NCBI RefSeq assembly: GCF_013912005.1
Contig: NZ_JACESB010000003.1
Location: 124,001-188,000 of the forward strand
Source: Brevundimonas sp.
GTDB lineage: Bacteria; Pseudomonadota; Alphaproteobacteria; Caulobacterales; Caulobacteraceae
DNA length: 64,000 nt
Direction: 5' to 3'
A program made the translations under genes and the position numbers. Each line of letters starts with the position of its first letter. Within the stretch, counting starts at the first letter, position 1. Shown piece by piece: positions 1 through 64,000 of the stretch. The notes beneath the pieces are model-generated. The model searched no databases. It was given only the letters and a program-made list of their open reading frames with translations, and was not told where the DNA came from.

Positions 1-1
1 G

Positions 2-277
2 AAGATCGTCGGCAAGACGTTCGAAGGGTGCCGGTTCGAGGGCCCGGCGGTGCTGCTCGCCCTCAACGGCAACACCTTCTCGGCCTGCAACATGGGAGAG
101 GCCGGCGGAGACGTGCGCAACCTGCTGCTCGCCCCGGTCGGCCCCCGCAAGGTGGTGGGCGCGATCCCGGTGGAGAACTGCGTGTTCCGGAACTGCGCCT
201 TCTACATGGTGGGCTTCACGGGGGCCGAGGCCTTTCTCAAGCAGTTCCACCAGGTGGTCGGGGAGCCGCGCGCGTGA
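2..277 (+). CDS. Unknown protein, 3' end of gene (5' end outside window)
   Basis: The last 91 codons of a gene that begins before the window. The frame is open from base 2 and ends in TGA at 275-277. The visible part is a small soluble protein with three cysteines in a Cys-x5-Cys spacing context (FRNCAF) and no membrane segment. Its stop overlaps the GTG start of pheT in a GTGA arrangement, so the two are very probably translationally coupled and share an operon that would include pheS upstream. I do not recognise the family. The frame is supported by the overlap and by the GC-rich third positions. Confidence 0.7.
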
Positions 278-2697
278 AGTTCACCCTCTCCTGGCTGAAG
301 GAACATCTCGACACGACGGCGGAAGCCGCCGCCGTGGCCGACGCCATGACCATGGCCGGGCTCGAGGTCGAGGAGGTCCACGACCCGGTGGCGGCGCTGG
401 CGCCGTTCACGGTGGCGAGGATCGTCTCGGCCGCGCGCCATCCAAACGCCGACCGGCTGCAGGTCTGCCAGGTCGAAACGGTGGACGGCCTGAAGGAAAT
501 CGTCTGCGGCGCGCCGAACGCGCGCGCGGGCCTGACGACGATCTATGCGCCCATCGGCGCCTTCGTGCCGGGGCTCGGCGTCACCCTGGTCGAAAAGCCG
601 GTGCGCGGGGTCGTCTCGCACGGCATGCTCTGCTCGGCCGCCGAGCTGCAGCTGTCCGCGGAGAGCGACGGCATCCTCGAACTGTCTGACGACCTGCAGG
701 TCGGCCAGCCGGCGGCGGGCGTGTTCGGGGCCGAGCCGGTCATCGACTTCGAGGTCACCCCCAACCGGGCCGACTGGCTGGGCGTCGCCGGCATCGCGCG
801 GGACCTCGCGGCGGCGGGCGTGGGAACGCTGAAGACGCCGGCCATCGAGCCGGTGGCCGGAACCTTCCCCTGCCCGGTTTCGGTGCGCCTCGAGGCGCCG
901 GAAATGTGCCCGGTGTTCGCCGGCCGGCTGATCCGCGGCGTCCGGAACGGCCCCTCCCCGGCCTGGCTGCAGCACCGGCTGACGGCGATCGGCCTCAGGC
1001 CGATCAACCGCCTGGTCGACGTGACCAACCTGATCTCCTGGGACCGGGCGCGCCCGCTCCACGTCTACGACATGGCGAAGCTGGTCGGATCCGAAATCGT
1101 CGTCCGCGGCGGTCAGGTGTCGGAGGGCGCCGAGCACATCGCGGCCGGCACGCCCGAGAACCTGATCGCGCTCGACGGCAGGACCTACGCCCTCGACCCC
1201 TCGATGTGCGTCATCGCCGATGCGGGCGGCGAACGGCCGATCGGGCTGGGCGGCGTGATGGGCGGCGAGTCCACCGGCTGCTCGGACGAGACCGTCGACG
1301 TCTTCATCGAGAGCGCCTGGTTCGACCCGCTGGTCACCGCCCAGACCGGGCGGGTCCTGACGATCAATTCCGACGCCCAGTACCGTTTCGCGCGGGGAGT
1401 CGATCCCGCCTCGGTCGTTCCGGGGCTCGAGCTGGCCACCCGGCTGATCCTCGACCTGTGCGGCGGCGAGCCGTCGGAGATCGTGGTGGCGGGCGAGGCG
1501 CCCGCCGACCCGGCCGCCGTCGCCTTCGACCCGGGCCGCGTCGGCGCCCTGACCGGCCTGTCGCTGAGTGACGACCGCGTCGCCGGGATCCTCGCCCGGC
1601 TCGGCTTCGAGGTCGTGCGGGGAACCCCGTGGACGGTGACCCCGCCCTCGTGGCGGCGCGACGTGGAGGGCCCGGCCGATCTCGTCGAGGAGATCGCCCG
1701 CATCGAGGGCTACGGCGAACTGCCGTCGACGCCCCTGCCCGACCTCGGCGCCCCGGCGAAGGGCGTGCTCAATCCGCGGCAGGCGCGGGTGCGGACCGCC
1801 CGCCGCGCCCTGGCCGCGCTGGGCTATGCGGAGGCGGTGACCTGGTCGTTCACGAAACGGTCGACGGCGGCGCTGTTCGGCGGCGGAAGCGAGCGCCTGG
1901 CGCTCGAGAACCCGATCGCCGCCGACCTCGACTGCATGCGGCCCTCGGCCCTGCCCAACCTCATCGAGGCGGCGGCGCGCAACGCCGCTCGCGGCCATCC
2001 CGACGTGGCCCTGTTCGAGATCGGCCCGATCTATCTCGACGACAGCCCCGCCGGCCAACGGACGACGATCTCCGCCCTCGTCGCCCCGCGGGGACCCCGG
2101 CACTGGGGCGGGTCCGCGGAGGACGCCCTGTTCGCGCTGAAGGGCGACCTGATGGCGCTGCTGGAGGAGCTGGGCGCGCCCGTCGCCTCGCTGCAGCTGG
2201 TCCAGGGCCAGAACCGCGACTGGTGGCACCCGGGCCGCTCCGCCCGGCTGCAGCTGGGGCCGAAGAACGTGATGGCCGAGTTCGGCGCCCTGCACCCGCG
2301 GGCGCTGAAGGCGCTGGACGCCGACGGCCCGATGCTGGCTTTCGAGATCGTGCTCGACGCCGTGCCGGAGCCCCGCGGCAAGGCGGGCAAGACGCGCGGC
2401 GCGGCCCAGCTGCCGACGCTGATGCCGCTGACCCGCGACTTCGCCTTCGTGATCGAGGACGGCAAGCCGGCGGGCGACCTCGTCCGCGCCGTGGCCGGAG
2501 CCGACAAGGCCCTGATCGCCGAGGTCCGGGTGTTCGACGTCTACCGCGGCGCCGGGGTGCCCGAAGGCAGGAAGTCGGTGGCGCTGGAGGTGGTCGTGCA
2601 GCCGCGCGAGGCCACCCTGACCGAGGCCGAGATCGAGGCGCTGTCCGGGCGCATCGTCGCGGCCGCCGGCAAGCTCGGCGCAAGCCTTCGGCGTTAG
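274..2697 (+). CDS. pheT: Phenylalanyl-tRNA synthetase beta subunit
   Basis: Beta chain of the cytoplasmic alpha2-beta2 enzyme that charges tRNA-Phe. The product is 807 aa, the usual bacterial size. An N-terminal helix opens with [12 protein letters not shown]; an EMAP-like tRNA-binding domain follows at about 39-148, then the B3/B4 editing domain (about 210-390), a B5 DNA-binding-like domain (about 410-480), the catalytic-like core, and a ferredoxin-fold anticodon-binding domain at about 715-806 ([13 protein letters not shown] near its start). The GTG at 274 is chosen because it gives the family N-terminus; the frame is open further upstream but that sequence is out-of-frame coding for the preceding gene. 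The start overlaps the upstream stop codon. Confidence 0.97.
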
Positions 2698-2819
2698 GAC
2701 CGGCGGGCTTGCCGCCGGTAAGATCGGGTTAACCTTGCCGCCGCAAGGCTGACTCAAAGAACCGCGAGTCTGACGGCAGCGGCCGCGCGAGTCGGCCGCG
2801 CCGCCTTCGGAGCCAGAGC

Positions 2820-3431
2820 ATGCACCGCCGCCAGATGATCCTTTCGGGCCTCGCCGCCAGCGCCGGCGTGTCGGGCCTGTCCGCCTGCGCCTCGAACGGA
2901 CCGGCCGATCCCAACTATCCGATCCGCTCCGACCAGACCGCCCCGGCCTACACCGCAGACGAACTGATCGCCGCCGGCTCGCGCGAGCTGGGCATCGCCG
3001 CCGAGGCCATCGGCGGGGCCATCGAACGCATCTTCGCCGACCAGGGCGACCGGCCGACCGCCTACATCGCCGGCGAGGAGGCCGCAGGCGCGGTCGGCGT
3101 CGGCCTGCGCTACGGCCGCGGGGCCCTGCACATGAAGGACCTGTCCGCCTCGCAGGAGGTGTTCTGGCAGGGCATCTCCATCGGCTGGGACGTCGGCGGC
3201 AACGGCAGCCGGGTCTTCACCCTGGTCTACGGCCTCTACCACCCCGACATGATCTATCGCCGCTACCCCGGCGTGGAGGGCTCGGCCTATCTGGTCGGCG
3301 GCCTCGGCGTGAACTACCAGCGCGCCGACGGCATCGTCCTGGCCCCGATCCGCACCGGCGTGGGCCTGCGCCTCGGCGCCAACGTCGGCACCATGGCCTA
3401 CAGCCGCCAGCGGAACATCCTGCCGTTCTGA
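2820..3431 (+). CDS. DUF1134 (EipA-like) envelope protein
   Basis: A 203-aa exported protein of the DUF1134 family. The named member is EipA of Brucella, a periplasmic protein needed for envelope stress resistance; Caulobacter relatives are reported to be important for growth. The N-terminus has two arginines and a hydrophobic stretch ending in LSAC at residues 20-23, which fits a lipobox, so this copy may be a lipoprotein rather than freely periplasmic. The conserved core (about 45-203) is rich in glycine and aromatic residues, consistent with a small beta structure. The 122-bp gap after pheT contains a CCTTGC/GCAAGG hairpin and a GGTTAACC-like element, suggesting its own promoter. It converges on the SDR gene across the heptamer repeats. 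Confidence 0.85.
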   Translation: MHRRQMILSGLAASAGVSGLSACASNGPADPNYPIRSDQTAPAYTADELIAAGSRELGIAAEAIGGAIERIFADQGDRPTAYIAGEEAAGAVGVGLRYGRGALHMKDLSASQEVFWQGISIGWDVGGNGSRVFTLVYGLYHPDMIYRRYPGVEGSAYLVGGLGVNYQRADGIVLAPIRTGVGLRLGANVGTMAYSRQRNILPF

Positions 3432-3452
3432 GCTGGCGGGCGGGGTGGCGGG

Positions 3453-3504
3453 TAGTGAATGGTGAGTAGTGAATAGTGAGTAGTGAATAGTGAGTAGTGA
3501 GTAG
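3453..3504. repeat. Heptamer tandem array, left arm (TAGTGAR x7)
   Basis: Seven consecutive 7-base units of the form TAGTGAA or TAGTGAG (one variant, TGGTGAG at 3460-3466), plus a partial TAG. The array begins 21 bases after the stop codon of the DUF1134 gene. It is the reverse complement of the array at 3570-3635, so the two arms could pair into a very long stem. Confidence 0.95.
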
Positions 3505-3569
3505 CAGTTGGTTCCGAAAGGCGCCGACCATGTTGTCGGCCGCTTGGGATTGAAACTTCCCACCCCCTT

Positions 3570-3635
3570 CTACTCACTATTCACTATTCACTATTCACTA
3601 TTCACTATTCACTATTCACTACTCACTATTCACTA
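3570..3635. repeat. Heptamer tandem array, right arm (YTCACTA x9)
   Basis: Nine consecutive units of TTCACTA or CTCACTA, preceded by a partial CTA. The arm is the inverted counterpart of 3453-3504, separated by about 65 bases of ordinary sequence. The last six codons and the stop of the minus-strand SDR gene lie inside it. The units contain three G or C out of seven, so both arms are strikingly AT-rich against the background. Confidence 0.95.
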
Positions 3636-4518
3636 ACTCCCGCTCACCAGCCAGCATCGCCTCCAGCCCCTCGCGCCAGCTCGGATAGCGCGGTCGCCAG
3701 CCCAGTTCGGCCTTGGCCCGGGCGTTCGAGAGGCGCTTGGAGTCGCGGTAGAAGCGGCGCATGGCGTCGCTGACCGAGGGGTCGTCCAGCGAGACCTCCG
3801 GCGGATTCGGCAGGCCCAGCCGCCGGGCGGCGCCCTCGATGACCACATCGGCCGGGGCCGGCTCGTCGTCGCACAGGGTGTAGGCGCGGCCCGGATGTGG
3901 CCGGGCCATGGAGGCGAAGAAGCCGGCGACCGCGTCCTCGGCGTGGATGCGGTTGAAGACCTGGCCGGGCTTGCGCACGATCCGCGCCGTGCCGTCGCGC
4001 AGCCGGTCGAGCGGCGAACGGCCGGGGCCGTACAGGGCCGGCAGGCGGAAGATCTGCACCGTCAGGCCCATGCCCCGGCCGGCGTCGAGCCAGTCCCGCT
4101 CGGCCCGCACGCGGCGGGCGCCCTCCAGGGAGGCGGCGTTCAGCGGATCGTCCTCGAAGGCCCAGCCGCCGGCGCGGTCGCCGTAGACGGCGGTCGAGGA
4201 GACATAGCCGATCCAGTCCGTCCAGGCCCCGGTCCGGGTGATCGCGGGAGCCAGACGCTGGAGCCCCGGACAGCCCGCCGGCCCCGGAGGCGCCGTGACG
4301 AGGATGGCCGCGGCGTCCGCGACGGCCCGGTCCAGCGCCCCCTCGTCGTCGGGGTCGACGGCCGCAAGCCCCTCGGCCGTCAGCGCCTCGCGCCGGAGGG
4401 GGTCGCGGCTGGTCAGCGTCGCCCGCCCGCCGCGCCGGATCGCCTCGCGGGCGGCGGCGCGGCCCAGCCAGCCGCCGCCGAAGACCAGCAGGGACACAGT
4501 CGCGGAGGATCCGGTCAT
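3619..4518 (-). CDS. NAD(P)-dependent SDR / epimerase-like protein
   Basis: A 299-aa extended short-chain dehydrogenase-like protein. A Rossmann nucleotide-binding motif FGGGWLGRAAA lies near residues 13-23, the active-site-region Ser-Thr appears in GYVSSTAVYG, and a conserved IFRLPALYGPGR segment follows; these match the NAD-dependent epimerase/dehydratase superfamily (YeeZ-like subgroup). The canonical YxxxK is not obvious, so the reaction is unknown. It starts six bases after the sqdB stop and is surely co-transcribed with it, so a role in nucleotide-sugar or sulfolipid metabolism is an inference from context. Its last residues (ELVNSE) and stop codon are formed by the heptamer repeat, so the original C-terminus was probably altered. 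Confidence 0.85.
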   Translation of the reverse strand: MTGSSATVSLLVFGGGWLGRAAAREAIRRGGRATLTSRDPLRREALTAEGLAAVDPDDEGALDRAVADAAAILVTAPPGPAGCPGLQRLAPAITRTGAWTDWIGYVSSTAVYGDRAGGWAFEDDPLNAASLEGARRVRAERDWLDAGRGMGLTVQIFRLPALYGPGRSPLDRLRDGTARIVRKPGQVFNRIHAEDAVAGFFASMARPHPGRAYTLCDDEPAPADVVIEGAARRLGLPNPPEVSLDDPSVSDAMRRFYRDSKRLSNARAKAELGWRPRYPSWREGLEAMLAGERELVNSE

Positions 4519-4524
4519 CGCGCC

Positions 4525-5760
4525 TCAGGCCGAGCGCACATGGGCCGCCGCGGTCACCGATGCGATCGCCGCCGGCTCGGTCTTCAGGGCCTCGGCGCGC
4601 TTGCTGTTCCAGCTGGAGACGCACGGCACCTTGGACAGGTCGGCGCGATCCGCATAGCGGCGGGCGATCTCGGTGACCTCGTCCAGCAGGCCCTGCTGCA
4701 GGGTGATCGGCTTCAGCCCGAGGTCGCGGAACTGGTCGTTGGCCACCACCAGCTCGTTCTCGTCGGCTTCCTGGCGCGGGTTCGGCACATTGTGCACCTC
4801 GACCCCGGTCATCTCCGAGATCAGGCCGGCGAGATCGCGGACGCGGCGGCTCTCGGTCATCTGGTTGAGAATCTTGACCCGCTCGCCGGACTTCGGCGGG
4901 TTCTTCAGCGCCAGCTCGACGCAGCGCACCGTGTCCTGGATGTGGATGAAGGCGCGGGTCTGGCCGCCGGTGCCGTGGACCGTCAGCGGATAGCCGACCG
5001 CCGCCTGCATCAGGAACCGGTTCAGCACCGTGCCGTAGTCGCCGTCGTAGTCGAAGCGGTTGATCAGCCGCTCGTCCTGGCGGGTCTCCTCCGTCTGGGT
5101 CCCCCAGACGATGCCCTGGTGCAGGTCGGTGATCCGGAGGCCGTCGTTCCGGGCGTAGAACTGGAACAGCAGGGCGTCCTGGGTCTTGGTCATGTGGTAG
5201 ATCGAGCCCGGGTTCGGCGGGAACAGGATCTCCTGCTCGGTCGGGCCGTGGTCCGTGTCGACGGTGACCTTCAGATAGCCTTCCGGAATCCGCAGTCCGG
5301 CGGTGGTGTAGCCGTAGACGCCCATGGTGCCGAGGTGGGCGAGGTGCACGTCGCGCCCGCTCTCGACGATCGCGGCCAGCAGGTGGTTGGTGGCGTTGAG
5401 GTTGTTGTCGACCGTGTACAGCTTGTGCCGCGCGGACTTCATCGAATAGGGCGCGGCGCGCTGTTCGGCGAAGTGCACCACGCTGTCCGGCTTCCAGTCG
5501 CGGATCAGGGCGACCAGCCGGTCGAACTCCTTGCCGACGGTCATGTTGACGAATTCGATGGTCCGGCCCGAGATCTCGCGCCAGGCGGCGAGGCGCTCGC
5601 CCATGGTGCGGATCGGGGTCAGCGACTGGACCTCGAGTTCGTTGTCGATGTTGCGGCGGCTGAGGTTGTCGACGACCAGCACATCCCAGCCGCGCGCGGA
5701 CAGGTGCAACGCCGTGGGCCAGCCGCAGAATCCGTCGCCGCCCAGAACCAGTACGCGCAT
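4525..5760 (-). CDS. sqdB: UDP-sulfoquinovose synthase
   Basis: A 411-aa SDR enzyme that converts UDP-glucose and sulfite to UDP-sulfoquinovose, the head-group donor for sulfolipid SQDG. The NAD-binding motif GGDGFCGW sits at residues 7-14, and the catalytic residues of the SQD1/SqdB family are visible: Thr145 in HLGTMGVYG, Tyr188 and Lys192 in SIYHMTK. The long, family-specific N-terminal half (NIDNE at about 37-41) and the HFAEQRAAPYSM segment match SqdB closely. The ATG is preceded by an AGAGGA ribosome-binding site. No sulfolipid glycosyltransferase is present here. Sulfolipid is a known membrane lipid of Brevundimonas, which supports the organism call. Confidence 0.95.
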   Translation of the reverse strand: MRVLVLGGDGFCGWPTALHLSARGWDVLVVDNLSRRNIDNELEVQSLTPIRTMGERLAAWREISGRTIEFVNMTVGKEFDRLVALIRDWKPDSVVHFAEQRAAPYSMKSARHKLYTVDNNLNATNHLLAAIVESGRDVHLAHLGTMGVYGYTTAGLRIPEGYLKVTVDTDHGPTEQEILFPPNPGSIYHMTKTQDALLFQFYARNDGLRITDLHQGIVWGTQTEETRQDERLINRFDYDGDYGTVLNRFLMQAAVGYPLTVHGTGGQTRAFIHIQDTVRCVELALKNPPKSGERVKILNQMTESRRVRDLAGLISEMTGVEVHNVPNPRQEADENELVVANDQFRDLGLKPITLQQGLLDEVTEIARRYADRADLSKVPCVSSWNSKRAEALKTEPAAIASVTAAAHVRSA

Positions 5761-5824
5761 GTCCGTCCTCTTTGTTTCCTCCCGTCCTGCCTAGCGGATC
5801 GGGGGGGCCGGTCAAAGCGTCGCC

Positions 5825-6373
5825 TTAAGGGCGGCCCGCCGCACGGCGGGCGCGCCACTCCTCCCGCGTCTGGCCCCAGCGATCGATGGGCAGCTGTTCG
5901 AACGGCGGCGGCAGCCGGGTCGGGCCCTGGTTGCGCGAGCCGACCCGCTCGGCCAGGCGGATGGAGGGCCGGTTGTCCGGGTCGATGCAGTGGATGACCT
6001 CGGTCCAGCCCAGCACGTCGAAGGCGTAGTCGATCGCCGCGGTGGCCGCCTCGACGCCGTAGCCCTTGCCCTGCGCCTCGGGGTGCAGGCCCCAGCCGAC
6101 TTCCGTCCCGGGCCAGTCATGCGGCCGCCACGGCCCGATCCGGCCCAGCCAGAGGCCGCTGTCGCGCTCGATCACCGAGAACATCGAGACGCCGGTCAGG
6201 CTCCAGGCTCCGGCCATGGTCATGAATCCGCGCCAGGCCGTCGCCGCCGGCTGCGCGCCGCCGAGGAAGCGCGCCGCCTCGGGATCGGCCATCATCTCCG
6301 CCCAGCGCGGGAAGTCCTCCAGCGCGATCGGGCGCAGGATCAGGCGTTCGGTCTGGAGCACAGGTCCGGTCAC
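5825..6373 (-). CDS. GNAT family N-acetyltransferase (RimJ/RimL type)
   Basis: A 182-aa acetyltransferase of the RimJ/RimL-like GNAT group, opening with TERLILRPI and carrying the acetyl-CoA loop EAQGKGYGVEA (consensus Q/R-x-x-G-x-G/A) near residues 97-107, followed by the DNxxSIRLAERVG segment typical of the group. The substrate cannot be read from sequence; protein N-termini or small amines are the usual options. Its GTG start overlaps the TGA of thpR (GTGA), so the two genes are coupled. Confidence 0.9.
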   Translation of the reverse strand: MTGPVLQTERLILRPIALEDFPRWAEMMADPEAARFLGGAQPAATAWRGFMTMAGAWSLTGVSMFSVIERDSGLWLGRIGPWRPHDWPGTEVGWGLHPEAQGKGYGVEAATAAIDYAFDVLGWTEVIHCIDPDNRPSIRLAERVGSRNQGPTRLPPPFEQLPIDRWGQTREEWRARRAAGRP

Positions 6374-6909
6374 AGCAGATACTCCCTTTCAAGCTGATAG
6401 TGGCTGCCGCCCGGGGTCAGTTCGCTGGAGAACAGGCCGAAGCGGTCGATGCGGATCGGCGGCGATCGAAGCAGGTTGTGGCCCGTGATCCAGGCGCCCA
6501 CCCGGTCCGGATTGGTCTGCGGCTTGAGATAGGCGAGGGTGACGTGCGGGCGGTAGTCGCGCCGCTCCATGACCACGCCCGCGCGTTCGCCGGCGGAACG
6601 GCAGCGGCCGGCGAGAACCGACAGACGTTCATTGGCCTCGAGACCGGCCCAGATGGCGTGGGTGCGGTGGCCGTCGCCGAAGGCGCCGACGCCGGACAGC
6701 ACGATCTCGAAAGGCCCGCCCGCCGCCGCGCGGCTGAGCTCGGCCGCCAGGTCCTCGGCGCGGCGTTCGTCCACCTCCCCGTAGAAGGCGAGGGTGACGT
6801 GCAGCTGCTCCGCCGTGCGCCATTGCGCCCCCGGGAGGCCGCTCTGGCGGCGCGCCAGAGTCCCGGCCACGTCCTCGGGGATCGACAGGGCGGTGAACAG
6901 CCGGATCAT
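6370..6909 (-). CDS. thpR: RNA 2',3'-cyclic phosphodiesterase (2H family)
   Basis: A 179-aa member of the LigT/ThpR 2H phosphoesterase family, which opens 2',3'-cyclic phosphates on RNA ends. Both catalytic motifs are present: H37-V-T39 in QLHVTLAF and H122-V-T124 in RPHVTLAY. The ATG at 6909 is chosen because it gives the usual N-terminus (MIRLFTALSIPE); an in-frame upstream start adds twelve residues without family support. It overlaps the GNAT gene by four bases. Confidence 0.92.
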   Translation of the reverse strand: MIRLFTALSIPEDVAGTLARRQSGLPGAQWRTAEQLHVTLAFYGEVDERRAEDLAAELSRAAAGGPFEIVLSGVGAFGDGHRTHAIWAGLEANERLSVLAGRCRSAGERAGVVMERRDYRPHVTLAYLKPQTNPDRVGAWITGHNLLRSPPIRIDRFGLFSSELTPGGSHYQLEREYLL

Positions 6910-7036
6910 GCGACCCTTGGTAGCGGGCGCAACGTCCCGACCCAAGTCCGGTTTTCCTTGCAGAGGTCGCGCCCGCGACCAATATTTGCGTCCAAAGGCC
7001 GGGATGCCCCGGCCGAACGGAGGAATCGAAACCGCG

Positions 7037-7777
7037 ATGAGCGATTTCAGAAACGGCTATTCCATCCCGCAGACCGCCGACATGGCGGTCGACGCGGGTC
7101 TGCGGAGCTTCATGCTCGGCGTCTACAACAAGCTGGCCATCGGCCTGGTGGTCGCCGCCGCCCTGGCCTGGATCGTCGGCAACGTGCCGGCGGTGCAGCA
7201 ACTGCTGTACGTCCAGACCGCGGACGGCATCAGCATGACCATCCTCGGGATGGTGGTGCAGTTCCTGCCGCTGGTGCTGATCTTCGGCTCCATGTTCTTC
7301 ATGAAGAACCCGACCGCGGCCGGCACGAGCCTGCTGTACTGGGCGGTGGTCGCCTCGATGGGCGCCTCGCTGGGCTGGATCTTCCTGCTCTACACCCAGG
7401 GCAGCGTCGTCTCGACCTTCCTGATCACCGCGGCGGCGTTCGGCGGGCTGAGCCTGTACGGCTACACCACCAAGCGCGACCTGGGGCCGATCGGCACCTT
7501 CCTGATCATGGGCGTGATCGGCCTGATCATCGCCTCGATCGTCAACATGTTCATGGCGTCCAGCACCCTGTACTGGATCACCACCTTCGCCGGCGTGCTG
7601 ATCTTCTCGGGCCTGATCGCCTACGACACCCAGCGCCTGAAGATGACCTACTACGCCATCGGCGGCGACCGGAACGCGCTCGGCGTGGCCACCAGCTACG
7701 GCGCGCTGAGCCTGTTCATCGACTTCATCAACCTGTTCCTGTTCCTGCTGCGCATCTTCGGCGGCAACCGGAACTAG
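7037..7777 (+). CDS. Bax inhibitor-1 / YccA family membrane protein
   Basis: A 246-aa inner-membrane protein with about seven hydrophobic helices and the BI-1 family signature: an N-terminal RSFMLGVYNKLAIGL segment, the central FGGLSLYGYTTKRDL segment, and the C-terminal AYDTQRLK. Bacterial members (YccA, YbhL, YetJ) modulate the FtsH protease or act as pH-sensitive calcium leaks; which applies here is unknown. A GGAGGA ribosome-binding site at 7019-7024 supports the ATG. It is monocistronic, closed by a strong terminator. Confidence 0.93.
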   Translation: MSDFRNGYSIPQTADMAVDAGLRSFMLGVYNKLAIGLVVAAALAWIVGNVPAVQQLLYVQTADGISMTILGMVVQFLPLVLIFGSMFFMKNPTAAGTSLLYWAVVASMGASLGWIFLLYTQGSVVSTFLITAAAFGGLSLYGYTTKRDLGPIGTFLIMGVIGLIIASIVNMFMASSTLYWITTFAGVLIFSGLIAYDTQRLKMTYYAIGGDRNALGVATSYGALSLFIDFINLFLFLLRIFGGNRN

Positions 7778-7800
7778 GATCGGTCGAGACACGACCCGCG

Positions 7801-7827
7801 GGGCCCGGAGCGATCCGGGCCCTTTTT
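7801..7827 (+). terminator. Rho-independent terminator of the BI-1 gene
   Basis: A perfect 9-bp stem, GGGCCCGGA and TCCGGGCCC, with a GCGA loop, followed directly by five T. It lies 23 bases after the BI-1 stop and abuts the stop of the convergent DUF2794 gene. Confidence 0.93.
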
Positions 7828-8160
7828 CTATTCGACGACGGAGAAGCGCCGGCTGTCGAAGACGCGCAGCACCTGGGCCAGGTCCCGTCCCCGGCGCAGC
7901 ACCACGCCGCCCTCGCCGATCACCGCCCACTGGCCCTGCTTCAGGCGCAGGGCGGGTCGCTTCTCGATGCGGTAGGCGGGCGCGTCGCCGGAGCGGCGGT
8001 AGACGGCGAACTCGGCGAGCTCGCGATGGCTGGCGACGCCGTAGTCGCGCCATTCCCCCGAGGCGACCATCCGGCCGTAGACGCGAAGGATCTGGTCCAG
8101 CTCGCGCCGGTCGAAGAAGACCGGGCCGGCCTGGGGCTGGGCGTCGGCGGCGTCGCTCAT
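7828..8160 (-). CDS. DUF2794 domain protein
   Basis: A 110-aa soluble protein of the alphaproteobacterial DUF2794 family. The recognisable core is FFDRRELDQILRVYGRMVASG, shown here in part, followed by EWRDYGVA and a basic RRSGDAPAYRIEKRPALRL region. Function unknown. It stands alone, with its own upstream region and a convergent terminator at its 3' end. Confidence 0.85.
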   Translation of the reverse strand: MSDAADAQPQAGPVFFDRRELDQILRVYGRMVASGEWRDYGVASHRELAEFAVYRRSGDAPAYRIEKRPALRLKQGQWAVIGEGGVVLRRGRDLAQVLRVFDSRRFSVVE

Positions 8161-8204
8161 CTGTTCAATCTAGGGGACGGAACGGCCGGCGCCAGTGCCG
8201 TTCG

Positions 8205-8459
8205 GCGGCCGTGTCGCGAACGCCGCAATGCGAAGAAATCGCTCCGAACACGAAAACGCCTCCGTTCGGTCCATCGCCCGCCCCCTTGGGGGGCGACACG
8301 GGTTCTGTCGGCTCGCTGGAGTTCGGAGCGGTTCCGGATCCTGAACAGCCCCCCCAGCCCCCCTGGATCGTTCCATCAAGGGCTTCGGCGGGTCGACGCT
8401 TCCTCCAAGCGAGACGCCCGCCAGGCCTTCCTCCCCCCCTCCGGCCCGGCGGGCGTTTT
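8205..8459 (+). ncRNA. Candidate small RNA with CCUCC loops and intrinsic terminator
   Basis: A 310-base gap between two minus-strand genes that carries plus-strand structure instead of a gene. Successive hairpins are CGACA/TGTCG (8294-8310), CGCT/AGCG (8314-8330), GTTC/GAAC (8331-8346) and CGCTT/AAGCG (8397-8411) with the loop exactly CCTCC. The last is a terminator stem with a 15-base C-rich loop that again contains CCTCC. Exposed CCUCC loops are typical of alphaproteobacterial small RNAs that mask Shine-Dalgarno sites. A GGAAC-N15-CGTT pair at 8179-8202 resembles an EcfG (SigT) general-stress promoter but its spacer is one base shorter than usual. The 5' end given is a guess; no known RNA family was recognised. 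Confidence 0.4.
8415..8459 (+). terminator. Plus-strand Rho-independent terminator
   Basis: A 13-bp stem with one mismatch (8415-8427 with 8443-8455), a 15-base pyrimidine loop, then TTTT. Both flanking genes run the other way, and on the minus strand the stem is not followed by T, so it most plausibly ends a plus-strand transcript. It could also stabilise the 3' end of the HtrA mRNA. Confidence 0.75.
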
Positions 8460-8470
8460 GCTGTCCGGAG

Positions 8471-9805
8471 TCAGGGCAGGTCGAGTTCGACCGTCTCGCC
8501 GTTGCGGCGCACCGACAGGCGATGGCCGCCCTCGCCCGCCAGAGCCCGGATGTCCCCCGGCGCAGCCACGGCCGCCCCGTCGATGCTCACCAGCAGATCC
8601 CCGGCCTGCAGCCCGGCCTGCGCCGCGGCGGAGCCGCCCTCCACCGCCGCCACCTGCAGCCCCTCGGCCGCGGTGCGGACAGTGGCGCCCCGCGCCATCG
8701 CCGCCTCCGCCCCGATCCTCAGCCCGTCCGCCGCGGACGCCTCGACGCCGAGGGTCGTCCGCCCCTCGCGCCCGTCCCGCAGATAGACCACGGGCACGGT
8801 CGAGCCCGGCTCGGCGATGCCGATCGTCGCCGCCACGGTGCCGGCGTTCGACACCGGCCGGTTCTGGATGCGGGTGATGATGTCGCCGCGGCGCAGCCCG
8901 GCCGCCTCGGCGGACGATCCGGGCGCCACGTCCTCGACCACCGCCCCGCGCACGATGCCGAGCTCGAGATCGCGGGCGCGCTCGGGATTGAGCGATCCGA
9001 GGATGGCCCCGGTCTGGCCGCGGCGGACCTCGCCGGTCGTGCGCAGCTGCTGCACCACGAACATCATGATGCGGCTGGGCACGGCGAAGGCGATGCCGTC
9101 GTTGCCGCCCCCGCCCCCGGAGAGGATCGAGGTGTTGACGCCGATCAGCCGGCCCCGGCTGTCCAGCAGCGGCCCGCCGGAGTTGCCCGAGTTCACCGCC
9201 GCGTCGGTCTGGATGTAGTCCTCGATCCGGTCGCCCATGCCCGAGCGGCCGAGCCCCGAGATCACGCCCATGGTCAGGGTCTGGTCGAGGCCCAGCGGGT
9301 AGCCGACCGCGAACGACAGGTCGCCGGTGCGCAGGGCGTCGGAATTCGCCACCTCGATCTGGGACAGGCCGAGGTTCTCGCCGCCGCTCTCGATGCGCAG
9401 CACCGCCAGGTCGGTGGCCTTGTCGGCCCCCACCAGCACCGCGTCGAAGATGCGGCCGTCGGTCAGGTCGACGGTGAACTTCCGCCCGCCCTCGACCACG
9501 TGGTTGTTGGTGACGAGGATGCCCTCCCGCGCGTCGATGATGGCGCCGGAGCCGGCGGAGATCGGCCGGGGCTCGTTGTCGCCGGAGCTGGGGCCCGCGG
9601 ACTGCGCCAGGGTGGTCACCTGCACCACCGCCGGAAGGGCGCGCTCCAGGCCGCTGGCGAAGGTGAAGACGCCGCGCTGCGCATCATAGGGGATGGGCGA
9701 CGCCGGTCCGGCCTGGGCCAGCGCAGGACCGGCCAGCAGCAGGGGCGCCGCCGCGGTCAGGGCAAGGAGGGAGGCCCCGCCGGTCCGGAAGAAGTTGCGC
9801 CGCAT
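8471..9805 (-). CDS. HtrA/DegP family periplasmic serine protease
   Basis: A 444-aa exported trypsin-like protease with two PDZ domains, for protein quality control in the periplasm. A signal peptide (about 1-32, ending ALAQA) is followed by the protease domain with the full triad: His102 in TNNHVVEGG, Asp132 in ATDLAVL, Ser209 in GNSGGPL. PDZ domains lie at about 260-350 and 370-444. The start at 9805 (MRRNFFRTGG) gives a proper signal peptide; upstream in-frame starts do not. It is the third gene of an operon behind a response regulator and histidine kinase, 28 bases from the kinase stop. Confidence 0.95.
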   Translation of the reverse strand: MRRNFFRTGGASLLALTAAAPLLLAGPALAQAGPASPIPYDAQRGVFTFASGLERALPAVVQVTTLAQSAGPSSGDNEPRPISAGSGAIIDAREGILVTNNHVVEGGRKFTVDLTDGRIFDAVLVGADKATDLAVLRIESGGENLGLSQIEVANSDALRTGDLSFAVGYPLGLDQTLTMGVISGLGRSGMGDRIEDYIQTDAAVNSGNSGGPLLDSRGRLIGVNTSILSGGGGGNDGIAFAVPSRIMMFVVQQLRTTGEVRRGQTGAILGSLNPERARDLELGIVRGAVVEDVAPGSSAEAAGLRRGDIITRIQNRPVSNAGTVAATIGIAEPGSTVPVVYLRDGREGRTTLGVEASAADGLRIGAEAAMARGATVRTAAEGLQVAAVEGGSAAAQAGLQAGDLLVSIDGAAVAAPGDIRALAGEGGHRLSVRRNGETVELDLP

Positions 9806-9833
9806 GCTGGAGCCCCCTGTCATCACCGTCAGC

Positions 9834-11270
9834 CTAGCGCGAGAAACGCATCGTGACGACAGCCCCCGGACGGCCGTCATCAATCGTCATGGCGGCGCCG
9901 TGGCGGCGCAGGATGGCGCGGACGAAGGCCAGCCCCATGCCGTGGCTTTCGCGCTCCGGATCCGTCGGCGGCGCGGGGCCCTCGGCGGCGAAGCCGGGTC
10001 CCTCGTCCGCCACCGACAGCCACGGGCCCGCGTCGTCCCGGCCCGCCGCGAGGACGACCTCGCCGCCCTCCGGCGAGAACTTGACGGCGTTGTCGACGAG
10101 GTTGGCCACGGCCCGCTGCAGCAGCGACGCCACCCCCAGCACCTCGGTCGGCCCGATCGCGAGCCGGATCGAGACGCCGCGCTCCTCGGCCAGCGGCTGG
10201 TACAGCTCGGCCGCCTGGGCGGCGAGCCGGTCGAGGCGCACCGTCTCGAATCGCCAGGCCTCTCCGTCGCGCAGCGCCATCGCCTCGTTCATGGCGCGGA
10301 TCAGGGCGTCGAGGTCGGCGCGCGCCTCGGCGGCGAGGCGGCGGGTCGCGGGGTCGGACGCCGCCGCCGCGAGCTGGTCCAGCCGGGCGGAGGCGCGCGC
10401 CAGCGGCGTGCGGAAGTCGTGCGCCAGCTGGTCCGCGGAATCCCTCAGCCAGGCGAGCAGCTCCTCCAGCCGGTCGAGGGTGCGGTTGACGTGCCCGGAC
10501 AGCTCGGTCAGCTCCGGCGCCACGCCGGTCGCCGGCGCCCGCAGCGAGAAGTCGCCGACGGCCGCGCGGTCGAGGGCCCGGCTGACCTCGCGCACCGCGC
10601 TGGTGAACCGGCGGCGGGCGAAGGCGGCGACCGCCAGACCCAGCACGAGCAGCAGGACGCCGAGCCCCAGGACAATGGCGACGGCGCGCGCCCAGGCGGC
10701 GCCGGAGCGGTCCACCACCCGTCCCACGGCGATGTCGAGGGCGCCGACCGCCCGGCGGACCACCACCACCTCCACCGGCCGCGCGCGGCACAGCTGGCCC
10801 GCCTTGAGGCGCACCACCCAGACGTCCGCTCCCAGCCGCGGCGCGCGCTCGCCCATCTCGCCGCCGAGCACCGCCAGGCCGGCGGGCTCGCCGACCGGCG
10901 GACGGATGAAGCGCACGCCGGCGCCGCCGCGGCCGGTGCGGCAGGCCTCCTCCAGCGACTGCGCCTCGCCCTGCCGGGCCGGCCCGTCCTGGAAGGCGGC
11001 GAGCCAGTTGGACAGGTAGATGGCGTCCGCGGGGGTGATCGACTCGCGGGTCATGCCGGAATCGAGGTTCAGCTTGGCGACCATGGCGCTGTAGTCGTCG
11101 AGCGCCGCCAGCGCCGCGGTCTGGCGCTGCTCGTGGCGAACCGCGGCTCCGGTCACCAGCAGGGATGCGGTCAGGGCCGCGGCCGACAGGACGGCGATGC
11201 CGGCGGCCAGCTGGGTGGTCGTCAGGCGGCCCAGCCAGCCGCGTCCGCCGCTCGGGGCCGGCGACGCCAT
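9834..11270 (-). CDS. Sensor histidine kinase
   Basis: A 478-aa inner-membrane sensor kinase. Transmembrane helices at about 20-42 and 193-217 enclose a roughly 150-residue periplasmic domain of no family I recognise. A HAMP-like linker follows, then the dimerisation box LAHDFRTPLAR with phospho-acceptor His284, the N box NLVDNAVKFS, the G1 box DEGPGF and a G2 box GMGLAF. It lies three bases downstream of the response regulator and upstream of the HtrA protease. The arrangement suggests it senses periplasmic or envelope damage, in the manner of CpxA with DegP, but the sensor domain itself does not prove this. Confidence 0.93.
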   Translation of the reverse strand: MASPAPSGGRGWLGRLTTTQLAAGIAVLSAAALTASLLVTGAAVRHEQRQTAALAALDDYSAMVAKLNLDSGMTRESITPADAIYLSNWLAAFQDGPARQGEAQSLEEACRTGRGGAGVRFIRPPVGEPAGLAVLGGEMGERAPRLGADVWVVRLKAGQLCRARPVEVVVVRRAVGALDIAVGRVVDRSGAAWARAVAIVLGLGVLLLVLGLAVAAFARRRFTSAVREVSRALDRAAVGDFSLRAPATGVAPELTELSGHVNRTLDRLEELLAWLRDSADQLAHDFRTPLARASARLDQLAAAASDPATRRLAAEARADLDALIRAMNEAMALRDGEAWRFETVRLDRLAAQAAELYQPLAEERGVSIRLAIGPTEVLGVASLLQRAVANLVDNAVKFSPEGGEVVLAAGRDDAGPWLSVADEGPGFAAEGPAPPTDPERESHGMGLAFVRAILRRHGAAMTIDDGRPGAVVTMRFSR

Positions 11271-11273
11271 GAT

Positions 11274-12089
11274 TCAGGCCTGCGCGTGCGACAGGTCGCG
11301 GAACACCAGGCTCTGGCTGCGGGCCGAGACGATCAGCGGGTGCAGCGCCTCGCCCAGCTCCGGGGTCTGCTCCTTCAGCCGGCGGCGGAGGGCGCTGATC
11401 CGCGCGTCAATGATGTTGACGTAGTTGTCCGGGAGGAACCGCCATTCCACCCAGCAGCGGTCCCAGAGCATGGCCTTGGTCACCGGCTGGCCGCGGGCGC
11501 TCATCAGCTCGCAGACGATGGCGAATTCGAGGGGCGACAGGTCGATGACCCGCGCCGCGCCCCCGCTCTCGAACCTGAGGGTGCGCGCCCCCGACGACAG
11601 CCGGAACGGCCCGTTGACGATGTCGCCGCCGGCGGCGCGGGTGCGGGGCGACCGGCGCAGCTGGGCGGCGATCCGCGCCAGCAGCTCCTCGTCGCCCACC
11701 GGCTTGGCGAGGTAGTCGTCCGCCCCGCCCAGCAGGCCCTCGACCTTCTGCCGTTCGGCGCCCAGGGCGGTCAGCATCAGCGCCGGCGCCTCGGCCGAGG
11801 GGCCGCCGCCCGCCCGCAGCCGCCGCAGCGTCTCCAGCCCGTCCAGTCCCCGCGTCAGCCGGTCGAGGATCAGCACGTCGTAGGCGCGCGCGCCGGCGGC
11901 CTCGATCGCCCCCTCCCCGGCGTCGAAACGGTCGACCCCGGCGAAGCCGGCGGCGACCAGCCGCCCGGCCACATGATCCGCCAGCGCCGGGTCGTCCTCC
12001 AGCAGCAAGGCGGTCCGACCGGCGAAGGCCTCGCGCAGCTGGGCGAAGGGATCGGCCTCGGCCGGGTCGCTGGGGATGGCGATGCTCAC
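11274..12089 (-). CDS. OmpR-family response regulator
   Basis: A 271-aa two-domain regulator. The receiver domain (about 25-140) has the acidic pair in LLLEDDPAL, phospho-acceptor Asp76 in LILDRLTRGLDG and Lys129 in YLAKPV. The winged-helix domain (about 160-260) has DLSPLEFAIVCELMS and the DNYVNIIDARISALRRRLK recognition region, though the usual Val-Asp-Val-His is replaced by Val-Asn-Ile-Ile-Asp-Ala. The GTG at 12089 is preferred to an upstream in-frame GTG because GGGAGGAGG stands just before it. It heads the operon with the kinase and HtrA. Confidence 0.92.
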   Translation of the reverse strand: MSIAIPSDPAEADPFAQLREAFAGRTALLLEDDPALADHVAGRLVAAGFAGVDRFDAGEGAIEAAGARAYDVLILDRLTRGLDGLETLRRLRAGGGPSAEAPALMLTALGAERQKVEGLLGGADDYLAKPVGDEELLARIAAQLRRSPRTRAAGGDIVNGPFRLSSGARTLRFESGGAARVIDLSPLEFAIVCELMSARGQPVTKAMLWDRCWVEWRFLPDNYVNIIDARISALRRRLKEQTPELGEALHPLIVSARSQSLVFRDLSHAQA

Positions 12090-12112
12090 AGGGTCCTCCT
12101 CCCGCCCCGCCA

Positions 12113-12139
12113 CGATAGGGCCGCCCCGGCGAATGGCAA
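12113..12139 (-). promoter_or_regulatory. Possible promoter of the regulator-kinase-HtrA operon
   Basis: Reading the minus strand, TTGCCA (12134-12139), a 15-base spacer and CTATCG (12113-12118) lie just upstream of the regulator's ribosome-binding site. The spacer is shorter than optimal, so this is weak evidence. Confidence 0.3.
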
Positions 12140-12211
12140 CGCCTGGCGCCTGACGCTTCCTGATCGCATCCGGATGGCCCCCTCGCGCGTAGTGGTCGCG
12201 AGGAGCGCCCC

Positions 12212-12994
12212 ATGATCAGACGACTTTCGCCCGCGGCCGCCATGGCCGCCGCCGCCGGCCTCGCCGCCTGCCAGACCGCTCCGGCGGCGAATGGCGGCTT
12301 CCTGAGCGACTACAGCCGCCTGCAGACGCGCAGCGACACTGTCCGCGCATCCATCCGGGAACACCGGGACGAGCCGACGGCCGCGGCGATCGACCGGGTC
12401 TGGCTGGAGCCCGCGGTGCTGATCGGCGACGCCGCCGCGGGGCTGACCGAGGCGGAGGGCCGGATGGTGCTGCGCGAGGTGGACCGGCAGGTCTGCTACG
12501 AGATGAGCGAGCGGTTCACCCTGTCCCCGACGCCGGAGGGCGTGGCGCGGGTCCGCACCGGCGTGATCGACATCCGTCCCACCGGCGCGGCCGGCTCGGG
12601 CGTGGCGGCGGTGGCCAACGCCCTTATCCCGGGGCCCGGGACGCTGCGCGTGCCGGGGACGACCGGAGGTCTCGCCGCCGAGGCGGAGCTGCTCGCCGGC
12701 GGGCGGCAGATCGCCGCCCTCGCCTGGGCGCGGAACGCCACGGTCGTGGGAACCGATACGCCGTCGCTGTCGCGGGTCGGCGACGCCCTGCAGCTGGCCG
12801 AGCCGTTCGGCGATGCAGTGGGCGACGCCTTCGCCCCGCCCGACCGGGCGGTGCGGCCGATCCCGGACCCGGACCCCTGCGCCCGCTTCGGCCCGCGGAC
12901 CCAGCCGGCCGGCTTCGTGACACGGCTGGTCACCGGCCTCTACGTCCCCGAGGTCAACACCGGCGCGCGGGAGGCCGAGGCTCCGGCGGAGTAG
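12212..12994 (+). CDS. DUF3313-like lipoprotein
   Basis: A 260-aa predicted outer-membrane or periplasmic lipoprotein. The lipobox LAAC ends at Cys20 after a hydrophobic signal. The mature protein begins with the GGFLSDYSRLQ motif, typical of DUF3313 lipoproteins, and contains an acidic-basic patch followed by a glycine-rich region (RPTGAAGSGVAAVANA). Function unknown. It is transcribed divergently from the regulator-kinase-HtrA operon, so co-regulation is possible. Confidence 0.8.
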   Translation: MIRRLSPAAAMAAAAGLAACQTAPAANGGFLSDYSRLQTRSDTVRASIREHRDEPTAAAIDRVWLEPAVLIGDAAAGLTEAEGRMVLREVDRQVCYEMSERFTLSPTPEGVARVRTGVIDIRPTGAAGSGVAAVANALIPGPGTLRVPGTTGGLAAEAELLAGGRQIAALAWARNATVVGTDTPSLSRVGDALQLAEPFGDAVGDAFAPPDRAVRPIPDPDPCARFGPRTQPAGFVTRLVTGLYVPEVNTGAREAEAPAE

Positions 12995-12995
12995 A

Positions 12996-14186
<1,191 letters not shown>

Positions 14187-14227
14187 CGGATTGTCTTCCT
14201 GAGCGATTTCCGGGGCGCCTACGCCCT

Positions 14228-14245
14228 CGTCACGTTACGGTGACG
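14228..14245. promoter_or_regulatory. Inverted repeat in the gcdH divergent promoter
   Basis: CGTCAC and GTGACG flank a six-base centre, forming an 18-bp dyad 42 bases upstream of the gcdH start, between gcdH and the divergent DUF6356 gene. The place and symmetry fit an operator. The regulator is not identified. Confidence 0.45.
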
Positions 14246-14329
14246 GACGCCCCCTGTTCTGCGGCGCGGTTTAGGCCAGAATGGCCGCCGCGGGTAGAGG
14301 GAGCGCCCGCGACACGCCGGACCGCCATC

Positions 14330-14596
14330 ATGATCCAGACCTTCAACCGCCTGTTCGTCGACCACCCCCGGGAAGTCGAGGAGAGCTATTTCGAGCACAT
14401 GGCCGCCTCGTCGCGGTTCGGCGTGCGGCTGTTGAAGCTGGCCGGCTGCGCCTTCGTCCATGCCGTGGTGCCCGGGCTGCACAAGGCGACGGTGTCGAGC
14501 TCGATCTGCTGCATGGCCGACGAGCTGGGCGGGCGGGCGCGCGAGGCCCGCGAATGCCGGATGCGCGATGCGGGCGTGTGGGACGTGGGGCTGTAA
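14330..14596 (+). CDS. DUF6356 family protein
   Basis: An 88-aa protein with the DUF6356 pattern seen in Caulobacterales and sphingomonads: NRLFVDHPREVEESYFEHMA at the start, then a hydrophobic segment (KLAGCAFVHAVVPGLHKAT) that may span or touch the membrane. Function unknown. It lies 37 bases before the CoA transferase and may share its transcript. The ATG at 14330 is chosen for the family N-terminus. Confidence 0.8.
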   Translation: MIQTFNRLFVDHPREVEESYFEHMAASSRFGVRLLKLAGCAFVHAVVPGLHKATVSSSICCMADELGGRAREARECRMRDAGVWDVGL

Positions 14597-14633
14597 GCTT
14601 CACCCGCCCGGCCACAGGGGCTAAGCACGCGGA

Positions 14634-15821
14634 ATGACCCAAGGCCCCCTCTCCGGCGTGCGCGTCCTCGACCTCAGCCGCGTCCTGGCCGGCCCCTGGG
14701 CCACCCAGACGCTCGCCGACCTGGGCGCCGAGGTGATCAAGATCGAGCGGCCCGGGGCGGGCGACGACACCCGTCACTGGGGGCCGCCCTTCACCACGCG
14801 GGCCGACGGCTCAAGGGGCGACGCCGCCTACTTCCTGTGCGCCAACCGGGGCAAGAAGTCCGTCGAGCTGGACATCGCCTCGCCCGAGGGCGCCGCCGCC
14901 GTGCGCGAGCTGGCGAAGACCTGCGACGTGGTGGTGGAGAACTTCAAGACCGCCGGCCTGCGGAAGTACGGCCTGGACCACGACTCGCTTCTGGCGATCA
15001 ATCCGCGCCTGGTCTGTTGCTCGATCACCGGTTTCGGCCAGGACGGGCCGGACGCGCACCGGGCCGGCTACGACTACATGATCCAGGCCATGGGCGGGCT
15101 GATGTCGATTACCGGCCAGCCGGACGGCGCGCCGGGGGCCGAGCCGATGAAGGTCGGGGTCGCCGTGGTCGACCTGTTCACCGGCCTCTACGCCTCCAAC
15201 GCCATCCTCGCCGCACTGCTGCACGCTCGGGCGACCGGCGAGGGCCAGCACATCGACATCGCCCTGTTCGACGTCCAGGCGGCCATGCTGGCCAACCAGG
15301 CGACCAACTTCTTCGTCTCCGGCCGGGCGCCGACCCGCATGGGCAACGCCCACCCCAACCTGGCCCCCTATCAGCCCTTTCCGTGCACGGACGGCATGGT
15401 CGTCATCGCCGTCGGCAACGACGGCCAGTTCCGCGCCCTGGCGCAGGCGCTGGGCGCGCCGGGGCTGGGCGCCGATCCCCGTTTCCTGACCAACGCCCTG
15501 CGCATCGAGCACCGCGCCGTGCTGACGGCCGAGCTGTCGGCGCTGACGGCGGGTCGGACGATGCATGGCCTGATGACCCTGCTCGAGGCGGCCGGGGTGC
15601 CGTGCGGACCGGTCAACACGATCGACCAGGTGTTCGCCGAGCCCCAGGCCCGGCATCGCGGGCTGGAAGTGGAGCAGGCCCGGGCCGATCTGGCGGCGCC
15701 GGTTCGCACGGTCGCCTCCCCCATCCGCATGTCGCGGACGCCGGTCGCCTACGACCGGCCGCCGCCCTCGCTGGGGGCGGACACGGAGGCGGTGCTGGGA
15801 GAGCTCAGCCGGCGGGAGTGA
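14634..15821 (+). CDS. CaiB/BaiF family CoA transferase (possibly glutarate-specific)
   Basis: A 395-aa class III CoA transferase. Visible hallmarks are GVRVLDLSRVLAGPWATQ at the start, EVIKIERPGAGD, NRGKKSVELD, and catalytic Asp180 in VGVAVVDLFTGLY. Members move CoA between carboxylic acids through an aspartyl-CoA intermediate. Proximity to gcdH suggests succinyl-CoA:glutarate CoA transferase, as in the human SUGCT/GCDH pair; this is inference from context. The 3' end overlaps the convergent DUF2007 gene by 17 bases. Confidence 0.88.
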   Translation: MTQGPLSGVRVLDLSRVLAGPWATQTLADLGAEVIKIERPGAGDDTRHWGPPFTTRADGSRGDAAYFLCANRGKKSVELDIASPEGAAAVRELAKTCDVVVENFKTAGLRKYGLDHDSLLAINPRLVCCSITGFGQDGPDAHRAGYDYMIQAMGGLMSITGQPDGAPGAEPMKVGVAVVDLFTGLYASNAILAALLHARATGEGQHIDIALFDVQAAMLANQATNFFVSGRAPTRMGNAHPNLAPYQPFPCTDGMVVIAVGNDGQFRALAQALGAPGLGADPRFLTNALRIEHRAVLTAELSALTAGRTMHGLMTLLEAAGVPCGPVNTIDQVFAEPQARHRGLEVEQARADLAAPVRTVASPIRMSRTPVAYDRPPPSLGADTEAVLGELSRRE

Positions 15822-16236
15822 GGCCCAGCCGGGCGCTCCAGTGCAGGAGCCCGGGCAGGACGAACAGCACGATCACCAGTCCCAGCCCGATCCAGTGCAC
15901 CGGCCGCAGCCGGCGCAGGCGGCGCGTCCCAGAGAAACCGCCGGCGAGCGCGCTGAGCACGGCCACGCCGGTGCTGCCTGCCGATTCCTGTTCCGGAATG
16001 CCGTCGGCGTCCGCCTCGATGAACTCCCCGGCCCGCGCCCGCGCCAGCAGATCGCGCGCCCGCGGTCCGTCGCGGGCCTCGGCCATGACCCGCAGTCCAC
16101 CGACCGCCCTCTGCAGCAGCGGATCGATGGTGGCGAGACCGCGATCCGCCACCTGCGCCGCGACGCCGTGTGCGGCGAGGAAGGCCACCGCCAGTTCGGC
16201 CTCGTAGACGTCATCGAAGCGGGCGATCTCGATCAT
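15805..16236 (-). CDS. DUF2007 domain protein with C-terminal membrane helix
   Basis: A 143-aa protein. The N-terminal 70 residues form the ferredoxin-like DUF2007 domain (FDDVYEAELAVAFLAAHGV, then GLRVMAEARDGPRARDLL), a putative signal-transducing fold. A basic linker leads to one transmembrane helix at about 118-138. The gene starts 12 bases after the sucB stop on the same strand and should be read from the suc transcript, occupying the place where lpd often stands. A link to 2-oxoglutarate dehydrogenase is positional only. Confidence 0.8.
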   Translation of the reverse strand: MIEIARFDDVYEAELAVAFLAAHGVAAQVADRGLATIDPLLQRAVGGLRVMAEARDGPRARDLLARARAGEFIEADADGIPEQESAGSTGVAVLSALAGGFSGTRRLRRLRPVHWIGLGLVIVLFVLPGLLHWSARLGLTPAG

Positions 16237-16248
16237 CGCCCGTTCGCC

Positions 16249-17742
16249 CTACAGGTCCAGCAGCGCCCGGGCCGGATCTTCCAGCAGTTCCTTGACGCGG
16301 ACGAGGAAAGTCACCGCCTCCTTGCCGTCGACGATGCGGTGATCGTAGCTCAGGGCCAGGTACATCATCGGGCGGATCTTCACCTCGCCGTTCACCGCCA
16401 TCGGGCGCTGCACGATGTTGTGCATGCCGAGGATGCCCGACTGCGGCGAGTTGAGGATCGGCGTCGACATCAGCGAGCCGTAGGTGCCGCCGTTGGTGAT
16501 GGTGAAGGTGCCGCCCTGCAGCTGGTCGAGGGTCAGCTCGCCGTCGCGGGCCGCCTTGCCAAGCGCGGCGATGCCCTTCTCGATGCCCGCCAGGGTCAGC
16601 TGGTCGGCGTCGCGCAGCACCGGCACGACCAGACCCTTCTCGGTGCCGACGGCGATGCCGATGTCGTAGTGGTTCTTGTAGATGATGTCTGTGCCGTCGA
16701 TCTCGGCGTTGACCGCCGGAATCTCGTGCAGGGCCTGCACCACGGCCCGGGTGAAGAAGCTCATGAAGCCCAGCTTCACCCCGTGGCGCTTCTCGAACAC
16801 CTCCTTGTACTGGCTGCGCAGGGCCATGACCTCGGTCATGTCCACCTCGTTGAAGGTGGTCAGCTGGGCGGCGGTGTTCTGGGATTCCTTCAGGCGGCGG
16901 GCGATGGTCTGACGCAGGCGCGTCATCTTCACCCGCTCCTCGCGCGGCTGGTCGGCGCGCGGCGCGGCCGGGGCGGCCGCGGGGGCCGGAGCGGCCTTCG
17001 GCGCAGCCGAGCCGATGGCGGCCAGGGCGTCGGCCTTGGTGATGTTGCCCTTCGGGCCGGTGGCCGGAATGGCCTTCGGGTCGAGGTTGTTCTCGGCCAC
17101 CACCCGCTGCACCGCCGGGGAGAGGTGCGGGGCGTCGGACTTCGCCGGGGCCGCGGCCGGAGCGGCGGCGGACGGCGCGGCGGCCGGCGCGGCGGCGCCA
17201 GAGGCGGCGATCGAGCCGATCTGCTGGCCCGGGGTCACGGTGGCGCCGGCGTCGGCCGAGATGGTCAGCACGCCGGCGGCGGGGGCCGACACCTCGACGG
17301 CGACCTTGTCGGTCTCGATCTCGACCAGCAGCTCGTCCTTGGCCACGGTGTCGCCGGACGCCTTCAGCCAGGCCCCCATGGTCCCTTCGGCGACGCTCTC
17401 GCCCATGGTCGGGACGCTGATCGCCACGGCTTCGCCCGACGGCGCGGCCGCCGGCGCGGCGGCTTCGGCCTTCGGCGCCTCCGCCTTGGGAGCGGCCGCG
17501 GCCGTGGCGCCCTCGCTGACCACGCCGAGCACGGCGCCCGGAGTCACGGTCTCGCCGTCGGCGGCGCGGATTTCGGACAGCACGCCGTCGGCCGGGGCGA
17601 CGACCTCGAGCGACACCTTGTCGGTCTCCAGCTCGACCAGGACCTCGTCCTTCTTCACCGGATCGCCGGCCTTCTTCGTCCACTTGCCGATGGTGGCCTC
17701 GGTGACGGATTCGCCGAGGGCGGGGGTCAGGATGTCGGCCAT
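16249..17742 (-). CDS. sucB: 2-oxoglutarate dehydrogenase E2 (dihydrolipoyl succinyltransferase)
   Basis: A 497-aa E2 core of the 2-oxoglutarate dehydrogenase complex, transferring succinyl groups from lipoyl to CoA. It has two lipoyl domains: Lys42 in [10 protein letters not shown] and Lys146 in [10 protein letters not shown], each followed by an Ala/Pro-rich hinge. The peripheral subunit-binding domain lies at about 215-255 ([16 protein letters not shown]) and the catalytic domain follows, with His468 and Asp472 in the HRIVDG motif. Two lipoyl domains are more than the single one of most SucB proteins. It starts 38 bases after sucA. Confidence 0.96.
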
Positions 17743-17780
17743 GGTGCGGTCCAGGTCTCGTTCAGGTCGGTGTCAGCGGG

Positions 17781-20768
<2,988 letters not shown>

Positions 20769-20823
20769 GGTTCTCGTCACGTCCCTGGAGTCGCGCGCGC
20801 ACGTCCGCGCGGAGGCGACGGCT

Positions 20824-20857
20824 CATATAGGCGCTGTTTCCTTACCGGTCATGACCG
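20824..20857 (-). promoter_or_regulatory. Possible sucA promoter with overlapping palindrome
   Basis: A perfect 12-bp palindrome CGGTCATGACCG lies at 20846-20857. On the minus strand a CTATATG element follows at 20824-20830, so the palindrome would sit over the -35 position of a sucA promoter, a normal operator place. The -35 hexamer itself is poor. The terminator after sucD makes a separate sucA promoter plausible. Confidence 0.4.
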
Positions 20858-20942
20858 AATAGCGGCGAAAACGCCGATTCCCGGCGAAATTCGCACGATT
20901 TTGCCCCACAAGCGGGACATACGGCGACCTCCGGAAACGACA

Positions 20943-20966
20943 AAGCCCCCGGCGGTCCGGGGGCTT
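20943..20966 (-). terminator. Hairpin terminator after sucCD
   Basis: A perfect 10-bp stem AAGCCCCCGG / CCGGGGGCTT with a four-base loop, 22 bases downstream of the sucD stop. On the minus strand the stem runs into CTTTGTCG, a short T-rich tail, so termination may be partial and allow some read-through into sucA. Confidence 0.75.
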
Positions 20967-20988
20967 CGCGGCGTCGGGCGGCGGTCGA

Positions 20989-21891
20989 TCAGCCCTTCAG
21001 CACTTCCACCAGTGTCGCCCCCAGCCGGGCCGGCGACGGCGAGACGCGGATGCCGGCGGCCTCCATGGCGGCGATCTTGGACTCCGCGTCGCCCTTGCCG
21101 CCCGAGACCACGGCCCCGGCGTGACCCATGGTCCGCCCCTTCGGCGCGGTCCGGCCGGCGATGAAGCCGGCCATCGGCTTGCTGCGGCCCTTCTTCGCCT
21201 CGTCGATCAGGAACTGGGCGGCCTCCTCCTCGGCCGCGCCGCCGATCTCGCCGATCATGATGATCGACTCGGTGGCCGGGTCGGCGAGGAACAGCTCCAG
21301 CACGTCGATGAACTCGGTGCCCTTGACCGGGTCGCCGCCGATGCCGACCGCGGTGGTCTGGCCGAGCCCCTCGTTGGTGGTCTGGAACACCGCCTCATAG
21401 GTCAGGGTGCCCGAGCGCGACACCACGCCGACCGAGCCCTTCTTGAAGATCGAGCCCGGCATGATGCCGATCTTGCACTCTTCCGGGGTCAGGATGCCCG
21501 GGCAGTTCGGGCCCAGCAGCCGCGACTTCGACTTCTCCAGCCGCGCCTTGACCCGCACCATGTCCAGCACCGGAATGCCCTCGGTGATGCAGGTGATGAA
21601 GGGGATCTCGGCGTCGATGGCCTCGATGATGGCGTCCGCGGCGCCCGCCGGCGGCACATAGATGACCGAGGCGTCGGCGCCGGTCGCTTCCTTCGCTTCC
21701 GCCACGCTGGCGAAGATCGGCAGGGTCTCGCCCTCCGACCCGTGCCACAGCTCGCCGCCCTTCTTCGGGTGCACGCCGCCGACCATCTTCGTCCCGTAGT
21801 AGCGAAGCGCCTGTTCGGTGTGGAAGGTCCCGGTCTTGCCGGTCAGGCCCTGGACGATGACCTTGGTGTTCTTGTCGACGAGGATGGACAT
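20989..21891 (-). CDS. sucD: Succinyl-CoA synthetase alpha subunit
   Basis: A 300-aa subunit that binds CoA and carries the phosphohistidine. The N-terminal [14 protein letters not shown] is the CoA-binding Rossmann signature; His257 in [17 protein letters not shown] is the phosphorylated residue. It lies 53 bases after sucC on the same strand. The enzyme couples succinyl-CoA cleavage to nucleotide phosphorylation, next after SucAB in the TCA cycle. Confidence 0.97.
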
Positions 21892-21944
21892 GGATCTGCT
21901 CTGATTATTCGGTCAGCGGGACGGTCGGTGGCGGGCCCGCAGGC

Positions 21945-23135
<1,191 letters not shown>

Positions 23136-23171
23136 GGAAAGCCGCCGAACGCTGGGAGGAGTTGGGCGGCC

Positions 23172-23200
23172 TTATAGGGGGTGCGGCTTCGCAGGCGCAA
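23172..23200 (-). promoter_or_regulatory. sucC promoter (TTGCGC-N17-CTATAA)
   Basis: On the minus strand TTGCGC (23195-23200), a 17-base spacer and CTATAA (23172-23177) form a good housekeeping promoter between the MFS stop and the sucC start, leaving a leader of about 30 bases with a GGGAGGAG-type ribosome-binding region. Confidence 0.65.
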
Positions 23201-23208
23201 CCGCCCCC

Positions 23209-24714
23209 TCAGTCGACCCAGTCCCGCTTCAGGGTGCGCGAGGCGCCGATCAGCAGGACGGAGGCCAGCACATAGAAGCCCATGCCCGTGTAGATGGCCC
23301 AGCGCAGGCTCTCGTCGCCGAAGCGCGGGGCCAGCAGGTCGCTCATCCAGCCGAAGTAGTAGAAGCCGACCGCGATGCCGAGCAGGTTGTTGATCAGCAG
23401 GAACAGGGCCGAGGCGGTGGAGCGCATCGGCGCCGGCACGAGGTGCTGGACCGCCGCGGTCACCGGTCCCAGCCAGGCCAGATTCAGCCCGGTCGGGATC
23501 AGGAAGATCAGGAAGGCGAGGATCAGCTGCTGCGCGTTGGTGCCGCCGCCCGGCAGCACCAGTCCGATGATCCAGGGCGCGTTCATCGCCGCGATGAACA
23601 GGGGCGCCGAGATCAGGAAGGCGATCGCCGGGGTCAGCGGATAGGCGCCCTTCCCCCGGCGGGACAGCCGGTCGGCGATCGCGCCGCCCAGCCAGATGCC
23701 GAGCAGGCCGCCGATCAGGGCGATGCCGGCGTAGTACCAGCTGACCTGCTTCAGGGTCAGGTCGAAGCTGCGCATGAAGAACAGCGGCAGCCAGCCGGCG
23801 ACGCCATAGCCGCAGACCGAGGAGGAGGCCGCCCCGAGCGCCAGCAGCCAGAAGCTCGGCTTGGGGATCACCGCCGAGGCGGTGCGGCGGGCGATCATCA
23901 GCGAGACCCCGATCACGCCCGCGAGCAGGCCGCCGAAGGCCCAGACCAGCGGGTTGCCCAGCTCGAGACCGGCGAACCGCCCCAGGGCGGCGAGCGCGAG
24001 GGCGCCGGCGCCCAGCCCCAGCATGACGAGGGCGGCCGTGCGGCCGATCCGGTCTGCGCCGGCGACCGGCGGGGCCGCGGCGGCGGCGATCTGCGCCTCC
24101 GTGCGGGCGGCGTCCGTCCCGCCCCGCTGCGGATCGCGCACCGTCAGGCGCAGCAGCGGCGCGAGCACCAGGCCGATCAGGCCGACGACGATGAACGCGG
24201 TGCGCCACCCGTACTCGGCGGCGAGCAGGCCGCCGACGAGGGTGCCGGCCGCCGTCCCCAGCGGAATGCCGAAGGCGAAGCCCGCCAGCGCCCGCGCGCG
24301 CTGGTGCGGCGGGAAATAGTCCGAGATCAGGGAGTAGGCCGGAGCCACGCCGCCGGCTTCGCCGACGCCGACGCCCATCCGGAACAGGAACAGCTGCCCG
24401 AAGGACCCGGCCACCCCGCACAGGGCGGTGAAGCCGGACCACACCGCCAGCGCGCCGGTCATGATCCACACCCGGCTGAACCGGTCCGCCAGCCAGGCCA
24501 GGGGAATGGCCAGCGTCGAATAGACCGAGGCGAAGGCGATGCCGCCCAGCAGGCCGAACTGGCTGTCGGAGAGCCCGAACTCGGCCTTCAGCGGCGCCGC
24601 GAGGATGCCGATGATCTGCCGGTCCAGGAAGTTCAGCATGTAGACGAGGATCAGCACCGCCAGCACGTAGAAGCGGTATCCCGGGCGGGCCGGGGCGACG
24701 GCGTCCGTGGTCAT
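23209..24714 (-). CDS. MFS transporter
   Basis: A 501-aa inner-membrane permease with about twelve hydrophobic helices. It begins with YVLAVLILVYMLNFLDRQII, and the loop between helices 2 and 3 holds the MFS motif WLADRFSRVWIM. This N-terminus resembles the spinster-like / sugar-phosphate or aromatic-acid antiporter branch (MFS_1) common in Caulobacterales. The substrate is unknown. It ends upstream of the sucC promoter. It lies downstream of a TonB-dependent receptor gene on the same strand, but a strong terminator separates the two. Confidence 0.9.
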   Translation of the reverse strand: MTTDAVAPARPGYRFYVLAVLILVYMLNFLDRQIIGILAAPLKAEFGLSDSQFGLLGGIAFASVYSTLAIPLAWLADRFSRVWIMTGALAVWSGFTALCGVAGSFGQLFLFRMGVGVGEAGGVAPAYSLISDYFPPHQRARALAGFAFGIPLGTAAGTLVGGLLAAEYGWRTAFIVVGLIGLVLAPLLRLTVRDPQRGGTDAARTEAQIAAAAAPPVAGADRIGRTAALVMLGLGAGALALAALGRFAGLELGNPLVWAFGGLLAGVIGVSLMIARRTASAVIPKPSFWLLALGAASSSVCGYGVAGWLPLFFMRSFDLTLKQVSWYYAGIALIGGLLGIWLGGAIADRLSRRGKGAYPLTPAIAFLISAPLFIAAMNAPWIIGLVLPGGGTNAQQLILAFLIFLIPTGLNLAWLGPVTAAVQHLVPAPMRSTASALFLLINNLLGIAVGFYYFGWMSDLLAPRFGDESLRWAIYTGMGFYVLASVLLIGASRTLKRDWVD

Positions 24715-24767
24715 GGCTTTCCCTCCGACAAGGTTCGAACCCTAGCGGCGCCGCACCGGCGCGCCAG

Positions 24768-24805
24768 AAGAAAAAATGGGCGGCGGCTCGTCAGAACCGC
24801 CGCCC
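24768..24805 (-). terminator. Rho-independent terminator of the TonB receptor gene
   Basis: A 12-bp GC-rich stem (24778-24789 with 24794-24805, one G-T wobble) followed on the minus strand by ATTTTTTCTT. It lies 28 bases past the receptor stop. Confidence 0.92.
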
Positions 24806-24833
24806 GGATCAGAAGCGATCAGGCTTCAGGAGA

Positions 24834-27065
24834 TCAGAACTTGAGGCCGACGCGGGCCGTCAGGGTCCGGGGAGCGCCGTAGAACGCCGACACGGAGTCG
24901 CCGGTCGCCGCGCCCGGGAAGTTGTAGCCGCCGGTCTTGTAGCGCTCGTCCGACAGGTTCTTGCCGTGCAGGCCGAGGGTCCAGCGATCGTTGGCCGAGG
25001 TCCAGACCAGGCTCGCGTCGTAGAGCCAGTAGGCCTCCTGGTCGAGCAGCGGCGCCGGCGTTTCGAACTGCTGGTAGTCGCCGCGGTAGGCGGCCGACGG
25101 GGTGAAGGCGATCTGGGAGCCGTTGGCGAACCAGTGGGTCCAGGTGGCGCTGATCGCGCCCGTCCACTCCGGCGTGTTCTGGAAGTCGCGCTGGTCGGAC
25201 ACGTCGACGAAGCAGCCCGGCAGGGTCGGGCAGGTCGTGTTCAGCGGCCCGGTCGGGATGTAGGCGAGGAATTCGTCGAACTGGGCGTCGATGTAGCTCA
25301 GCATCCCGTTGATCACGAGATTGTCGCTGACCCGCAGCGAACCCTCGAACTCCCAGCCGCGGATCGACGAGGAGCCGACGTTGTCGACCACCGAGGCCAC
25401 CGTCGCGCCGGCGGGGTACTGGGTGGTGATCTGCTGGTCCTCATAGGAGGAGTCGAAGATCGCCGTGGCGAAGTTCAGGCGGTCGAACACCGTTCCCTTC
25501 AGCCCGATCTCGATCGTCTCGACCGTCTCCGGATCGTAGCCCAGCACGGTGTCGGGATAGAGCACCGCATCGCCGCGCATGTCGAAGCCGCCCGACTTGA
25601 AGCCGCGGCTCCACGAAGCATAGGTCGTGAAGTCGGGGCTCAGCTCGTAGGAGACGCTGACGCGGGGCGTGAATTCCTCGAACTCACGGGTGTCGGTGTA
25701 GTTGGTCCGCGGCGCGCCGAGGGGAACGGCCGAAGGGTTGCCGAAGAGCGGGCTGCGGATGCCGAGGTACTGCTGGCGGAACACCGTGCCGGTCTTCTCG
25801 TCGTGCGTGAAGCGGCCGCCGGCCGACACGGACAGGGCGTCGGTGAGGTCGTAGGTGACGTCCGCGAACGCCGACCAGCTCTTGGTGTCGACGCTGCCCG
25901 AGGTCAGGGTGGTCAGGTTGAAGTTGCCCACGACCGTGTCGAACGCGCCCGAGGCCGTGGCGTCGAGATAGAACAGCCCGGCGACGCCCGACCAGCGGTC
26001 GCCCTCGAACAGCGCCTGGAACTCCTGACTGAACTGGTCGTCGTCGTACTGCGCCGGGATGTCGAGGATCGGCCCCGGGAGGTTGTCGAAGTCGATGTTG
26101 CCGCGCGTCGAGCCGTCACGATAGGCGGTGATCGACTTCAGGGTGAGCCAGTCGTTGACCGTCCATTCGCCGGTCAGCGACAGACCGCGCGTCTCCACCC
26201 GGTTGCGGTCGCCCGCCCCGGCGCGGGTGTCGTACTCGTCCTCGAGCACCGGCGCCGCCTCGCGGTGGCCGTGGCGGGCGTTCGAATTGTCCTGCACCCA
26301 GTCCCCGGCGAGGCGGAAGAAGAGGCTGTCGGTCGGCGTCCATTCGGCGCTCAGGCGAGCGGCGGAAACGTCCTTGTTGTAGTGCTGGGTGCCGGTGTTG
26401 AGGTTCTCGCCGAAGCCGTCGCGCAGATAGCGCGCCGCGGCGGCGGAGACCCCGAAACGGTCGTTGACCGGCACCGAGAGGCTGGCCATGGCGTCGAACT
26501 GGTTGTAGCTGCCGTAGGCCGAACGCAGCTCCAGCTCCGGCTCGTCCCCGATCCGGCGCGTGACGTACTTGATCGCCCCGCCGATGGTGTTGCGGCCGTA
26601 CAGGGTGCCCTGCGGCCCGCGCAGCACCTCGATCCGCTCGACGTCGAAGATGTCCAGCACAGCCGCCTGCGGACGGGCGACGTAGACGTCGTCGATATAG
26701 AGGCCCACGCCCGGGTCGAAGCCCCAGAGCGGATCCTGCTGACCGACGCCGCGGATGAACGAGATCAGGGTGGAGTTGGACCCCCGCGCCGAGTTCAGCG
26801 TCAGGCTGGGGGTGGAGCGCGCCAGCTCGGTGATGTCCACCGCGCCCCGGCTCTCGAGGGCTTCGCCCGAGACGGCGGTCACGGCGATCGGCACGTCCTG
26901 CAGCGCTTCCTCGCGGCGGCGGGCGGTGACGACGATCTCGCCCAGCTGGCTGGCCTGCGGGTCCGTCTGGCCCGGCGAGGCCCCGGCGTCCTGCGCGACG
27001 GCGTAGCTGGACAGCGCGCCCCAGGCGGCGCCGGCGAGCAAGGCGGATTTCACGATACGGTTCAT
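24834..27065 (-). CDS. TonB-dependent receptor
   Basis: A 743-aa outer-membrane receptor for active uptake powered by TonB-ExbBD. A signal peptide of about 24 residues (cleavage after AVA) is followed by the TonB-box-like segment GEIVVTARRREEALQDVP, a plug domain with RGVGQQDPLWGFDPGVGLY and ERIEVLRGPQGTLYGRNTIGG (shortened here), and a 22-strand-type barrel ending in ARVGLKF. The plug with ALQDVPIAVTAVSGE is typical of the large Caulobacterales/sphingomonad family that imports plant or aromatic compounds. The substrate is unknown. A TetR regulator is divergently transcribed. Confidence 0.93.
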   Translation of the reverse strand: MNRIVKSALLAGAAWGALSSYAVAQDAGASPGQTDPQASQLGEIVVTARRREEALQDVPIAVTAVSGEALESRGAVDITELARSTPSLTLNSARGSNSTLISFIRGVGQQDPLWGFDPGVGLYIDDVYVARPQAAVLDIFDVERIEVLRGPQGTLYGRNTIGGAIKYVTRRIGDEPELELRSAYGSYNQFDAMASLSVPVNDRFGVSAAAARYLRDGFGENLNTGTQHYNKDVSAARLSAEWTPTDSLFFRLAGDWVQDNSNARHGHREAAPVLEDEYDTRAGAGDRNRVETRGLSLTGEWTVNDWLTLKSITAYRDGSTRGNIDFDNLPGPILDIPAQYDDDQFSQEFQALFEGDRWSGVAGLFYLDATASGAFDTVVGNFNLTTLTSGSVDTKSWSAFADVTYDLTDALSVSAGGRFTHDEKTGTVFRQQYLGIRSPLFGNPSAVPLGAPRTNYTDTREFEEFTPRVSVSYELSPDFTTYASWSRGFKSGGFDMRGDAVLYPDTVLGYDPETVETIEIGLKGTVFDRLNFATAIFDSSYEDQQITTQYPAGATVASVVDNVGSSSIRGWEFEGSLRVSDNLVINGMLSYIDAQFDEFLAYIPTGPLNTTCPTLPGCFVDVSDQRDFQNTPEWTGAISATWTHWFANGSQIAFTPSAAYRGDYQQFETPAPLLDQEAYWLYDASLVWTSANDRWTLGLHGKNLSDERYKTGGYNFPGAATGDSVSAFYGAPRTLTARVGLKF

Positions 27066-27102
27066 TGCAGCCCCAATCCTGATGTTTCCGTGAGACGCTT
27101 TT

Positions 27103-27116
27103 ATTCAGCGTTCAAT
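27103..27116. promoter_or_regulatory. Candidate operator between receptor and TetR gene
   Basis: The minus strand reads ATTGAACGCTGAAT, an imperfect dyad, followed by AAAAGCG, which pairs with the inner CGCT. It lies about 40 bases from the receptor start in the 173-bp divergent region, the expected place for a TetR operator. Low certainty. Confidence 0.3.
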
Positions 27117-27238
27117 GATTTTCGCCGACGGTAATCGTTTTCGGGCGGCTGTCAAACGGCCGCGCTTGCGGGCTTCACGTCGAGCGGCGATCTGTGGCGC
27201 CGTTGCACAGGCGGGGCGGACCGGCCTAGCGTTCGCCC

Positions 27239-27973
27239 ATGACCCGACTGGACGCGCCGCCTTCCCCCCTCGCCCCGCGGTCCGCCCGCCGCGGCCGACC
27301 GCCGAAGGCCGCCGCGGCGGGGGCCTCGGACACCCGCGAGTCGATCCTCGACGCCGCCGAGGACCTGTTCTCCAAGCACGGCTTCTACGGCGTGACGATC
27401 CGCGAGGTCGCCCGGGAGGCCGGCGTCGATACGGCCCTGGTGCACTACTACTTCGGGGCCAAGCGCGACCTGTTCGACGCCGTCTTCCTGCGGCGGGCGG
27501 AGGTCTGGAACAACGAACGGGTGGAGGCCATCAACCGCTACGCCCGCGAGGCGGGCCCGGGCGGCATGACCCTGGAGGGGCTGCTGGAGGCCTTCCTGCG
27601 GCCGCCGTTCCAATGGTCGCTGAAGGGCGGGCCGGGCTGGAAGCACTACGCCGCCCTGGTCGCCCAGACCAACGCCAACCCGGCGTTCGGCGGCGAAACC
27701 ATGGCCCGGTATTTCGACCCGGCGATCCGGAGGCTGATCGAGCTGATCCGGCAGATCCTGCCGGAGGCGCGGGAGGTCGACCTCTACTGGGCCTGGCACA
27801 ATCTTTCAGGCGCGCTCACCCTGACGCTGGGCGAGACCGGACGGCTGGACCGCCTCTCCGGCGGCCTGTGCCGCTCGGGCGATCTCGAAAGCGCCTGCGA
27901 CTACATGGTGCGGTTCGCCTCGGCGGGCTTCCGCGCCGTATGCGGCGGCGCGACGGAGCCGGCGGCCGGATGA
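27239..27973 (+). CDS. TetR family transcriptional regulator
   Basis: A 244-aa repressor-type protein. After a basic, Pro-rich N-terminus (RRGRPPK), the helix-turn-helix domain lies at about 33-80 with ESILDAAEDLFSKHGFYGVT and the recognition helix region DTALVHYYFGAKRDLF. The C-terminal all-helical ligand domain begins near residue 95. It is divergent from the TonB receptor and overlaps the next gene by four bases (ATGA). The likely target is the receptor gene and itself. Confidence 0.92.
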   Translation: MTRLDAPPSPLAPRSARRGRPPKAAAAGASDTRESILDAAEDLFSKHGFYGVTIREVAREAGVDTALVHYYFGAKRDLFDAVFLRRAEVWNNERVEAINRYAREAGPGGMTLEGLLEAFLRPPFQWSLKGGPGWKHYAALVAQTNANPAFGGETMARYFDPAIRRLIELIRQILPEAREVDLYWAWHNLSGALTLTLGETGRLDRLSGGLCRSGDLESACDYMVRFASAGFRAVCGGATEPAAG

Positions 27974-28749
27974 GCGAGGCGGCGACCCGGGCAGAGCCCA
28001 TCCGGCTGACCGTGGACCGCGCCCATGCCCGCGGTCTGATGATCTCGCTGGCGGGAGGGGCGGTGCTGGCGCTGACGGGCGCCTTCGGCATGGACGAGGT
28101 CCCGCTCGGCGTCCGCCTGACCTACTGGGCCTCGATGATGGCGATCGGCGCCCTCTGGGGGCACGCCTGCTCCCGCCTGGTGGAACGCTTCGTGGACTTC
28201 GACCGGCGACCGTGGCTGTCGGCCCTGGCGCTGACGGCGGTCATCTCCGGTCCGCTGTCGGTCATGGTCTGGGCGGCGACCGGCCGCTTCTTCGACGATG
28301 ATCGTGCGCTCGACTGGTCGCGCCTGCCGGACTTCCTGGGGCCGGTGACGCTGGTCACAGGGGTGCTCTCCACCCTCAACATCTTCCTGGGTCGGGCGCC
28401 CGTGCAGACCCACGCCGCCCCGGCGGGAGCCGCTCCGTCGCGGTTCCCCGACCGCCTGCCCCCGCGTCTGCGCGGCGCCGCGATCCGCGCCGTCCAGTCG
28501 GAGGACCACTACCTGCGCATCCACACGGATCGCGGCTCGGACCTGATCCTGATGCGGCTGTCCGACGCCCTGGCCGAGCTCGAAGGTCTGGAAGGGGCGC
28601 AGACCCACCGCAGCTGGTGGGTCGCCCGTGACGCCGTTCGCGACGTGCGCCGGCGCGAAGGCCGGGCGACCCTCACGCTTGAGGGCGGGCTGGAAGCGCC
28701 GGTCAGCCGCCGCTACGCCCGCGCCCTCCGCGCGGCCGGCTGGTACTAG
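27970..28749 (+). CDS. Membrane-bound LytTR DNA-binding protein
   Basis: A 259-aa protein combining about four hydrophobic helices (within residues 20-145) with a C-terminal LytTR domain (about 155-257). The LytTR marks are IRAVQSEDHYLRIHTDRG, the RLSDALAEL helix, and THRSWWVARDAVRDV. Such proteins bind DNA from the membrane, often as regulators of their own operon. It is translationally coupled to the TetR gene. The signal it senses is unknown. Confidence 0.88.
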   Translation: MSEAATRAEPIRLTVDRAHARGLMISLAGGAVLALTGAFGMDEVPLGVRLTYWASMMAIGALWGHACSRLVERFVDFDRRPWLSALALTAVISGPLSVMVWAATGRFFDDDRALDWSRLPDFLGPVTLVTGVLSTLNIFLGRAPVQTHAAPAGAAPSRFPDRLPPRLRGAAIRAVQSEDHYLRIHTDRGSDLILMRLSDALAELEGLEGAQTHRSWWVARDAVRDVRRREGRATLTLEGGLEAPVSRRYARALRAAGWY

Positions 28750-30212
28750 CCGGCCCAGGCTCCGTGGAATCCCGCCGGAAGGGCGAAGTCCGCCCGCCAG
28801 CTGCACAGCGGCCCGCTCGCGACGTCGCCGACATCGAAGACGTGCAGCTCGGTCACCCCGCGCGCGAGGTTGATCGAAGGCGCCACCAGCCAGGCCTCCG
28901 CCTCGCCGCTGCGGCCGGGCCGGGGAACCCACACCGGCTCCTCGACGATCATGGCCTCGCCGAAGTCGAAGCCGCTCGACCGTCCCGTCTCCCAGTCGTG
29001 CACGGCCAGTCCGGAGGGCAGGGGGCGCCCGCCCGTTTCGCCCGCGACATGGGAGGTGTAGCGGCGCCGCACGCCCGCCCGACGCGGATCGCTCTTCGGG
29101 AATTCTCCCGTGACCCCGGACGAGATCATGTCGGCGCGGCCGTCGGCGTGCAGGGTGACGAGACTCAGCTGCTGCGGCTCGCCCGGCACGCTGCCGCGGC
29201 CCTCCACCAGCACCCTGGCCCCCTCGACTGCGAAGGCGACGTCCCGACCGGCCGCCACGTCGAAGCGGATCGTCCCGTCCGCCTCCTCCCAGGCGTCGCC
29301 GAGGTGGAAGTAGCTGAACGCCGGCAGCTCGAAGAGGCGGGTCCGCGACAGGTCCGTCTTGTCGAGAACCAGCACCTGCGTGCCCAGCTCGGGTTTCCAC
29401 CCGAACTGCGCCGCGAACGGCAGGGTGCGGCGCTCGAACACCCACGGCTGCAGCACGATCACCAGATGGCGCGCGGTGGCGGTGAAGTCGTGCATGTAGC
29501 TGGCCCGCGGCAGCCCGACGACCTCCGCCGTGTGCAGGCTGCGATCCGGGTTCAGCCGCCAGACGACCATCCGGTCTCCCCACAGGCCGATGTTCCAGAT
29601 CGCGCCGTCCGGATCGAAGCGGGGGTGGGCCTGGAACGGCATGCCCTTCAGGTCGGCGCGCAGGGCGACGAAGCCGCGGGTCGACAGGTCGGCGGCGTCC
29701 ATGGCGAGCGGCGACCCGCCCTCCCACAGCGCCCAGACCGCGTCGCCGGCGACCATCACGGCGGTGTTGGCCGAACTGGCGTCGTCGTTCGAACCGATCC
29801 GGGCGCGGGGGTCGCCCGGCGTGCCGAAGCCGGGCGTGACCACCGCGTCGAGCTCTGTCTCGAGACGACGCTTCGGCGTGTCGGCGAACCGGGCCTCAAG
29901 GGTCGCGGCGCCGTCGCGGACGCGGAAGGCGCGCATCAGTCCGTCGCCATCGAACCAGTGGGTGGCGCTTCCGCCCGGACGCCGGAACTTGCCCGGCCCG
30001 TTGCGGAACAGCGTCCCCTCGAACCCGACCGGCGCCCGGCCGTGGACGAGGCGCATCGCCCGCCGCGGCGCGTCGGCCTCGAGGTCGGCGGTGGCGAGCG
30101 ACCAGTCGGCAGCGGCCTGCATGGCGGCCATGGCCCGGACGGTCTCGGGAGTCAGCACCGCGGCCGAGAGGGCGGCGGCGCCGGTCAGGAAGGCGCGGCG
30201 GGAGGCCTGCAT
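28746..30212 (-). CDS. Carotenoid oxygenase (RPE65 family) with Tat-like signal
   Basis: A 488-aa non-heme iron enzyme of the carotenoid cleavage family, seven-bladed propeller. The four iron-binding histidines are recognisable: His196 in QAHPRFD, His241 in YMHDFTATARH, His303 in YFHLGDAWEE and His483 in the C-terminal FHGAWAG. The N-terminus SRRAFLTGAAALSAA is a twin-arginine-like export signal, so it probably acts in the periplasm, unlike cytoplasmic cleavage enzymes. Substrate could be a carotenoid or a lignin stilbene. It follows the DUF2141 gene by 11 bases. Its stop overlaps the convergent LytTR gene. Confidence 0.9.
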   Translation of the reverse strand: MQASRRAFLTGAAALSAAVLTPETVRAMAAMQAAADWSLATADLEADAPRRAMRLVHGRAPVGFEGTLFRNGPGKFRRPGGSATHWFDGDGLMRAFRVRDGAATLEARFADTPKRRLETELDAVVTPGFGTPGDPRARIGSNDDASSANTAVMVAGDAVWALWEGGSPLAMDAADLSTRGFVALRADLKGMPFQAHPRFDPDGAIWNIGLWGDRMVVWRLNPDRSLHTAEVVGLPRASYMHDFTATARHLVIVLQPWVFERRTLPFAAQFGWKPELGTQVLVLDKTDLSRTRLFELPAFSYFHLGDAWEEADGTIRFDVAAGRDVAFAVEGARVLVEGRGSVPGEPQQLSLVTLHADGRADMISSGVTGEFPKSDPRRAGVRRRYTSHVAGETGGRPLPSGLAVHDWETGRSSGFDFGEAMIVEEPVWVPRPGRSGEAEAWLVAPSINLARGVTELHVFDVGDVASGPLCSWRADFALPAGFHGAWAG

Positions 30213-30223
30213 CGTCCCCTCCC

Positions 30224-30646
30224 TCAGCGGATGCGGATGGTCTGGGCGACGTCGCCCGAGACGGCGAAGCGGGCCTGGTCCCAGCCCGCGGGGCCCATAT
30301 TCCCCACCGCATTGTTGGAGAAGGCGTACGGCTCGACCGGCATGCCGAACGGGTTGACGTCCATCTCCCCGTCGCCGTCGATGTCGTGGAAGGCCTTCAC
30401 CGCATAGTCGCCGGCCGGCAGATCGCGAAACACGGCCACGACCGGCGCGGTGGCGTCGAGCGCCGCGCGGGCGACCGGCCGCCCGGCCCGCCAGGCCGCC
30501 TCGGAGTCGTAAAGGGCGACCAGCACCCGCCCGCTCGAAGCGCCGGTCTCGAAGGTCAGGGTGGCGGCATGTCCGCCGTTCCGGGCGACGGCGGGCGGGG
30601 CGAAAAGGGTCAGGGCCGCCGCGGCGGCGCAGACGATGCGGATCAT
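30224..30646 (-). CDS. DUF2141 exported protein
   Basis: A 140-aa secreted protein of the DUF2141 family: signal peptide of about 22 residues ending AVA, then a beta-rich domain with GRVLVALYDSEAAWR, the DLPAGDYAVKAFHDIDGDGE calcium-loop-like motif, and NPFGMPVEPYAFSNNA. Function unknown; family members often neighbour carotenoid biosynthesis genes, and this one neighbours a carotenoid oxygenase. The ATG at 30646 is chosen because it opens the signal peptide and has GGAGGAACC before it. Confidence 0.88.
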   Translation of the reverse strand: MIRIVCAAAAALTLFAPPAVARNGGHAATLTFETGASSGRVLVALYDSEAAWRAGRPVARAALDATAPVVAVFRDLPAGDYAVKAFHDIDGDGEMDVNPFGMPVEPYAFSNNAVGNMGPAGWDQARFAVSGDVAQTIRIR

Positions 30647-30799
30647 CTCGGTTCCTCCGGCGAGGCCCGACCGCGGGCCTCCGACGACCGGACGCTGGCG
30701 AGCCCGGCGCGGCGCCGCCACCCGGCTTTCAGGAACCGACGCGCCGCGTGCGCGAACGGAGCGCCCTGTCCGTTCGCGCTTCGCGAACGAGCGCGAGCG

Positions 30800-31354
30800 T
30801 CAGCGCGGCGCGCGCTTGGCGAGGATGCGCTGCAGGGTCCGGCGGTGCATGCCCAGGCGGCGCGCCGTCTCGGAGACGTTGTGGTCGCACAGCTCGTAGA
30901 CCCGCTGGATGTGCTCCCAGCGCACCCGGTCGGCGCTCATCGGATTGGCGGGCGGCTCGGGGGCCTCGCCCGTGGCCAGCAGGGCCTTGACCACGTCGTC
31001 GGCGTCGGCCGGCTTCTGCAGGTAGTCCACGGCCCCGGCCTTCACCGCGGCCACCGCCGTGGCGATGGCGCCGTAGCCGGTGAGCATGACGATGCGGGCG
31101 TCCTCGCGGCGGTCGCGGATCGCCTCGACGACCTTGAGGCCGTTGCCGTCCTCCAGACGCATGTCCAGAACGGCGAAGGCGGGGGCCGAGGTCCTGAGGG
31201 CCTCGTTCGCCTCCGCCACAGAGGCGGCGGTGGTGACCTGGAACCCGCGACTCTCCAGCGCGCGTCCCATGCGGGTGCGCAGGGCGTTGTCGTCGTCGAG
31301 CAACAACAGGGACCTGTCCTCGAGCGCGGCGATCTGGGCTTCGGTATCGGTCAT
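30800..31354 (-). CDS. regA: RegA/ActR/PrrA redox response regulator
   Basis: A 184-aa response regulator with receiver domain (phospho-acceptor Asp64 in FAVLDMRLEDGNGL, Lys114 in YLQKPADADD) and a Fis-like helix-turn-helix at the C-terminus (HNVSETARRLGMHRRTLQRI). The family governs respiration, redox and fixation genes across alphaproteobacteria, and the C-terminal half is nearly invariant. The start at 31354 has GGAGG seven bases upstream; an in-frame ATG seven codons earlier has none. It follows regB by 43 bases. Confidence 0.95.
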   Translation of the reverse strand: MTDTEAQIAALEDRSLLLLDDDNALRTRMGRALESRGFQVTTAASVAEANEALRTSAPAFAVLDMRLEDGNGLKVVEAIRDRREDARIVMLTGYGAIATAVAAVKAGAVDYLQKPADADDVVKALLATGEAPEPPANPMSADRVRWEHIQRVYELCDHNVSETARRLGMHRRTLQRILAKRAPR

Positions 31355-31397
31355 CACGTTCCTCCGTTCGCTCAAGTCGGGGTCCCGCCCGCCGGCG

Positions 31398-32897
31398 TCA
31401 AGCCTCGGCCGTGCGGTCCGGCGTCGCGGCCGGGGCCTCCAGCGCCGGCCGGGCCCACCGCACCGAGACCTTCGCGCCCTTCGGCTGGCCGCGCCGGCCC
31501 TCGCCGGACCCGACGCTGACGCGGCCGCCGGTCCGCTCCAGAAGCGTGCGGGCGATGAAGAAGCCGAGCCCCATGCCGCCCTGGCTGGGGGCGATCGCCT
31601 CGGGCTCGGGGGCCGGCGGCTTGCGGCCCTTGCGCCCCGGAGCCGCCGCGGCGACGGAGGCGGCGATCTGGGCCGCCAGCGCCCGTCGCGCCTTCCCCTG
31701 CGGCCGGCTGGTCACATAGGGCTCGCCCAGCCGCGGCAGGATGTCGGCGGGGAACCCCGGCCCGTCGTCGACCACCTCCACGTCGATGAAGCCGGCGTCG
31801 ACCAGCCCGCGCACGCGCACCCGGCTGGTGGCGAAGTCGGCGGCGTTCTCCACCAGGGTGGAGAGGCCGTGGATCACCTCGGGCAGGCGGCGCACGCGCG
31901 GCTCCGGCTCGCCGGAGGCGGTGCGGACCGACACCTCGAATGACAGGTCGAAGCCGCGATGCGGCTCGACGACCTCCTCCAGCAGGGCCTTCAGTCCCAC
32001 CTCGGCGAAGGCGATCCCGCCTTCATCCGGCCGCTGCGACAGCCGCTTGAGGATGTCGCGGCAGCGTTCGGCCTGCTGCAGGATCAGGCCGGCGTCCTCG
32101 GCCGCCGCCGCGTTGCCGGCGGACTCGCGCAGCAGTTCGCGGGCCACCACCTGGATCGTGGCCAGGGGCGTGCCCAGTTCGTGCGCCGCCGCCGCCGCGA
32201 GGCCGCCCAGCGCCGCCATCCTCTGCTCGCGCTGCAGCACGTCCTGGGTCGTGGCGAGCGCCAGCTCCAGCTTTTCGGCGTCGGCGGCGACCCGCCAGGC
32301 GTAGGCGGCGGTGAAGACCACCCCGGTGGTCAGCGCCAGTCCGACGCCGAACCGGTACAGCGGCGGCAGGTCGATCTCGGTGCCCGCCTGCCAGGGCAGG
32401 GGCAGGGCGAAGAAGAACAGGCACACGGTGGCCGCCAGGACCATCAGCCCCATCAGCACCGCCTGCCGGGCCGGCAGCGAGGCCGCCGCCACGGTGACGG
32501 GCGCCACGAGCAGCAGGCAGAACGGGTTCTGCAGACCGCCCGTGAGGGCCAGCAGCATCGACAGCTGCAGGATGTCAAAGCCGAGGTGGGCGGCGGTGAG
32601 CGTGCCGTCGGCGTTGGCCCCCTCCGTGCGCCGCAGCCGCGCGGTGGCGTTCAGGTTCATCGCCACGCTGGCGGCGATGACGGCGAGGCAGCCCCACAGC
32701 GGCAGGTCGAAGTGGAACAAGGCCGTGGCGACCAGAACGGTGGCGCTCTGCCCGACGATCGCCATCCAGCGCAGGATGACCAGGGTCCGCAGAGAGAGGC
32801 CGCGGCTGCGGCGCGGCAGATTCCGCCAACCGGCGAAACGCCCGGCTTCGGAGGCGCCTGCGGCCTGCGGCGACGGATGATCTTCAGCAGGGTTCAC
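31398..32897 (-). CDS. regB: RegB/PrrB redox sensor histidine kinase
   Basis: A 499-aa membrane sensor with about six helices in residues 40-205. The ubiquinone-binding signature GGLQNPF is at 120-126 and the phospho-acceptor His239 is in AAAHELGTPLATI. Cys279 in ERCRDIL matches the redox-active cysteine of RegB. An Ala/Pro/Lys-rich insertion at about 402-438 separates the G1 box (DDGPGF) from the G2 box (GGMGLGFFIA), longer than in Rhodobacter RegB. RegB autophosphorylates under reducing conditions and passes phosphate to RegA. Confidence 0.95.
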   Translation of the reverse strand: MNPAEDHPSPQAAGASEAGRFAGWRNLPRRSRGLSLRTLVILRWMAIVGQSATVLVATALFHFDLPLWGCLAVIAASVAMNLNATARLRRTEGANADGTLTAAHLGFDILQLSMLLALTGGLQNPFCLLLVAPVTVAAASLPARQAVLMGLMVLAATVCLFFFALPLPWQAGTEIDLPPLYRFGVGLALTTGVVFTAAYAWRVAADAEKLELALATTQDVLQREQRMAALGGLAAAAAHELGTPLATIQVVARELLRESAGNAAAAEDAGLILQQAERCRDILKRLSQRPDEGGIAFAEVGLKALLEEVVEPHRGFDLSFEVSVRTASGEPEPRVRRLPEVIHGLSTLVENAADFATSRVRVRGLVDAGFIDVEVVDDGPGFPADILPRLGEPYVTSRPQGKARRALAAQIAASVAAAAPGRKGRKPPAPEPEAIAPSQGGMGLGFFIARTLLERTGGRVSVGSGEGRRGQPKGAKVSVRWARPALEAPAATPDRTAEA

Positions 32898-32947
32898 GGC
32901 TCTTCTATAGACGGCTTCGTCCGCCGGGGGACTCCTGCCAGAGGTTC

Positions 32948-33586
32948 ATGATGCCGCGTCGCTCCATCCTGCTGTTCGCCGGCGCCTGCATCGCCATCGC
33001 GGCGGCGCTGGCCATCGTCACCATCGTGGTCGTTCAGCGCGCCGGGCCCGCCCCCGACCCCCTGGGCGCCAGCCGCGACGTCGCGGCTACGGGCCAACCG
33101 CAGGTCGGCGGGCCGTTCCGGCTCGTCGACCAGGACGGCCGGACCGTCGACCAGTCCCTGCTCGAGGGCCGGTGGTCGCTGGTCTTCTTCGGCTTCACCT
33201 ACTGCCCGGACTACTGCCCCACCACCCTGACCATGCTCGACGCCACCCTGCAGCGGCTGGGCGACCGCGCCGACGACGTGCAGATCGTCTTCATCACCGT
33301 GGATCCGGAGCGGGACTCGCCGCAGGCGCTGAAGGACTACCTGTCCTCGGAGGGCTTTCCGGAGGGCGTGATCGGCCTGACCGGCACGCCGCAGCAGATC
33401 GCCGACGTCGCCCGCCGCTACAAGGCGCCCTACCGCAAGGTCGGCGAGGGCGAGAACTATACGATGAACCACGGGCTGACGATCTACCTGATGGGGCCCG
33501 ACGGCGAGTTCCGGACGCCGCTGGCCCATGATCTCGGGCCTGAGCGGGCGGCGCAGGTGATCGAGCGGGTGATGGCGCGCGGCTGA
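32948..33586 (+). CDS. senC: SCO1/SenC copper chaperone
   Basis: A 212-aa membrane-anchored thioredoxin-fold protein that helps assemble the CuA site of cytochrome c oxidase. One N-terminal helix (about 7-30) anchors a periplasmic domain with the copper ligands Cys86 and Cys90 in TYCPDYCPTT and His175 in MNHGLTIYLM. It is divergent from regB across 50 bp, the classic reg-senC association. Start could be the first or second Met. Confidence 0.95.
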   Translation: MMPRRSILLFAGACIAIAAALAIVTIVVVQRAGPAPDPLGASRDVAATGQPQVGGPFRLVDQDGRTVDQSLLEGRWSLVFFGFTYCPDYCPTTLTMLDATLQRLGDRADDVQIVFITVDPERDSPQALKDYLSSEGFPEGVIGLTGTPQQIADVARRYKAPYRKVGEGENYTMNHGLTIYLMGPDGEFRTPLAHDLGPERAAQVIERVMARG

Positions 33587-33680
33587 CCCGCCGCGGTCCG
33601 CCCGCGCTGATAATCTTTTTGCAGCGCGGCGCGTTGTATGCTGCCCTGCCGCATACGGCGGGGGCCGTTCCAGGACACGC

Positions 33681-34958
33681 ATGCTTTATACCCTTCACGA
33701 GCTCGCCTACGCCTCGGCGGCTCCCTTCCGGATCGGGGCCCAGTGGGCCCGCGACTTCTGGACCCATCCGTTCAATCCGGCCGCCGAGACCGCGCTGGGC
33801 CGCACCGCCTTCGCCTCGGCCGAGCTGTTCGAGAGCGTCACCCGCCGCTACGGCAAGCCGGCGTGGGGGCTTGAGACGGTGGAGATCGACGGCCGCAAGG
33901 TGCGCACCAGCGAACAGGTCATCTGGTCCTCGCCCTGGTGCCGTCTGGTGCGTTTCGCCCGCCACCTCGGCGACCTGAAGCGGGCGGGCAAGCCGACCGT
34001 GGCCCCGGCGGTGCTGATCGTCGCGCCGCTGTCGGGCCACTACGCCACCCTGCTGCGCGGCACGGTCGAGACCTTCCTGCAGGACCACGACGTGTACGTC
34101 ACCGACTGGGCCAACGCCCGGCAGGTGCCCATGCTGGAGGGCCGCTTCGACTTCTTCGACTACATCGACCACGTGCGCACGATGCTGGCCCAGATCGGGC
34201 CGCGCGCCCACGTCGTCGGGGTCTGCCAGCCGGGGCCGCCGGTGCTGGCCGCCTGCGCCCTGATGGCCGAGGACGGCGACCCGAACCGCCCCGCCTCGAT
34301 GACCTTCATGGGCTCGCCGATCGACGCCTGCCTGTCGCCGACGGAGATCAACGGCCTGGCCGAGGAGAAGCCGTTCACCTGGTTCCGGTCGAACATGATC
34401 CACACCGTGCCCTGGCCCTATCCGGGCTTCGGCCGGCGGGTCTACCCGGGCTTCGTGCAGCTCTACAGCTTCATGTCGATGAACGAGGAGCGCCACGTCG
34501 ACGCGCACCGCGAGTACTTCCAGCACCTCGTCAACGGCGACGGCGACGGGGTCGAGAAGCACGAGGCCTTCTACAACGAGTACCTTTCGGTGCTGGACCT
34601 GACCGAGGAATTCTACCTCCAGACCATCGACATCGTGTTCCAGCAGCACCTGCTGCCGCGCGGCCTGCTGGAGCACCGCGGCCGCAGGGTGGACCTGACG
34701 AAGGTCACCGACATCGGGCTGATGACGGTCGAGGGCGAGAAGGACGACATCTCCGGCGTCGGCCAGACCCAGGCGGCGCACGCCCTGTGCCCGAACATCC
34801 CCGACGATCGCCGGGTCCTCTGGGTCCAGCCCGACGTCGGCCACTACGGGGTGTTCAACGGCCGCCGCTTCCGGGACGAGATCTATCCGCGGACCCGCGA
34901 CTTCATCGCCCGCAACGAGGCGCTCAGTGTACCGGAACGGCCAGCGGCTGCCGCCTGA
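33681..34958 (+). CDS. phaZ: Intracellular polyhydroxyalkanoate depolymerase
   Basis: A 425-aa cytoplasmic PHB depolymerase that mobilises storage granules. It carries the modified lipase box with catalytic cysteine, Cys182 in VVGVCQPGPP, plus DVYVTDWANARQVP and the C-terminal PDVGHYGVFNGRRFR with the catalytic histidine, all characteristic of the PhaZ family. An AGGA ribosome-binding site precedes the ATG. The next gene starts inside its last 32 bases. Confidence 0.95.
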   Translation: MLYTLHELAYASAAPFRIGAQWARDFWTHPFNPAAETALGRTAFASAELFESVTRRYGKPAWGLETVEIDGRKVRTSEQVIWSSPWCRLVRFARHLGDLKRAGKPTVAPAVLIVAPLSGHYATLLRGTVETFLQDHDVYVTDWANARQVPMLEGRFDFFDYIDHVRTMLAQIGPRAHVVGVCQPGPPVLAACALMAEDGDPNRPASMTFMGSPIDACLSPTEINGLAEEKPFTWFRSNMIHTVPWPYPGFGRRVYPGFVQLYSFMSMNEERHVDAHREYFQHLVNGDGDGVEKHEAFYNEYLSVLDLTEEFYLQTIDIVFQQHLLPRGLLEHRGRRVDLTKVTDIGLMTVEGEKDDISGVGQTQAAHALCPNIPDDRRVLWVQPDVGHYGVFNGRRFRDEIYPRTRDFIARNEALSVPERPAAAA

Positions 34959-35640
34959 GACGCTGGGCGTCCCGGCCCGGCTGTCGGTCAATCCCCGCGC
35001 CCGGCGGCTGTCGATCCGCATCGACGGCCGGGCGGGAGAAGCCGTGCTGGTGGCCCCCAGCGAACGCAAGCTGGGCGAGGTCGTGGCCTTCGCCCGCGGC
35101 AAGACCGGCTGGATGCGCGACCGGCTCGCGGCGCGGCCCGACGGGACCCCGCTCGCCCCCGGCGGCGAACTGCTGCTGTTCGGGCGCCGCACACGCCTTG
35201 AAGCCACCGGCGGCGCGGGGGCGGCGCGGCTGGTCGAGGCGGCGGACGGACCGGCGATCCTGTCCGGCGGCGAGGGCGAGGCCTTCGCCCGGCGTGTCGA
35301 GAACCTGCTGAAGCGGCTGGCGCGGCAGGTGCTGGTCGAGCGGACGGAGCACCACCTGCGCGCCCTCGGCCAGCGGCCGGTGCGGGTCTCGATCACCGAC
35401 GCCCGGTCGCGCTGGGGCTCGTGCAGCCCGCACAACCGCACCATCCGCTACAGCTGGCGGGTGATCATGGCCCCGCCCGCGGTGGCCGACTACCTGGCCG
35501 CGCACGAGGTCGCCCATCTCGTCCATGCCGACCACAGCCCCGCCTACTGGTCGGTGGTGCAGGGTCTCGTCGGCGACCACCGGCCGTTCCGGAAGTGGCT
35601 GCGCGAGCACGGCGCGGCCCTGCACGCCGTCGGCCGCTAG
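34927..35640 (+). CDS. YgjP-type M48-like metallopeptidase
   Basis: A 237-aa protein of the YgjP/SprT-like (DUF45) family. The zinc motif is His193-Glu194-x-x-His197 in AHEVAHLVHADHSPAYW, with a further histidine at 203; an SRWGSCSPHNRTIRYSW segment upstream is the family hallmark. Natural substrates are not known. The GTG start overlaps phaZ by 32 bases. The 3' end overlaps PBP1A by four bases, convergent. Confidence 0.9.
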   Translation: MYRNGQRLPPETLGVPARLSVNPRARRLSIRIDGRAGEAVLVAPSERKLGEVVAFARGKTGWMRDRLAARPDGTPLAPGGELLLFGRRTRLEATGGAGAARLVEAADGPAILSGGEGEAFARRVENLLKRLARQVLVERTEHHLRALGQRPVRVSITDARSRWGSCSPHNRTIRYSWRVIMAPPAVADYLAAHEVAHLVHADHSPAYWSVVQGLVGDHRPFRKWLREHGAALHAVGR

Positions 35641-37748
35641 AAGAACAGCGGCTCCGGCTTCCTTTCCGGCGGCGCCGGCTCCGGCCGAGGCCCGGGCTCG
35701 TCGCGCCGCGGCTGTTCCGGCTGCGGCTGGGTGGGGCGCACGACCGGCGTGTCGTCGCGCCGCGGCGCCGGCTCGCGATCGGGGGCCTCGCCCGCAGCCG
35801 GCGGGAAGTCGTCTTCGGCCGGCGGGCTGTCGCCGAACAGGTCGCCGATCTGGCCGAGCAGGTTCTCGACCGGGTCGGGCGGCCGCCAGCCCTCGGGCAT
35901 CGGCGGGCCGGCCGGGATGTCGGGCGCGTCGAGGCGAGGCAGGGCGGCCTGCATGAAGGCCTTCCAGATCGCCGCCGGCGACGAGCCGCCGGTGACGCCC
36001 CGCATCGGCGTATTGTCGTCCTTGCCGACCCAGACCGCCGTCACGAAGCCGCCCGTGTAGCCGACGAACCAGGCGTCCTTGTAGTCGGAGGTGGTGCCGG
36101 TCTTGCCCGCGAGATCGCGCCCGGCGATGGCCGCAGACCGGCCGGTGCCCGAGGTCATCACGCCGCGCAGCATCTGGTTCTGGTAGTACAGGAAGGGGTT
36201 GGTGATCGCCTGCACGGGGGAGCCGGCGCGGCTGGAGCGCTGGTAGATCACCCGCCCCTGGGGCGTGCGGATGCGGGTGATGCCGTGCGCCTGCACCCGC
36301 TTCCCGCCGTTGGCGAAGGCGTCATAGGCCTGCGCCATCTCCAGCGGAGAGACCTCCACCGCCCCCAGCGCCATGGCCGGCTCGAGGCCGATGCGACTGG
36401 TGACGCCCAGCCGCCGCGCGGTGCGGGCGACGTTGTCGCGTCCCACCTGGTCCGCCAGCCCGGCGGCGACGGTGTTGATCGACTGCGCCACCGCCTGGGA
36501 CAGGGGCATCTCGCCGCGGAAGTCGTTGGTGTAGTTGCGCGGCGACCAGTTGCCGATCCGGATCGGGGCGTCGTTGACCCGCGTCTCGGGCGTGTAGCCG
36601 CTCTCCAGGGCGGTCAGGTAGACGAACGGCTTGAACGCCGAGCCGGCCTGCCGGCGGGCGTCGACCGCCCGGTTGAACTGGCTGTCCGCATAGGAGGCGC
36701 CGCCGATCATCGCCCGCACCCGGCCCTCGCCGTCCAGCGCCACCAGCGCCGCCTGCTGCACCCCGCGCGACTCGTCGCGATCGAGGATGCGGCGCACCGC
36801 CCGCTCGGCCTGGGTCTGCAGGGTGAGGTCCAGCGTCGTCTCGACGATCATGTCCTCGGTCGGCTCGCCGACCAGTTCGCGGATCTGCTTGTCCAGCCAG
36901 TCGACGAAGTACTGGGCGTGCTGGGTGGCGAGGGTGCGGGAGACGCGCACGGGCGCGGTCACCGCCTCGGCGCGCTGCTCCGGGGTGATGACCCCGGCCT
37001 CGACCATTTCGTCCAGCACCACGGTGGCGCGGGCCGCGGCCCGCTCGCTCTCCGACACCGGGGAATAGCGGGACGGCGCCTTGAGCAGGCCGGCCAGCAG
37101 GGCCGCCTCCCCCACCGTCAGGTCCTTGGCGCCCTTGTCGAAATAGCGCTGCGACGCCGCCTCGATGCCGTAGGCGCCGGCGCCGAAATAGACCCGGTTC
37201 AGATAGAGGGCGAGGATCTCCTCCTTGGAGAATTTCATCTCCAGCCACACGGCCAGCATCAGCTCCTGGACCTTGCGCTTCAGGTTCTGGTCCGGGCTGA
37301 GGAACAGGTTCTTGGCCAGCTGCTGGGTCAGGGTCGAGCCGCCCTGCACCACCCGCCCCGCCCGCATGTTGGCGGCGATGGCCCGGCTCATCCCGATCGG
37401 ATCGAAGCCCGGATGGTAGTAGAAGCGCCGGTCCTCGATGGCGATGAAGGCCGCCGGCACATAGTCGGGCAGCGCCTCGAGATCCGCCGGCGGGGCCTGC
37501 TGCGAGCCGCGCACGGCGATCAGGGCCCCGTTGCGGTCCAGGTAGGTGATCGAGGGCTGTCGGTCGACGTTGTAGAGGGTCGAGGTGTCGGGCAGGTCGC
37601 GCGCGAACACCGCAAAGAAGACGACGAGGAAGATCAGGCCCCACACCGCCAGCACGGCGCCCCAGTAGAGCACGCGCTGGAGCGGCGTGCGCGCCGCCTT
37701 CCCGTCGCCGCCCGCGCCGCGACCGAAGTTGAAGCCGGAACCCGCCAT
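35637..37748 (-). CDS. PBP1A-family peptidoglycan glycosyltransferase/transpeptidase
   Basis: A 703-aa bifunctional class A penicillin-binding protein. A cytoplasmic tail and one membrane helix (about 25-48) lead to the GT51 domain with Glu105 in IEDRRFYYHPGFD and QGGSTLTQQLAKNLFL. The transpeptidase domain follows, with Ser370-x-x-Lys373 in GSAFKPF, the SIN motif, and KTGT. No large OB-domain insertion is obvious, so it is shorter than E. coli PBP1A. The C-terminal 80 residues are a Pro/Arg/Glu-rich tail of low complexity. It builds and cross-links the cell wall. Confidence 0.94.
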   Translation of the reverse strand: MAGSGFNFGRGAGGDGKAARTPLQRVLYWGAVLAVWGLIFLVVFFAVFARDLPDTSTLYNVDRQPSITYLDRNGALIAVRGSQQAPPADLEALPDYVPAAFIAIEDRRFYYHPGFDPIGMSRAIAANMRAGRVVQGGSTLTQQLAKNLFLSPDQNLKRKVQELMLAVWLEMKFSKEEILALYLNRVYFGAGAYGIEAASQRYFDKGAKDLTVGEAALLAGLLKAPSRYSPVSESERAAARATVVLDEMVEAGVITPEQRAEAVTAPVRVSRTLATQHAQYFVDWLDKQIRELVGEPTEDMIVETTLDLTLQTQAERAVRRILDRDESRGVQQAALVALDGEGRVRAMIGGASYADSQFNRAVDARRQAGSAFKPFVYLTALESGYTPETRVNDAPIRIGNWSPRNYTNDFRGEMPLSQAVAQSINTVAAGLADQVGRDNVARTARRLGVTSRIGLEPAMALGAVEVSPLEMAQAYDAFANGGKRVQAHGITRIRTPQGRVIYQRSSRAGSPVQAITNPFLYYQNQMLRGVMTSGTGRSAAIAGRDLAGKTGTTSDYKDAWFVGYTGGFVTAVWVGKDDNTPMRGVTGGSSPAAIWKAFMQAALPRLDAPDIPAGPPMPEGWRPPDPVENLLGQIGDLFGDSPPAEDDFPPAAGEAPDREPAPRRDDTPVVRPTQPQPEQPRRDEPGPRPEPAPPERKPEPLFF

Positions 37749-37866
37749 CGAAACCTCTTCAAGCCGTCCGGCGGTCTTAGCCGGTCAAGCTGCGGACGGA
37801 AACGCCCCCGCGTCTCTCACGGGAGCGTGAGCGACGTTTCCGCCGAAACGATGGCCCGAAGCGGCG

Positions 37867-38811
37867 CTATTCTAAAAACGCGTTCACCTCGGCGGCGAAG
37901 ACGGCCGGCTGGTCCAGCATGATGAAGTGGGCGCTGTCGTCGATGCGCTTCAGTTCGGCGCCCGGGAGGGTCGCGAAGGAGGCGCGGTAGACGCCGTCGG
38001 TGATCTCCGGCGTCATCCGGGGGTCGTTGAACTTCACGTACAGCACGGTGGTCGGGGCGGTGATGCGCGCCAGCTCCGGACGGAGGTCGGTGACGATCAG
38101 CTCGCGGAAGGCCGAGGCCGCCACCTGCTGGTCGCTGGCCTCCATGTCGCGGATCGGCCCGGCCCGCAGGCTCTCGGTGTTGATCATGCTGTTGATCGAG
38201 GCGGTCGCCTGGGCGTTGTAGGCCTCGCGCGAGCCGCCCGACATGCCGGCGTAGATCTGGTCCGCCACCGGGGTGACGCTCTCCGCCGTCGCGCCCGGCG
38301 CGCCGAACATCGCGCCCATGAAGGGGACCATGTCGACGACCATCAGCTTGCCGACGCTGTCGGGGTGGCGCGCCGCCAGCATCATGGCGATGGTGCCGCC
38401 CATCGAGTGGCCGATCACGGCCGGCTTCTCCAGTCCCTGTTCGGCGATGTAGCGGGCGAGGTCCTCGGCGACGGGCGCGGAGACCGGGCCGCTGGCGTTG
38501 TCCATGGCCGGCGCGCCGGCGAAGCCCTGCACATGCACCCGGTGGACCCGGTACCGGTCCTTCAGCGTGTCGGTCAGGGCCTGCCAGATCTCCGGCGAGG
38601 AGGTCAGTCCGGGCACCAGGATGACGTCGCCGACCGGGTGCTCCGGCCCGTCGACGCGGACGTGGAAGCGGCCGGACCGGAAAGCGGCGTGGGCGTGGCC
38701 GTGATCCGCGGGCGTCGCGGCGGAGCCGTGCGCGCCATGGTCCTGGGCGGCCGCGGGCGCGGCGACGGCGAGGACGGCGGCGGCGAGAACGGCCGGCAGG
38801 GGGAGGTTCAT
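37867..38811 (-). CDS. Secreted alpha/beta hydrolase
   Basis: A 314-aa alpha/beta hydrolase with an N-terminal signal peptide (about 1-22, ending AAAQ). A histidine-rich stretch (residues 25-41, five His) follows. The oxyanion region LVPGLTSSPEIW, nucleophile Ser136 in GHSMGG and the C-terminal catalytic His in DDSAHFIMLD are visible. It probably acts in the periplasm on an ester or lactone; the substrate is unknown. The start at 38811 is chosen for the signal peptide, as the open frame continues upstream through the divergent promoter. It is divergent from the Rieske oxygenase. Confidence 0.88.
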   Translation of the reverse strand: MNLPLPAVLAAAVLAVAAPAAAQDHGAHGSAATPADHGHAHAAFRSGRFHVRVDGPEHPVGDVILVPGLTSSPEIWQALTDTLKDRYRVHRVHVQGFAGAPAMDNASGPVSAPVAEDLARYIAEQGLEKPAVIGHSMGGTIAMMLAARHPDSVGKLMVVDMVPFMGAMFGAPGATAESVTPVADQIYAGMSGGSREAYNAQATASINSMINTESLRAGPIRDMEASDQQVAASAFRELIVTDLRPELARITAPTTVLYVKFNDPRMTPEITDGVYRASFATLPGAELKRIDDSAHFIMLDQPAVFAAEVNAFLE

Positions 38812-38853
38812 CGGGACGGTCTCCGTAGAGCGCCGGTCGCCGGCGCGATCTGC

Positions 38854-38870
38854 ACTTTGTATCACAAAGT
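38854..38870. promoter_or_regulatory. Perfect 17-bp operator-like palindrome ACTTTGT-ATC-ACAAAGT
   Basis: Seven-base arms around a three-base centre, in the 123-bp divergent region, 43 bases from the hydrolase start and 64 from the Rieske oxygenase start. The AT-rich perfect dyad stands out from GC-rich surroundings and is placed to control both genes. Confidence 0.6.
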
Positions 38871-38934
38871 TCTTTCCGCGCAAGCGTAGCCGGCGGCTGG
38901 TCGCGGCGCGGAGAGCGAGCGTAGAATAGCAGTC

Positions 38935-40050
38935 ATGACGCCGCCAGCCACAGCCTCCGTAGCCACCCCCCGCGAGCCGCGCACCCCGCCCGCCGCCTTC
39001 GGCAAGGGCTTCCTCCGCGACGCCTGGTACTTCGTCGCCCTGGCGCGCGACGTCGCGCCCGGTTCCCTGCGGCGTCAGGAGCTGCTGGGCGAACCGGTGC
39101 TGCTCGGCCGCACCCGGGCCGGCGAGGTCTTCGCCCTGCGCGACATCTGTCCGCACCGGGCGGCCCCCCTGTCCGCCGGACGCATCGTGGACAAGGGCGA
39201 GGGCGAAACGGTCGAGTGCCCCTATCACGGCTGGCGCTTCCGCACCGACGGCGGCTGCGCCGCCATCCCGTCGCTCGTCGAGTCCCAGGCCTTCGAGACA
39301 GACCGGATCCGCGTCCGCCGCTATCCGGTTCAGGAGAGCCAGGGACTGGTCTTCGTCTGGATGGGCTCGGACCCTCGCGGAGACGGCGAGCCCGACCACG
39401 AGCCGCCGCAGTTTCCCGGCGTGGTCGGCGGGGGCGCGAAGCTGGTCGAGTGGATGGAGTTCGACAGCCATATCGATCACGCCGTGATCGGTCTGATGGA
39501 TCCGGCCCACGGTCCGTTCGTGCATCAACAGTGGTGGTGGCGCTCGGAGCATTCGATGCACGAGAAGGCCAAGGCCTTCGAGCCGCGCGAGCACGGCTTC
39601 GCCATGGTCCGCCACGCCCCCTCGTCCAACAGCCGGCTGTACCGGATTCTCGGCGGGGCGCCGGCGACGGAAATCACCTTCCGCCTGCCCGGCTATCGCT
39701 GGGAGCACATCCAGGTCGGGGAACGGCAGGTGCTGGCCCTGACCTGCCTCACGCCGATCACCGAAACGAAGACCCGCATCACCCAGATCTTCTGGTCCGA
39801 TCACTGGGTGTTCGCCCTGGCCAGGCCCTTCCTGCGGCTGGGCGTGGTCGCCTTCCTGAAGCAGGACGGCGGCATGGTGAACCTGCAGAACGAAGGGCTG
39901 CGTTACGATCCGGCGCTGATCTGGATCGACGACGCCGACCGGCAGGCCAAGTGGTACCAGCAGCTCAAGCGCGAATGGGAGCGAAGCCGCGGCGAGGGGC
40001 GTCCCTTCGCCAACCCGGTGCAGCCGGCGGTGCTGCGCTGGAAAAGCTGA
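38935..40050 (+). CDS. Rieske non-heme iron oxygenase
   Basis: A 371-aa oxygenase component of the ring-hydroxylating / O-demethylase type. The Rieske [2Fe-2S] ligands are Cys72-x-His74 in DICPHRAAPLS and Cys95-x-x-His98 in ECPYHGW. The mononuclear iron site is in the DPAHGPFVHQ segment (His192, His197). Its layout resembles vanillate O-demethylase-like oxygenases; the substrate is unknown, and no reductase gene is adjacent. A hairpin lies directly after the stop. Confidence 0.9.
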   Translation: MTPPATASVATPREPRTPPAAFGKGFLRDAWYFVALARDVAPGSLRRQELLGEPVLLGRTRAGEVFALRDICPHRAAPLSAGRIVDKGEGETVECPYHGWRFRTDGGCAAIPSLVESQAFETDRIRVRRYPVQESQGLVFVWMGSDPRGDGEPDHEPPQFPGVVGGGAKLVEWMEFDSHIDHAVIGLMDPAHGPFVHQQWWWRSEHSMHEKAKAFEPREHGFAMVRHAPSSNSRLYRILGGAPATEITFRLPGYRWEHIQVGERQVLALTCLTPITETKTRITQIFWSDHWVFALARPFLRLGVVAFLKQDGGMVNLQNEGLRYDPALIWIDDADRQAKWYQQLKREWERSRGEGRPFANPVQPAVLRWKS

Positions 40051-40075
40051 GGGCCGCGGCATCGCCGCGGCCCTC
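40049..40075. terminator. Hairpin between convergent oxygenase and TetR genes
   Basis: A perfect 12-bp stem GAGGGCCGCGGC / GCCGCGGCCCTC with a three-base loop, beginning at the last bases of the oxygenase stop. There is no T-run, so it may work as a Rho-dependent or bidirectional barrier. Confidence 0.6.
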
Positions 40076-40098
40076 GCAGGTTCCTGAAGGCGTCGCGC

Positions 40099-40764
40099 CT
40101 ACTGGCGGGCGAGGGCTCCGGCGAGGATCACATCGACCTGTCGGCCGAGCTGCTCGACCATCTGCTCCATGCTCCAGCCGTCATAGGCGGCGCGGCGGTA
40201 GTTCGACAGGAAGGCCCCGTAGATCAGCTCCGACAGCAGGTGCACGTCGGCGTCCTGGCGCAGTTCGCCCCCGCGGACGCCCCCCTGCAGCGCGTCGGTG
40301 ACGACCGAGACCACCGGCTTGACGGCCTCCCGGGTGCGCATCTCGGCGGCCACCGGCTGGAACCACGAGCGGGCGACCACCGCCTGCACCAGCGGCAGCT
40401 GGTCGAGCGAGCCGTGGTAGGCGGCGGTCAGGGCGGCCACGACCCGGCCGCGAGCGGTCGTCTCGGCCGCGGAAGCCGAGCGCAGCGACTCGGCGAGCCT
40501 GGCCAGATCCTCGGTCAGGACCGCCTCGAACAGCTCGGCCTTGTCCTGGAAGTTGGCGAACACGGCGCCCGTCGACATGCCGGCGCCCCGGGCGATGTCG
40601 CGGATGGTGGCGGGCTCGTAGCCACGCTCCGCGAACAGGGCGCGGGCGGCGTCCAGCACCTTCTGGCGGGTGCGGACCTTGGCGGCCTGGCGGCGGTTCA
40701 GCCGCGGCGCTTCCACCTCGGCGTCGGACAACTCTGGGGGGGAGCTTTGGGCGATGTCTCGCAT
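40099..40764 (-). CDS. TetR family transcriptional regulator
   Basis: A 221-aa regulator. The helix-turn-helix domain at about 30-78 has TRQKVLDAARALFAERGYEP and the recognition segment STGAVFANFQDKAELFEAVL. The C-terminal helical domain with WFQPVAAEMRTREAVKP is the ligand domain. Convergent with the Rieske oxygenase; it might control that gene or itself. No clear ribosome-binding site precedes the ATG. Confidence 0.9.
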   Translation of the reverse strand: MRDIAQSSPPELSDAEVEAPRLNRRQAAKVRTRQKVLDAARALFAERGYEPATIRDIARGAGMSTGAVFANFQDKAELFEAVLTEDLARLAESLRSASAAETTARGRVVAALTAAYHGSLDQLPLVQAVVARSWFQPVAAEMRTREAVKPVVSVVTDALQGGVRGGELRQDADVHLLSELIYGAFLSNYRRAAYDGWSMEQMVEQLGRQVDVILAGALARQ

Positions 40765-40924
40765 GAAAAGGGTACTCGACTAGGCGGCCGGCGCCGCCGG
40801 CAGGGAGGAAACGCCGGAAGAACTGATAAGGGGCTGGATGTTTCCGGGAAGCGCCGTCAGACGGCGCCGACGGCCCGGCGAAGCCCGGCACTCATCACGC
40901 AACGATGACCAAAATGGGGTCCCC

Positions 40925-40957
40925 GGGTTAACGCCTCCCGACCTTCCGGGGTTAACG
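40925..40957. repeat. Two GGTTAACG elements in the kefB-tetR gap
   Basis: GGTTAACG occurs at 40926-40933 and again at 40950-40957, each centred on the palindrome GTTAAC and spaced 24 bases centre to centre, about two helical turns. The 222-bp gap between the TetR start and the antiporter stop holds no other feature that I see. They may be regulator half-sites for the TetR gene. Confidence 0.4.
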
Positions 40958-40986
40958 GCCCGAGGCCTGAAGGACGCCGGCGCGGC

Positions 40987-42813
40987 TCAGCGTCGCAGGG
41001 TGGCGCGAAGCGCTCGCGGCGCGCGCGGCGCGTCGCTCTTGGGCATCGCGTCCTGGAACATCTTGCGGAACCGGTCGCGGCGTTCGTGGATCGACGCCAG
41101 GACCAGTCCCATCGGCACGCCGAGATCGACGAGGGTGTTCTCCGCCAGCTGAAGGCTGGCCTCGGTGGTCTCGGGAACCGCGTCGGTGACGCCCAGCTGG
41201 TACAGTCGCTGGGCGTGGCGGGAGTCGCGGGCCCGGGCGATGATGATGAGGTCCGGCCTCAGCGAGCGCGCCGTCGCGACCACCTCGTCCACCTTGGCCG
41301 GCGCATCCATGGTGACCACCAGCACCCGCGCGGCGTCGATCCCGCACAGGGCGAGAAACTCGGGTCGCCCCGCGTCTCCGTAGAATACGTTGGCGCCCTC
41401 CCGGCGACCCTTGGCCACGGTGGCGGCGTTGGAATCGACGGCCGTGAAGGCCTGGCCGTGCTCCGCCAGCATCTCCCCCACGAGACGGCCGACGCGCCCG
41501 AATCCGACGATGAGGACCTGTCCCGGGGCCGCGGTCGGGCTCAGGGCTTCGGCCGGCAGGTCGGGCGCCGCCGCCGGCTCCTGCACCAGACGCCGCGCGA
41601 TGACCGCCATGAGCGGGATAGTGAAGATGCTGATCGTCGCGGCGAGCATGACCGTGCGGGTGAAGGCGGGCGAGGCGATGCCCTCGACCAGACCGGCCCC
41701 CAGGATGACGAAGGCGAACTCCCCCGCCGGTCCCAGCATCAGGGCCGTCTCGAGCGCGGTCCGGTTCTTCAGGCCCCACAGTCGCGCCGCCCCGAAGATC
41801 AGCACCGCCTTGAGCAGGGTCAGCAGGGCCGCCAGACCGAACACCGCCGCCGGATCCGCGGCGACCGCATCCAGGTCGAGGCCCAGGCCGACGCCGACGA
41901 AGAAGACGCCGAGCAGGAGGCCCTTGAACGGGTCGATGGCCAGCTCGACCTCGCGGCGGAACTCGGTCTCGGCCAGCAGCAGGCCGGCGACCAGCGCGCC
42001 CAGCCCCATCGACAGACCGGCGGCCTGGGCCGCGACGCCGGCCCCGACCACCACCAGCAGGCTGGCGGCCACGAACAGCTCGGCGCCCTGGCCCCGGCTC
42101 CGGGAGCGGGCGACCGAGCGGAACATCGGTCGGAGCACGAGCCGGCCGAGCACCACCAGCAGCGCCAGCCCCACCGCGGCCGGGATCAGGGTCAGAAGGG
42201 CCGGGCGAAGCACCGACGGGTCGAAGTCGCCCCCGCCGGCCATGGCCCGCGCCAGGGCGGCGAGGACCGTCACGGTGATGAGGATCGGCGCCACCGCCAG
42301 GTCCTGGGCGAGCAGCACGGCGAAGGTCGTGCGGCCGGCGGGAGCCGTGAGCCGGCCGCGCTCGGCCATGACCGGCATGACCACCGCCGTCGACGACAAC
42401 GCCAGCCCCATGCCCAGCACCGCGGCGGACACCAGCGGCTGCCCCATCAGCATGAACACGGCGGCCAGTCCGCCGGCGCACACCGCCACCTGGGTGACGC
42501 CGAGGCCGAAGACCAGCCGGCGCATGGCCTTGAGGCGCTCCCAGGAGAGCTCCAGCCCGATCATGAACAGCAGAAAGGCGACGCCGAGCTCGGACAGCGC
42601 CCGCAGCTGTGCGGCGTCCGAAATGGTGATCCACGCGAGCCACGGGACCACGTCCGAGAAGCGCGCCAGACCGTCCGGCCCCAGCAGGACGCCAGCCGCG
42701 AGGAAGCCGAGCACCGGGCTGATGCGGAAGCGGCTGAACAACGGCACCATGACCCCGGCCGCGGCCAGGAAGACCACCAGATCGCTGTAGTCGCCGCCGC
42801 CGTGCCCGTTCAT
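40987..42813 (-). CDS. CPA2 family monovalent cation:proton antiporter (Kef type)
   Basis: A 608-aa membrane protein. About twelve hydrophobic helices (residues 10-385) form a Na/H-exchanger domain with SELGVAFLLFMIGLELSWER and the LALSSTAVVMPVM signature; a TrkA-N/RCK domain follows at about 410-525 with the nucleotide-binding motif VGFGRVGRLVGEMLAEHG. The architecture is that of KefB/KefC glutathione-gated potassium efflux systems; gating here is not proven and no KefF/KefG partner is near. Confidence 0.92.
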   Translation of the reverse strand: MNGHGGGDYSDLVVFLAAAGVMVPLFSRFRISPVLGFLAAGVLLGPDGLARFSDVVPWLAWITISDAAQLRALSELGVAFLLFMIGLELSWERLKAMRRLVFGLGVTQVAVCAGGLAAVFMLMGQPLVSAAVLGMGLALSSTAVVMPVMAERGRLTAPAGRTTFAVLLAQDLAVAPILITVTVLAALARAMAGGGDFDPSVLRPALLTLIPAAVGLALLVVLGRLVLRPMFRSVARSRSRGQGAELFVAASLLVVVGAGVAAQAAGLSMGLGALVAGLLLAETEFRREVELAIDPFKGLLLGVFFVGVGLGLDLDAVAADPAAVFGLAALLTLLKAVLIFGAARLWGLKNRTALETALMLGPAGEFAFVILGAGLVEGIASPAFTRTVMLAATISIFTIPLMAVIARRLVQEPAAAPDLPAEALSPTAAPGQVLIVGFGRVGRLVGEMLAEHGQAFTAVDSNAATVAKGRREGANVFYGDAGRPEFLALCGIDAARVLVVTMDAPAKVDEVVATARSLRPDLIIIARARDSRHAQRLYQLGVTDAVPETTEASLQLAENTLVDLGVPMGLVLASIHERRDRFRKMFQDAMPKSDAPRAPRALRATLRR

Positions 42814-42988
42814 GCGTTCCCCTGCTTCGCGGCCACTATCCCGTCCGCCGGCCGCCGCGCCAAGGCCTGATCCGGGTCGGAGGCGGACTTCTCCGGTTCA
42901 TGACAAAAAATTCAGACGACAGGGGACGGCCCGGGCGTAGGGTCCGGGCCGAAGCTCTCCCGAGAGGGGCGCGAAGTCGAGGAACCCC

Positions 42989-45115
42989 ATGAAGAAATTG
43001 CTCATCGGCGCCGCGGTCGGCGCGCTCCTGCTGCCCGCCTCGGGCGCCCTGGCCCAGGATCACGACCACGCCTGCATCGACGAGGCCTGCACCGTCTTCG
43101 AGCTCTTCCAGAGCAGCGAACCGGGCGCCGCCGTCACCGGCTGGCAGGGCGTCGAGGCTCCCCGCTACGGAACCTGGGGCTTCGACCTCGCCGGGCGCGA
43201 CATGTCGGTCGCGCCGGGCGACAGCTTCTTCCGCCACGCCAACGGCGCCGCCCTGGACCGGCTGGAGATTCCGTCGGACCGCACCTCCTACGGCTCCTTC
43301 GCCCTGCTGCGCGAGCTGTCCGACAACCGCCTGAAGGCGATGATCGAGGCGCTCGTGGCCCGCACCGACCTCGCCCCCGGCTCGGACGAGCAGAAGATCG
43401 CCGACGCCTATCGCTCCTACATGGACGAGGCGCGCATCGAGGCGCTCGACGCGCAGCCGCTGCAGCCCTACCTCGCCGCCATCCGCGCGGCCGATACGCA
43501 CGACAAGCTGGCGGTCTACATGGGCGAGACCCAGGGCCGCGTCGGCGGATCGATCTTCGGCACGGGCATCACCATCGACCAGAAGGCGCCGACCCGCTAC
43601 GTCGTGTCGACCGGCCAGTCGGGTCTGGGGCTGCCCAACCGCGACTACTATCTCGAAGAGCGGTGGGCCGAGAAGAAGGCCCTGTACCGCGCCTATATCG
43701 AGCGCATGCTGGGCATGATCGGCTGGGAGAATCCCGCCGCCGCGGCCGACGCCATCCTGGCCTTCGAGACCCGGATCGCCGAGGCGCACTGGACGCCGGT
43801 GCAGAACCGCAACCGCGACGAGACCTACAACGAGTACACCATCGCCCGGCTGGCGGCCGAGGCGCCGGGCTTCCCGTGGCAGGCCTACTACGACGCAGTC
43901 GGCGTGGGCGACGTGCCGCGGCTGATCGTCCGGCAGGACACCGCCATGCCGAAGATCGCGGCCATCTACGCCGAGACCCCGGTCGAGGTGATCCAGGCCT
44001 GGCAGGCCTTCCACACCACCGACGACGCCGCCGGCCGCCTGTCGCGCCGCTTCTCCGACGCCCAGTGGGAGTTCCGCTCGCGCGATCTGCAGGGACAGCC
44101 GGCCCAGCGCAGCCGCGACAAGCGGGCCATCAGCTTCGCCGAGGGCATGATGGGCGAGGCCATCGGCCGCCAGTACGTGGCCGAGTACTTCCCCGCCGAA
44201 TCCAAGGCCAAGATGGAGGAGCTGGTCGCCAACCTGCGCACCGCGCTGGGCAACCGCATCAACACCTATGACTGGATGAGCGACGAGACCAAGGCCGCCG
44301 CCCAGGACAAGCTGGCCAAGTTCACGGTCAAGATCGGCTACCCGAACAAGTGGCGCGACTACTCCGGCCTGGAGATCCGCCCGGATGACCTGTTCGGCAA
44401 CGCCGAACGGGCCGGGCTCTTCCAGTGGAACTACCAGCTCAACCGTCTGAACGACCCGGTCGACAAGGATGAGTGGGGCATGTTCCCGCAGACGGTCAAC
44501 GCCTACTACAACTCGGCCAACAACGAGATCGTCTTCCCGGCCGCAATCCTGCAGCCGCCCTTCTTCGATCCGGACGCGGACCCGGCGGTCAACTATGGCG
44601 GCATCGGCGGCGTCATCGGTCACGAGATCGGTCACGGCTTCGACGACCAGGGCTCCAAGTCCGACGGCGACGGCGTGCTGCGCAACTGGTGGACGCCCGA
44701 GGACAAGGCCCGCTTCGAGGCGCTCACCACCCGCCTCGGCGCCCAGTACGACCAGTTCGAGCCGATCCCCGGCTTCCACGTCCAGGGCGGCCTGACCATG
44801 GGCGAAAACATCGGCGACGCCGCCGGCACGGCGGTGGGCCTCGAGGCCTACCACCTGTCGCTCAACGGCCAGCCGGCGCCGGTGATCGACGGCCTGACCG
44901 GCGACCAGCGCTTCTTCTACGGCTGGGCCCAGGTGTGGCAGTCCAAGTACCGCGACGACGCCCTGCGCCAGCAGATCGCCACCGATCCGCACAGCCCGGC
45001 CGAATTCCGGGTGATCGGGCCGCTGCGCAACATCGACGCCTGGTACGAGGCGTTCGACGTCCAGCCGGGCGCCAAATACTACCTGCCGCCGGAAGAGCGG
45101 GTGCGCATCTGGTAG
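42989..45115 (+). CDS. M13 (neprilysin-like) zinc metallopeptidase
   Basis: A 708-aa exported peptidase. Signal peptide about 1-22 (ending GALA). The N-terminal M13 domain begins with GFDLAGRDMSVAPGDSFFRH; the catalytic domain has NAYYNSANNEIVFPAAILQP, the zinc motif His545-Glu546-x-x-His549 (GHEIGHGFDDQG) and third ligand Glu606 in MGENIGD; the protein ends with the family-typical VRIW. It degrades oligopeptides in the periplasm or outside. A GAGGAA ribosome-binding site precedes the ATG. Two terminators follow. Confidence 0.96.
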   Translation: MKKLLIGAAVGALLLPASGALAQDHDHACIDEACTVFELFQSSEPGAAVTGWQGVEAPRYGTWGFDLAGRDMSVAPGDSFFRHANGAALDRLEIPSDRTSYGSFALLRELSDNRLKAMIEALVARTDLAPGSDEQKIADAYRSYMDEARIEALDAQPLQPYLAAIRAADTHDKLAVYMGETQGRVGGSIFGTGITIDQKAPTRYVVSTGQSGLGLPNRDYYLEERWAEKKALYRAYIERMLGMIGWENPAAAADAILAFETRIAEAHWTPVQNRNRDETYNEYTIARLAAEAPGFPWQAYYDAVGVGDVPRLIVRQDTAMPKIAAIYAETPVEVIQAWQAFHTTDDAAGRLSRRFSDAQWEFRSRDLQGQPAQRSRDKRAISFAEGMMGEAIGRQYVAEYFPAESKAKMEELVANLRTALGNRINTYDWMSDETKAAAQDKLAKFTVKIGYPNKWRDYSGLEIRPDDLFGNAERAGLFQWNYQLNRLNDPVDKDEWGMFPQTVNAYYNSANNEIVFPAAILQPPFFDPDADPAVNYGGIGGVIGHEIGHGFDDQGSKSDGDGVLRNWWTPEDKARFEALTTRLGAQYDQFEPIPGFHVQGGLTMGENIGDAAGTAVGLEAYHLSLNGQPAPVIDGLTGDQRFFYGWAQVWQSKYRDDALRQQIATDPHSPAEFRVIGPLRNIDAWYEAFDVQPGAKYYLPPEERVRIW

Positions 45116-45138
45116 GCGCGCGCCTGCATGGATACAAA

Positions 45139-45170
45139 GGCCGGAGCGGCGACGCTCCGGCCCTTCTTCC
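45139..45170 (+). terminator. Terminator of the M13 peptidase gene
   Basis: A nine-base-pair stem GGCCGGAGC / GCTCCGGCC (45139-45147 with 45154-45162) with a six-base loop, then CTTCTTCCC, a pyrimidine-rich tail. It starts 24 bases past the stop. Confidence 0.75.
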
Positions 45171-45186
45171 CTGAGGCCGCAGACGC

Positions 45187-45230
45187 AAAAAAGCCCGCCG
45201 CGGGGGATACGTCGCGGCGGGCTTTCTTTT
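45187..45230. terminator. Bidirectional Rho-independent terminator
   Basis: An 11-bp stem AGCCCGCCGCG / CGCGGCGGGCT (45192-45202 with 45213-45223), with a run of A on the left and TTCTTTT on the right. On either strand a U-tract follows the stem, so it can end both the peptidase mRNA and the hisS mRNA. Confidence 0.93.
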
Positions 45231-45378
45231 CGCTCTCTGAGGAGCGGACGTTTCCTCCCCGAAACGCCTCCGGGCGGCTGCGGCGTCTTCACGCCGCGCT
45301 TCCCGAGTGACGACAGAAAGACGACAAATTTCGGCTCAAGTCAATCGACTGGCGCTCGGCGGCTCCGGATTTTCCTTT

Positions 45379-45393
45379 GTTATCAGCGATAAC
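45379..45393. repeat. Perfect 15-bp dyad GTTATC-AGC-GATAAC next to hisS stop
   Basis: Six-base arms around AGC, lying immediately against the hisS stop codon in a locally AT-rich patch. No U-tract follows on either strand, so it is not a terminator. It could be a protein-binding site or an mRNA 3' hairpin. Confidence 0.5.
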
Positions 45394-46887
45394 TCACGAA
45401 GCTGTGCGCGCCGCCTCGACGATGCCGCGCACCGTCGCCACGAGCTCGCCGCGGGGGACGATCCGCTGCCCCGGCCGCTCCGCCTTCCACGCCTCGTTGT
45501 CGACGACCCCGGCCGCCAGGGCCCGCCCCGCGTCGAGATCCTTGATCGTCACCTGCCCGGCCGCGATCTCGTCGCCGCCGAGGATGACGGCCGCCGGCGC
45601 GCCCCGCCGGTCGGCGTACTTCATCTGCGCCTTCATCCCGGCCCGCCCGAGGTAGAGCTCGGCCGGAACGCCGGCGTTGCGGAGCTCCGACACGGCGTCG
45701 AGATAGTGCTGCATGTCGGCCTCCGAGAAGACGATCACCACCACCGGCCCGCGGACGGCGTCCGCGTCGCCGCGGCCGGCGGCCCGCAGGGCGGAGGCGA
45801 GGCGCGAGACGCCGAACGAGAAGCCCGTCGCCGGAAGCCGCTCGCCGGTGAACCGCGCCACCAGGTCGTCGTAGCGCCCGCCCCCGCCGATCGAGCCGAA
45901 GCGCACGTTCCGGCCCCGGTCGTCGGTGGTCTCCAGCAGCAGCTCGGCCTCGAACACGGCGCCCGTATAGTACTCCAGCCCGCGCACGATGGTCGGATCG
46001 AAGCGCACCGCCGCCTCCTCCACCCGCATGGCGGACAGCGCCCGGTCGATGGCCGCCAGCTCCTCCAGCGCCGCCTCGCCGGCGGCGCCCAGGCCGCCCG
46101 CCCGCGCCACCGCCTCGAGCGTGGCCGCCCGCGACAGGTCGGCGTCCCCGGCCGAGGCCAGGAAGGCCTCGATGGTGGCGGCGACGCCCAGCGGCAGATT
46201 GGCCCCCTTCGTATAGTCGCCGGACTCGTCCAGCCGTCCCTCGCCCAGCAGGGCGGCGACGCCCTCCCAGCCCAGCCGGTCGAACTTGTCGATGGCCCGC
46301 AGCGCGGTCAGCTTCTGCGCCGGGTCGGTCACCCCGCCGGCCTCGAACAGGCCGTCGAACAGCTTGCGGTTCGAGACGCGGATGACGGCCTGTCCGGCCG
46401 CCAGGCCGGCGGCCTGCAGGCCCTCGCAGGCCATGGCGATGATTTCGGCGTCGGCCTCGGGGCGGTCCGACCCCACGGTGTCGGCGTCGCACTGGACGAA
46501 CTCGCGGAAGCGGCCGGGACCCGGCTTCTCGTTGCGCCACACCGGCCCGAAGGCGTAGCGGCGGAACGGCTTGGGCAGGGTCTCCCAGTTCTGCGCCGCA
46601 AACCGGGCCAGCGGCGCGGTCAGGTCGTACCGCAGCGCCATCCACTGGTCGTCATCGTCCTGCAGGGCGAAGACGCCCTCGTTCGGCCGGTCGGCGTCGG
46701 GCAGGAACTTGCCGAGGGCGTCGGCGTACTCGAACGCCCCCGTCTCCAGCGGCTCGAAGCCCCAGCGTTCGTAGACGGCCGAGACCCGCTGCACGAGGCG
46801 GCGCTCGGCGACGAGGTCGCGGCCGCGGCGGTCGGCGAACCCCCGCGGATTGCGGGCTTCGGGGCGGGCGGCGGCGGCGTCGGTCAT
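45394..46887 (-). CDS. hisS: Histidyl-tRNA synthetase, alphaproteobacterial type
   Basis: A 497-aa class II synthetase charging tRNA-His. Motif 2 is present as RYAFGPVWRNEKPGPGRFREFVQCD, which I abbreviate to VWRNEKPGPGRF, and the histidine-binding motif as VRGLEYYTGAVFE. These differ from canonical bacterial HisRS (FRHERPQKGRYRQ and RGLDYY with a different context) and match the divergent alphaproteobacterial form known to charge tRNA-His lacking the extra G-1 base. The C-terminal anticodon-binding domain begins near residue 395. Length is longer than the roughly 420 aa of the canonical enzyme. Confidence 0.95.
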   Translation of the reverse strand: MTDAAAARPEARNPRGFADRRGRDLVAERRLVQRVSAVYERWGFEPLETGAFEYADALGKFLPDADRPNEGVFALQDDDDQWMALRYDLTAPLARFAAQNWETLPKPFRRYAFGPVWRNEKPGPGRFREFVQCDADTVGSDRPEADAEIIAMACEGLQAAGLAAGQAVIRVSNRKLFDGLFEAGGVTDPAQKLTALRAIDKFDRLGWEGVAALLGEGRLDESGDYTKGANLPLGVAATIEAFLASAGDADLSRAATLEAVARAGGLGAAGEAALEELAAIDRALSAMRVEEAAVRFDPTIVRGLEYYTGAVFEAELLLETTDDRGRNVRFGSIGGGGRYDDLVARFTGERLPATGFSFGVSRLASALRAAGRGDADAVRGPVVVIVFSEADMQHYLDAVSELRNAGVPAELYLGRAGMKAQMKYADRRGAPAAVILGGDEIAAGQVTIKDLDAGRALAAGVVDNEAWKAERPGQRIVPRGELVATVRGIVEAARTAS

Positions 46888-46925
46888 GCCGCGCGCTTAA
46901 GCCATCCCCCGCCGCCGGGCAACGA

Positions 46926-48182
46926 TCAGGCCGCCGCAGGCTTCCGGAGCGGCACCATCCGCCCGTAGGTCAGGCAACGCCACAGCCACTCCAGCGGCCC
47001 CATCTGGAAGACCGACAGCCACAGGGGCGACCAGACCAGTTGCGCGACCCAGACGGCCCCGACCACCGCCCACATCTCGGCCGGACCGTGCGCGCCGAAC
47101 CACATCGGCCCCCAGGGGGCGTAGTAGAGGGTCGCCATGATCAGGGTCTGGGTCAGGTAGTTGGTGAAGGCCATCCGGCCGACCGGGACCAGCCAGACCG
47201 TCAGCGCCTTCAGCCCGAAGCGGACCAGCAGCACCAGCACGCTGACGTAGAACAGGGTGATCAGCGGGGCCATGCCGCCGGCGGCGGCGGCGAGGCCGCG
47301 GGTCGGATCGGCATCGGGTCCGGCCATGATGTCCTGCCAGCCCCAGACGGCCAGCGCCGCGAGATTGGCGCCGCCGATCAGGAGCACCAAGGCGTAGCTC
47401 CAGAGAGGGGCGCGGCCCGACAGATAGCCCGACTTGAACAGCCCCAGCCCCACCATCATCAGCGGCACGCTGACCGGGATCAGGAAGGGGCTGGCCAGCA
47501 GCTGGAGGAGAGCCCAGTGCTTGAGGTTCTCGACCAGGCCGGAGGGCCATCCCGCCCGGTACAGATCGATCGCGGCGGCGATGGCGGCCGGATCCGAGGC
47601 CGGCTGTCCGGAAGCCATCTTGGCCGCGAACTCCGGCGGCAGGTTGGCCATGCCCCAGTAGCCGAGGGTGGCGATCACGCCCCACAGCAGGGTCAGTCCG
47701 CCGCCGATCCACAACAGTCGCCGCGCCGTCCACGAGCGGAACATCATCATGATCAGGCCGCAGTAGGCGTAGTGCAGCAGGATGTCGCCGTACCAGAGCA
47801 ACGTCCCGTGCAGCAGGCCGAACAGGCCCAGCCACAGCAGCCGTCGCGTCAGCACCGGGCCGCGGGCCGCGTCGTGCTTCTCTCCGCCGACGAGGAAGAT
47901 GGAGACCCCGAACAGCATGGTGAACAGGGTGCGGAACTTGTCGGAGAAGAAGACGTCGGTGACCCAGACCCCGATCAGATCGCCCGGCGACAGCGCCGCG
48001 GGCGGCGGGTTCCCCGACATGGTGACCTCGGCCGGCCACCCGAACGACACCGCATTGACGGCGAGGATCCCGAGGATCGCCCAGCCGCGCAGCATGTCCA
48101 GGTTGTGGATCCGGTCCTTCGGCCTCACCGGCCCGAGCGCGGCGTCGGCCGGTCGTGCGGAAGCGATGTCGACAGCGGCCAT
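46926..48182 (-). CDS. DUF418 membrane protein
   Basis: A 418-aa inner-membrane protein with about ten hydrophobic helices. It opens with DRIHNLDMLRGWAILGILAVN, shown in part, the signature of DUF418/heparan-alpha-glucosaminide acetyltransferase-like membrane proteins, and ends in the DUF418 domain (FTNYLTQTLIMATLYYAPWG). The family may transfer acyl groups but is uncharacterised. hisS starts 38 bases downstream on the same strand. Confidence 0.88.
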   Translation of the reverse strand: MAAVDIASARPADAALGPVRPKDRIHNLDMLRGWAILGILAVNAVSFGWPAEVTMSGNPPPAALSPGDLIGVWVTDVFFSDKFRTLFTMLFGVSIFLVGGEKHDAARGPVLTRRLLWLGLFGLLHGTLLWYGDILLHYAYCGLIMMMFRSWTARRLLWIGGGLTLLWGVIATLGYWGMANLPPEFAAKMASGQPASDPAAIAAAIDLYRAGWPSGLVENLKHWALLQLLASPFLIPVSVPLMMVGLGLFKSGYLSGRAPLWSYALVLLIGGANLAALAVWGWQDIMAGPDADPTRGLAAAAGGMAPLITLFYVSVLVLLVRFGLKALTVWLVPVGRMAFTNYLTQTLIMATLYYAPWGPMWFGAHGPAEMWAVVGAVWVAQLVWSPLWLSVFQMGPLEWLWRCLTYGRMVPLRKPAAA

Positions 48183-48257
48183 GGTCCCCCCCTTGCAGCC
48201 CGTCCCAGCCTGGCGCCGGGCGGCGCCTGACCCAAGTGAATTCGCCGTCAGGCGGGC

Positions 48258-48830
48258 TCACTCCCCGGCGGGTTCGTTCCGCATCAGGCCCAGCCGGTCG
48301 CGCACCTCGGGCTGCGGCGTAAAGGCGATGAAGGCGGCGCACAGGCCGGCCCAGAGGGCGTAGGCGACGCCGATGAGCACCGCGAACGGCAGCCCCCCGA
48401 CCCCGTAGATCAGCAGGGAGGTCTCGCTGCCGCCGATGCCCTCGCCGAGGCTGGCGGCGCTGAACCACTGCATCACCGCCTGGATCAGGGCGAGCACGGC
48501 GCCCAGGGCCGCCGCCAGCAGGCCGCCGTAGAACATGAAGCGCCAGACCACGCCCAGCCGGGTGGACGGGCGGCCGTGACGGCGGCGCTCGCGCACCAGC
48601 AGCCACAGCCCGACCGGAACCGCTGCGGCGCCGGCGACGAGCACCGTCAGCCGCCAGTCCATCTCGGGACCCGGCATCCAGTTCTGCGGCGGCCAGATCA
48701 GCAGCGTCAGCACCATGGGCGGCCACAGGGCGCCGGCGAGGACGGCGAGGAACACGCGCTGCGGCTCGCCGCGCCAGACGACCCGCTGCTGCCCGGGGAA
48801 GTTCTCCGGCCTGTCCAGGCGCCGGATCAT
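48258..48830 (-). CDS. Unknown four-helix membrane protein
   Basis: A 190-aa protein with about four hydrophobic segments (roughly 27-47, 60-78, 94-118, 138-168) and a charged N-terminus DRPENFPGQQRVVWRGEPQ. That N-terminal RVVWRGEPQ pattern looks like the start of a membrane-associated PH-like domain, but I cannot assign a family. Its ATG overlaps the TGA of the hydroxyacyl-CoA dehydrogenase by four bases, so the two are translated together. Confidence 0.75.
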   Translation of the reverse strand: MIRRLDRPENFPGQQRVVWRGEPQRVFLAVLAGALWPPMVLTLLIWPPQNWMPGPEMDWRLTVLVAGAAAVPVGLWLLVRERRRHGRPSTRLGVVWRFMFYGGLLAAALGAVLALIQAVMQWFSAASLGEGIGGSETSLLIYGVGGLPFAVLIGVAYALWAGLCAAFIAFTPQPEVRDRLGLMRNEPAGE

Positions 48831-49705
48831 CGCGTCGGCGCCGGCGTATCGCCGGAATAGTCGTAGAAGCCGCGGCCGGACTTGCGTCCCAGCCAGCCCG
48901 CCTCGACGTACTTCACCAGCAGCGGGCAGGGCCGGTACTTGGAATCCGCCAGGCCGTCGTACAGCACGTTCATGATCGCCAGCACCACGTCCAGGCCCAT
49001 GAAGTCGGCCAGCTCCAGCGGCCCCATCGGGTGGTTGGCGCCCAGCTTCAGCGCCTTGTCGATCGAGGCGACGTTCCCGACCCCCTCGTAGAGGGTGTAG
49101 ATCGCCTCGTTGATCATCGGCACGAGGATGCGGTTGACGATGAAGGCCGGGAAATCCTCGGCGTTGGTGGTGGTCTTGCCCAGCGACTCGGCGAAGGCGA
49201 CGGCCGCCTCATAGGTGGCCGCCGAGGTGGCGATGCCGCGCACGATCTCGACCAGCTTCATCACCGGCGCCGGCTTCATGAAGTGCAGGCCGATGAAGCG
49301 GTCCGGCCGGTCGGTGGCCGAGGCCAGCCGGGTGATGGAGATCGAGGAGGTGTTCGAGGCCAGCAGGGTGTCGGGACCGAGCAGCGGCGTCAGCTCGGCG
49401 AGGATCGACTTCTTGACCGCCTCGTCCTCGACCGCGGCCTCGATGATCAGGTCGGCCCGCGCCGCCTCGGCCAGGGTCGGGACCGCCCGGATGCGTCCCA
49501 GCGCGGCGTCGGCCGCCGCCTGCGGCATCAGCTCGCGCCCCGCCTGTCGGGCGAGGCTGGCGGCGATCGCCCCCAGCGCCTGCTGGGGCCGGTCGGCGGC
49601 GGAGTCGTAGAGGAGCACGTCGTAGCCGCCGGTCGCCACGGTCTGGGCGATCCCCGCGCCCATCTGGCCCGCGCCGACAATGGCGACTGTGTGGATGGTG
49701 GTCAT
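48827..49705 (-). CDS. 3-hydroxybutyryl-CoA dehydrogenase
   Basis: A 292-aa NAD-dependent short-chain 3-hydroxyacyl-CoA dehydrogenase. The Rossmann motif is GAGQMGAGIA (11-20), the catalytic His141 lies in LHFMKPAPVMKLVEI with Glu153, and the C-terminal GRKSGRGFYDY is diagnostic of the Hbd/PaaH group. It interconverts acetoacetyl-CoA and 3-hydroxybutyryl-CoA, fitting downstream of glutaryl-CoA, or beside PHA turnover by the PhaZ encoded in this window. Confidence 0.95.
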   Translation of the reverse strand: MTTIHTVAIVGAGQMGAGIAQTVATGGYDVLLYDSAADRPQQALGAIAASLARQAGRELMPQAAADAALGRIRAVPTLAEAARADLIIEAAVEDEAVKKSILAELTPLLGPDTLLASNTSSISITRLASATDRPDRFIGLHFMKPAPVMKLVEIVRGIATSAATYEAAVAFAESLGKTTTNAEDFPAFIVNRILVPMINEAIYTLYEGVGNVASIDKALKLGANHPMGPLELADFMGLDVVLAIMNVLYDGLADSKYRPCPLLVKYVEAGWLGRKSGRGFYDYSGDTPAPTR

Positions 49706-49833
49706 GAAGTCCGGATGTCTGCCGGGCCCGCGGGCCCCGTCGCCGGCACCTTAGGCCGCCGGCCGCCGGGGCGCCAAGCCGCGAACGTCGCACGCCGGCG
49801 CGAACCGCCCCGCCGTGGCGCCGCCGCCTCGGA

Positions 49834-50139
49834 TCAGCCCAGCACCGAGATCAGGAAGGGGGCGCTGGTGCGCATGAACAGGATGTTGAGGAACTGGATC
49901 ACCAGGATGGCCACGATCGGGCTGATGTCGATGCCGCCGAGGGTGGGGATCACCCGCCGGAAGGGCGCCAGGATCGGCCCCGTCACCGCATCGAGGAACA
50001 TCGCCAGCTGGCTGACGAACCGGTTGCGATGGTTGACCACGTCGAAGGCGAACAGCCAGCTGAGGATGGCCGAGGCGATGATCAGCCACACCATGAGGCT
50101 GAGAATGGCGTCGACCAGCCAGACGAGGGCGTAACCCAT
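49834..50139 (-). CDS. YggT family membrane protein
   Basis: A 101-aa protein with two hydrophobic hairpins and the YggT/Ycf19 signature: SAILSWLFAFDVVNHRNRFV, then PILAPFRRVIPTLGGIDISP, shown in part. Bacterial members are small inner-membrane proteins linked to osmotic shock and cell division or photosystem assembly in plastids. It stands alone between the dehydrogenase and the tRNA gene. Confidence 0.9.
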   Translation of the reverse strand: MGYALVWLVDAILSLMVWLIIASAILSWLFAFDVVNHRNRFVSQLAMFLDAVTGPILAPFRRVIPTLGGIDISPIVAILVIQFLNILFMRTSAPFLISVLG

Positions 50140-50231
50140 GCAAGGAACTCCGAGGTTTGGCCGCTTCTAGCGCGGACGGCTCCGCTCTCCAAGGATTCGC
50201 GCCGGCCACGCCGGATTCCGCGGCAAGCCCG

Positions 50232-50260
50232 TTGACAGGACCGACGCCCCGCCCCTATGT
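50232..50260 (+). promoter_or_regulatory. Promoter of tRNA-Ala (TTGACA-N17-CTATGT)
   Basis: A consensus -35 TTGACA (50232-50237), 17-base spacer and -10 CTATGT (50255-50260) place transcription start about 33 bases before the tRNA. Confidence 0.8.
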
Positions 50261-50299
50261 CGCGCCCTCGCCTGAACCCGACGTTCCGTCGGACTTTGG

Positions 50300-50373
<74 letters not shown>

Positions 50374-50375
<2 letters not shown>

Positions 50376-50407
50376 TCCTGCTCCGCGCGGACGCGCTTCG
50401 CAGGATG
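50374..50407 (+). terminator. Hairpin after tRNA-Ala
   Basis: CATCCTGC (50374-50381) pairs with GCAGGATG (50400-50407) around an 18-base loop that itself contains short GC pairing. It begins within the CCA end and has no U-run, so it may be a processing or weak termination structure. Confidence 0.4.
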
Positions 50408-50424
50408 AAGGACAGGCGGTATTT

Positions 50425-50703
50425 CTACTGATCTTCGTCGAACCGCCGGTTGACCAGATCGGCCAGCGCCTCGACCGCGGCCGGGGCGTCCGGGCCTTCG
50501 GCCTCGATGCGCACGTCGCAGCCGTTGCCGGCCCCGAGCATGAGCAGGCCCATGATCGACAGGGCGTTCACCGTGACCCCGTCGCGGGTGACGCGGATCT
50601 CGCTCTCGAAGGTGGAGGCCAGCTTGACGAACTTGGCCGAGGCGCGGGCGTGCAGGCCGCGCTGGTTGCAGATGCCGACGACGGCGGAGGCGGAAGCGCT
50701 CAT
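50425..50703 (-). CDS. HPr-like phosphocarrier protein
   Basis: A 92-aa PTS phosphocarrier. The phospho-histidine is His18 in NQRGLHARAS and the regulatory serine site is Ser49 in NALSIMGLLMLGAG. In alphaproteobacteria this protein belongs to a regulatory rather than sugar-transporting PTS, receiving phosphate from EINtr and interacting with HprK. Its ATG overlaps the EIIA stop by four bases. Last gene of the chvIG operon. Confidence 0.94.
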   Translation of the reverse strand: MSASASAVVGICNQRGLHARASAKFVKLASTFESEIRVTRDGVTVNALSIMGLLMLGAGNGCDVRIEAEGPDAPAAVEALADLVNRRFDEDQ

Positions 50704-51104
50704 TTCTCGCCCTGCAACACCCAGCTGGCGACCGAGATGTACTTGCGGCCGGCGTCCTGGGCGTGGGCCACGCAGACGTCCAGCGGCTCGCGCGTGCGCA
50801 CGCTGGCCAGCTTGATCAGCATCGGCAGGTTCAGCCCGGCGATGACCTCGGCGCGGGTCTCCTCCATCACCGAGATGGCGAGATTGGAGGGCGTGCCCCC
50901 GAACATGTCGGTGAGCAGGATCACCCCGTCGCCGTCGTCGACGGCGCGGGCCGCGTCGACGATGTCGCGCCGCCGGCGCTCCATGTCGTCCTCGGGCCCG
51001 ATGCAGATGGCGGCGACCCCGCGCTGCGGGCCCACCACGTGCTCCATGGCCGAGAGGAATTCCGAGGCCAGTCCCCCGTGGGTGACGATCACCAGCCCGA
51101 TCAT
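50700..51104 (-). CDS. PTS EIIA component, mannose type
   Basis: A 134-aa EIIA-Man domain protein with active-site His9 in IVTHGGLASEF and the DMFGGTPSNLA segment of the family. It lacks EIIB and EIIC partners, as usual for the regulatory PTS of alphaproteobacteria. The ATG at 51104 gives the family start MIGLVIVTHGG; the open frame continues 25 codons upstream without support. It lies between hprK and HPr. Confidence 0.94.
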   Translation of the reverse strand: MIGLVIVTHGGLASEFLSAMEHVVGPQRGVAAICIGPEDDMERRRRDIVDAARAVDDGDGVILLTDMFGGTPSNLAISVMEETRAEVIAGLNLPMLIKLASVRTREPLDVCVAHAQDAGRKYISVASWVLQGEK

Positions 51105-51191
51105 GAAGGCTTCACCAAGACTCGCGCCCCCGCGTCCGGCCGCCCGCAGGCGCGCCGCAAGCCGCGCGGAATAGCCCAAAGCCGCGCCGGG

Positions 51192-51617
51192 TTAAAGCCG
51201 CCCCACGGCCGTCGCGACCTTTTCGACCGCCGAGGCCTCGCGCGGGTCGAGCCGCAGCCACGGCGTGGACACCCCGGCGAATTCCCGGAACGCCGCCTCC
51301 GGCAGGCGCTCGACCTCCCCTGTCGTCAGCTCGACCCCCAGGACGACGCGGGCGACGCGCAGGCCGGCGGCCGGGACGATGCCGAGGCCGCGCACCTCCA
51401 TCCGCCCGGCGATGGTCTCCGGCGGAGCGGCCCAGAGGCGGCCGCCGGAACCGAACAGGTGCACATAGTCGTCGCCGACCAGCCGCCAGCCGCGGCCGAG
51501 CAGCCGCAGCGCCAGATCGCTCTTGCCCGCGCCGGGCCGGCCGGTGATCAGCACCGCCCGCCAGAGGCCGCCGGCGCCCGGCGCCGCAACGGCGGTGGCG
51601 TGGACGGGCGCGCTCAC
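51192..51617 (-). CDS. hprK: HPr kinase/phosphorylase, short alphaproteobacterial form
   Basis: A 141-aa protein containing only the kinase domain. Walker A is GRPGAGKS at 26-33, and GDDYVHLF and RGLGIV are conserved HprK segments. The long N-terminal domain of Firmicutes HprK is absent, as in other alphaproteobacteria, where HprK phosphorylates HPr on serine and is linked to ChvIG. Its GTG start overlaps the chvG stop (GTGA). Confidence 0.93.
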
Positions 51618-53236
51618 GGACGCCGGGCGGTCGCGGCGGGCAGGGCCACCTCAAGCCGCGCCCCGGCGACGCCGCCGTCCGGACCGGTCCGGTTCTCCGC
51701 CCAGACCCGGCCGCCGTGCGCCTCGACGATCTGACGGACGATCGACAGGCCGAGGCCCGAGTTGGTCCCGAAGGCCGCGCCGCGCGGGCGCGAGGTGTAG
51801 AAACGCTCGAAGATGGTCTCGAGGTTGTCGGGCGGGACGCCCGGTCCGTCGTCCTCGACCCGCACATGGACGCGGGCGGTACCGTCTTGCTCCTCGCGGA
51901 ACAGGCTGACCCGGACCGTCCCGTCGGGCGGGCTGAAGGAACGGGCGTTGTCGATCAGGTTGCGGAACACCTGGCCGAGCGGGCCGTCGCGGCCGTTGAC
52001 CAGCGCCGGGCCGCCGGCGGGCTGGAACACCACCCGCGCCTCGCCCGGCTTGGCCCCGGCCTCGTAGACGCCGACGATCTCGCCCAGCAGCACGCCGAGG
52101 TCGATGGGGCGGGGCCGGTCGCGGTTCAGTTCGGCGTCGAGACGCGAGGCGTTCGAGATGTCGGTGATGAGGCGATCCAGCCGGCGCACGTCCTGCTGCA
52201 GAAGGGCGGTCAGCTTCTCCCGCTGCGCCTCGGTCTTGACCAGCGGCAGGGTCTCGAGCGCCGAGCGGATCGAGGTCAGGGGGTTCTTGATCTCGTGCGA
52301 GACGTCGGCGGCGAAGGCCTCGATGGCGTCCATCCGGTCCGACAGGGCCGCGGTCATGGTCTCGAGCGAGCGGGCGAGGTCGCCGATCTCGTCCTTGCGG
52401 CTCTCGAGGTCGGGCAGGGAGATGGCGCGCGCCCGCTGCAGGCGCACCTCGTCGGCCGCCGCCGACAGGCGCATGACCGGCCGGGCCACGAACAGGTGCA
52501 TCAGCAGCGAGCCGAGCAGGTTCACCGCCAGGGCGACGAGGGCGAAGGGCATCAGGGCCCGGCGCTGGGCGGCGAGGGTCTCGTCAACGTCCCCGGCCTC
52601 CAGCGTCAGCACGCCCAGCACCTGGCGGACGTGGCGGACTGGCAGGGAGACCGACACCACCCGGTCGCCGGTCTCGGAGGTGCGTACGGTCGCCTGCGGC
52701 TCGCCATCCAGGGCGCCCCGGATCTCCTCCGACAGCGCCGCCTCGGCCCGCTGCAGCGCGATCGTGTCGGCTTCCACGTCCCGCTCCGGGGCCGACGACC
52801 CGGCCGGCCGCGCCGGCGGCAGAGGCCCGCCGGGAATGGCCTCGGTGACCCGGTAGCTGTCGGCGACCACCGTGCCGTCGATGCCGAACAGGCGCGCCCG
52901 CTGCCCTTCCGGAATGATCACGTCGACGAACAGCTTGCTGGCGGCGATCTCGTCGAACGAGGGCTGGGGCTCGCCCTGGGTCACGCCGCGCTCGGCCAGC
53001 ACCTGGGCGAGGATTTCGCCCTCGGCCTTCAGCGTCTCCTGCCGCGCCTCGATCAGGCCGCGGGTCCACTCGTTCAGCGCCAGGGCGCCGACGAACAGGA
53101 TCAGCAGGCTGAGCAGGTTGAGGGCGAGGATCAGGCCGCCGAGCCGCGACCCGCCGAACCGTCGCGGCCGGCGGGGGCTTTCGTCTCCGCCCGGACCGGA
53201 CGGCTCAGCTCTCGCGGTAGCGGTAGCCGACGCCAT
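51614..53236 (-). CDS. chvG: Envelope-sensing histidine kinase ChvG
   Basis: A 540-aa sensor kinase. Two membrane helices (about 33-54 and 227-250) enclose the periplasmic stimulus-sensing domain of the ChvG/ExoS family. A HAMP region ([15 protein letters not shown]) follows, then the H box [12 protein letters not shown] with His314, the N box [10 protein letters not shown], the G1 box DDGPGV and the G2 box NSGLGLSI. The family senses acid and cell-wall stress. The ATG at 53236 overlaps chvI by 32 bases; the frame is open further upstream but that would run through chvI. Confidence 0.93.
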
Positions 53237-53912
53237 ACAGGGTCTCGATGGCGTCGAACTCGGGATCGACGACCCGGAACTTCTTGCGCATCCGCTTGAC
53301 GTGGCTGTCGATGGTGCGGTCGTCGACATAGACCTGGTCGTCGTAGGCGGCGTCCATCAGGTTGTCGCGGCTCTTCACGAAGCCGGGACGCTGGGCCAGC
53401 GCCTGCAACAGCAGGAATTCGGTGACGGTCAACTTCACCGGGCGGCCGTCCCAGGTGCACTCGTGCCGGGCCGGATCCATCGTCAGCTTGCCGCGCTTGA
53501 TCGCCTTGTTCGAGCCGTCGGCCGCGGCGGCCTCGGCGTCGCCGCCGTCGGCGCCGGTGCGGCGCAGCAGCGCCTTCACCCGCTCGATCAGCAGGCGCTG
53601 GCTGAACGGCTTGTGGATGTAGTCGTCGGCGCCGAGGTTGAAGCCGAGGATCTCGTCGATCTCCTCGTCCTTGGAGGTCAGCATGATCACCGGCAGGGTG
53701 GAGGTCTGGCGCAGCCGGCGCAGCACCTCCATGCCGTCCATGCGCGGCATCTTCACGTCGAGAATGGCGAGGTCGGGGGGCGAGGTCTCGAGCGCCTCCA
53801 GGCCCGAGGCGCCGTCGTGATAGGCGGTGATCTTGTGGCCATGGCTCTCCAGCGCCAGCGACACGGAGGCGACGATGTTCTCGTCGTCGTCGACCAGGGT
53901 GATGTTGGCCAA
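53205..53912 (-). CDS. chvI: Response regulator ChvI
   Basis: A 235-aa OmpR-family regulator. The receiver has the acidic pocket in [11 protein letters not shown], phospho-acceptor Asp52 in [12 protein letters not shown] and the switch lysine in DDYIHKPFS. The winged-helix domain has [20 protein letters not shown], shown in part, and [21 protein letters not shown] start at 53912 is chosen because AAGGAGA stands five bases upstream and it gives the ChvI N-terminus [10 protein letters not shown]; the open frame extends 26 codons more. It heads the operon with chvG, hprK, EIIA and HPr. Confidence 0.94.
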
Positions 53913-54090
53913 GGGCGTCTCCTTGCAGGGCTCGTCGTCCACGACAGCAACGCGCGGCAAGCGTAACCGTTCTATGCGATCGCGGTGCAATTACGGCGGG
54001 AAACATGGGCCGCCGGGCCCGGATTGGCAACGAAACCCGACCTTAAAGGTCTCCGGGGCATGATGGGCGCTCAATCAGTGCGAGCGTTCC

Positions 54091-55809
54091 ATGGCCGGCC
54101 CCGTCCACTACGAAGTCTACATCCGCAAGACGGCTCCGGCCCCCTGGGCGCTCCAGATGGCGACGGAGGATCGCGCGCACGCGATCCAGAGCGCCGAGGA
54201 GATGCTCGCCGACAAACGCGCGGTCGCCGTCCGGGTCACCAAGGAGACGCTCGACCCGGACACGATGGAGTTCAACAGCCTGACGGTGCTGACCCGCGGC
54301 GCGCCCGAGGCGCCGCGCAAGCGGGCGGTCGCCGACGACCAGGCCGGCCCGCGCTGCAACACGCCCCAGGACCTGTATGTCGCCGCGGCCCGCGAGACGG
54401 TGAGCCGGGTGCTGGAGGACTGGCTGCAGCGGCAGGGCGTCACCGCCTTCGAACTCCTGCACCGGCCGGACCTCGCCGAAAAGCTCGACGCGTCGGGCGT
54501 GGAGCTGCAGCACGCCGTGCAGAAGGTGGCGGTGCCGGAGAGCCAGGCCGTCGGCCAGCCCGTTCACGAGCTCGTCCGCCATTACCAGCGCCTCGCCGAC
54601 GCGGCGGTCGAGCGGCTCGTCTCGGCCGGCCGGCGGAACCGCTTCCCCGATCTCGCCCACCATTCGCTCGCCGACCTCGCCCACCGTCTCGACGGCCAGC
54701 CGGAACGCGCCTTCATCATGGGCGGCATCATCGCCGGGGCGCTGAAGGGCGTCCGCGGCGGTCGCGCGCGGCTCGACCGGCTGATGGATCTCGCCGACCG
54801 GGCGCCGATGGACGGCCAGCCCCGCGCCCTCGTCCTCGTCGCCATCGAGCAGCTGCTGTGCGAGATGCTCGCCGCCCGCACCAGCCTGGCGGAGGTGCTC
54901 GGCCCGTCGCTGGACCAGGGCGCGTCCCTGGCGGCCGTGGTGCGCATGGTCGCGCCCCGCGAGGTCGAGGCCCTCGTGCGGCAGGACCCGAAGATGGCGC
55001 TGCAGGTGCCCGCGGTGGACGGCCCCGCCGCCCGCCTCGGCGAGCGTATCCAGGCCGGGGAGTTCCCCCTCCTGTCCGCGGCGCTCGCCCGCATGGTTCT
55101 GCGCGAACTGATGAGCCCGCGCCGGCTGCGGCCCAACGACGCCGCCGGGGAGATCGACATCCTGCGCACCCTGGCCATGACCCTGACGGCCACGGCCGGA
55201 CGGCTGCTGACGCTCGAGGAGGTGCAGTCGGCCTTCAACGAGCGCTCCAAGTCGCTGGTCACGGCCGACTTCGTCGCCGCCTATGTGAAGTCCTGCAGCA
55301 CCGTGCTGTGCGAGGCGGAATCCCTGACCCGGCTGTGCGAGAACGTCACCGGGACCGCCAACAAGCGGTCGGCGGCGCGCTGGCTGTCGGCCTGCGTCGG
55401 CTCCCTCCGGTTCGAGACCGAGATGCGCGGCCAGAGCGCGACCCAGACCCCGGCCCAGAAGCTGGGCGTGCTGGCGTCGCTGCAGAGGGCCGTCCGGAGC
55501 TGCAGCCTGGCCGAACGCGACGAAACCGAGATCGCCGCGGCCATCGGAACCGTCGGCGGGGCGGTCGAGGCGGACGCCCGCATCGTGGCCATGCTGGCGC
55601 GGTCCCCCGCGCCCGCGCCGCAGAAGCTGGCCGTCCTGTTGCGGCTGGCCGCGGGCGAGACCGCCCCGCTGGGCCCGGCGGCCGATCGCGCCAAGGCCGA
55701 GGCCGTCAAGCTGTTCCGCGCGCCGGAGTCCCGCGCGGCCCTGTCGGCCGCGCCGGAGAGCCTCGGCCCGCTGCGCAGCCTGATGCAGGCGGCCGGACTC
55801 GCCGCCTGA
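54091..55809 (+). CDS. Unknown 572-aa helical protein
   Basis: I do not recognise this protein. It has no signal peptide or membrane segment. The first 75 residues (VHYEVYIRKT, WALQMATEDRAHAIQSAEEML) look like a small alpha/beta domain. The rest is almost all helix, rich in Ala, Leu and Arg, with regularly spaced AARE-, LAHR- and LARM-like turns, suggesting a repeat or scaffold fold. Cysteines cluster around residues 405-440 (KSCSTVLCEAESLTRLC). It is divergent from chvI across 178 bp, in the place where pckA stands in many alphaproteobacteria, so ChvI control is possible. Confidence 0.85.
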   Translation: MAGPVHYEVYIRKTAPAPWALQMATEDRAHAIQSAEEMLADKRAVAVRVTKETLDPDTMEFNSLTVLTRGAPEAPRKRAVADDQAGPRCNTPQDLYVAAARETVSRVLEDWLQRQGVTAFELLHRPDLAEKLDASGVELQHAVQKVAVPESQAVGQPVHELVRHYQRLADAAVERLVSAGRRNRFPDLAHHSLADLAHRLDGQPERAFIMGGIIAGALKGVRGGRARLDRLMDLADRAPMDGQPRALVLVAIEQLLCEMLAARTSLAEVLGPSLDQGASLAAVVRMVAPREVEALVRQDPKMALQVPAVDGPAARLGERIQAGEFPLLSAALARMVLRELMSPRRLRPNDAAGEIDILRTLAMTLTATAGRLLTLEEVQSAFNERSKSLVTADFVAAYVKSCSTVLCEAESLTRLCENVTGTANKRSAARWLSACVGSLRFETEMRGQSATQTPAQKLGVLASLQRAVRSCSLAERDETEIAAAIGTVGGAVEADARIVAMLARSPAPAPQKLAVLLRLAAGETAPLGPAADRAKAEAVKLFRAPESRAALSAAPESLGPLRSLMQAAGLAA

Positions 55810-55816
55810 TCCCGGC

Positions 55817-56167
55817 TCAGTCGAAGATGTCGAAGATGTCCATCCGCTTCTTCTTCTTGTAGCGGTAGTCGTCGTCGCGACGACGGTCGTCGCGGTAGCG
55901 GTCGTCGCGATAGCCCTGCCCGCCCCAGGGCTGCGGCGCCGGCTGCTGCGGCGGATACGGCTGCGAAGCCTGCGGCGGATGGGGCTGCGACGCCTGCGCC
56001 GGCGGCGCGCTGGCGCGGCCCTCGGCGGTCGCCGCCTCCATCAGCTTCTCCAGTTCGCCGCGGTCGAGCCAGACGCCGCGGCAGCTCGGGCACATGTCGA
56101 ATTGCACCCCGCCCCGCTCCAGCGTCTGCATGGCGGCGTTGTCGTTCGGGCACATCAGAAGCGGCAT
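55817..56167 (-). CDS. zf-TFIIB domain protein
   Basis: A 116-aa protein. The N-terminal zinc knuckle is CPND (Cys6) and CPSC (Cys26, Cys29) in DMCPSCRGVWLDRGELEKLM; the subgroup often has Asp in place of one Cys. A Pro/Gln-rich middle with short repeats (QASQPHPPQ, QASQPYPPQ) leads to a charged tail of Arg-Asp-Tyr repeats and a Lys4 patch ending DIFDIFD. Function unknown; possibly nucleic-acid binding. The ATG at 56167 gives the family start. It converges on the 572-aa gene. Confidence 0.88.
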   Translation of the reverse strand: MPLLMCPNDNAAMQTLERGGVQFDMCPSCRGVWLDRGELEKLMEAATAEGRASAPPAQASQPHPPQASQPYPPQQPAPQPWGGQGYRDDRYRDDRRRDDDYRYKKKKRMDIFDIFD

Positions 56168-56307
56168 CGTCGTCTCCTCGGGTGTTCGCGGAAGGCTAGG
56201 GCCGGGCGGACCGCGGGCCAAGGCCGCGCGGCGATCGGCCGCGACCGCAACGCCCCGTTAATCGACGCGGCGCACCCTCGGCGGACTCGTGTTCGGAGGG
56301 ACGCGCG

Positions 56308-56685
56308 ATGTCGACCATCCAGACCGGCGCCTATCGCCGCCAGCGGGACCATTTCGAGCCCCAGGACGCGGATCCGCAGGAGCAGCGGCGGCTCCGCGGC
56401 CTGCTCGAGCAAATCGACTACGCCGCCTTCGTCGCCAACCGCGAGGTCATCGGCCAGATGCTGCCGAAGGTGGACGCCGCGGCCTTCCAGCGCCTGGCGG
56501 TGATGACCGCCACCGCACGCGGCAAGTGGGTTGCGGAGGGGCTGCGCCAGTCGGAGTCCGGCGCGCCCTCGACCGTCGACCAGATCGCCCGCCTGACCGC
56601 CGCCCGCACCGCCTACGAGGAGCTGGCGGAGGCCTACGAAGGTCTGCGGCGCATGGTCGAGCGCGGCTACCTCAACCTGCGCTGA
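56308..56685 (+). CDS. Unknown 125-aa protein
   Basis: A small soluble, mostly helical protein without motifs I recognise. The middle (AAAFQRLAVMTATARGKWVA) and the Ala/Glu-rich C-terminal half (TAYEELAEAYEGLRRMVERG) look like helical packing, perhaps a coiled coil. A GGAGGG ribosome-binding site precedes the ATG. It is divergent from the zf-TFIIB gene, and converges on the Pro-rich membrane protein. Confidence 0.75.
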   Translation: MSTIQTGAYRRQRDHFEPQDADPQEQRRLRGLLEQIDYAAFVANREVIGQMLPKVDAAAFQRLAVMTATARGKWVAEGLRQSESGAPSTVDQIARLTAARTAYEELAEAYEGLRRMVERGYLNLR

Positions 56686-57618
56686 TCAGGTCTCGCCGAG
56701 CGGCTGCGGCCGCGTGGCGATCGGCGCGTCGGGATCGACCGGCGGGCGCTCGGCGGCCGTCGGCGGAGGCCCGGCCGGCGTCGCCGGAGGAACCACGACC
56801 ACCGGTTCGGGCGCCTCGACCGACGGAGGGGGCGCCACGACCACGGTCGCCGGCCGGTCCGTTTCGGTCCCGCGCGGCGGCGCGGCGGGTCTTGAGGGCG
56901 GGGCGGCGGCGGCGGTTCGCGGCTCCGCAGCGGGCCGGGCGGGCGCCGGGTCCGCCGCACCGGGCGAGGCGGACGTCGCCGGCATCGGCGCCGGGGTCGG
57001 GGTCGGGGCCGGCTCGACGGGCGCGGCCGCGGCGGGTTCCGGCGCAAGGGGTTCGGCCGGGGCGACGGTCGCCGCCGGGACGGGAGCATCGGCGGCCGAG
57101 GGCGGCGCCTCGTCGGAACGCCCGATCAGCCACCAGCCCCCGAGCGCCGCCGCGAGCACGGCGGCGGCCGCGCCGGCGTAGAGCGGGGCCCGGTTCGGCC
57201 GTGAGGCGCGGCGCGCGGGGGCAGGCGTCGGCTCCGCCGGTGGCGCCGGGAGCTCCGCCGCCGGGACCGGGTCGGCCGCCGGCAGAGGCCGCACCTCGAG
57301 GTCCGATGGCGCCGCCGCCGGGGCGACGTCCGCGAGGGCCGCCGGGCCGGCGGGATTCGCCTCTGCGAGCGGCTCCGGCCGCGGCGCCGGAGCGGCGCGC
57401 GGGATCATGGAGCCGCTGAAGATTCCCGATGCCGACGGGCTCGCCGGCCGGGCGGGGCCGGGCGCCGGCTTCGGCGGCGCGGCGGGCGGCGGACTGGCGG
57501 CACCGCGCGGCAGCGGGCCCGCGCGGAACACCGTCGCGGGCGGCCGGCCCCACTCCACCGGACGGCGGAAGGGCTGCGGCGTTCCGTTCACGCGGGTCTC
57601 GTTGCTGTCGGCCATCAT
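56686..57618 (-). CDS. Ala/Pro-rich single-pass membrane protein
   Basis: A 310-aa low-complexity protein. One hydrophobic helix (APLYAGAAAAVLAAALGGWW, about residues 143-162) preceded by basic residues (RRASRPNR) separates two Pro/Ala-rich halves, so the N-terminal half is likely cytoplasmic and the C-terminal half periplasmic. No catalytic domain is seen. A GGGAGAG site precedes two adjacent ATGs (57618 and 57615); either may be used. The layout is like the protein at 60451-60996. Role unknown. Confidence 0.7.
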   Translation of the reverse strand: MMADSNETRVNGTPQPFRRPVEWGRPPATVFRAGPLPRGAASPPPAAPPKPAPGPARPASPSASGIFSGSMIPRAAPAPRPEPLAEANPAGPAALADVAPAAAPSDLEVRPLPAADPVPAAELPAPPAEPTPAPARRASRPNRAPLYAGAAAAVLAAALGGWWLIGRSDEAPPSAADAPVPAATVAPAEPLAPEPAAAAPVEPAPTPTPAPMPATSASPGAADPAPARPAAEPRTAAAAPPSRPAAPPRGTETDRPATVVVAPPPSVEAPEPVVVVPPATPAGPPPTAAERPPVDPDAPIATRPQPLGET

Positions 57619-57700
57619 CTCTCCCGCGCCGCGGCTGGCGCGCACTCGAACGCCCGGGGCCGCCGAAGGTGGCGACCGATCTGGCCGGTTTCGTGACGCC

Positions 57701-58464
57701 TCAGTTCTTCAGCCGGTAGCCGGTGCGGAAGATCCAGCCGACCACGGCGAGGCAGGCGACGAAGAAGCCCAGCGTCGCCGCGGCGCTGACGGCCAGGCTG
57801 ACGTCGGAGCTTTCGTAGAAGGCCCAGCGGAAGCCGGAGATCAGATAGACCACCGGGTTGAACAGGGTCACGGTCCGCCACGGCTCGGGCAGCATGTCGA
57901 TCGAGTAGAAGGCGCCGCCCAGGAAGGTCAGCGGCGTCACGATCAGCATCGGGATGAACTGCAGCTGTTCGAAATTCTGCGCCCAGACGCCGATGATGAA
58001 GCCGAACAGGCTGAAGGTGGTCGAGATCAGGATCAGGAAGGCCAGCATCCAGAACGGGTGCAGGATCTGCAGCGGCACGAAGAAGGAGGCGGTGGCCAGG
58101 ATGATCAGGCCGAGCGCCGCCGACTTCGTCGCCGCCGCGCCGACATAGGCGATGACGATCTCCAGCGGCGACACCGGCGCCGAGAGCAGCTCGTAGATGG
58201 TGCCGGTGAACTTCGGGAAGTAGATGCCGAAGCTGGCGTTGAAGATCGACTGGGTGAACAGGCTGAGCATGATCAGGCCGGGCACGATGAAGGCGCCGTA
58301 GGCGACCCCGTCGATCTCCGTCATGCGGCTGCCGATGGCCGAGCCGAACACCACGAAGTAGAGCGCCGTGGTGATCACCGGCGTGACCACGGACTGCCAC
58401 AGGGTGCGCAGCGCCCGCGCCATTTCGAAGCGGTAGATGGCCCAGACGCCGTGGCCGTTGAACG

Positions 58465-58468
<4 letters not shown>
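57701..58468 (-). CDS. ABC-2 type transporter permease
   Basis: A 255-aa permease with six hydrophobic helices. It has the ABC-2 family pattern: an N-terminal amphipathic [22 protein letters not shown], shown in part, the conserved [19 protein letters not shown] region, and the [17 protein letters not shown] loop. The ATG at 58468 overlaps the stop of the ATPase gene by four bases, so the two make one exporter for an unknown substrate (lipid, polysaccharide or drug). Confidence 0.93.
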
Positions 58469-59406
<938 letters not shown>

Positions 59407-59510
59407 CCGCGCCCTCCCGAGGTCCACGCCAGATATGCGTCGTCCCGCCGCACCTCAAGGGCGGCGGCGCGCGAGCGGAGCCATATTCGCGGCGGGGTGT
59501 TTGAACCGCC

Positions 59511-60395
59511 GTGTCCGCCCCCCTGTCCGCTTCCCTGTCCCTGTCGTCCCGCCTGCGCCGCCTGGGCGGAAGCGCGCGACGGCGCTTCACCCGCGAGGCG
59601 CTGGAGGCGATCGCTCGCGTCGGCTACGGCGCGCGCGGCTTCGTCTACCTGTCGGCGGGGGCGCTGACGCTGCTCGCCACCCTGGACCGGACGGACGGCG
59701 CCGCAGGCGCGCGCGAGGCTCTCGTCTGGCTGGCGCAGCAGCCGTTCGGACGGGCCTGGCTGCTGCTGGCCGGCGGCGGACTTCTCGCCTTCGTGATCTG
59801 GCGCGCGCTGCAGGCGGTGTTCGACGCCGACCATGAGGGCCGCAGCTGGCGGGGGTTGAGCACCCGCATGAGTCAGGGCTTCAGCGGCCTCGGCTACGCC
59901 CTGCTCGCCGCGAGCGCCTTTCACATGCTGGTCCGTCCCCCCTCCGGCGACGGGGCGGGACTGGCCGCCGGCCGGGACGGGGCGGAACGCCTGCTGTCCC
60001 TGCCGCTGGGGAACTGGCTTCTCGTCGGCGTCGGCCTGAGCATCGCCGGCGTCGGGGTCGCCAATGTGGTCAGGGCGTGGCGCGGGGATTTCTCGGAGTA
60101 CCTCGCCTGTTCGGAGGCGCTGTGCCGACGGGTGTCGCTGCTGGCCCGCGCCGGCTACGTCGCCCGCGGCCTGGCCTGGTTGCCGCTCGCCGCCCTGGTC
60201 GTGGCGGCCGGGCTGAACTCCCGCGCCGCGGATGTCACCAGCTTCGGCGCCGCCCTGGACGTGGTTGAACGCCAGCCCGGCGGCGCCGGCTTCCTGATTC
60301 CCGCCGCCCTCGGCTTCATGGCCTTCGGCGCCTTCTCCTTCGTGGAGGCCCGGTTCCGGCGCATTCGCGCGCCGGCGGAGGTGCTCCCGGGCTGA
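59511..60395 (+). CDS. DUF1206 membrane protein
   Basis: A 294-aa membrane protein made of three DUF1206 repeats. The repeat mark is a basic-aromatic turn before a helix pair: [16 protein letters not shown] (about residue 36), [14 protein letters not shown] and [14 protein letters not shown]. Six or so hydrophobic helices. Function unknown. GTG start. It converges on the Pro-rich gene across a GC-rich hairpin. Confidence 0.85.
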
Positions 60396-60410
60396 AGGGC
60401 GCGCGCGGAA

Positions 60411-60435
60411 AGCCCCGGCTCGGGGAGCCGGGGCT
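60411..60435. terminator. GC-rich hairpin between convergent genes
   Basis: A perfect 11-bp stem AGCCCCGGCTC / GAGCCGGGGCT with a three-base loop between the DUF1206 stop and the stop of the convergent minus-strand gene. The flanks have little T, so it may act as a bidirectional barrier. Confidence 0.65.
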
Positions 60436-60450
60436 GTGCGGGGGACGGGA

Positions 60451-60996
60451 TCAGTCCAGCGGCGCGACCACGATCTGCGGCGGAGGCGCGGCCGTCGGGG
60501 CGGCCGGTTCCGGCGCCGCGGTGTTGAGCGTCACGGTCGGCGTCGCCGCCGGTGCGGCGGGCGCGGGAGCCGCCGCCGGGGCGGGCCCGGCCGCTGCAGC
60601 CCGCCGGCCGGCCGGGGCGCTGCGACGCGCCGGCGCGGACCGGGCGGCCGGAGCCGGATCCCGGGCGACCGGCGCCGCCTCGACCGGCTCGGCCGCCGCG
60701 AGGGCCGTCGCGTCCGGCGCCGGAAGGGCGGCCGGGGCGGCCGGCAGGACCGGGGCCGTCGCCGCCGGCTCGGCGAGGGCGGTCGGGGTCGCGTCGCGGT
60801 CGTCAGTCAGCATCATGGCCGTCACCCCGCCCAGCACCAGGACCCCCACGGGCGCGAGGATCATCCAGCTGCGCACGCCGCTCCGCTTCTTGCGGGTCCG
60901 GGTCCGGGCGTAGACGGGCACGAAGGCGTCCCCGGCTTCACCGCTCTCCAGCGCGGAATAAAGAGGGCTCCGGTCTTCAGGATAGGTGACGGACAT
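60451..60996 (-). CDS. Ala/Pro-rich single-pass membrane protein
   Basis: A 181-aa protein. The cytoplasmic N-terminus (1-40, ending in the basic RTRTRKKRSG) is followed by one helix (SWMILAPVGVLVLGGVTAMM, about 43-62) and a low-complexity Ala/Pro/Arg periplasmic tail that resembles the tail of the 56686-57618 protein. No domain recognised. A GGAGAAGA site precedes the ATG. An EcfG-like promoter motif lies 28 bases upstream. Confidence 0.7.
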   Translation of the reverse strand: MSVTYPEDRSPLYSALESGEAGDAFVPVYARTRTRKKRSGVRSWMILAPVGVLVLGGVTAMMLTDDRDATPTALAEPAATAPVLPAAPAALPAPDATALAAAEPVEAAPVARDPAPAARSAPARRSAPAGRRAAAAGPAPAAAPAPAAPAATPTVTLNTAAPEPAAPTAAPPPQIVVAPLD

Positions 60997-61024
60997 AGAT
61001 CTTCTCCACAGTTGTTGTGAGAAG

Positions 61025-61049
61025 AACCTCGGCGGCAGATCGCCGTTCC
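61025..61049 (-). promoter_or_regulatory. EcfG-like promoter motif upstream of the 181-aa gene
   Basis: On the minus strand GGAAC (61045-61049), 16 bases and GGTT (61025-61028) closely fit the alphaproteobacterial general-stress sigma consensus GGAAC-N16/17-CGTT, with one mismatch. The placement 28 bases upstream of the ATG at 60996 is right for a promoter. The rest of the 308-base gap (60997-61304) holds nothing else I can support. Confidence 0.4.
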
Positions 61050-61304
61050 TTCACCCGGCGGAAAGCCCTGAAGAAACACTGTTGCGGCCACAGGTGTGGC
61101 GGGATTCCCATTGGTTTGGGCCGGATCTTGTTCTTGCAGCTCTTCCATCCTGCCGGGACTTGACCTTGCGTCACCGCCGCTTCGGCGCCACGGACCGGGG
61201 GAAAGCGCGCCCGGATGCGCCGGCCGTTCCCGCGCCGGTTGACCCCGGGGGCCCGCTTGTTCATCACCGGGGACGGCGGCGTTCAGACACGGAGTGACGT
61301 GGAC

Positions 61305-63104
61305 ATGGGTCTGGTGGCGAACATCCGGCGCGACCTGCGCTTCGTGAAGGGACTGCGCCGCCTTCTCAACCGCATCAAGCCGATCGAGCTCGATAGCGTG
61401 GACCTGGTCTGCGACGACTGGGAGGAGGCGGTGGACCGCTTCCCCGACAATGTCGCCGTGGAGGACGACCGGCGCCGGCTGACCTACCGCGAGTTCGACG
61501 CCATGGCCAACCGCTTCGGCCACTGGGCCCAGGGCCGGCGGCTGAAGCGCGGCGACACGGTCGCCCTGATGATGCTGAACCGGGCCGAGTACATCGCGGC
61601 CTGGATGGGCTTCGCCAAGGTCGGCGTGGCGACGGCGCTGATCAACACCAACCTGTCCGGCCACGCCCTCGCCCACTGCCTGGCGATCTCGAACGCCTCC
61701 CAGGTCGTCACCGACGAGGACTGCTGGCGGCAGATCGAGGAGGCCCGCCCGCTGGTCGGCCGCAATCTGATGCTGTGGGTGCTGGGGCTGTCGGACGCCG
61801 ATGAGGCGGACGAGCGCCGCGGGCTCGACAAGCCGATGCGCAGCGGCTCCTCCGTGCGTCCCGCCCGGTCGGCCCGGGCCGGGCTGACCAACCGCGACAC
61901 CGCCCTCTACATCTACACCTCGGGCACGACCGGCCTGCCGAAGGCGGCCAAGGTCACGCACGCCCGCGCCCGCACCTACATGCGCGCCTTCGCCGGGGCC
62001 ACCGGGGCCACGCCGAAGGACGCCACCTTCAACGTCCTGCCGCTCTATCATTCGACGGGCGGTCTGGTCGGGATCGGGCCCGCCCTGCTCAACGGCGGGC
62101 GGCTGATCCTGCGCAAGCGGTTCTCGGCGTCCGGCTTCTGGCCCGACCTCAAGGCCAACGGGGCCACGCTGTTCGTCTACATCGGCGAGCTGTGCCGCTA
62201 TCTGGTCAACTGTCCCGAGCATCCGGACGAGCGCGCCCACCGGCTGCGGCTGGCTTTCGGCAACGGCCTGCGTCCCGACGTCTGGAGCGCGTTCCAGAAG
62301 CGCTTCGCCGTTCCCGACATCCTCGAGTTCTACGGCTCGACCGAGGGGAACGTCTCGCTGTTCAACTTCGACGGCAAGCCGGGCGCCATCGGCCGGGTCC
62401 CGGGCTTCCTGCGCAAGCAGATCAATTTCCGCCTGGTCCGCTTCGACATGGAGTCCGAGCTGCCCGCGCGGGGGGCCGACGGCCTGTGCCAGCTGGCTCG
62501 CGCCGGCGAGGTCGGGGAAGCCATCGGCCAGATCGCCGACGACACCCGCCACGCCTTCTCCGGCTACGCCGACCGCGCCGAGTCCGAGAAGAAGGTGCTG
62601 CGCGACGTCTTCGTGCGGGGGGATCGCTGGTTCCGCACCGGCGACCTGATGCGGCAGGACTCCGAAGGCTACGTCTATTTCGTCGACCGGATCGGCGACA
62701 CCTACCGCTGGAAGGGCGAAAACGTCTCGACCGCCGAGGTCGAGCAGCGGCTGATCGGCGCGCCGGCCGTACGGGAGGTGGTCGCCTACGGCGTGCCGGT
62801 GCCCGGGCAGGACGGCAAGGCCGGCATGGTCGCCCTCGTCGTCGAGGGACGATTCTCGGCCCGGGCCTTCGCCGAATGGGTCGACGAGGAGTTGCCCTTC
62901 TTCGCCCGCCCGGTGTTCGTCCGCCTGCTCAAGGCCGCGGAGACCACCGGCACCTTCAAGTATCGCAAGGTGGACCTGGTCGCCGACGGCTTCGATCCGG
63001 CCAAGGTCGACGGGCAGCTGTACGTTCGCGGCGGCAAGAGCGGATACACCCGACTCACGGAGACGGCCCACGCGGCCATCCTCAGTGGCGAGACGCGGCT
63101 GTAG
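61305..63104 (+). CDS. FATP-like long-chain acyl-CoA synthetase
   Basis: A 599-aa adenylate-forming enzyme that activates fatty acids to acyl-CoA, of the FadD/very-long-chain (SLC27-like) subgroup. The AMP motif is IYTSGTTGLPKAAK, the second is FYGSTEGNVSLFN, and the hinge-side motif is FRTGDLMRQD followed by VDRIGDTYRWKGENVST. The ATG at 61305 gives the family N-terminus (MGLVANIRRDL); upstream in-frame Mets lie in promoter sequence. It stands alone. The true substrate chain length is not readable from sequence. Confidence 0.92.
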   Translation: MGLVANIRRDLRFVKGLRRLLNRIKPIELDSVDLVCDDWEEAVDRFPDNVAVEDDRRRLTYREFDAMANRFGHWAQGRRLKRGDTVALMMLNRAEYIAAWMGFAKVGVATALINTNLSGHALAHCLAISNASQVVTDEDCWRQIEEARPLVGRNLMLWVLGLSDADEADERRGLDKPMRSGSSVRPARSARAGLTNRDTALYIYTSGTTGLPKAAKVTHARARTYMRAFAGATGATPKDATFNVLPLYHSTGGLVGIGPALLNGGRLILRKRFSASGFWPDLKANGATLFVYIGELCRYLVNCPEHPDERAHRLRLAFGNGLRPDVWSAFQKRFAVPDILEFYGSTEGNVSLFNFDGKPGAIGRVPGFLRKQINFRLVRFDMESELPARGADGLCQLARAGEVGEAIGQIADDTRHAFSGYADRAESEKKVLRDVFVRGDRWFRTGDLMRQDSEGYVYFVDRIGDTYRWKGENVSTAEVEQRLIGAPAVREVVAYGVPVPGQDGKAGMVALVVEGRFSARAFAEWVDEELPFFARPVFVRLLKAAETTGTFKYRKVDLVADGFDPAKVDGQLYVRGGKSGYTRLTETAHAAILSGETRL

Positions 63105-63125
63105 GGCGGCGTTCGCAACCGCCCC

Positions 63126-63136
63126 TTAATCATTAA
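63126..63136. promoter_or_regulatory. TTAAT-C-ATTAA dyad upstream of motA
   Basis: A perfect 11-bp palindrome lies 45-55 bases before the motA ATG in the stretch between the acyl-CoA synthetase stop and motA. It contains two TTAA units spaced three bases, unlike the TTAA-N7-TTAA spacing of a full CtrA box, so a CtrA role is only a possibility. Confidence 0.4.
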
Positions 63137-63181
63137 CAGCGATGGTCGGCGCCTCTCGCGCAAGCAGGACCATCGCCTTCC

Positions 63182-64000
63182 ATGTTCCAGATCATCGGCA
63201 TCGTGTTGCTGTTCGCGATGGTGTTCGGCAGCTACATCCTCGCCGGCGGCAAGATGGAGGTCATCCTCCACTCGCTGCCCTACGAACTGATGGCCATCCT
63301 GGGCGCGGGCGTCGCGGCCTTCCTGATCGGCAACAGCGTCACCACCATCAAGGCCACCCTGGGCGGCTTCGGCAAGGTGTTCGCCGGCAACAAGTGGAAG
63401 AAGGGCGACTACAAGGATCTGCTGTCGCTGCTCTTCCAGCTGACCAAGACGATGAAGTCCAAGGGCGTCATCGCCCTTGAGAGCCACATCGAGAAGCCGG
63501 CCGAGTCCTCGATCTTCCAGAAATATCCGCGAATCCTGAAGGACCACTTCGCCACCGACTTCATCTGCGACACCCTGCGCATGATGACCATGAACCTCGA
63601 GGATCCGCACCAGATCGAGGACGCCATGGACAAGCAGCTGGAGAAGCACCACCACGAGGGTCTCGCCGGCGCCCACGCCCTGCAGACGATGGCCGACGGC
63701 CTGCCGGCGCTCGGCATCGTCGCGGCCGTGCTGGGGGTGATCAAGACGATGGGCTCGATCACCGAGCCGCCGGAAATCCTCGGCGGCATGATCGGCGGCG
63801 CCCTCGTCGGCACCTTCCTCGGCGTGTTCCTCGCCTACGGCCTCGTCGGACCGATGGCCAACCGCCTGAAGGAAATCGTCGAGGGAGACGGCGCCTTCTA
63901 CAAGATCATCCAGTCTGTCCTGGTCGCCCACCTGCACGGCAACGCGGCGCAGATTTCGGTCGAGATCGGCCGCGGCGACGTTCCGTCGACGGCCCAGCCC
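63182..64000 (+). CDS. motA: Flagellar motor stator protein MotA (3' end outside window)
   Basis: The first 273 residues of the MotA stator channel subunit; family members are about 285-295 aa, so only the last 15 or so are missing. Four membrane helices: about 2-20, 34-52, then the pair at 170-192 and 198-222. Pro175 in DGLPALGIVAAVLGVIK is the proline essential for torque. The cytoplasmic loop (60-165) includes RMMTMNLEDPHQIE, with the charged residues that meet FliG. The frame stays open to the window edge. It uses ion flow to drive flagellar rotation with MotB, probably encoded just beyond. Confidence 0.96.
   Translation, partial: MFQIIGIVLLFAMVFGSYILAGGKMEVILHSLPYELMAILGAGVAAFLIGNSVTTIKATLGGFGKVFAGNKWKKGDYKDLLSLLFQLTKTMKSKGVIALESHIEKPAESSIFQKYPRILKDHFATDFICDTLRMMTMNLEDPHQIEDAMDKQLEKHHHEGLAGAHALQTMADGLPALGIVAAVLGVIKTMGSITEPPEILGGMIGGALVGTFLGVFLAYGLVGPMANRLKEIVEGDGAFYKIIQSVLVAHLHGNAAQISVEIGRGDVPSTAQP

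Follow-up and report, generated by a model that had tools for sequence, protein, structure and literature searches.

Two facing arrays of heptamer repeats lie at the junction of two convergent genes, one for EipA and one epimerase-like, in the window (the whole 64-kb stretch of DNA that was analysed; Table 1). Both arrays have period 7, their G-rich strands point inward, and they can pair without gaps over 52 nt at 92% (3453-3504 with 3584-3635) or, in a second pairing, over 61 nt at 89%. The AT content of the arms is 62% and 68% in a window of 71% GC. The preliminary description of facing heptamer arrays about 65 bases apart, AT-rich in GC-rich DNA and able to form a stem of about 50 pairs, is confirmed by these values. 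The period-7 score reaches 25 and 50 at the arms and at most 9 elsewhere in the window. Also, 16 of the 17 matches in the window to the pattern TAGTGARTAGTGAR (up to 3 mismatches) are inside the facing arrays, as against a mean of 1.37 and a maximum of 4 in shuffled windows. The RNA fold of 3425-3660 has an energy of -145.8 kcal/mol (z -18.2) on the forward strand and -129 kcal/mol (z -13.4) on the reverse strand, and on both strands an equally low energy was found in 0 of 200 shuffles. On querying with the loop (3500-3572, 73 bp) only the self-match was returned from its own genome at E<=0.001, on which an origin of the loop from another place in this genome was rejected; across the 131 genomes of the genus the same query gave one weak 33-bp match, in one other genome. 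The array had been placed exactly between two 3′ ends. The genes are indeed convergent, but the array is not strictly between them, since the right array encodes the last residues and the TAG stop codon (3619-3621) of the reverse-strand epimerase-like gene; the EipA stop codon is upstream of the array and is not supplied by it. For the epimerase-like protein, the matches in the 29 best relatives extend no further than residue 289-293 of a query of 295 aa, and the element most likely now provides the stop codon of this gene.

Table 1. Features of the window and the further facing copies in the same genome, the latter given as contig and position (IVP, 23S rRNA intervening-sequence protein)
Feature	Position	Strand	Basis
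EipA (envelope integrity protein A)	2820..3431	+	PF06577, E 5.9e-64
Left array, TAGTGAR, 7.4 units, one of them TGGTGAG	3453..3504	+	Tandem Repeats Finder, pattern matches, pairing
Loop, 65 bp, without IVP gene	3505..3569	.	Profile and sequence matching
Right array, YTCACTA, 9.4 units; TAGTGAR again when read on the - strand	3570..3635	-	Tandem Repeats Finder, pattern matches, pairing
NAD-dependent epimerase-like gene	3619..4518	-	PF01370, E 6.8e-7
CrfA sRNA match (Caulobacter sRNA family)	45187..45308	-	RF01527, 56.7 bits vs cut-off 38
Additional facing copy	C7:58.6k
Additional facing copy	C34:111.1k
Additional facing copy	C34:114.3k
Additional facing copy	C27:8.9k
Additional facing copy, short	C25:3.06k
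Additional facing copy, short	C12:29.5k

The genome of the window (2.89 Mb in 42 contigs) has seven facing TAGTGA-type arrays when the window copy is included. A single copy with a length fixed across strains had been named beforehand as the outcome that would make an expansion element unlikely; as to copy number, the seven copies here, together with related arrays elsewhere in the genus and in further phyla, support the suggestion of a dispersed element. On the same count a lone slippage array was rejected. It may be noted that the copy on C12 (L436) is at groES/groEL and that groES is also named among the repeat-associated genes of Xanthomonas (PMC4692102), so this junction may be a repeat target. 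The two short copies have arms of 13-14 bp, and when facing arrays with a loop of 10-40 bp were searched for, only the C25 copy came out. The loops of the copies in this genome look unlike one another. Four copies separate codirectional household genes (groES/groEL, rpmD/rplO, dnaN/recF and ftsW/murG), because of which an element that stops transcription would be costly there. A genus-wide count with 3 mismatches gave 47 of 131 genomes, which is unspecific because a reversed control pattern also matches many genomes.

At some arrayed loci the arms are separated by 430-480 bp. In the ORFs of five of the eight long-loop loci that were translated (L068, L069, L089, L095 and L097) we recognised what we take to be the IVP family (PF05635, 'four helix bundle protein', about 125 codons), and the other three were without it. 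In its full form the element has a G-rich heptamer array, an IVP gene and a complementary array, together about 450-520 bp, and it occupies gene junctions at the loci examined. In the genus set of 131 genomes (one per species), PF05635 was found in 68 genomes with 118 match rows. After setting aside seven fragment rows at five loci, of which four retain both arms, 110 loci with 111 IVP copies were used. Facing complementary arms with a score of at least 14 surround 98 of the 106 copies with complete flanks (five copies with cut-off flanks being excluded), while control windows shifted by 700-900 bp at the same loci gave 0 of 31. A separate pass over the genus copies gave 99 of 107, and random window pairs gave 0 of 587 in a pass that excluded four copies with cut-off flanks. 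Period 7 is present on both sides of the IVP gene in 64 of 106 copies and no other period is; periods 4-6 and 8-12 were found on both sides in 0 of 107 genus copies. In other families of the class, facing arms surround 14 of 16 IVP genes (shifted controls 0 of 16), two of 18 loci having been dropped as the genus model found no gene there. In other phyla the number is 19 of 30 (shifted controls 0 of 30) for loci that were the best-scoring ones and not a random draw; the other 11 are without facing arms, and period-7 runs on both sides are seen in only nine of the 30. Thus in this genus the IVP genes sit between facing heptamer arrays, and the case for an IVP-heptamer family of elements is strong here.

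The two arms of an element carry the same unit. With at most one mismatch allowed, the left and right units agree in 101 of 109 copies, as against about 10.6% on random pairing (109 of the 157 copies were used, as 48 lack clear runs on both sides); there are 31 different left units in the genus alone. The polarity is also nearly constant, G outnumbering C on the left strand in 102 of the 109 IVP-bearing copies and in 50 of the 53 genus copies without a gene. The 111 IVP copies fall at 21 sites after merging. Over 20 sites the IVP identity and the unit distance are correlated with r=-0.43, and 0 of 20000 permutations were as low (the merging from 25 to 21 sites changed the Mantel r from -0.50 to -0.43). 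For pairs from different sites, the units are within one mismatch in 109 of 217 cases if the IVP identity is at least 65%, and in 109 of 2386 if it is below 55%. By eye, the GTG-type and the AGGG/AGGC/GGTGT-type units form two large clades of the IVP tree. In 102 whole-gene alignments the homology between sites extends at most 78 bp to the left and 93 bp to the right of the IVP gene, limits that coincide with the arms or the arm ends. Hence units and IVP types are associated across unrelated sites, and what copies at different sites have in common does not reach beyond the arrays. Within a site the unit can still vary: at site 1 it is AGGCAGT, AGCAGGC, AAGTAGG or AACAGGC, and both arms can change together. 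One locus (L231) has AGGGCTT outside and GGCAGTA inside in the left arm and GGCAGTA only in the right arm, possibly a snapshot of unit replacement.

The IVP genes that are broken or internally deleted retain both arms and thereby form a bridge to the gene-less copies. The series runs from a loop of 393 bp with a frameshifted IVP gene through loops of 309, 253 and 206 bp in which pieces of IVP remain to loops of 124 to 20 bp with no trace of IVP, both arms being kept throughout. Among 53 distinct gene-less facing copies at the genus loci fetched, 44 have loops without a relative among the others, which is unexpected if they were plain deletion derivatives of one source. The other nine comprise four copies of one orthologous site and five with a common loop that are spread over three sites or more. 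A loop around GCCGCCCTTCCGC is common to gene-less copies at several sites (L442, L445, L364, L365 and L084), possibly a subfamily that moves as a unit. The relation of gene-less arrays to the cognate IVP was scored as GGCAGTA x3 outside the IVP loci of each genus genome. All 12 genomes with an IVP of this unit have such arrays, compared to 14 of 56 whose IVPs have a different unit and 6 of 63 that lack IVP (12 of 12 against 20 of the remaining 119), with mean numbers of matches of 14.8, 1.48 and 0.44, respectively; these values are to be read with GGCAGTA picked as the commonest unit after the unit table had been inspected, with one genome (G143) scored as cognate despite a different unit in its outer left array, and with matches inside IVP loci subtracted for the 12 cognate genomes only. 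The presence of these arrays in six IVP-free genomes counts against reading them as copies of an IVP element. After correction for descent on an aguB tree (110 of 131 genomes), six independent pairs are left, with on average 3.9 in agreement and 0.0 in opposition (median p 0.125); if 4 matches are taken as the threshold, the opposing pairs number 0.3, and for any IVP 2.2 of 15 pairs agree and 0.2 oppose. Gene-less arrays of one unit are therefore enriched in genomes with an IVP of the same unit, and the direction is kept after descent correction in a test that is then underpowered.

The own genome of the window has three IVP copies, without perfect TAGTGAR arrays. The nearest one (L243) contains in its arms GTGAAAAGTGCTAGTGAGC, which is common to the gene-less C25 copy, and its IVP groups in the clade with GTG-type units. 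At the window site itself, IVP is absent from all 30 orthologous loci compared (29 relatives and the own one), which gives no support to descent of the window copy from an IVP-bearing copy. Facing arrays are clear in four of the 29 relatives, all with other units (L347, L362, L364 and L365); one has an array remnant (L352), one is interrupted by an N run (L368), and the remaining 23 are empty, have other sequence as filler or, in two cases, lack the EipA neighbour. A different palindrome of REP-like look, close to GGCGCTAACGCTCGCGACGCGGTCGCTCGCTGCTTGAGCGC, is present at the site in seven relatives (L353, L360, L363, L367, L372, L373 and L374). Most likely the element has no host function here and is tolerated between the convergent genes.

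The fold, which is highly stable on both strands, could also be read as an RNA signal of the host, i.e. a transcript hairpin kept by RNA selection as a bidirectional terminator, an RNase III site or an mRNA stabiliser, and the related 23S rRNA intervening sequence (IVS) is indeed cut by RNase III (PMC4990558). Selection on the transcript would leave a preference for G-U over A-C among the arm mismatches on the sense strand. Yet these are balanced, with 136 G-U and 163 A-C in 144 elements (144 of the 157 copies were used and 13 left out) and 20 against 25 when counted by site (p 0.55). Since the mismatches have no sense-strand G-U excess, upkeep at the level of DNA is favoured over RNA selection. 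Also, a search of 2700-4700 for intrinsic terminators (a short GC stem followed by a T run) gave 0 sites. With the copies within the four household gene pairs and the four occupied sites among 29 relatives, which have different units, the earlier idea of a transcription terminator found no support, and we consider a host RNA signal very unlikely; as the main reason for the arrays it was rejected on the mismatch balance, the lack of a terminator-like site and the codirectional-gene copies.

The aguA/aguB junction is seen both with and without the element. In 22 of 30 loci the junction is empty, with the aguA stop and aguB start overlapping (TGATG), and in five an IVP element of 456-484 bp lies precisely between the two codons. 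The junction is occupied in the own genome of the window and empty in the nearest relatives by aguB identity, which may be a gain or a precise loss. Three other loci (L419, L424 and L429) have a different insert of 370 bp at the identical junction. At some copies, L213 among them, the right array is by eye apparently translated as an N-terminal extension of aguB, and the IVP stop overlaps the aguB start. Such precise empty sites, together with inverted ends, small size, several copies and homology bounded by the element, are what would be seen with an ordinary MITE mobilised by a classical transposase, IVP being its cargo, and the window feature too is short and gene-less with terminal inverted repeats. 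But no target duplication is visible by eye on comparing the five occupied with the 22 empty loci. The ends, moreover, are arrays that vary in length and unit and the loops are mostly unrelated, which makes a MITE highly improbable.

The unit of the window is widespread. In GTDB contigs from many phyla, at least 118 stretches contain TAGTGAR x3, and of 80 listed loci 24 are inward-facing pairs, eight are pairs on the same strand only, 48 are single arrays and none faces outward. Among the matches listed, 47 of 50 genomes with TAGTGAR x3 have IVP, while a sample of the class has it in 16 of 289 (15 of them above the cut-off and two in the genus of the window), a rough contrast since the two genome sets differ in taxonomy. 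IVP is also present in 43 plasmid records, of which many are from cyanobacteria, and a single query of phage records (E 1e-5) gave no match. Heptamers in intergenic arrays are known from cyanobacteria as STRR, and the likeness to them noted in the preliminary description was a good hunch, as the IVP genes on Calothrix, Nostoc and Geminocystis plasmids are likewise surrounded by facing heptamers. Two Calothrix plasmids give no evidence of a jump because the whole neighbourhood is common to both. In two homologous Nostoc plasmid copies the heptamer number differs by one; this fits slippage, as does the count of two or three heptamers, depending on the strain, in Coxiella (PMC4990558).

Slippage with template switching in the hairpin may even be sufficient, in which case short inverted repeats grow by replication error and the IVP gene is a chance passenger. 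The mismatches without G-U bias, the unit change in place at site 1, the single-heptamer difference in Nostoc and the 44 of 53 gene-less loops that are mutually unrelated all agree with this. A chance passenger, however, would hardly be enclosed by arms in 98 of 106 copies, nor would the unit follow the IVP type across unrelated sites and gene-less GGCAGTA arrays follow the cognate IVP, and we hold replication error alone to be unlikely. The reading that we prefer, with a probability of roughly two in three, is that the feature in the window belongs to the IVP-heptamer element family as a copy without the gene. It has one heptamer in two facing arrays with the G-rich strands inward, and its membership rests on unit, polarity and company; because its 65-bp loop has no IVP match, it can be only a gene-less copy. 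Gene-less copies would arise through loss of the IVP gene, or spread in trans via a cognate IVP. Slippage would lengthen the arrays, and hairpin-templated DNA copying would keep the arms identical, a step suggested by the replacement of whole units on both arms and by mismatches that have no RNA-strand bias. The IVP, as a relative of Avd, an accessory protein of retroelements and partner of their reverse transcriptase, may bind the heptamer DNA or its transcript and drive the spread, which is the weakest step. A telomere-like variant is suggested by the G-rich strand running inward from both flanks with and without IVP (102 of 109 and 50 of 53 copies): heptamers would be added to both 3′ ends of a chromosomal break and the ends then joined, mostly with different loop fillers, while IVP guides a host or element polymerase that copies a heptamer template, and a trapped IVP gene would make the full element. 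We regard this as decidedly unlikely; if true, the IVP-heptamer elements would be a class of mobile elements without transposase.

Of the known systems, the 23S rRNA IVS is similar to the IVP-heptamer element in its protein family, its inverted ends and the tandem heptamers before the gene (PMC4990558). In Coxiella burnetii the IVS has an S23p/IVP gene, inverted ends that form a 28-bp stem, and tandem GACAGAT heptamers before the gene whose number depends on the strain; the gene has a 176-bp deletion in one strain (PMC4990558). It differs in lying within 23S rRNA helices whereas the present elements lie between protein genes, as does the window feature between EipA and the epimerase-like gene, and for the IVS the sections of PMC4990558 covered here make no mention of heptamers in two arms, of diverse units or of dispersed copies that lack the gene. 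For the protein, PF05635 and Avd are alike in sequence and structure, and diversity-generating retroelements, whose Avd/bAvd the IVP resembles, depend on Avd for retrohoming (PMC10053308); the own IVP (L243) matches bAvd PF22296 with E 7.7e-5, below the curated cut-off, and the solved structures related to IVP are 2gsc and 2rld. A CRISPR-discovery survey has the 23S rRNA IVP in a figure legend (PMC10910872), and such a pipeline might be detecting heptamer arrays next to IVP. Our searches of the open-access literature revealed no paper that ties IVP genes to facing arrays of heptamers other than in rRNA.

The convergent GGGAATC heptamers of Xanthomonas (70 pairs in Xcc and 75 in Xac, largely intergenic, of variable length and near groES too; Rehm 2015, PMC4692102) are likewise facing, G-rich and intergenic. 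They have been interpreted as G-quadruplex sites (PMC4692102); TAGTGAR, in contrast, has no GG run. The main text of that paper reports no general link to mobile elements and does not mention S23, four helix or intervening. The TAACTGA repeats of Beggiatoaceae form intergenic arrays, mostly upstream of start codons (PMC4679880), and together with the cyanobacterial STRRs they resemble the window arrays as intergenic heptamers scattered over phyla. The TAACTGA sets differ in being nearly all direct, and 23S rRNA, four helix and intervening go unmentioned in the main text of PMC4679880. IVP is a common protein family that is tied here to heptamer arrays in one genus with controls, extending to other phyla, and through this tie its role becomes directly testable as a gain or lengthening of arrays of its own unit. 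The intergenic heptamers of bacteria (cyanobacteria, Xanthomonas and Beggiatoaceae) have been described piecemeal and without an owner, for which the IVP element is a candidate, and the IVP-heptamer family joins three known pieces, namely the 23S rRNA IVS, the facing heptamers of Xanthomonas and the cyanobacterial STRR.
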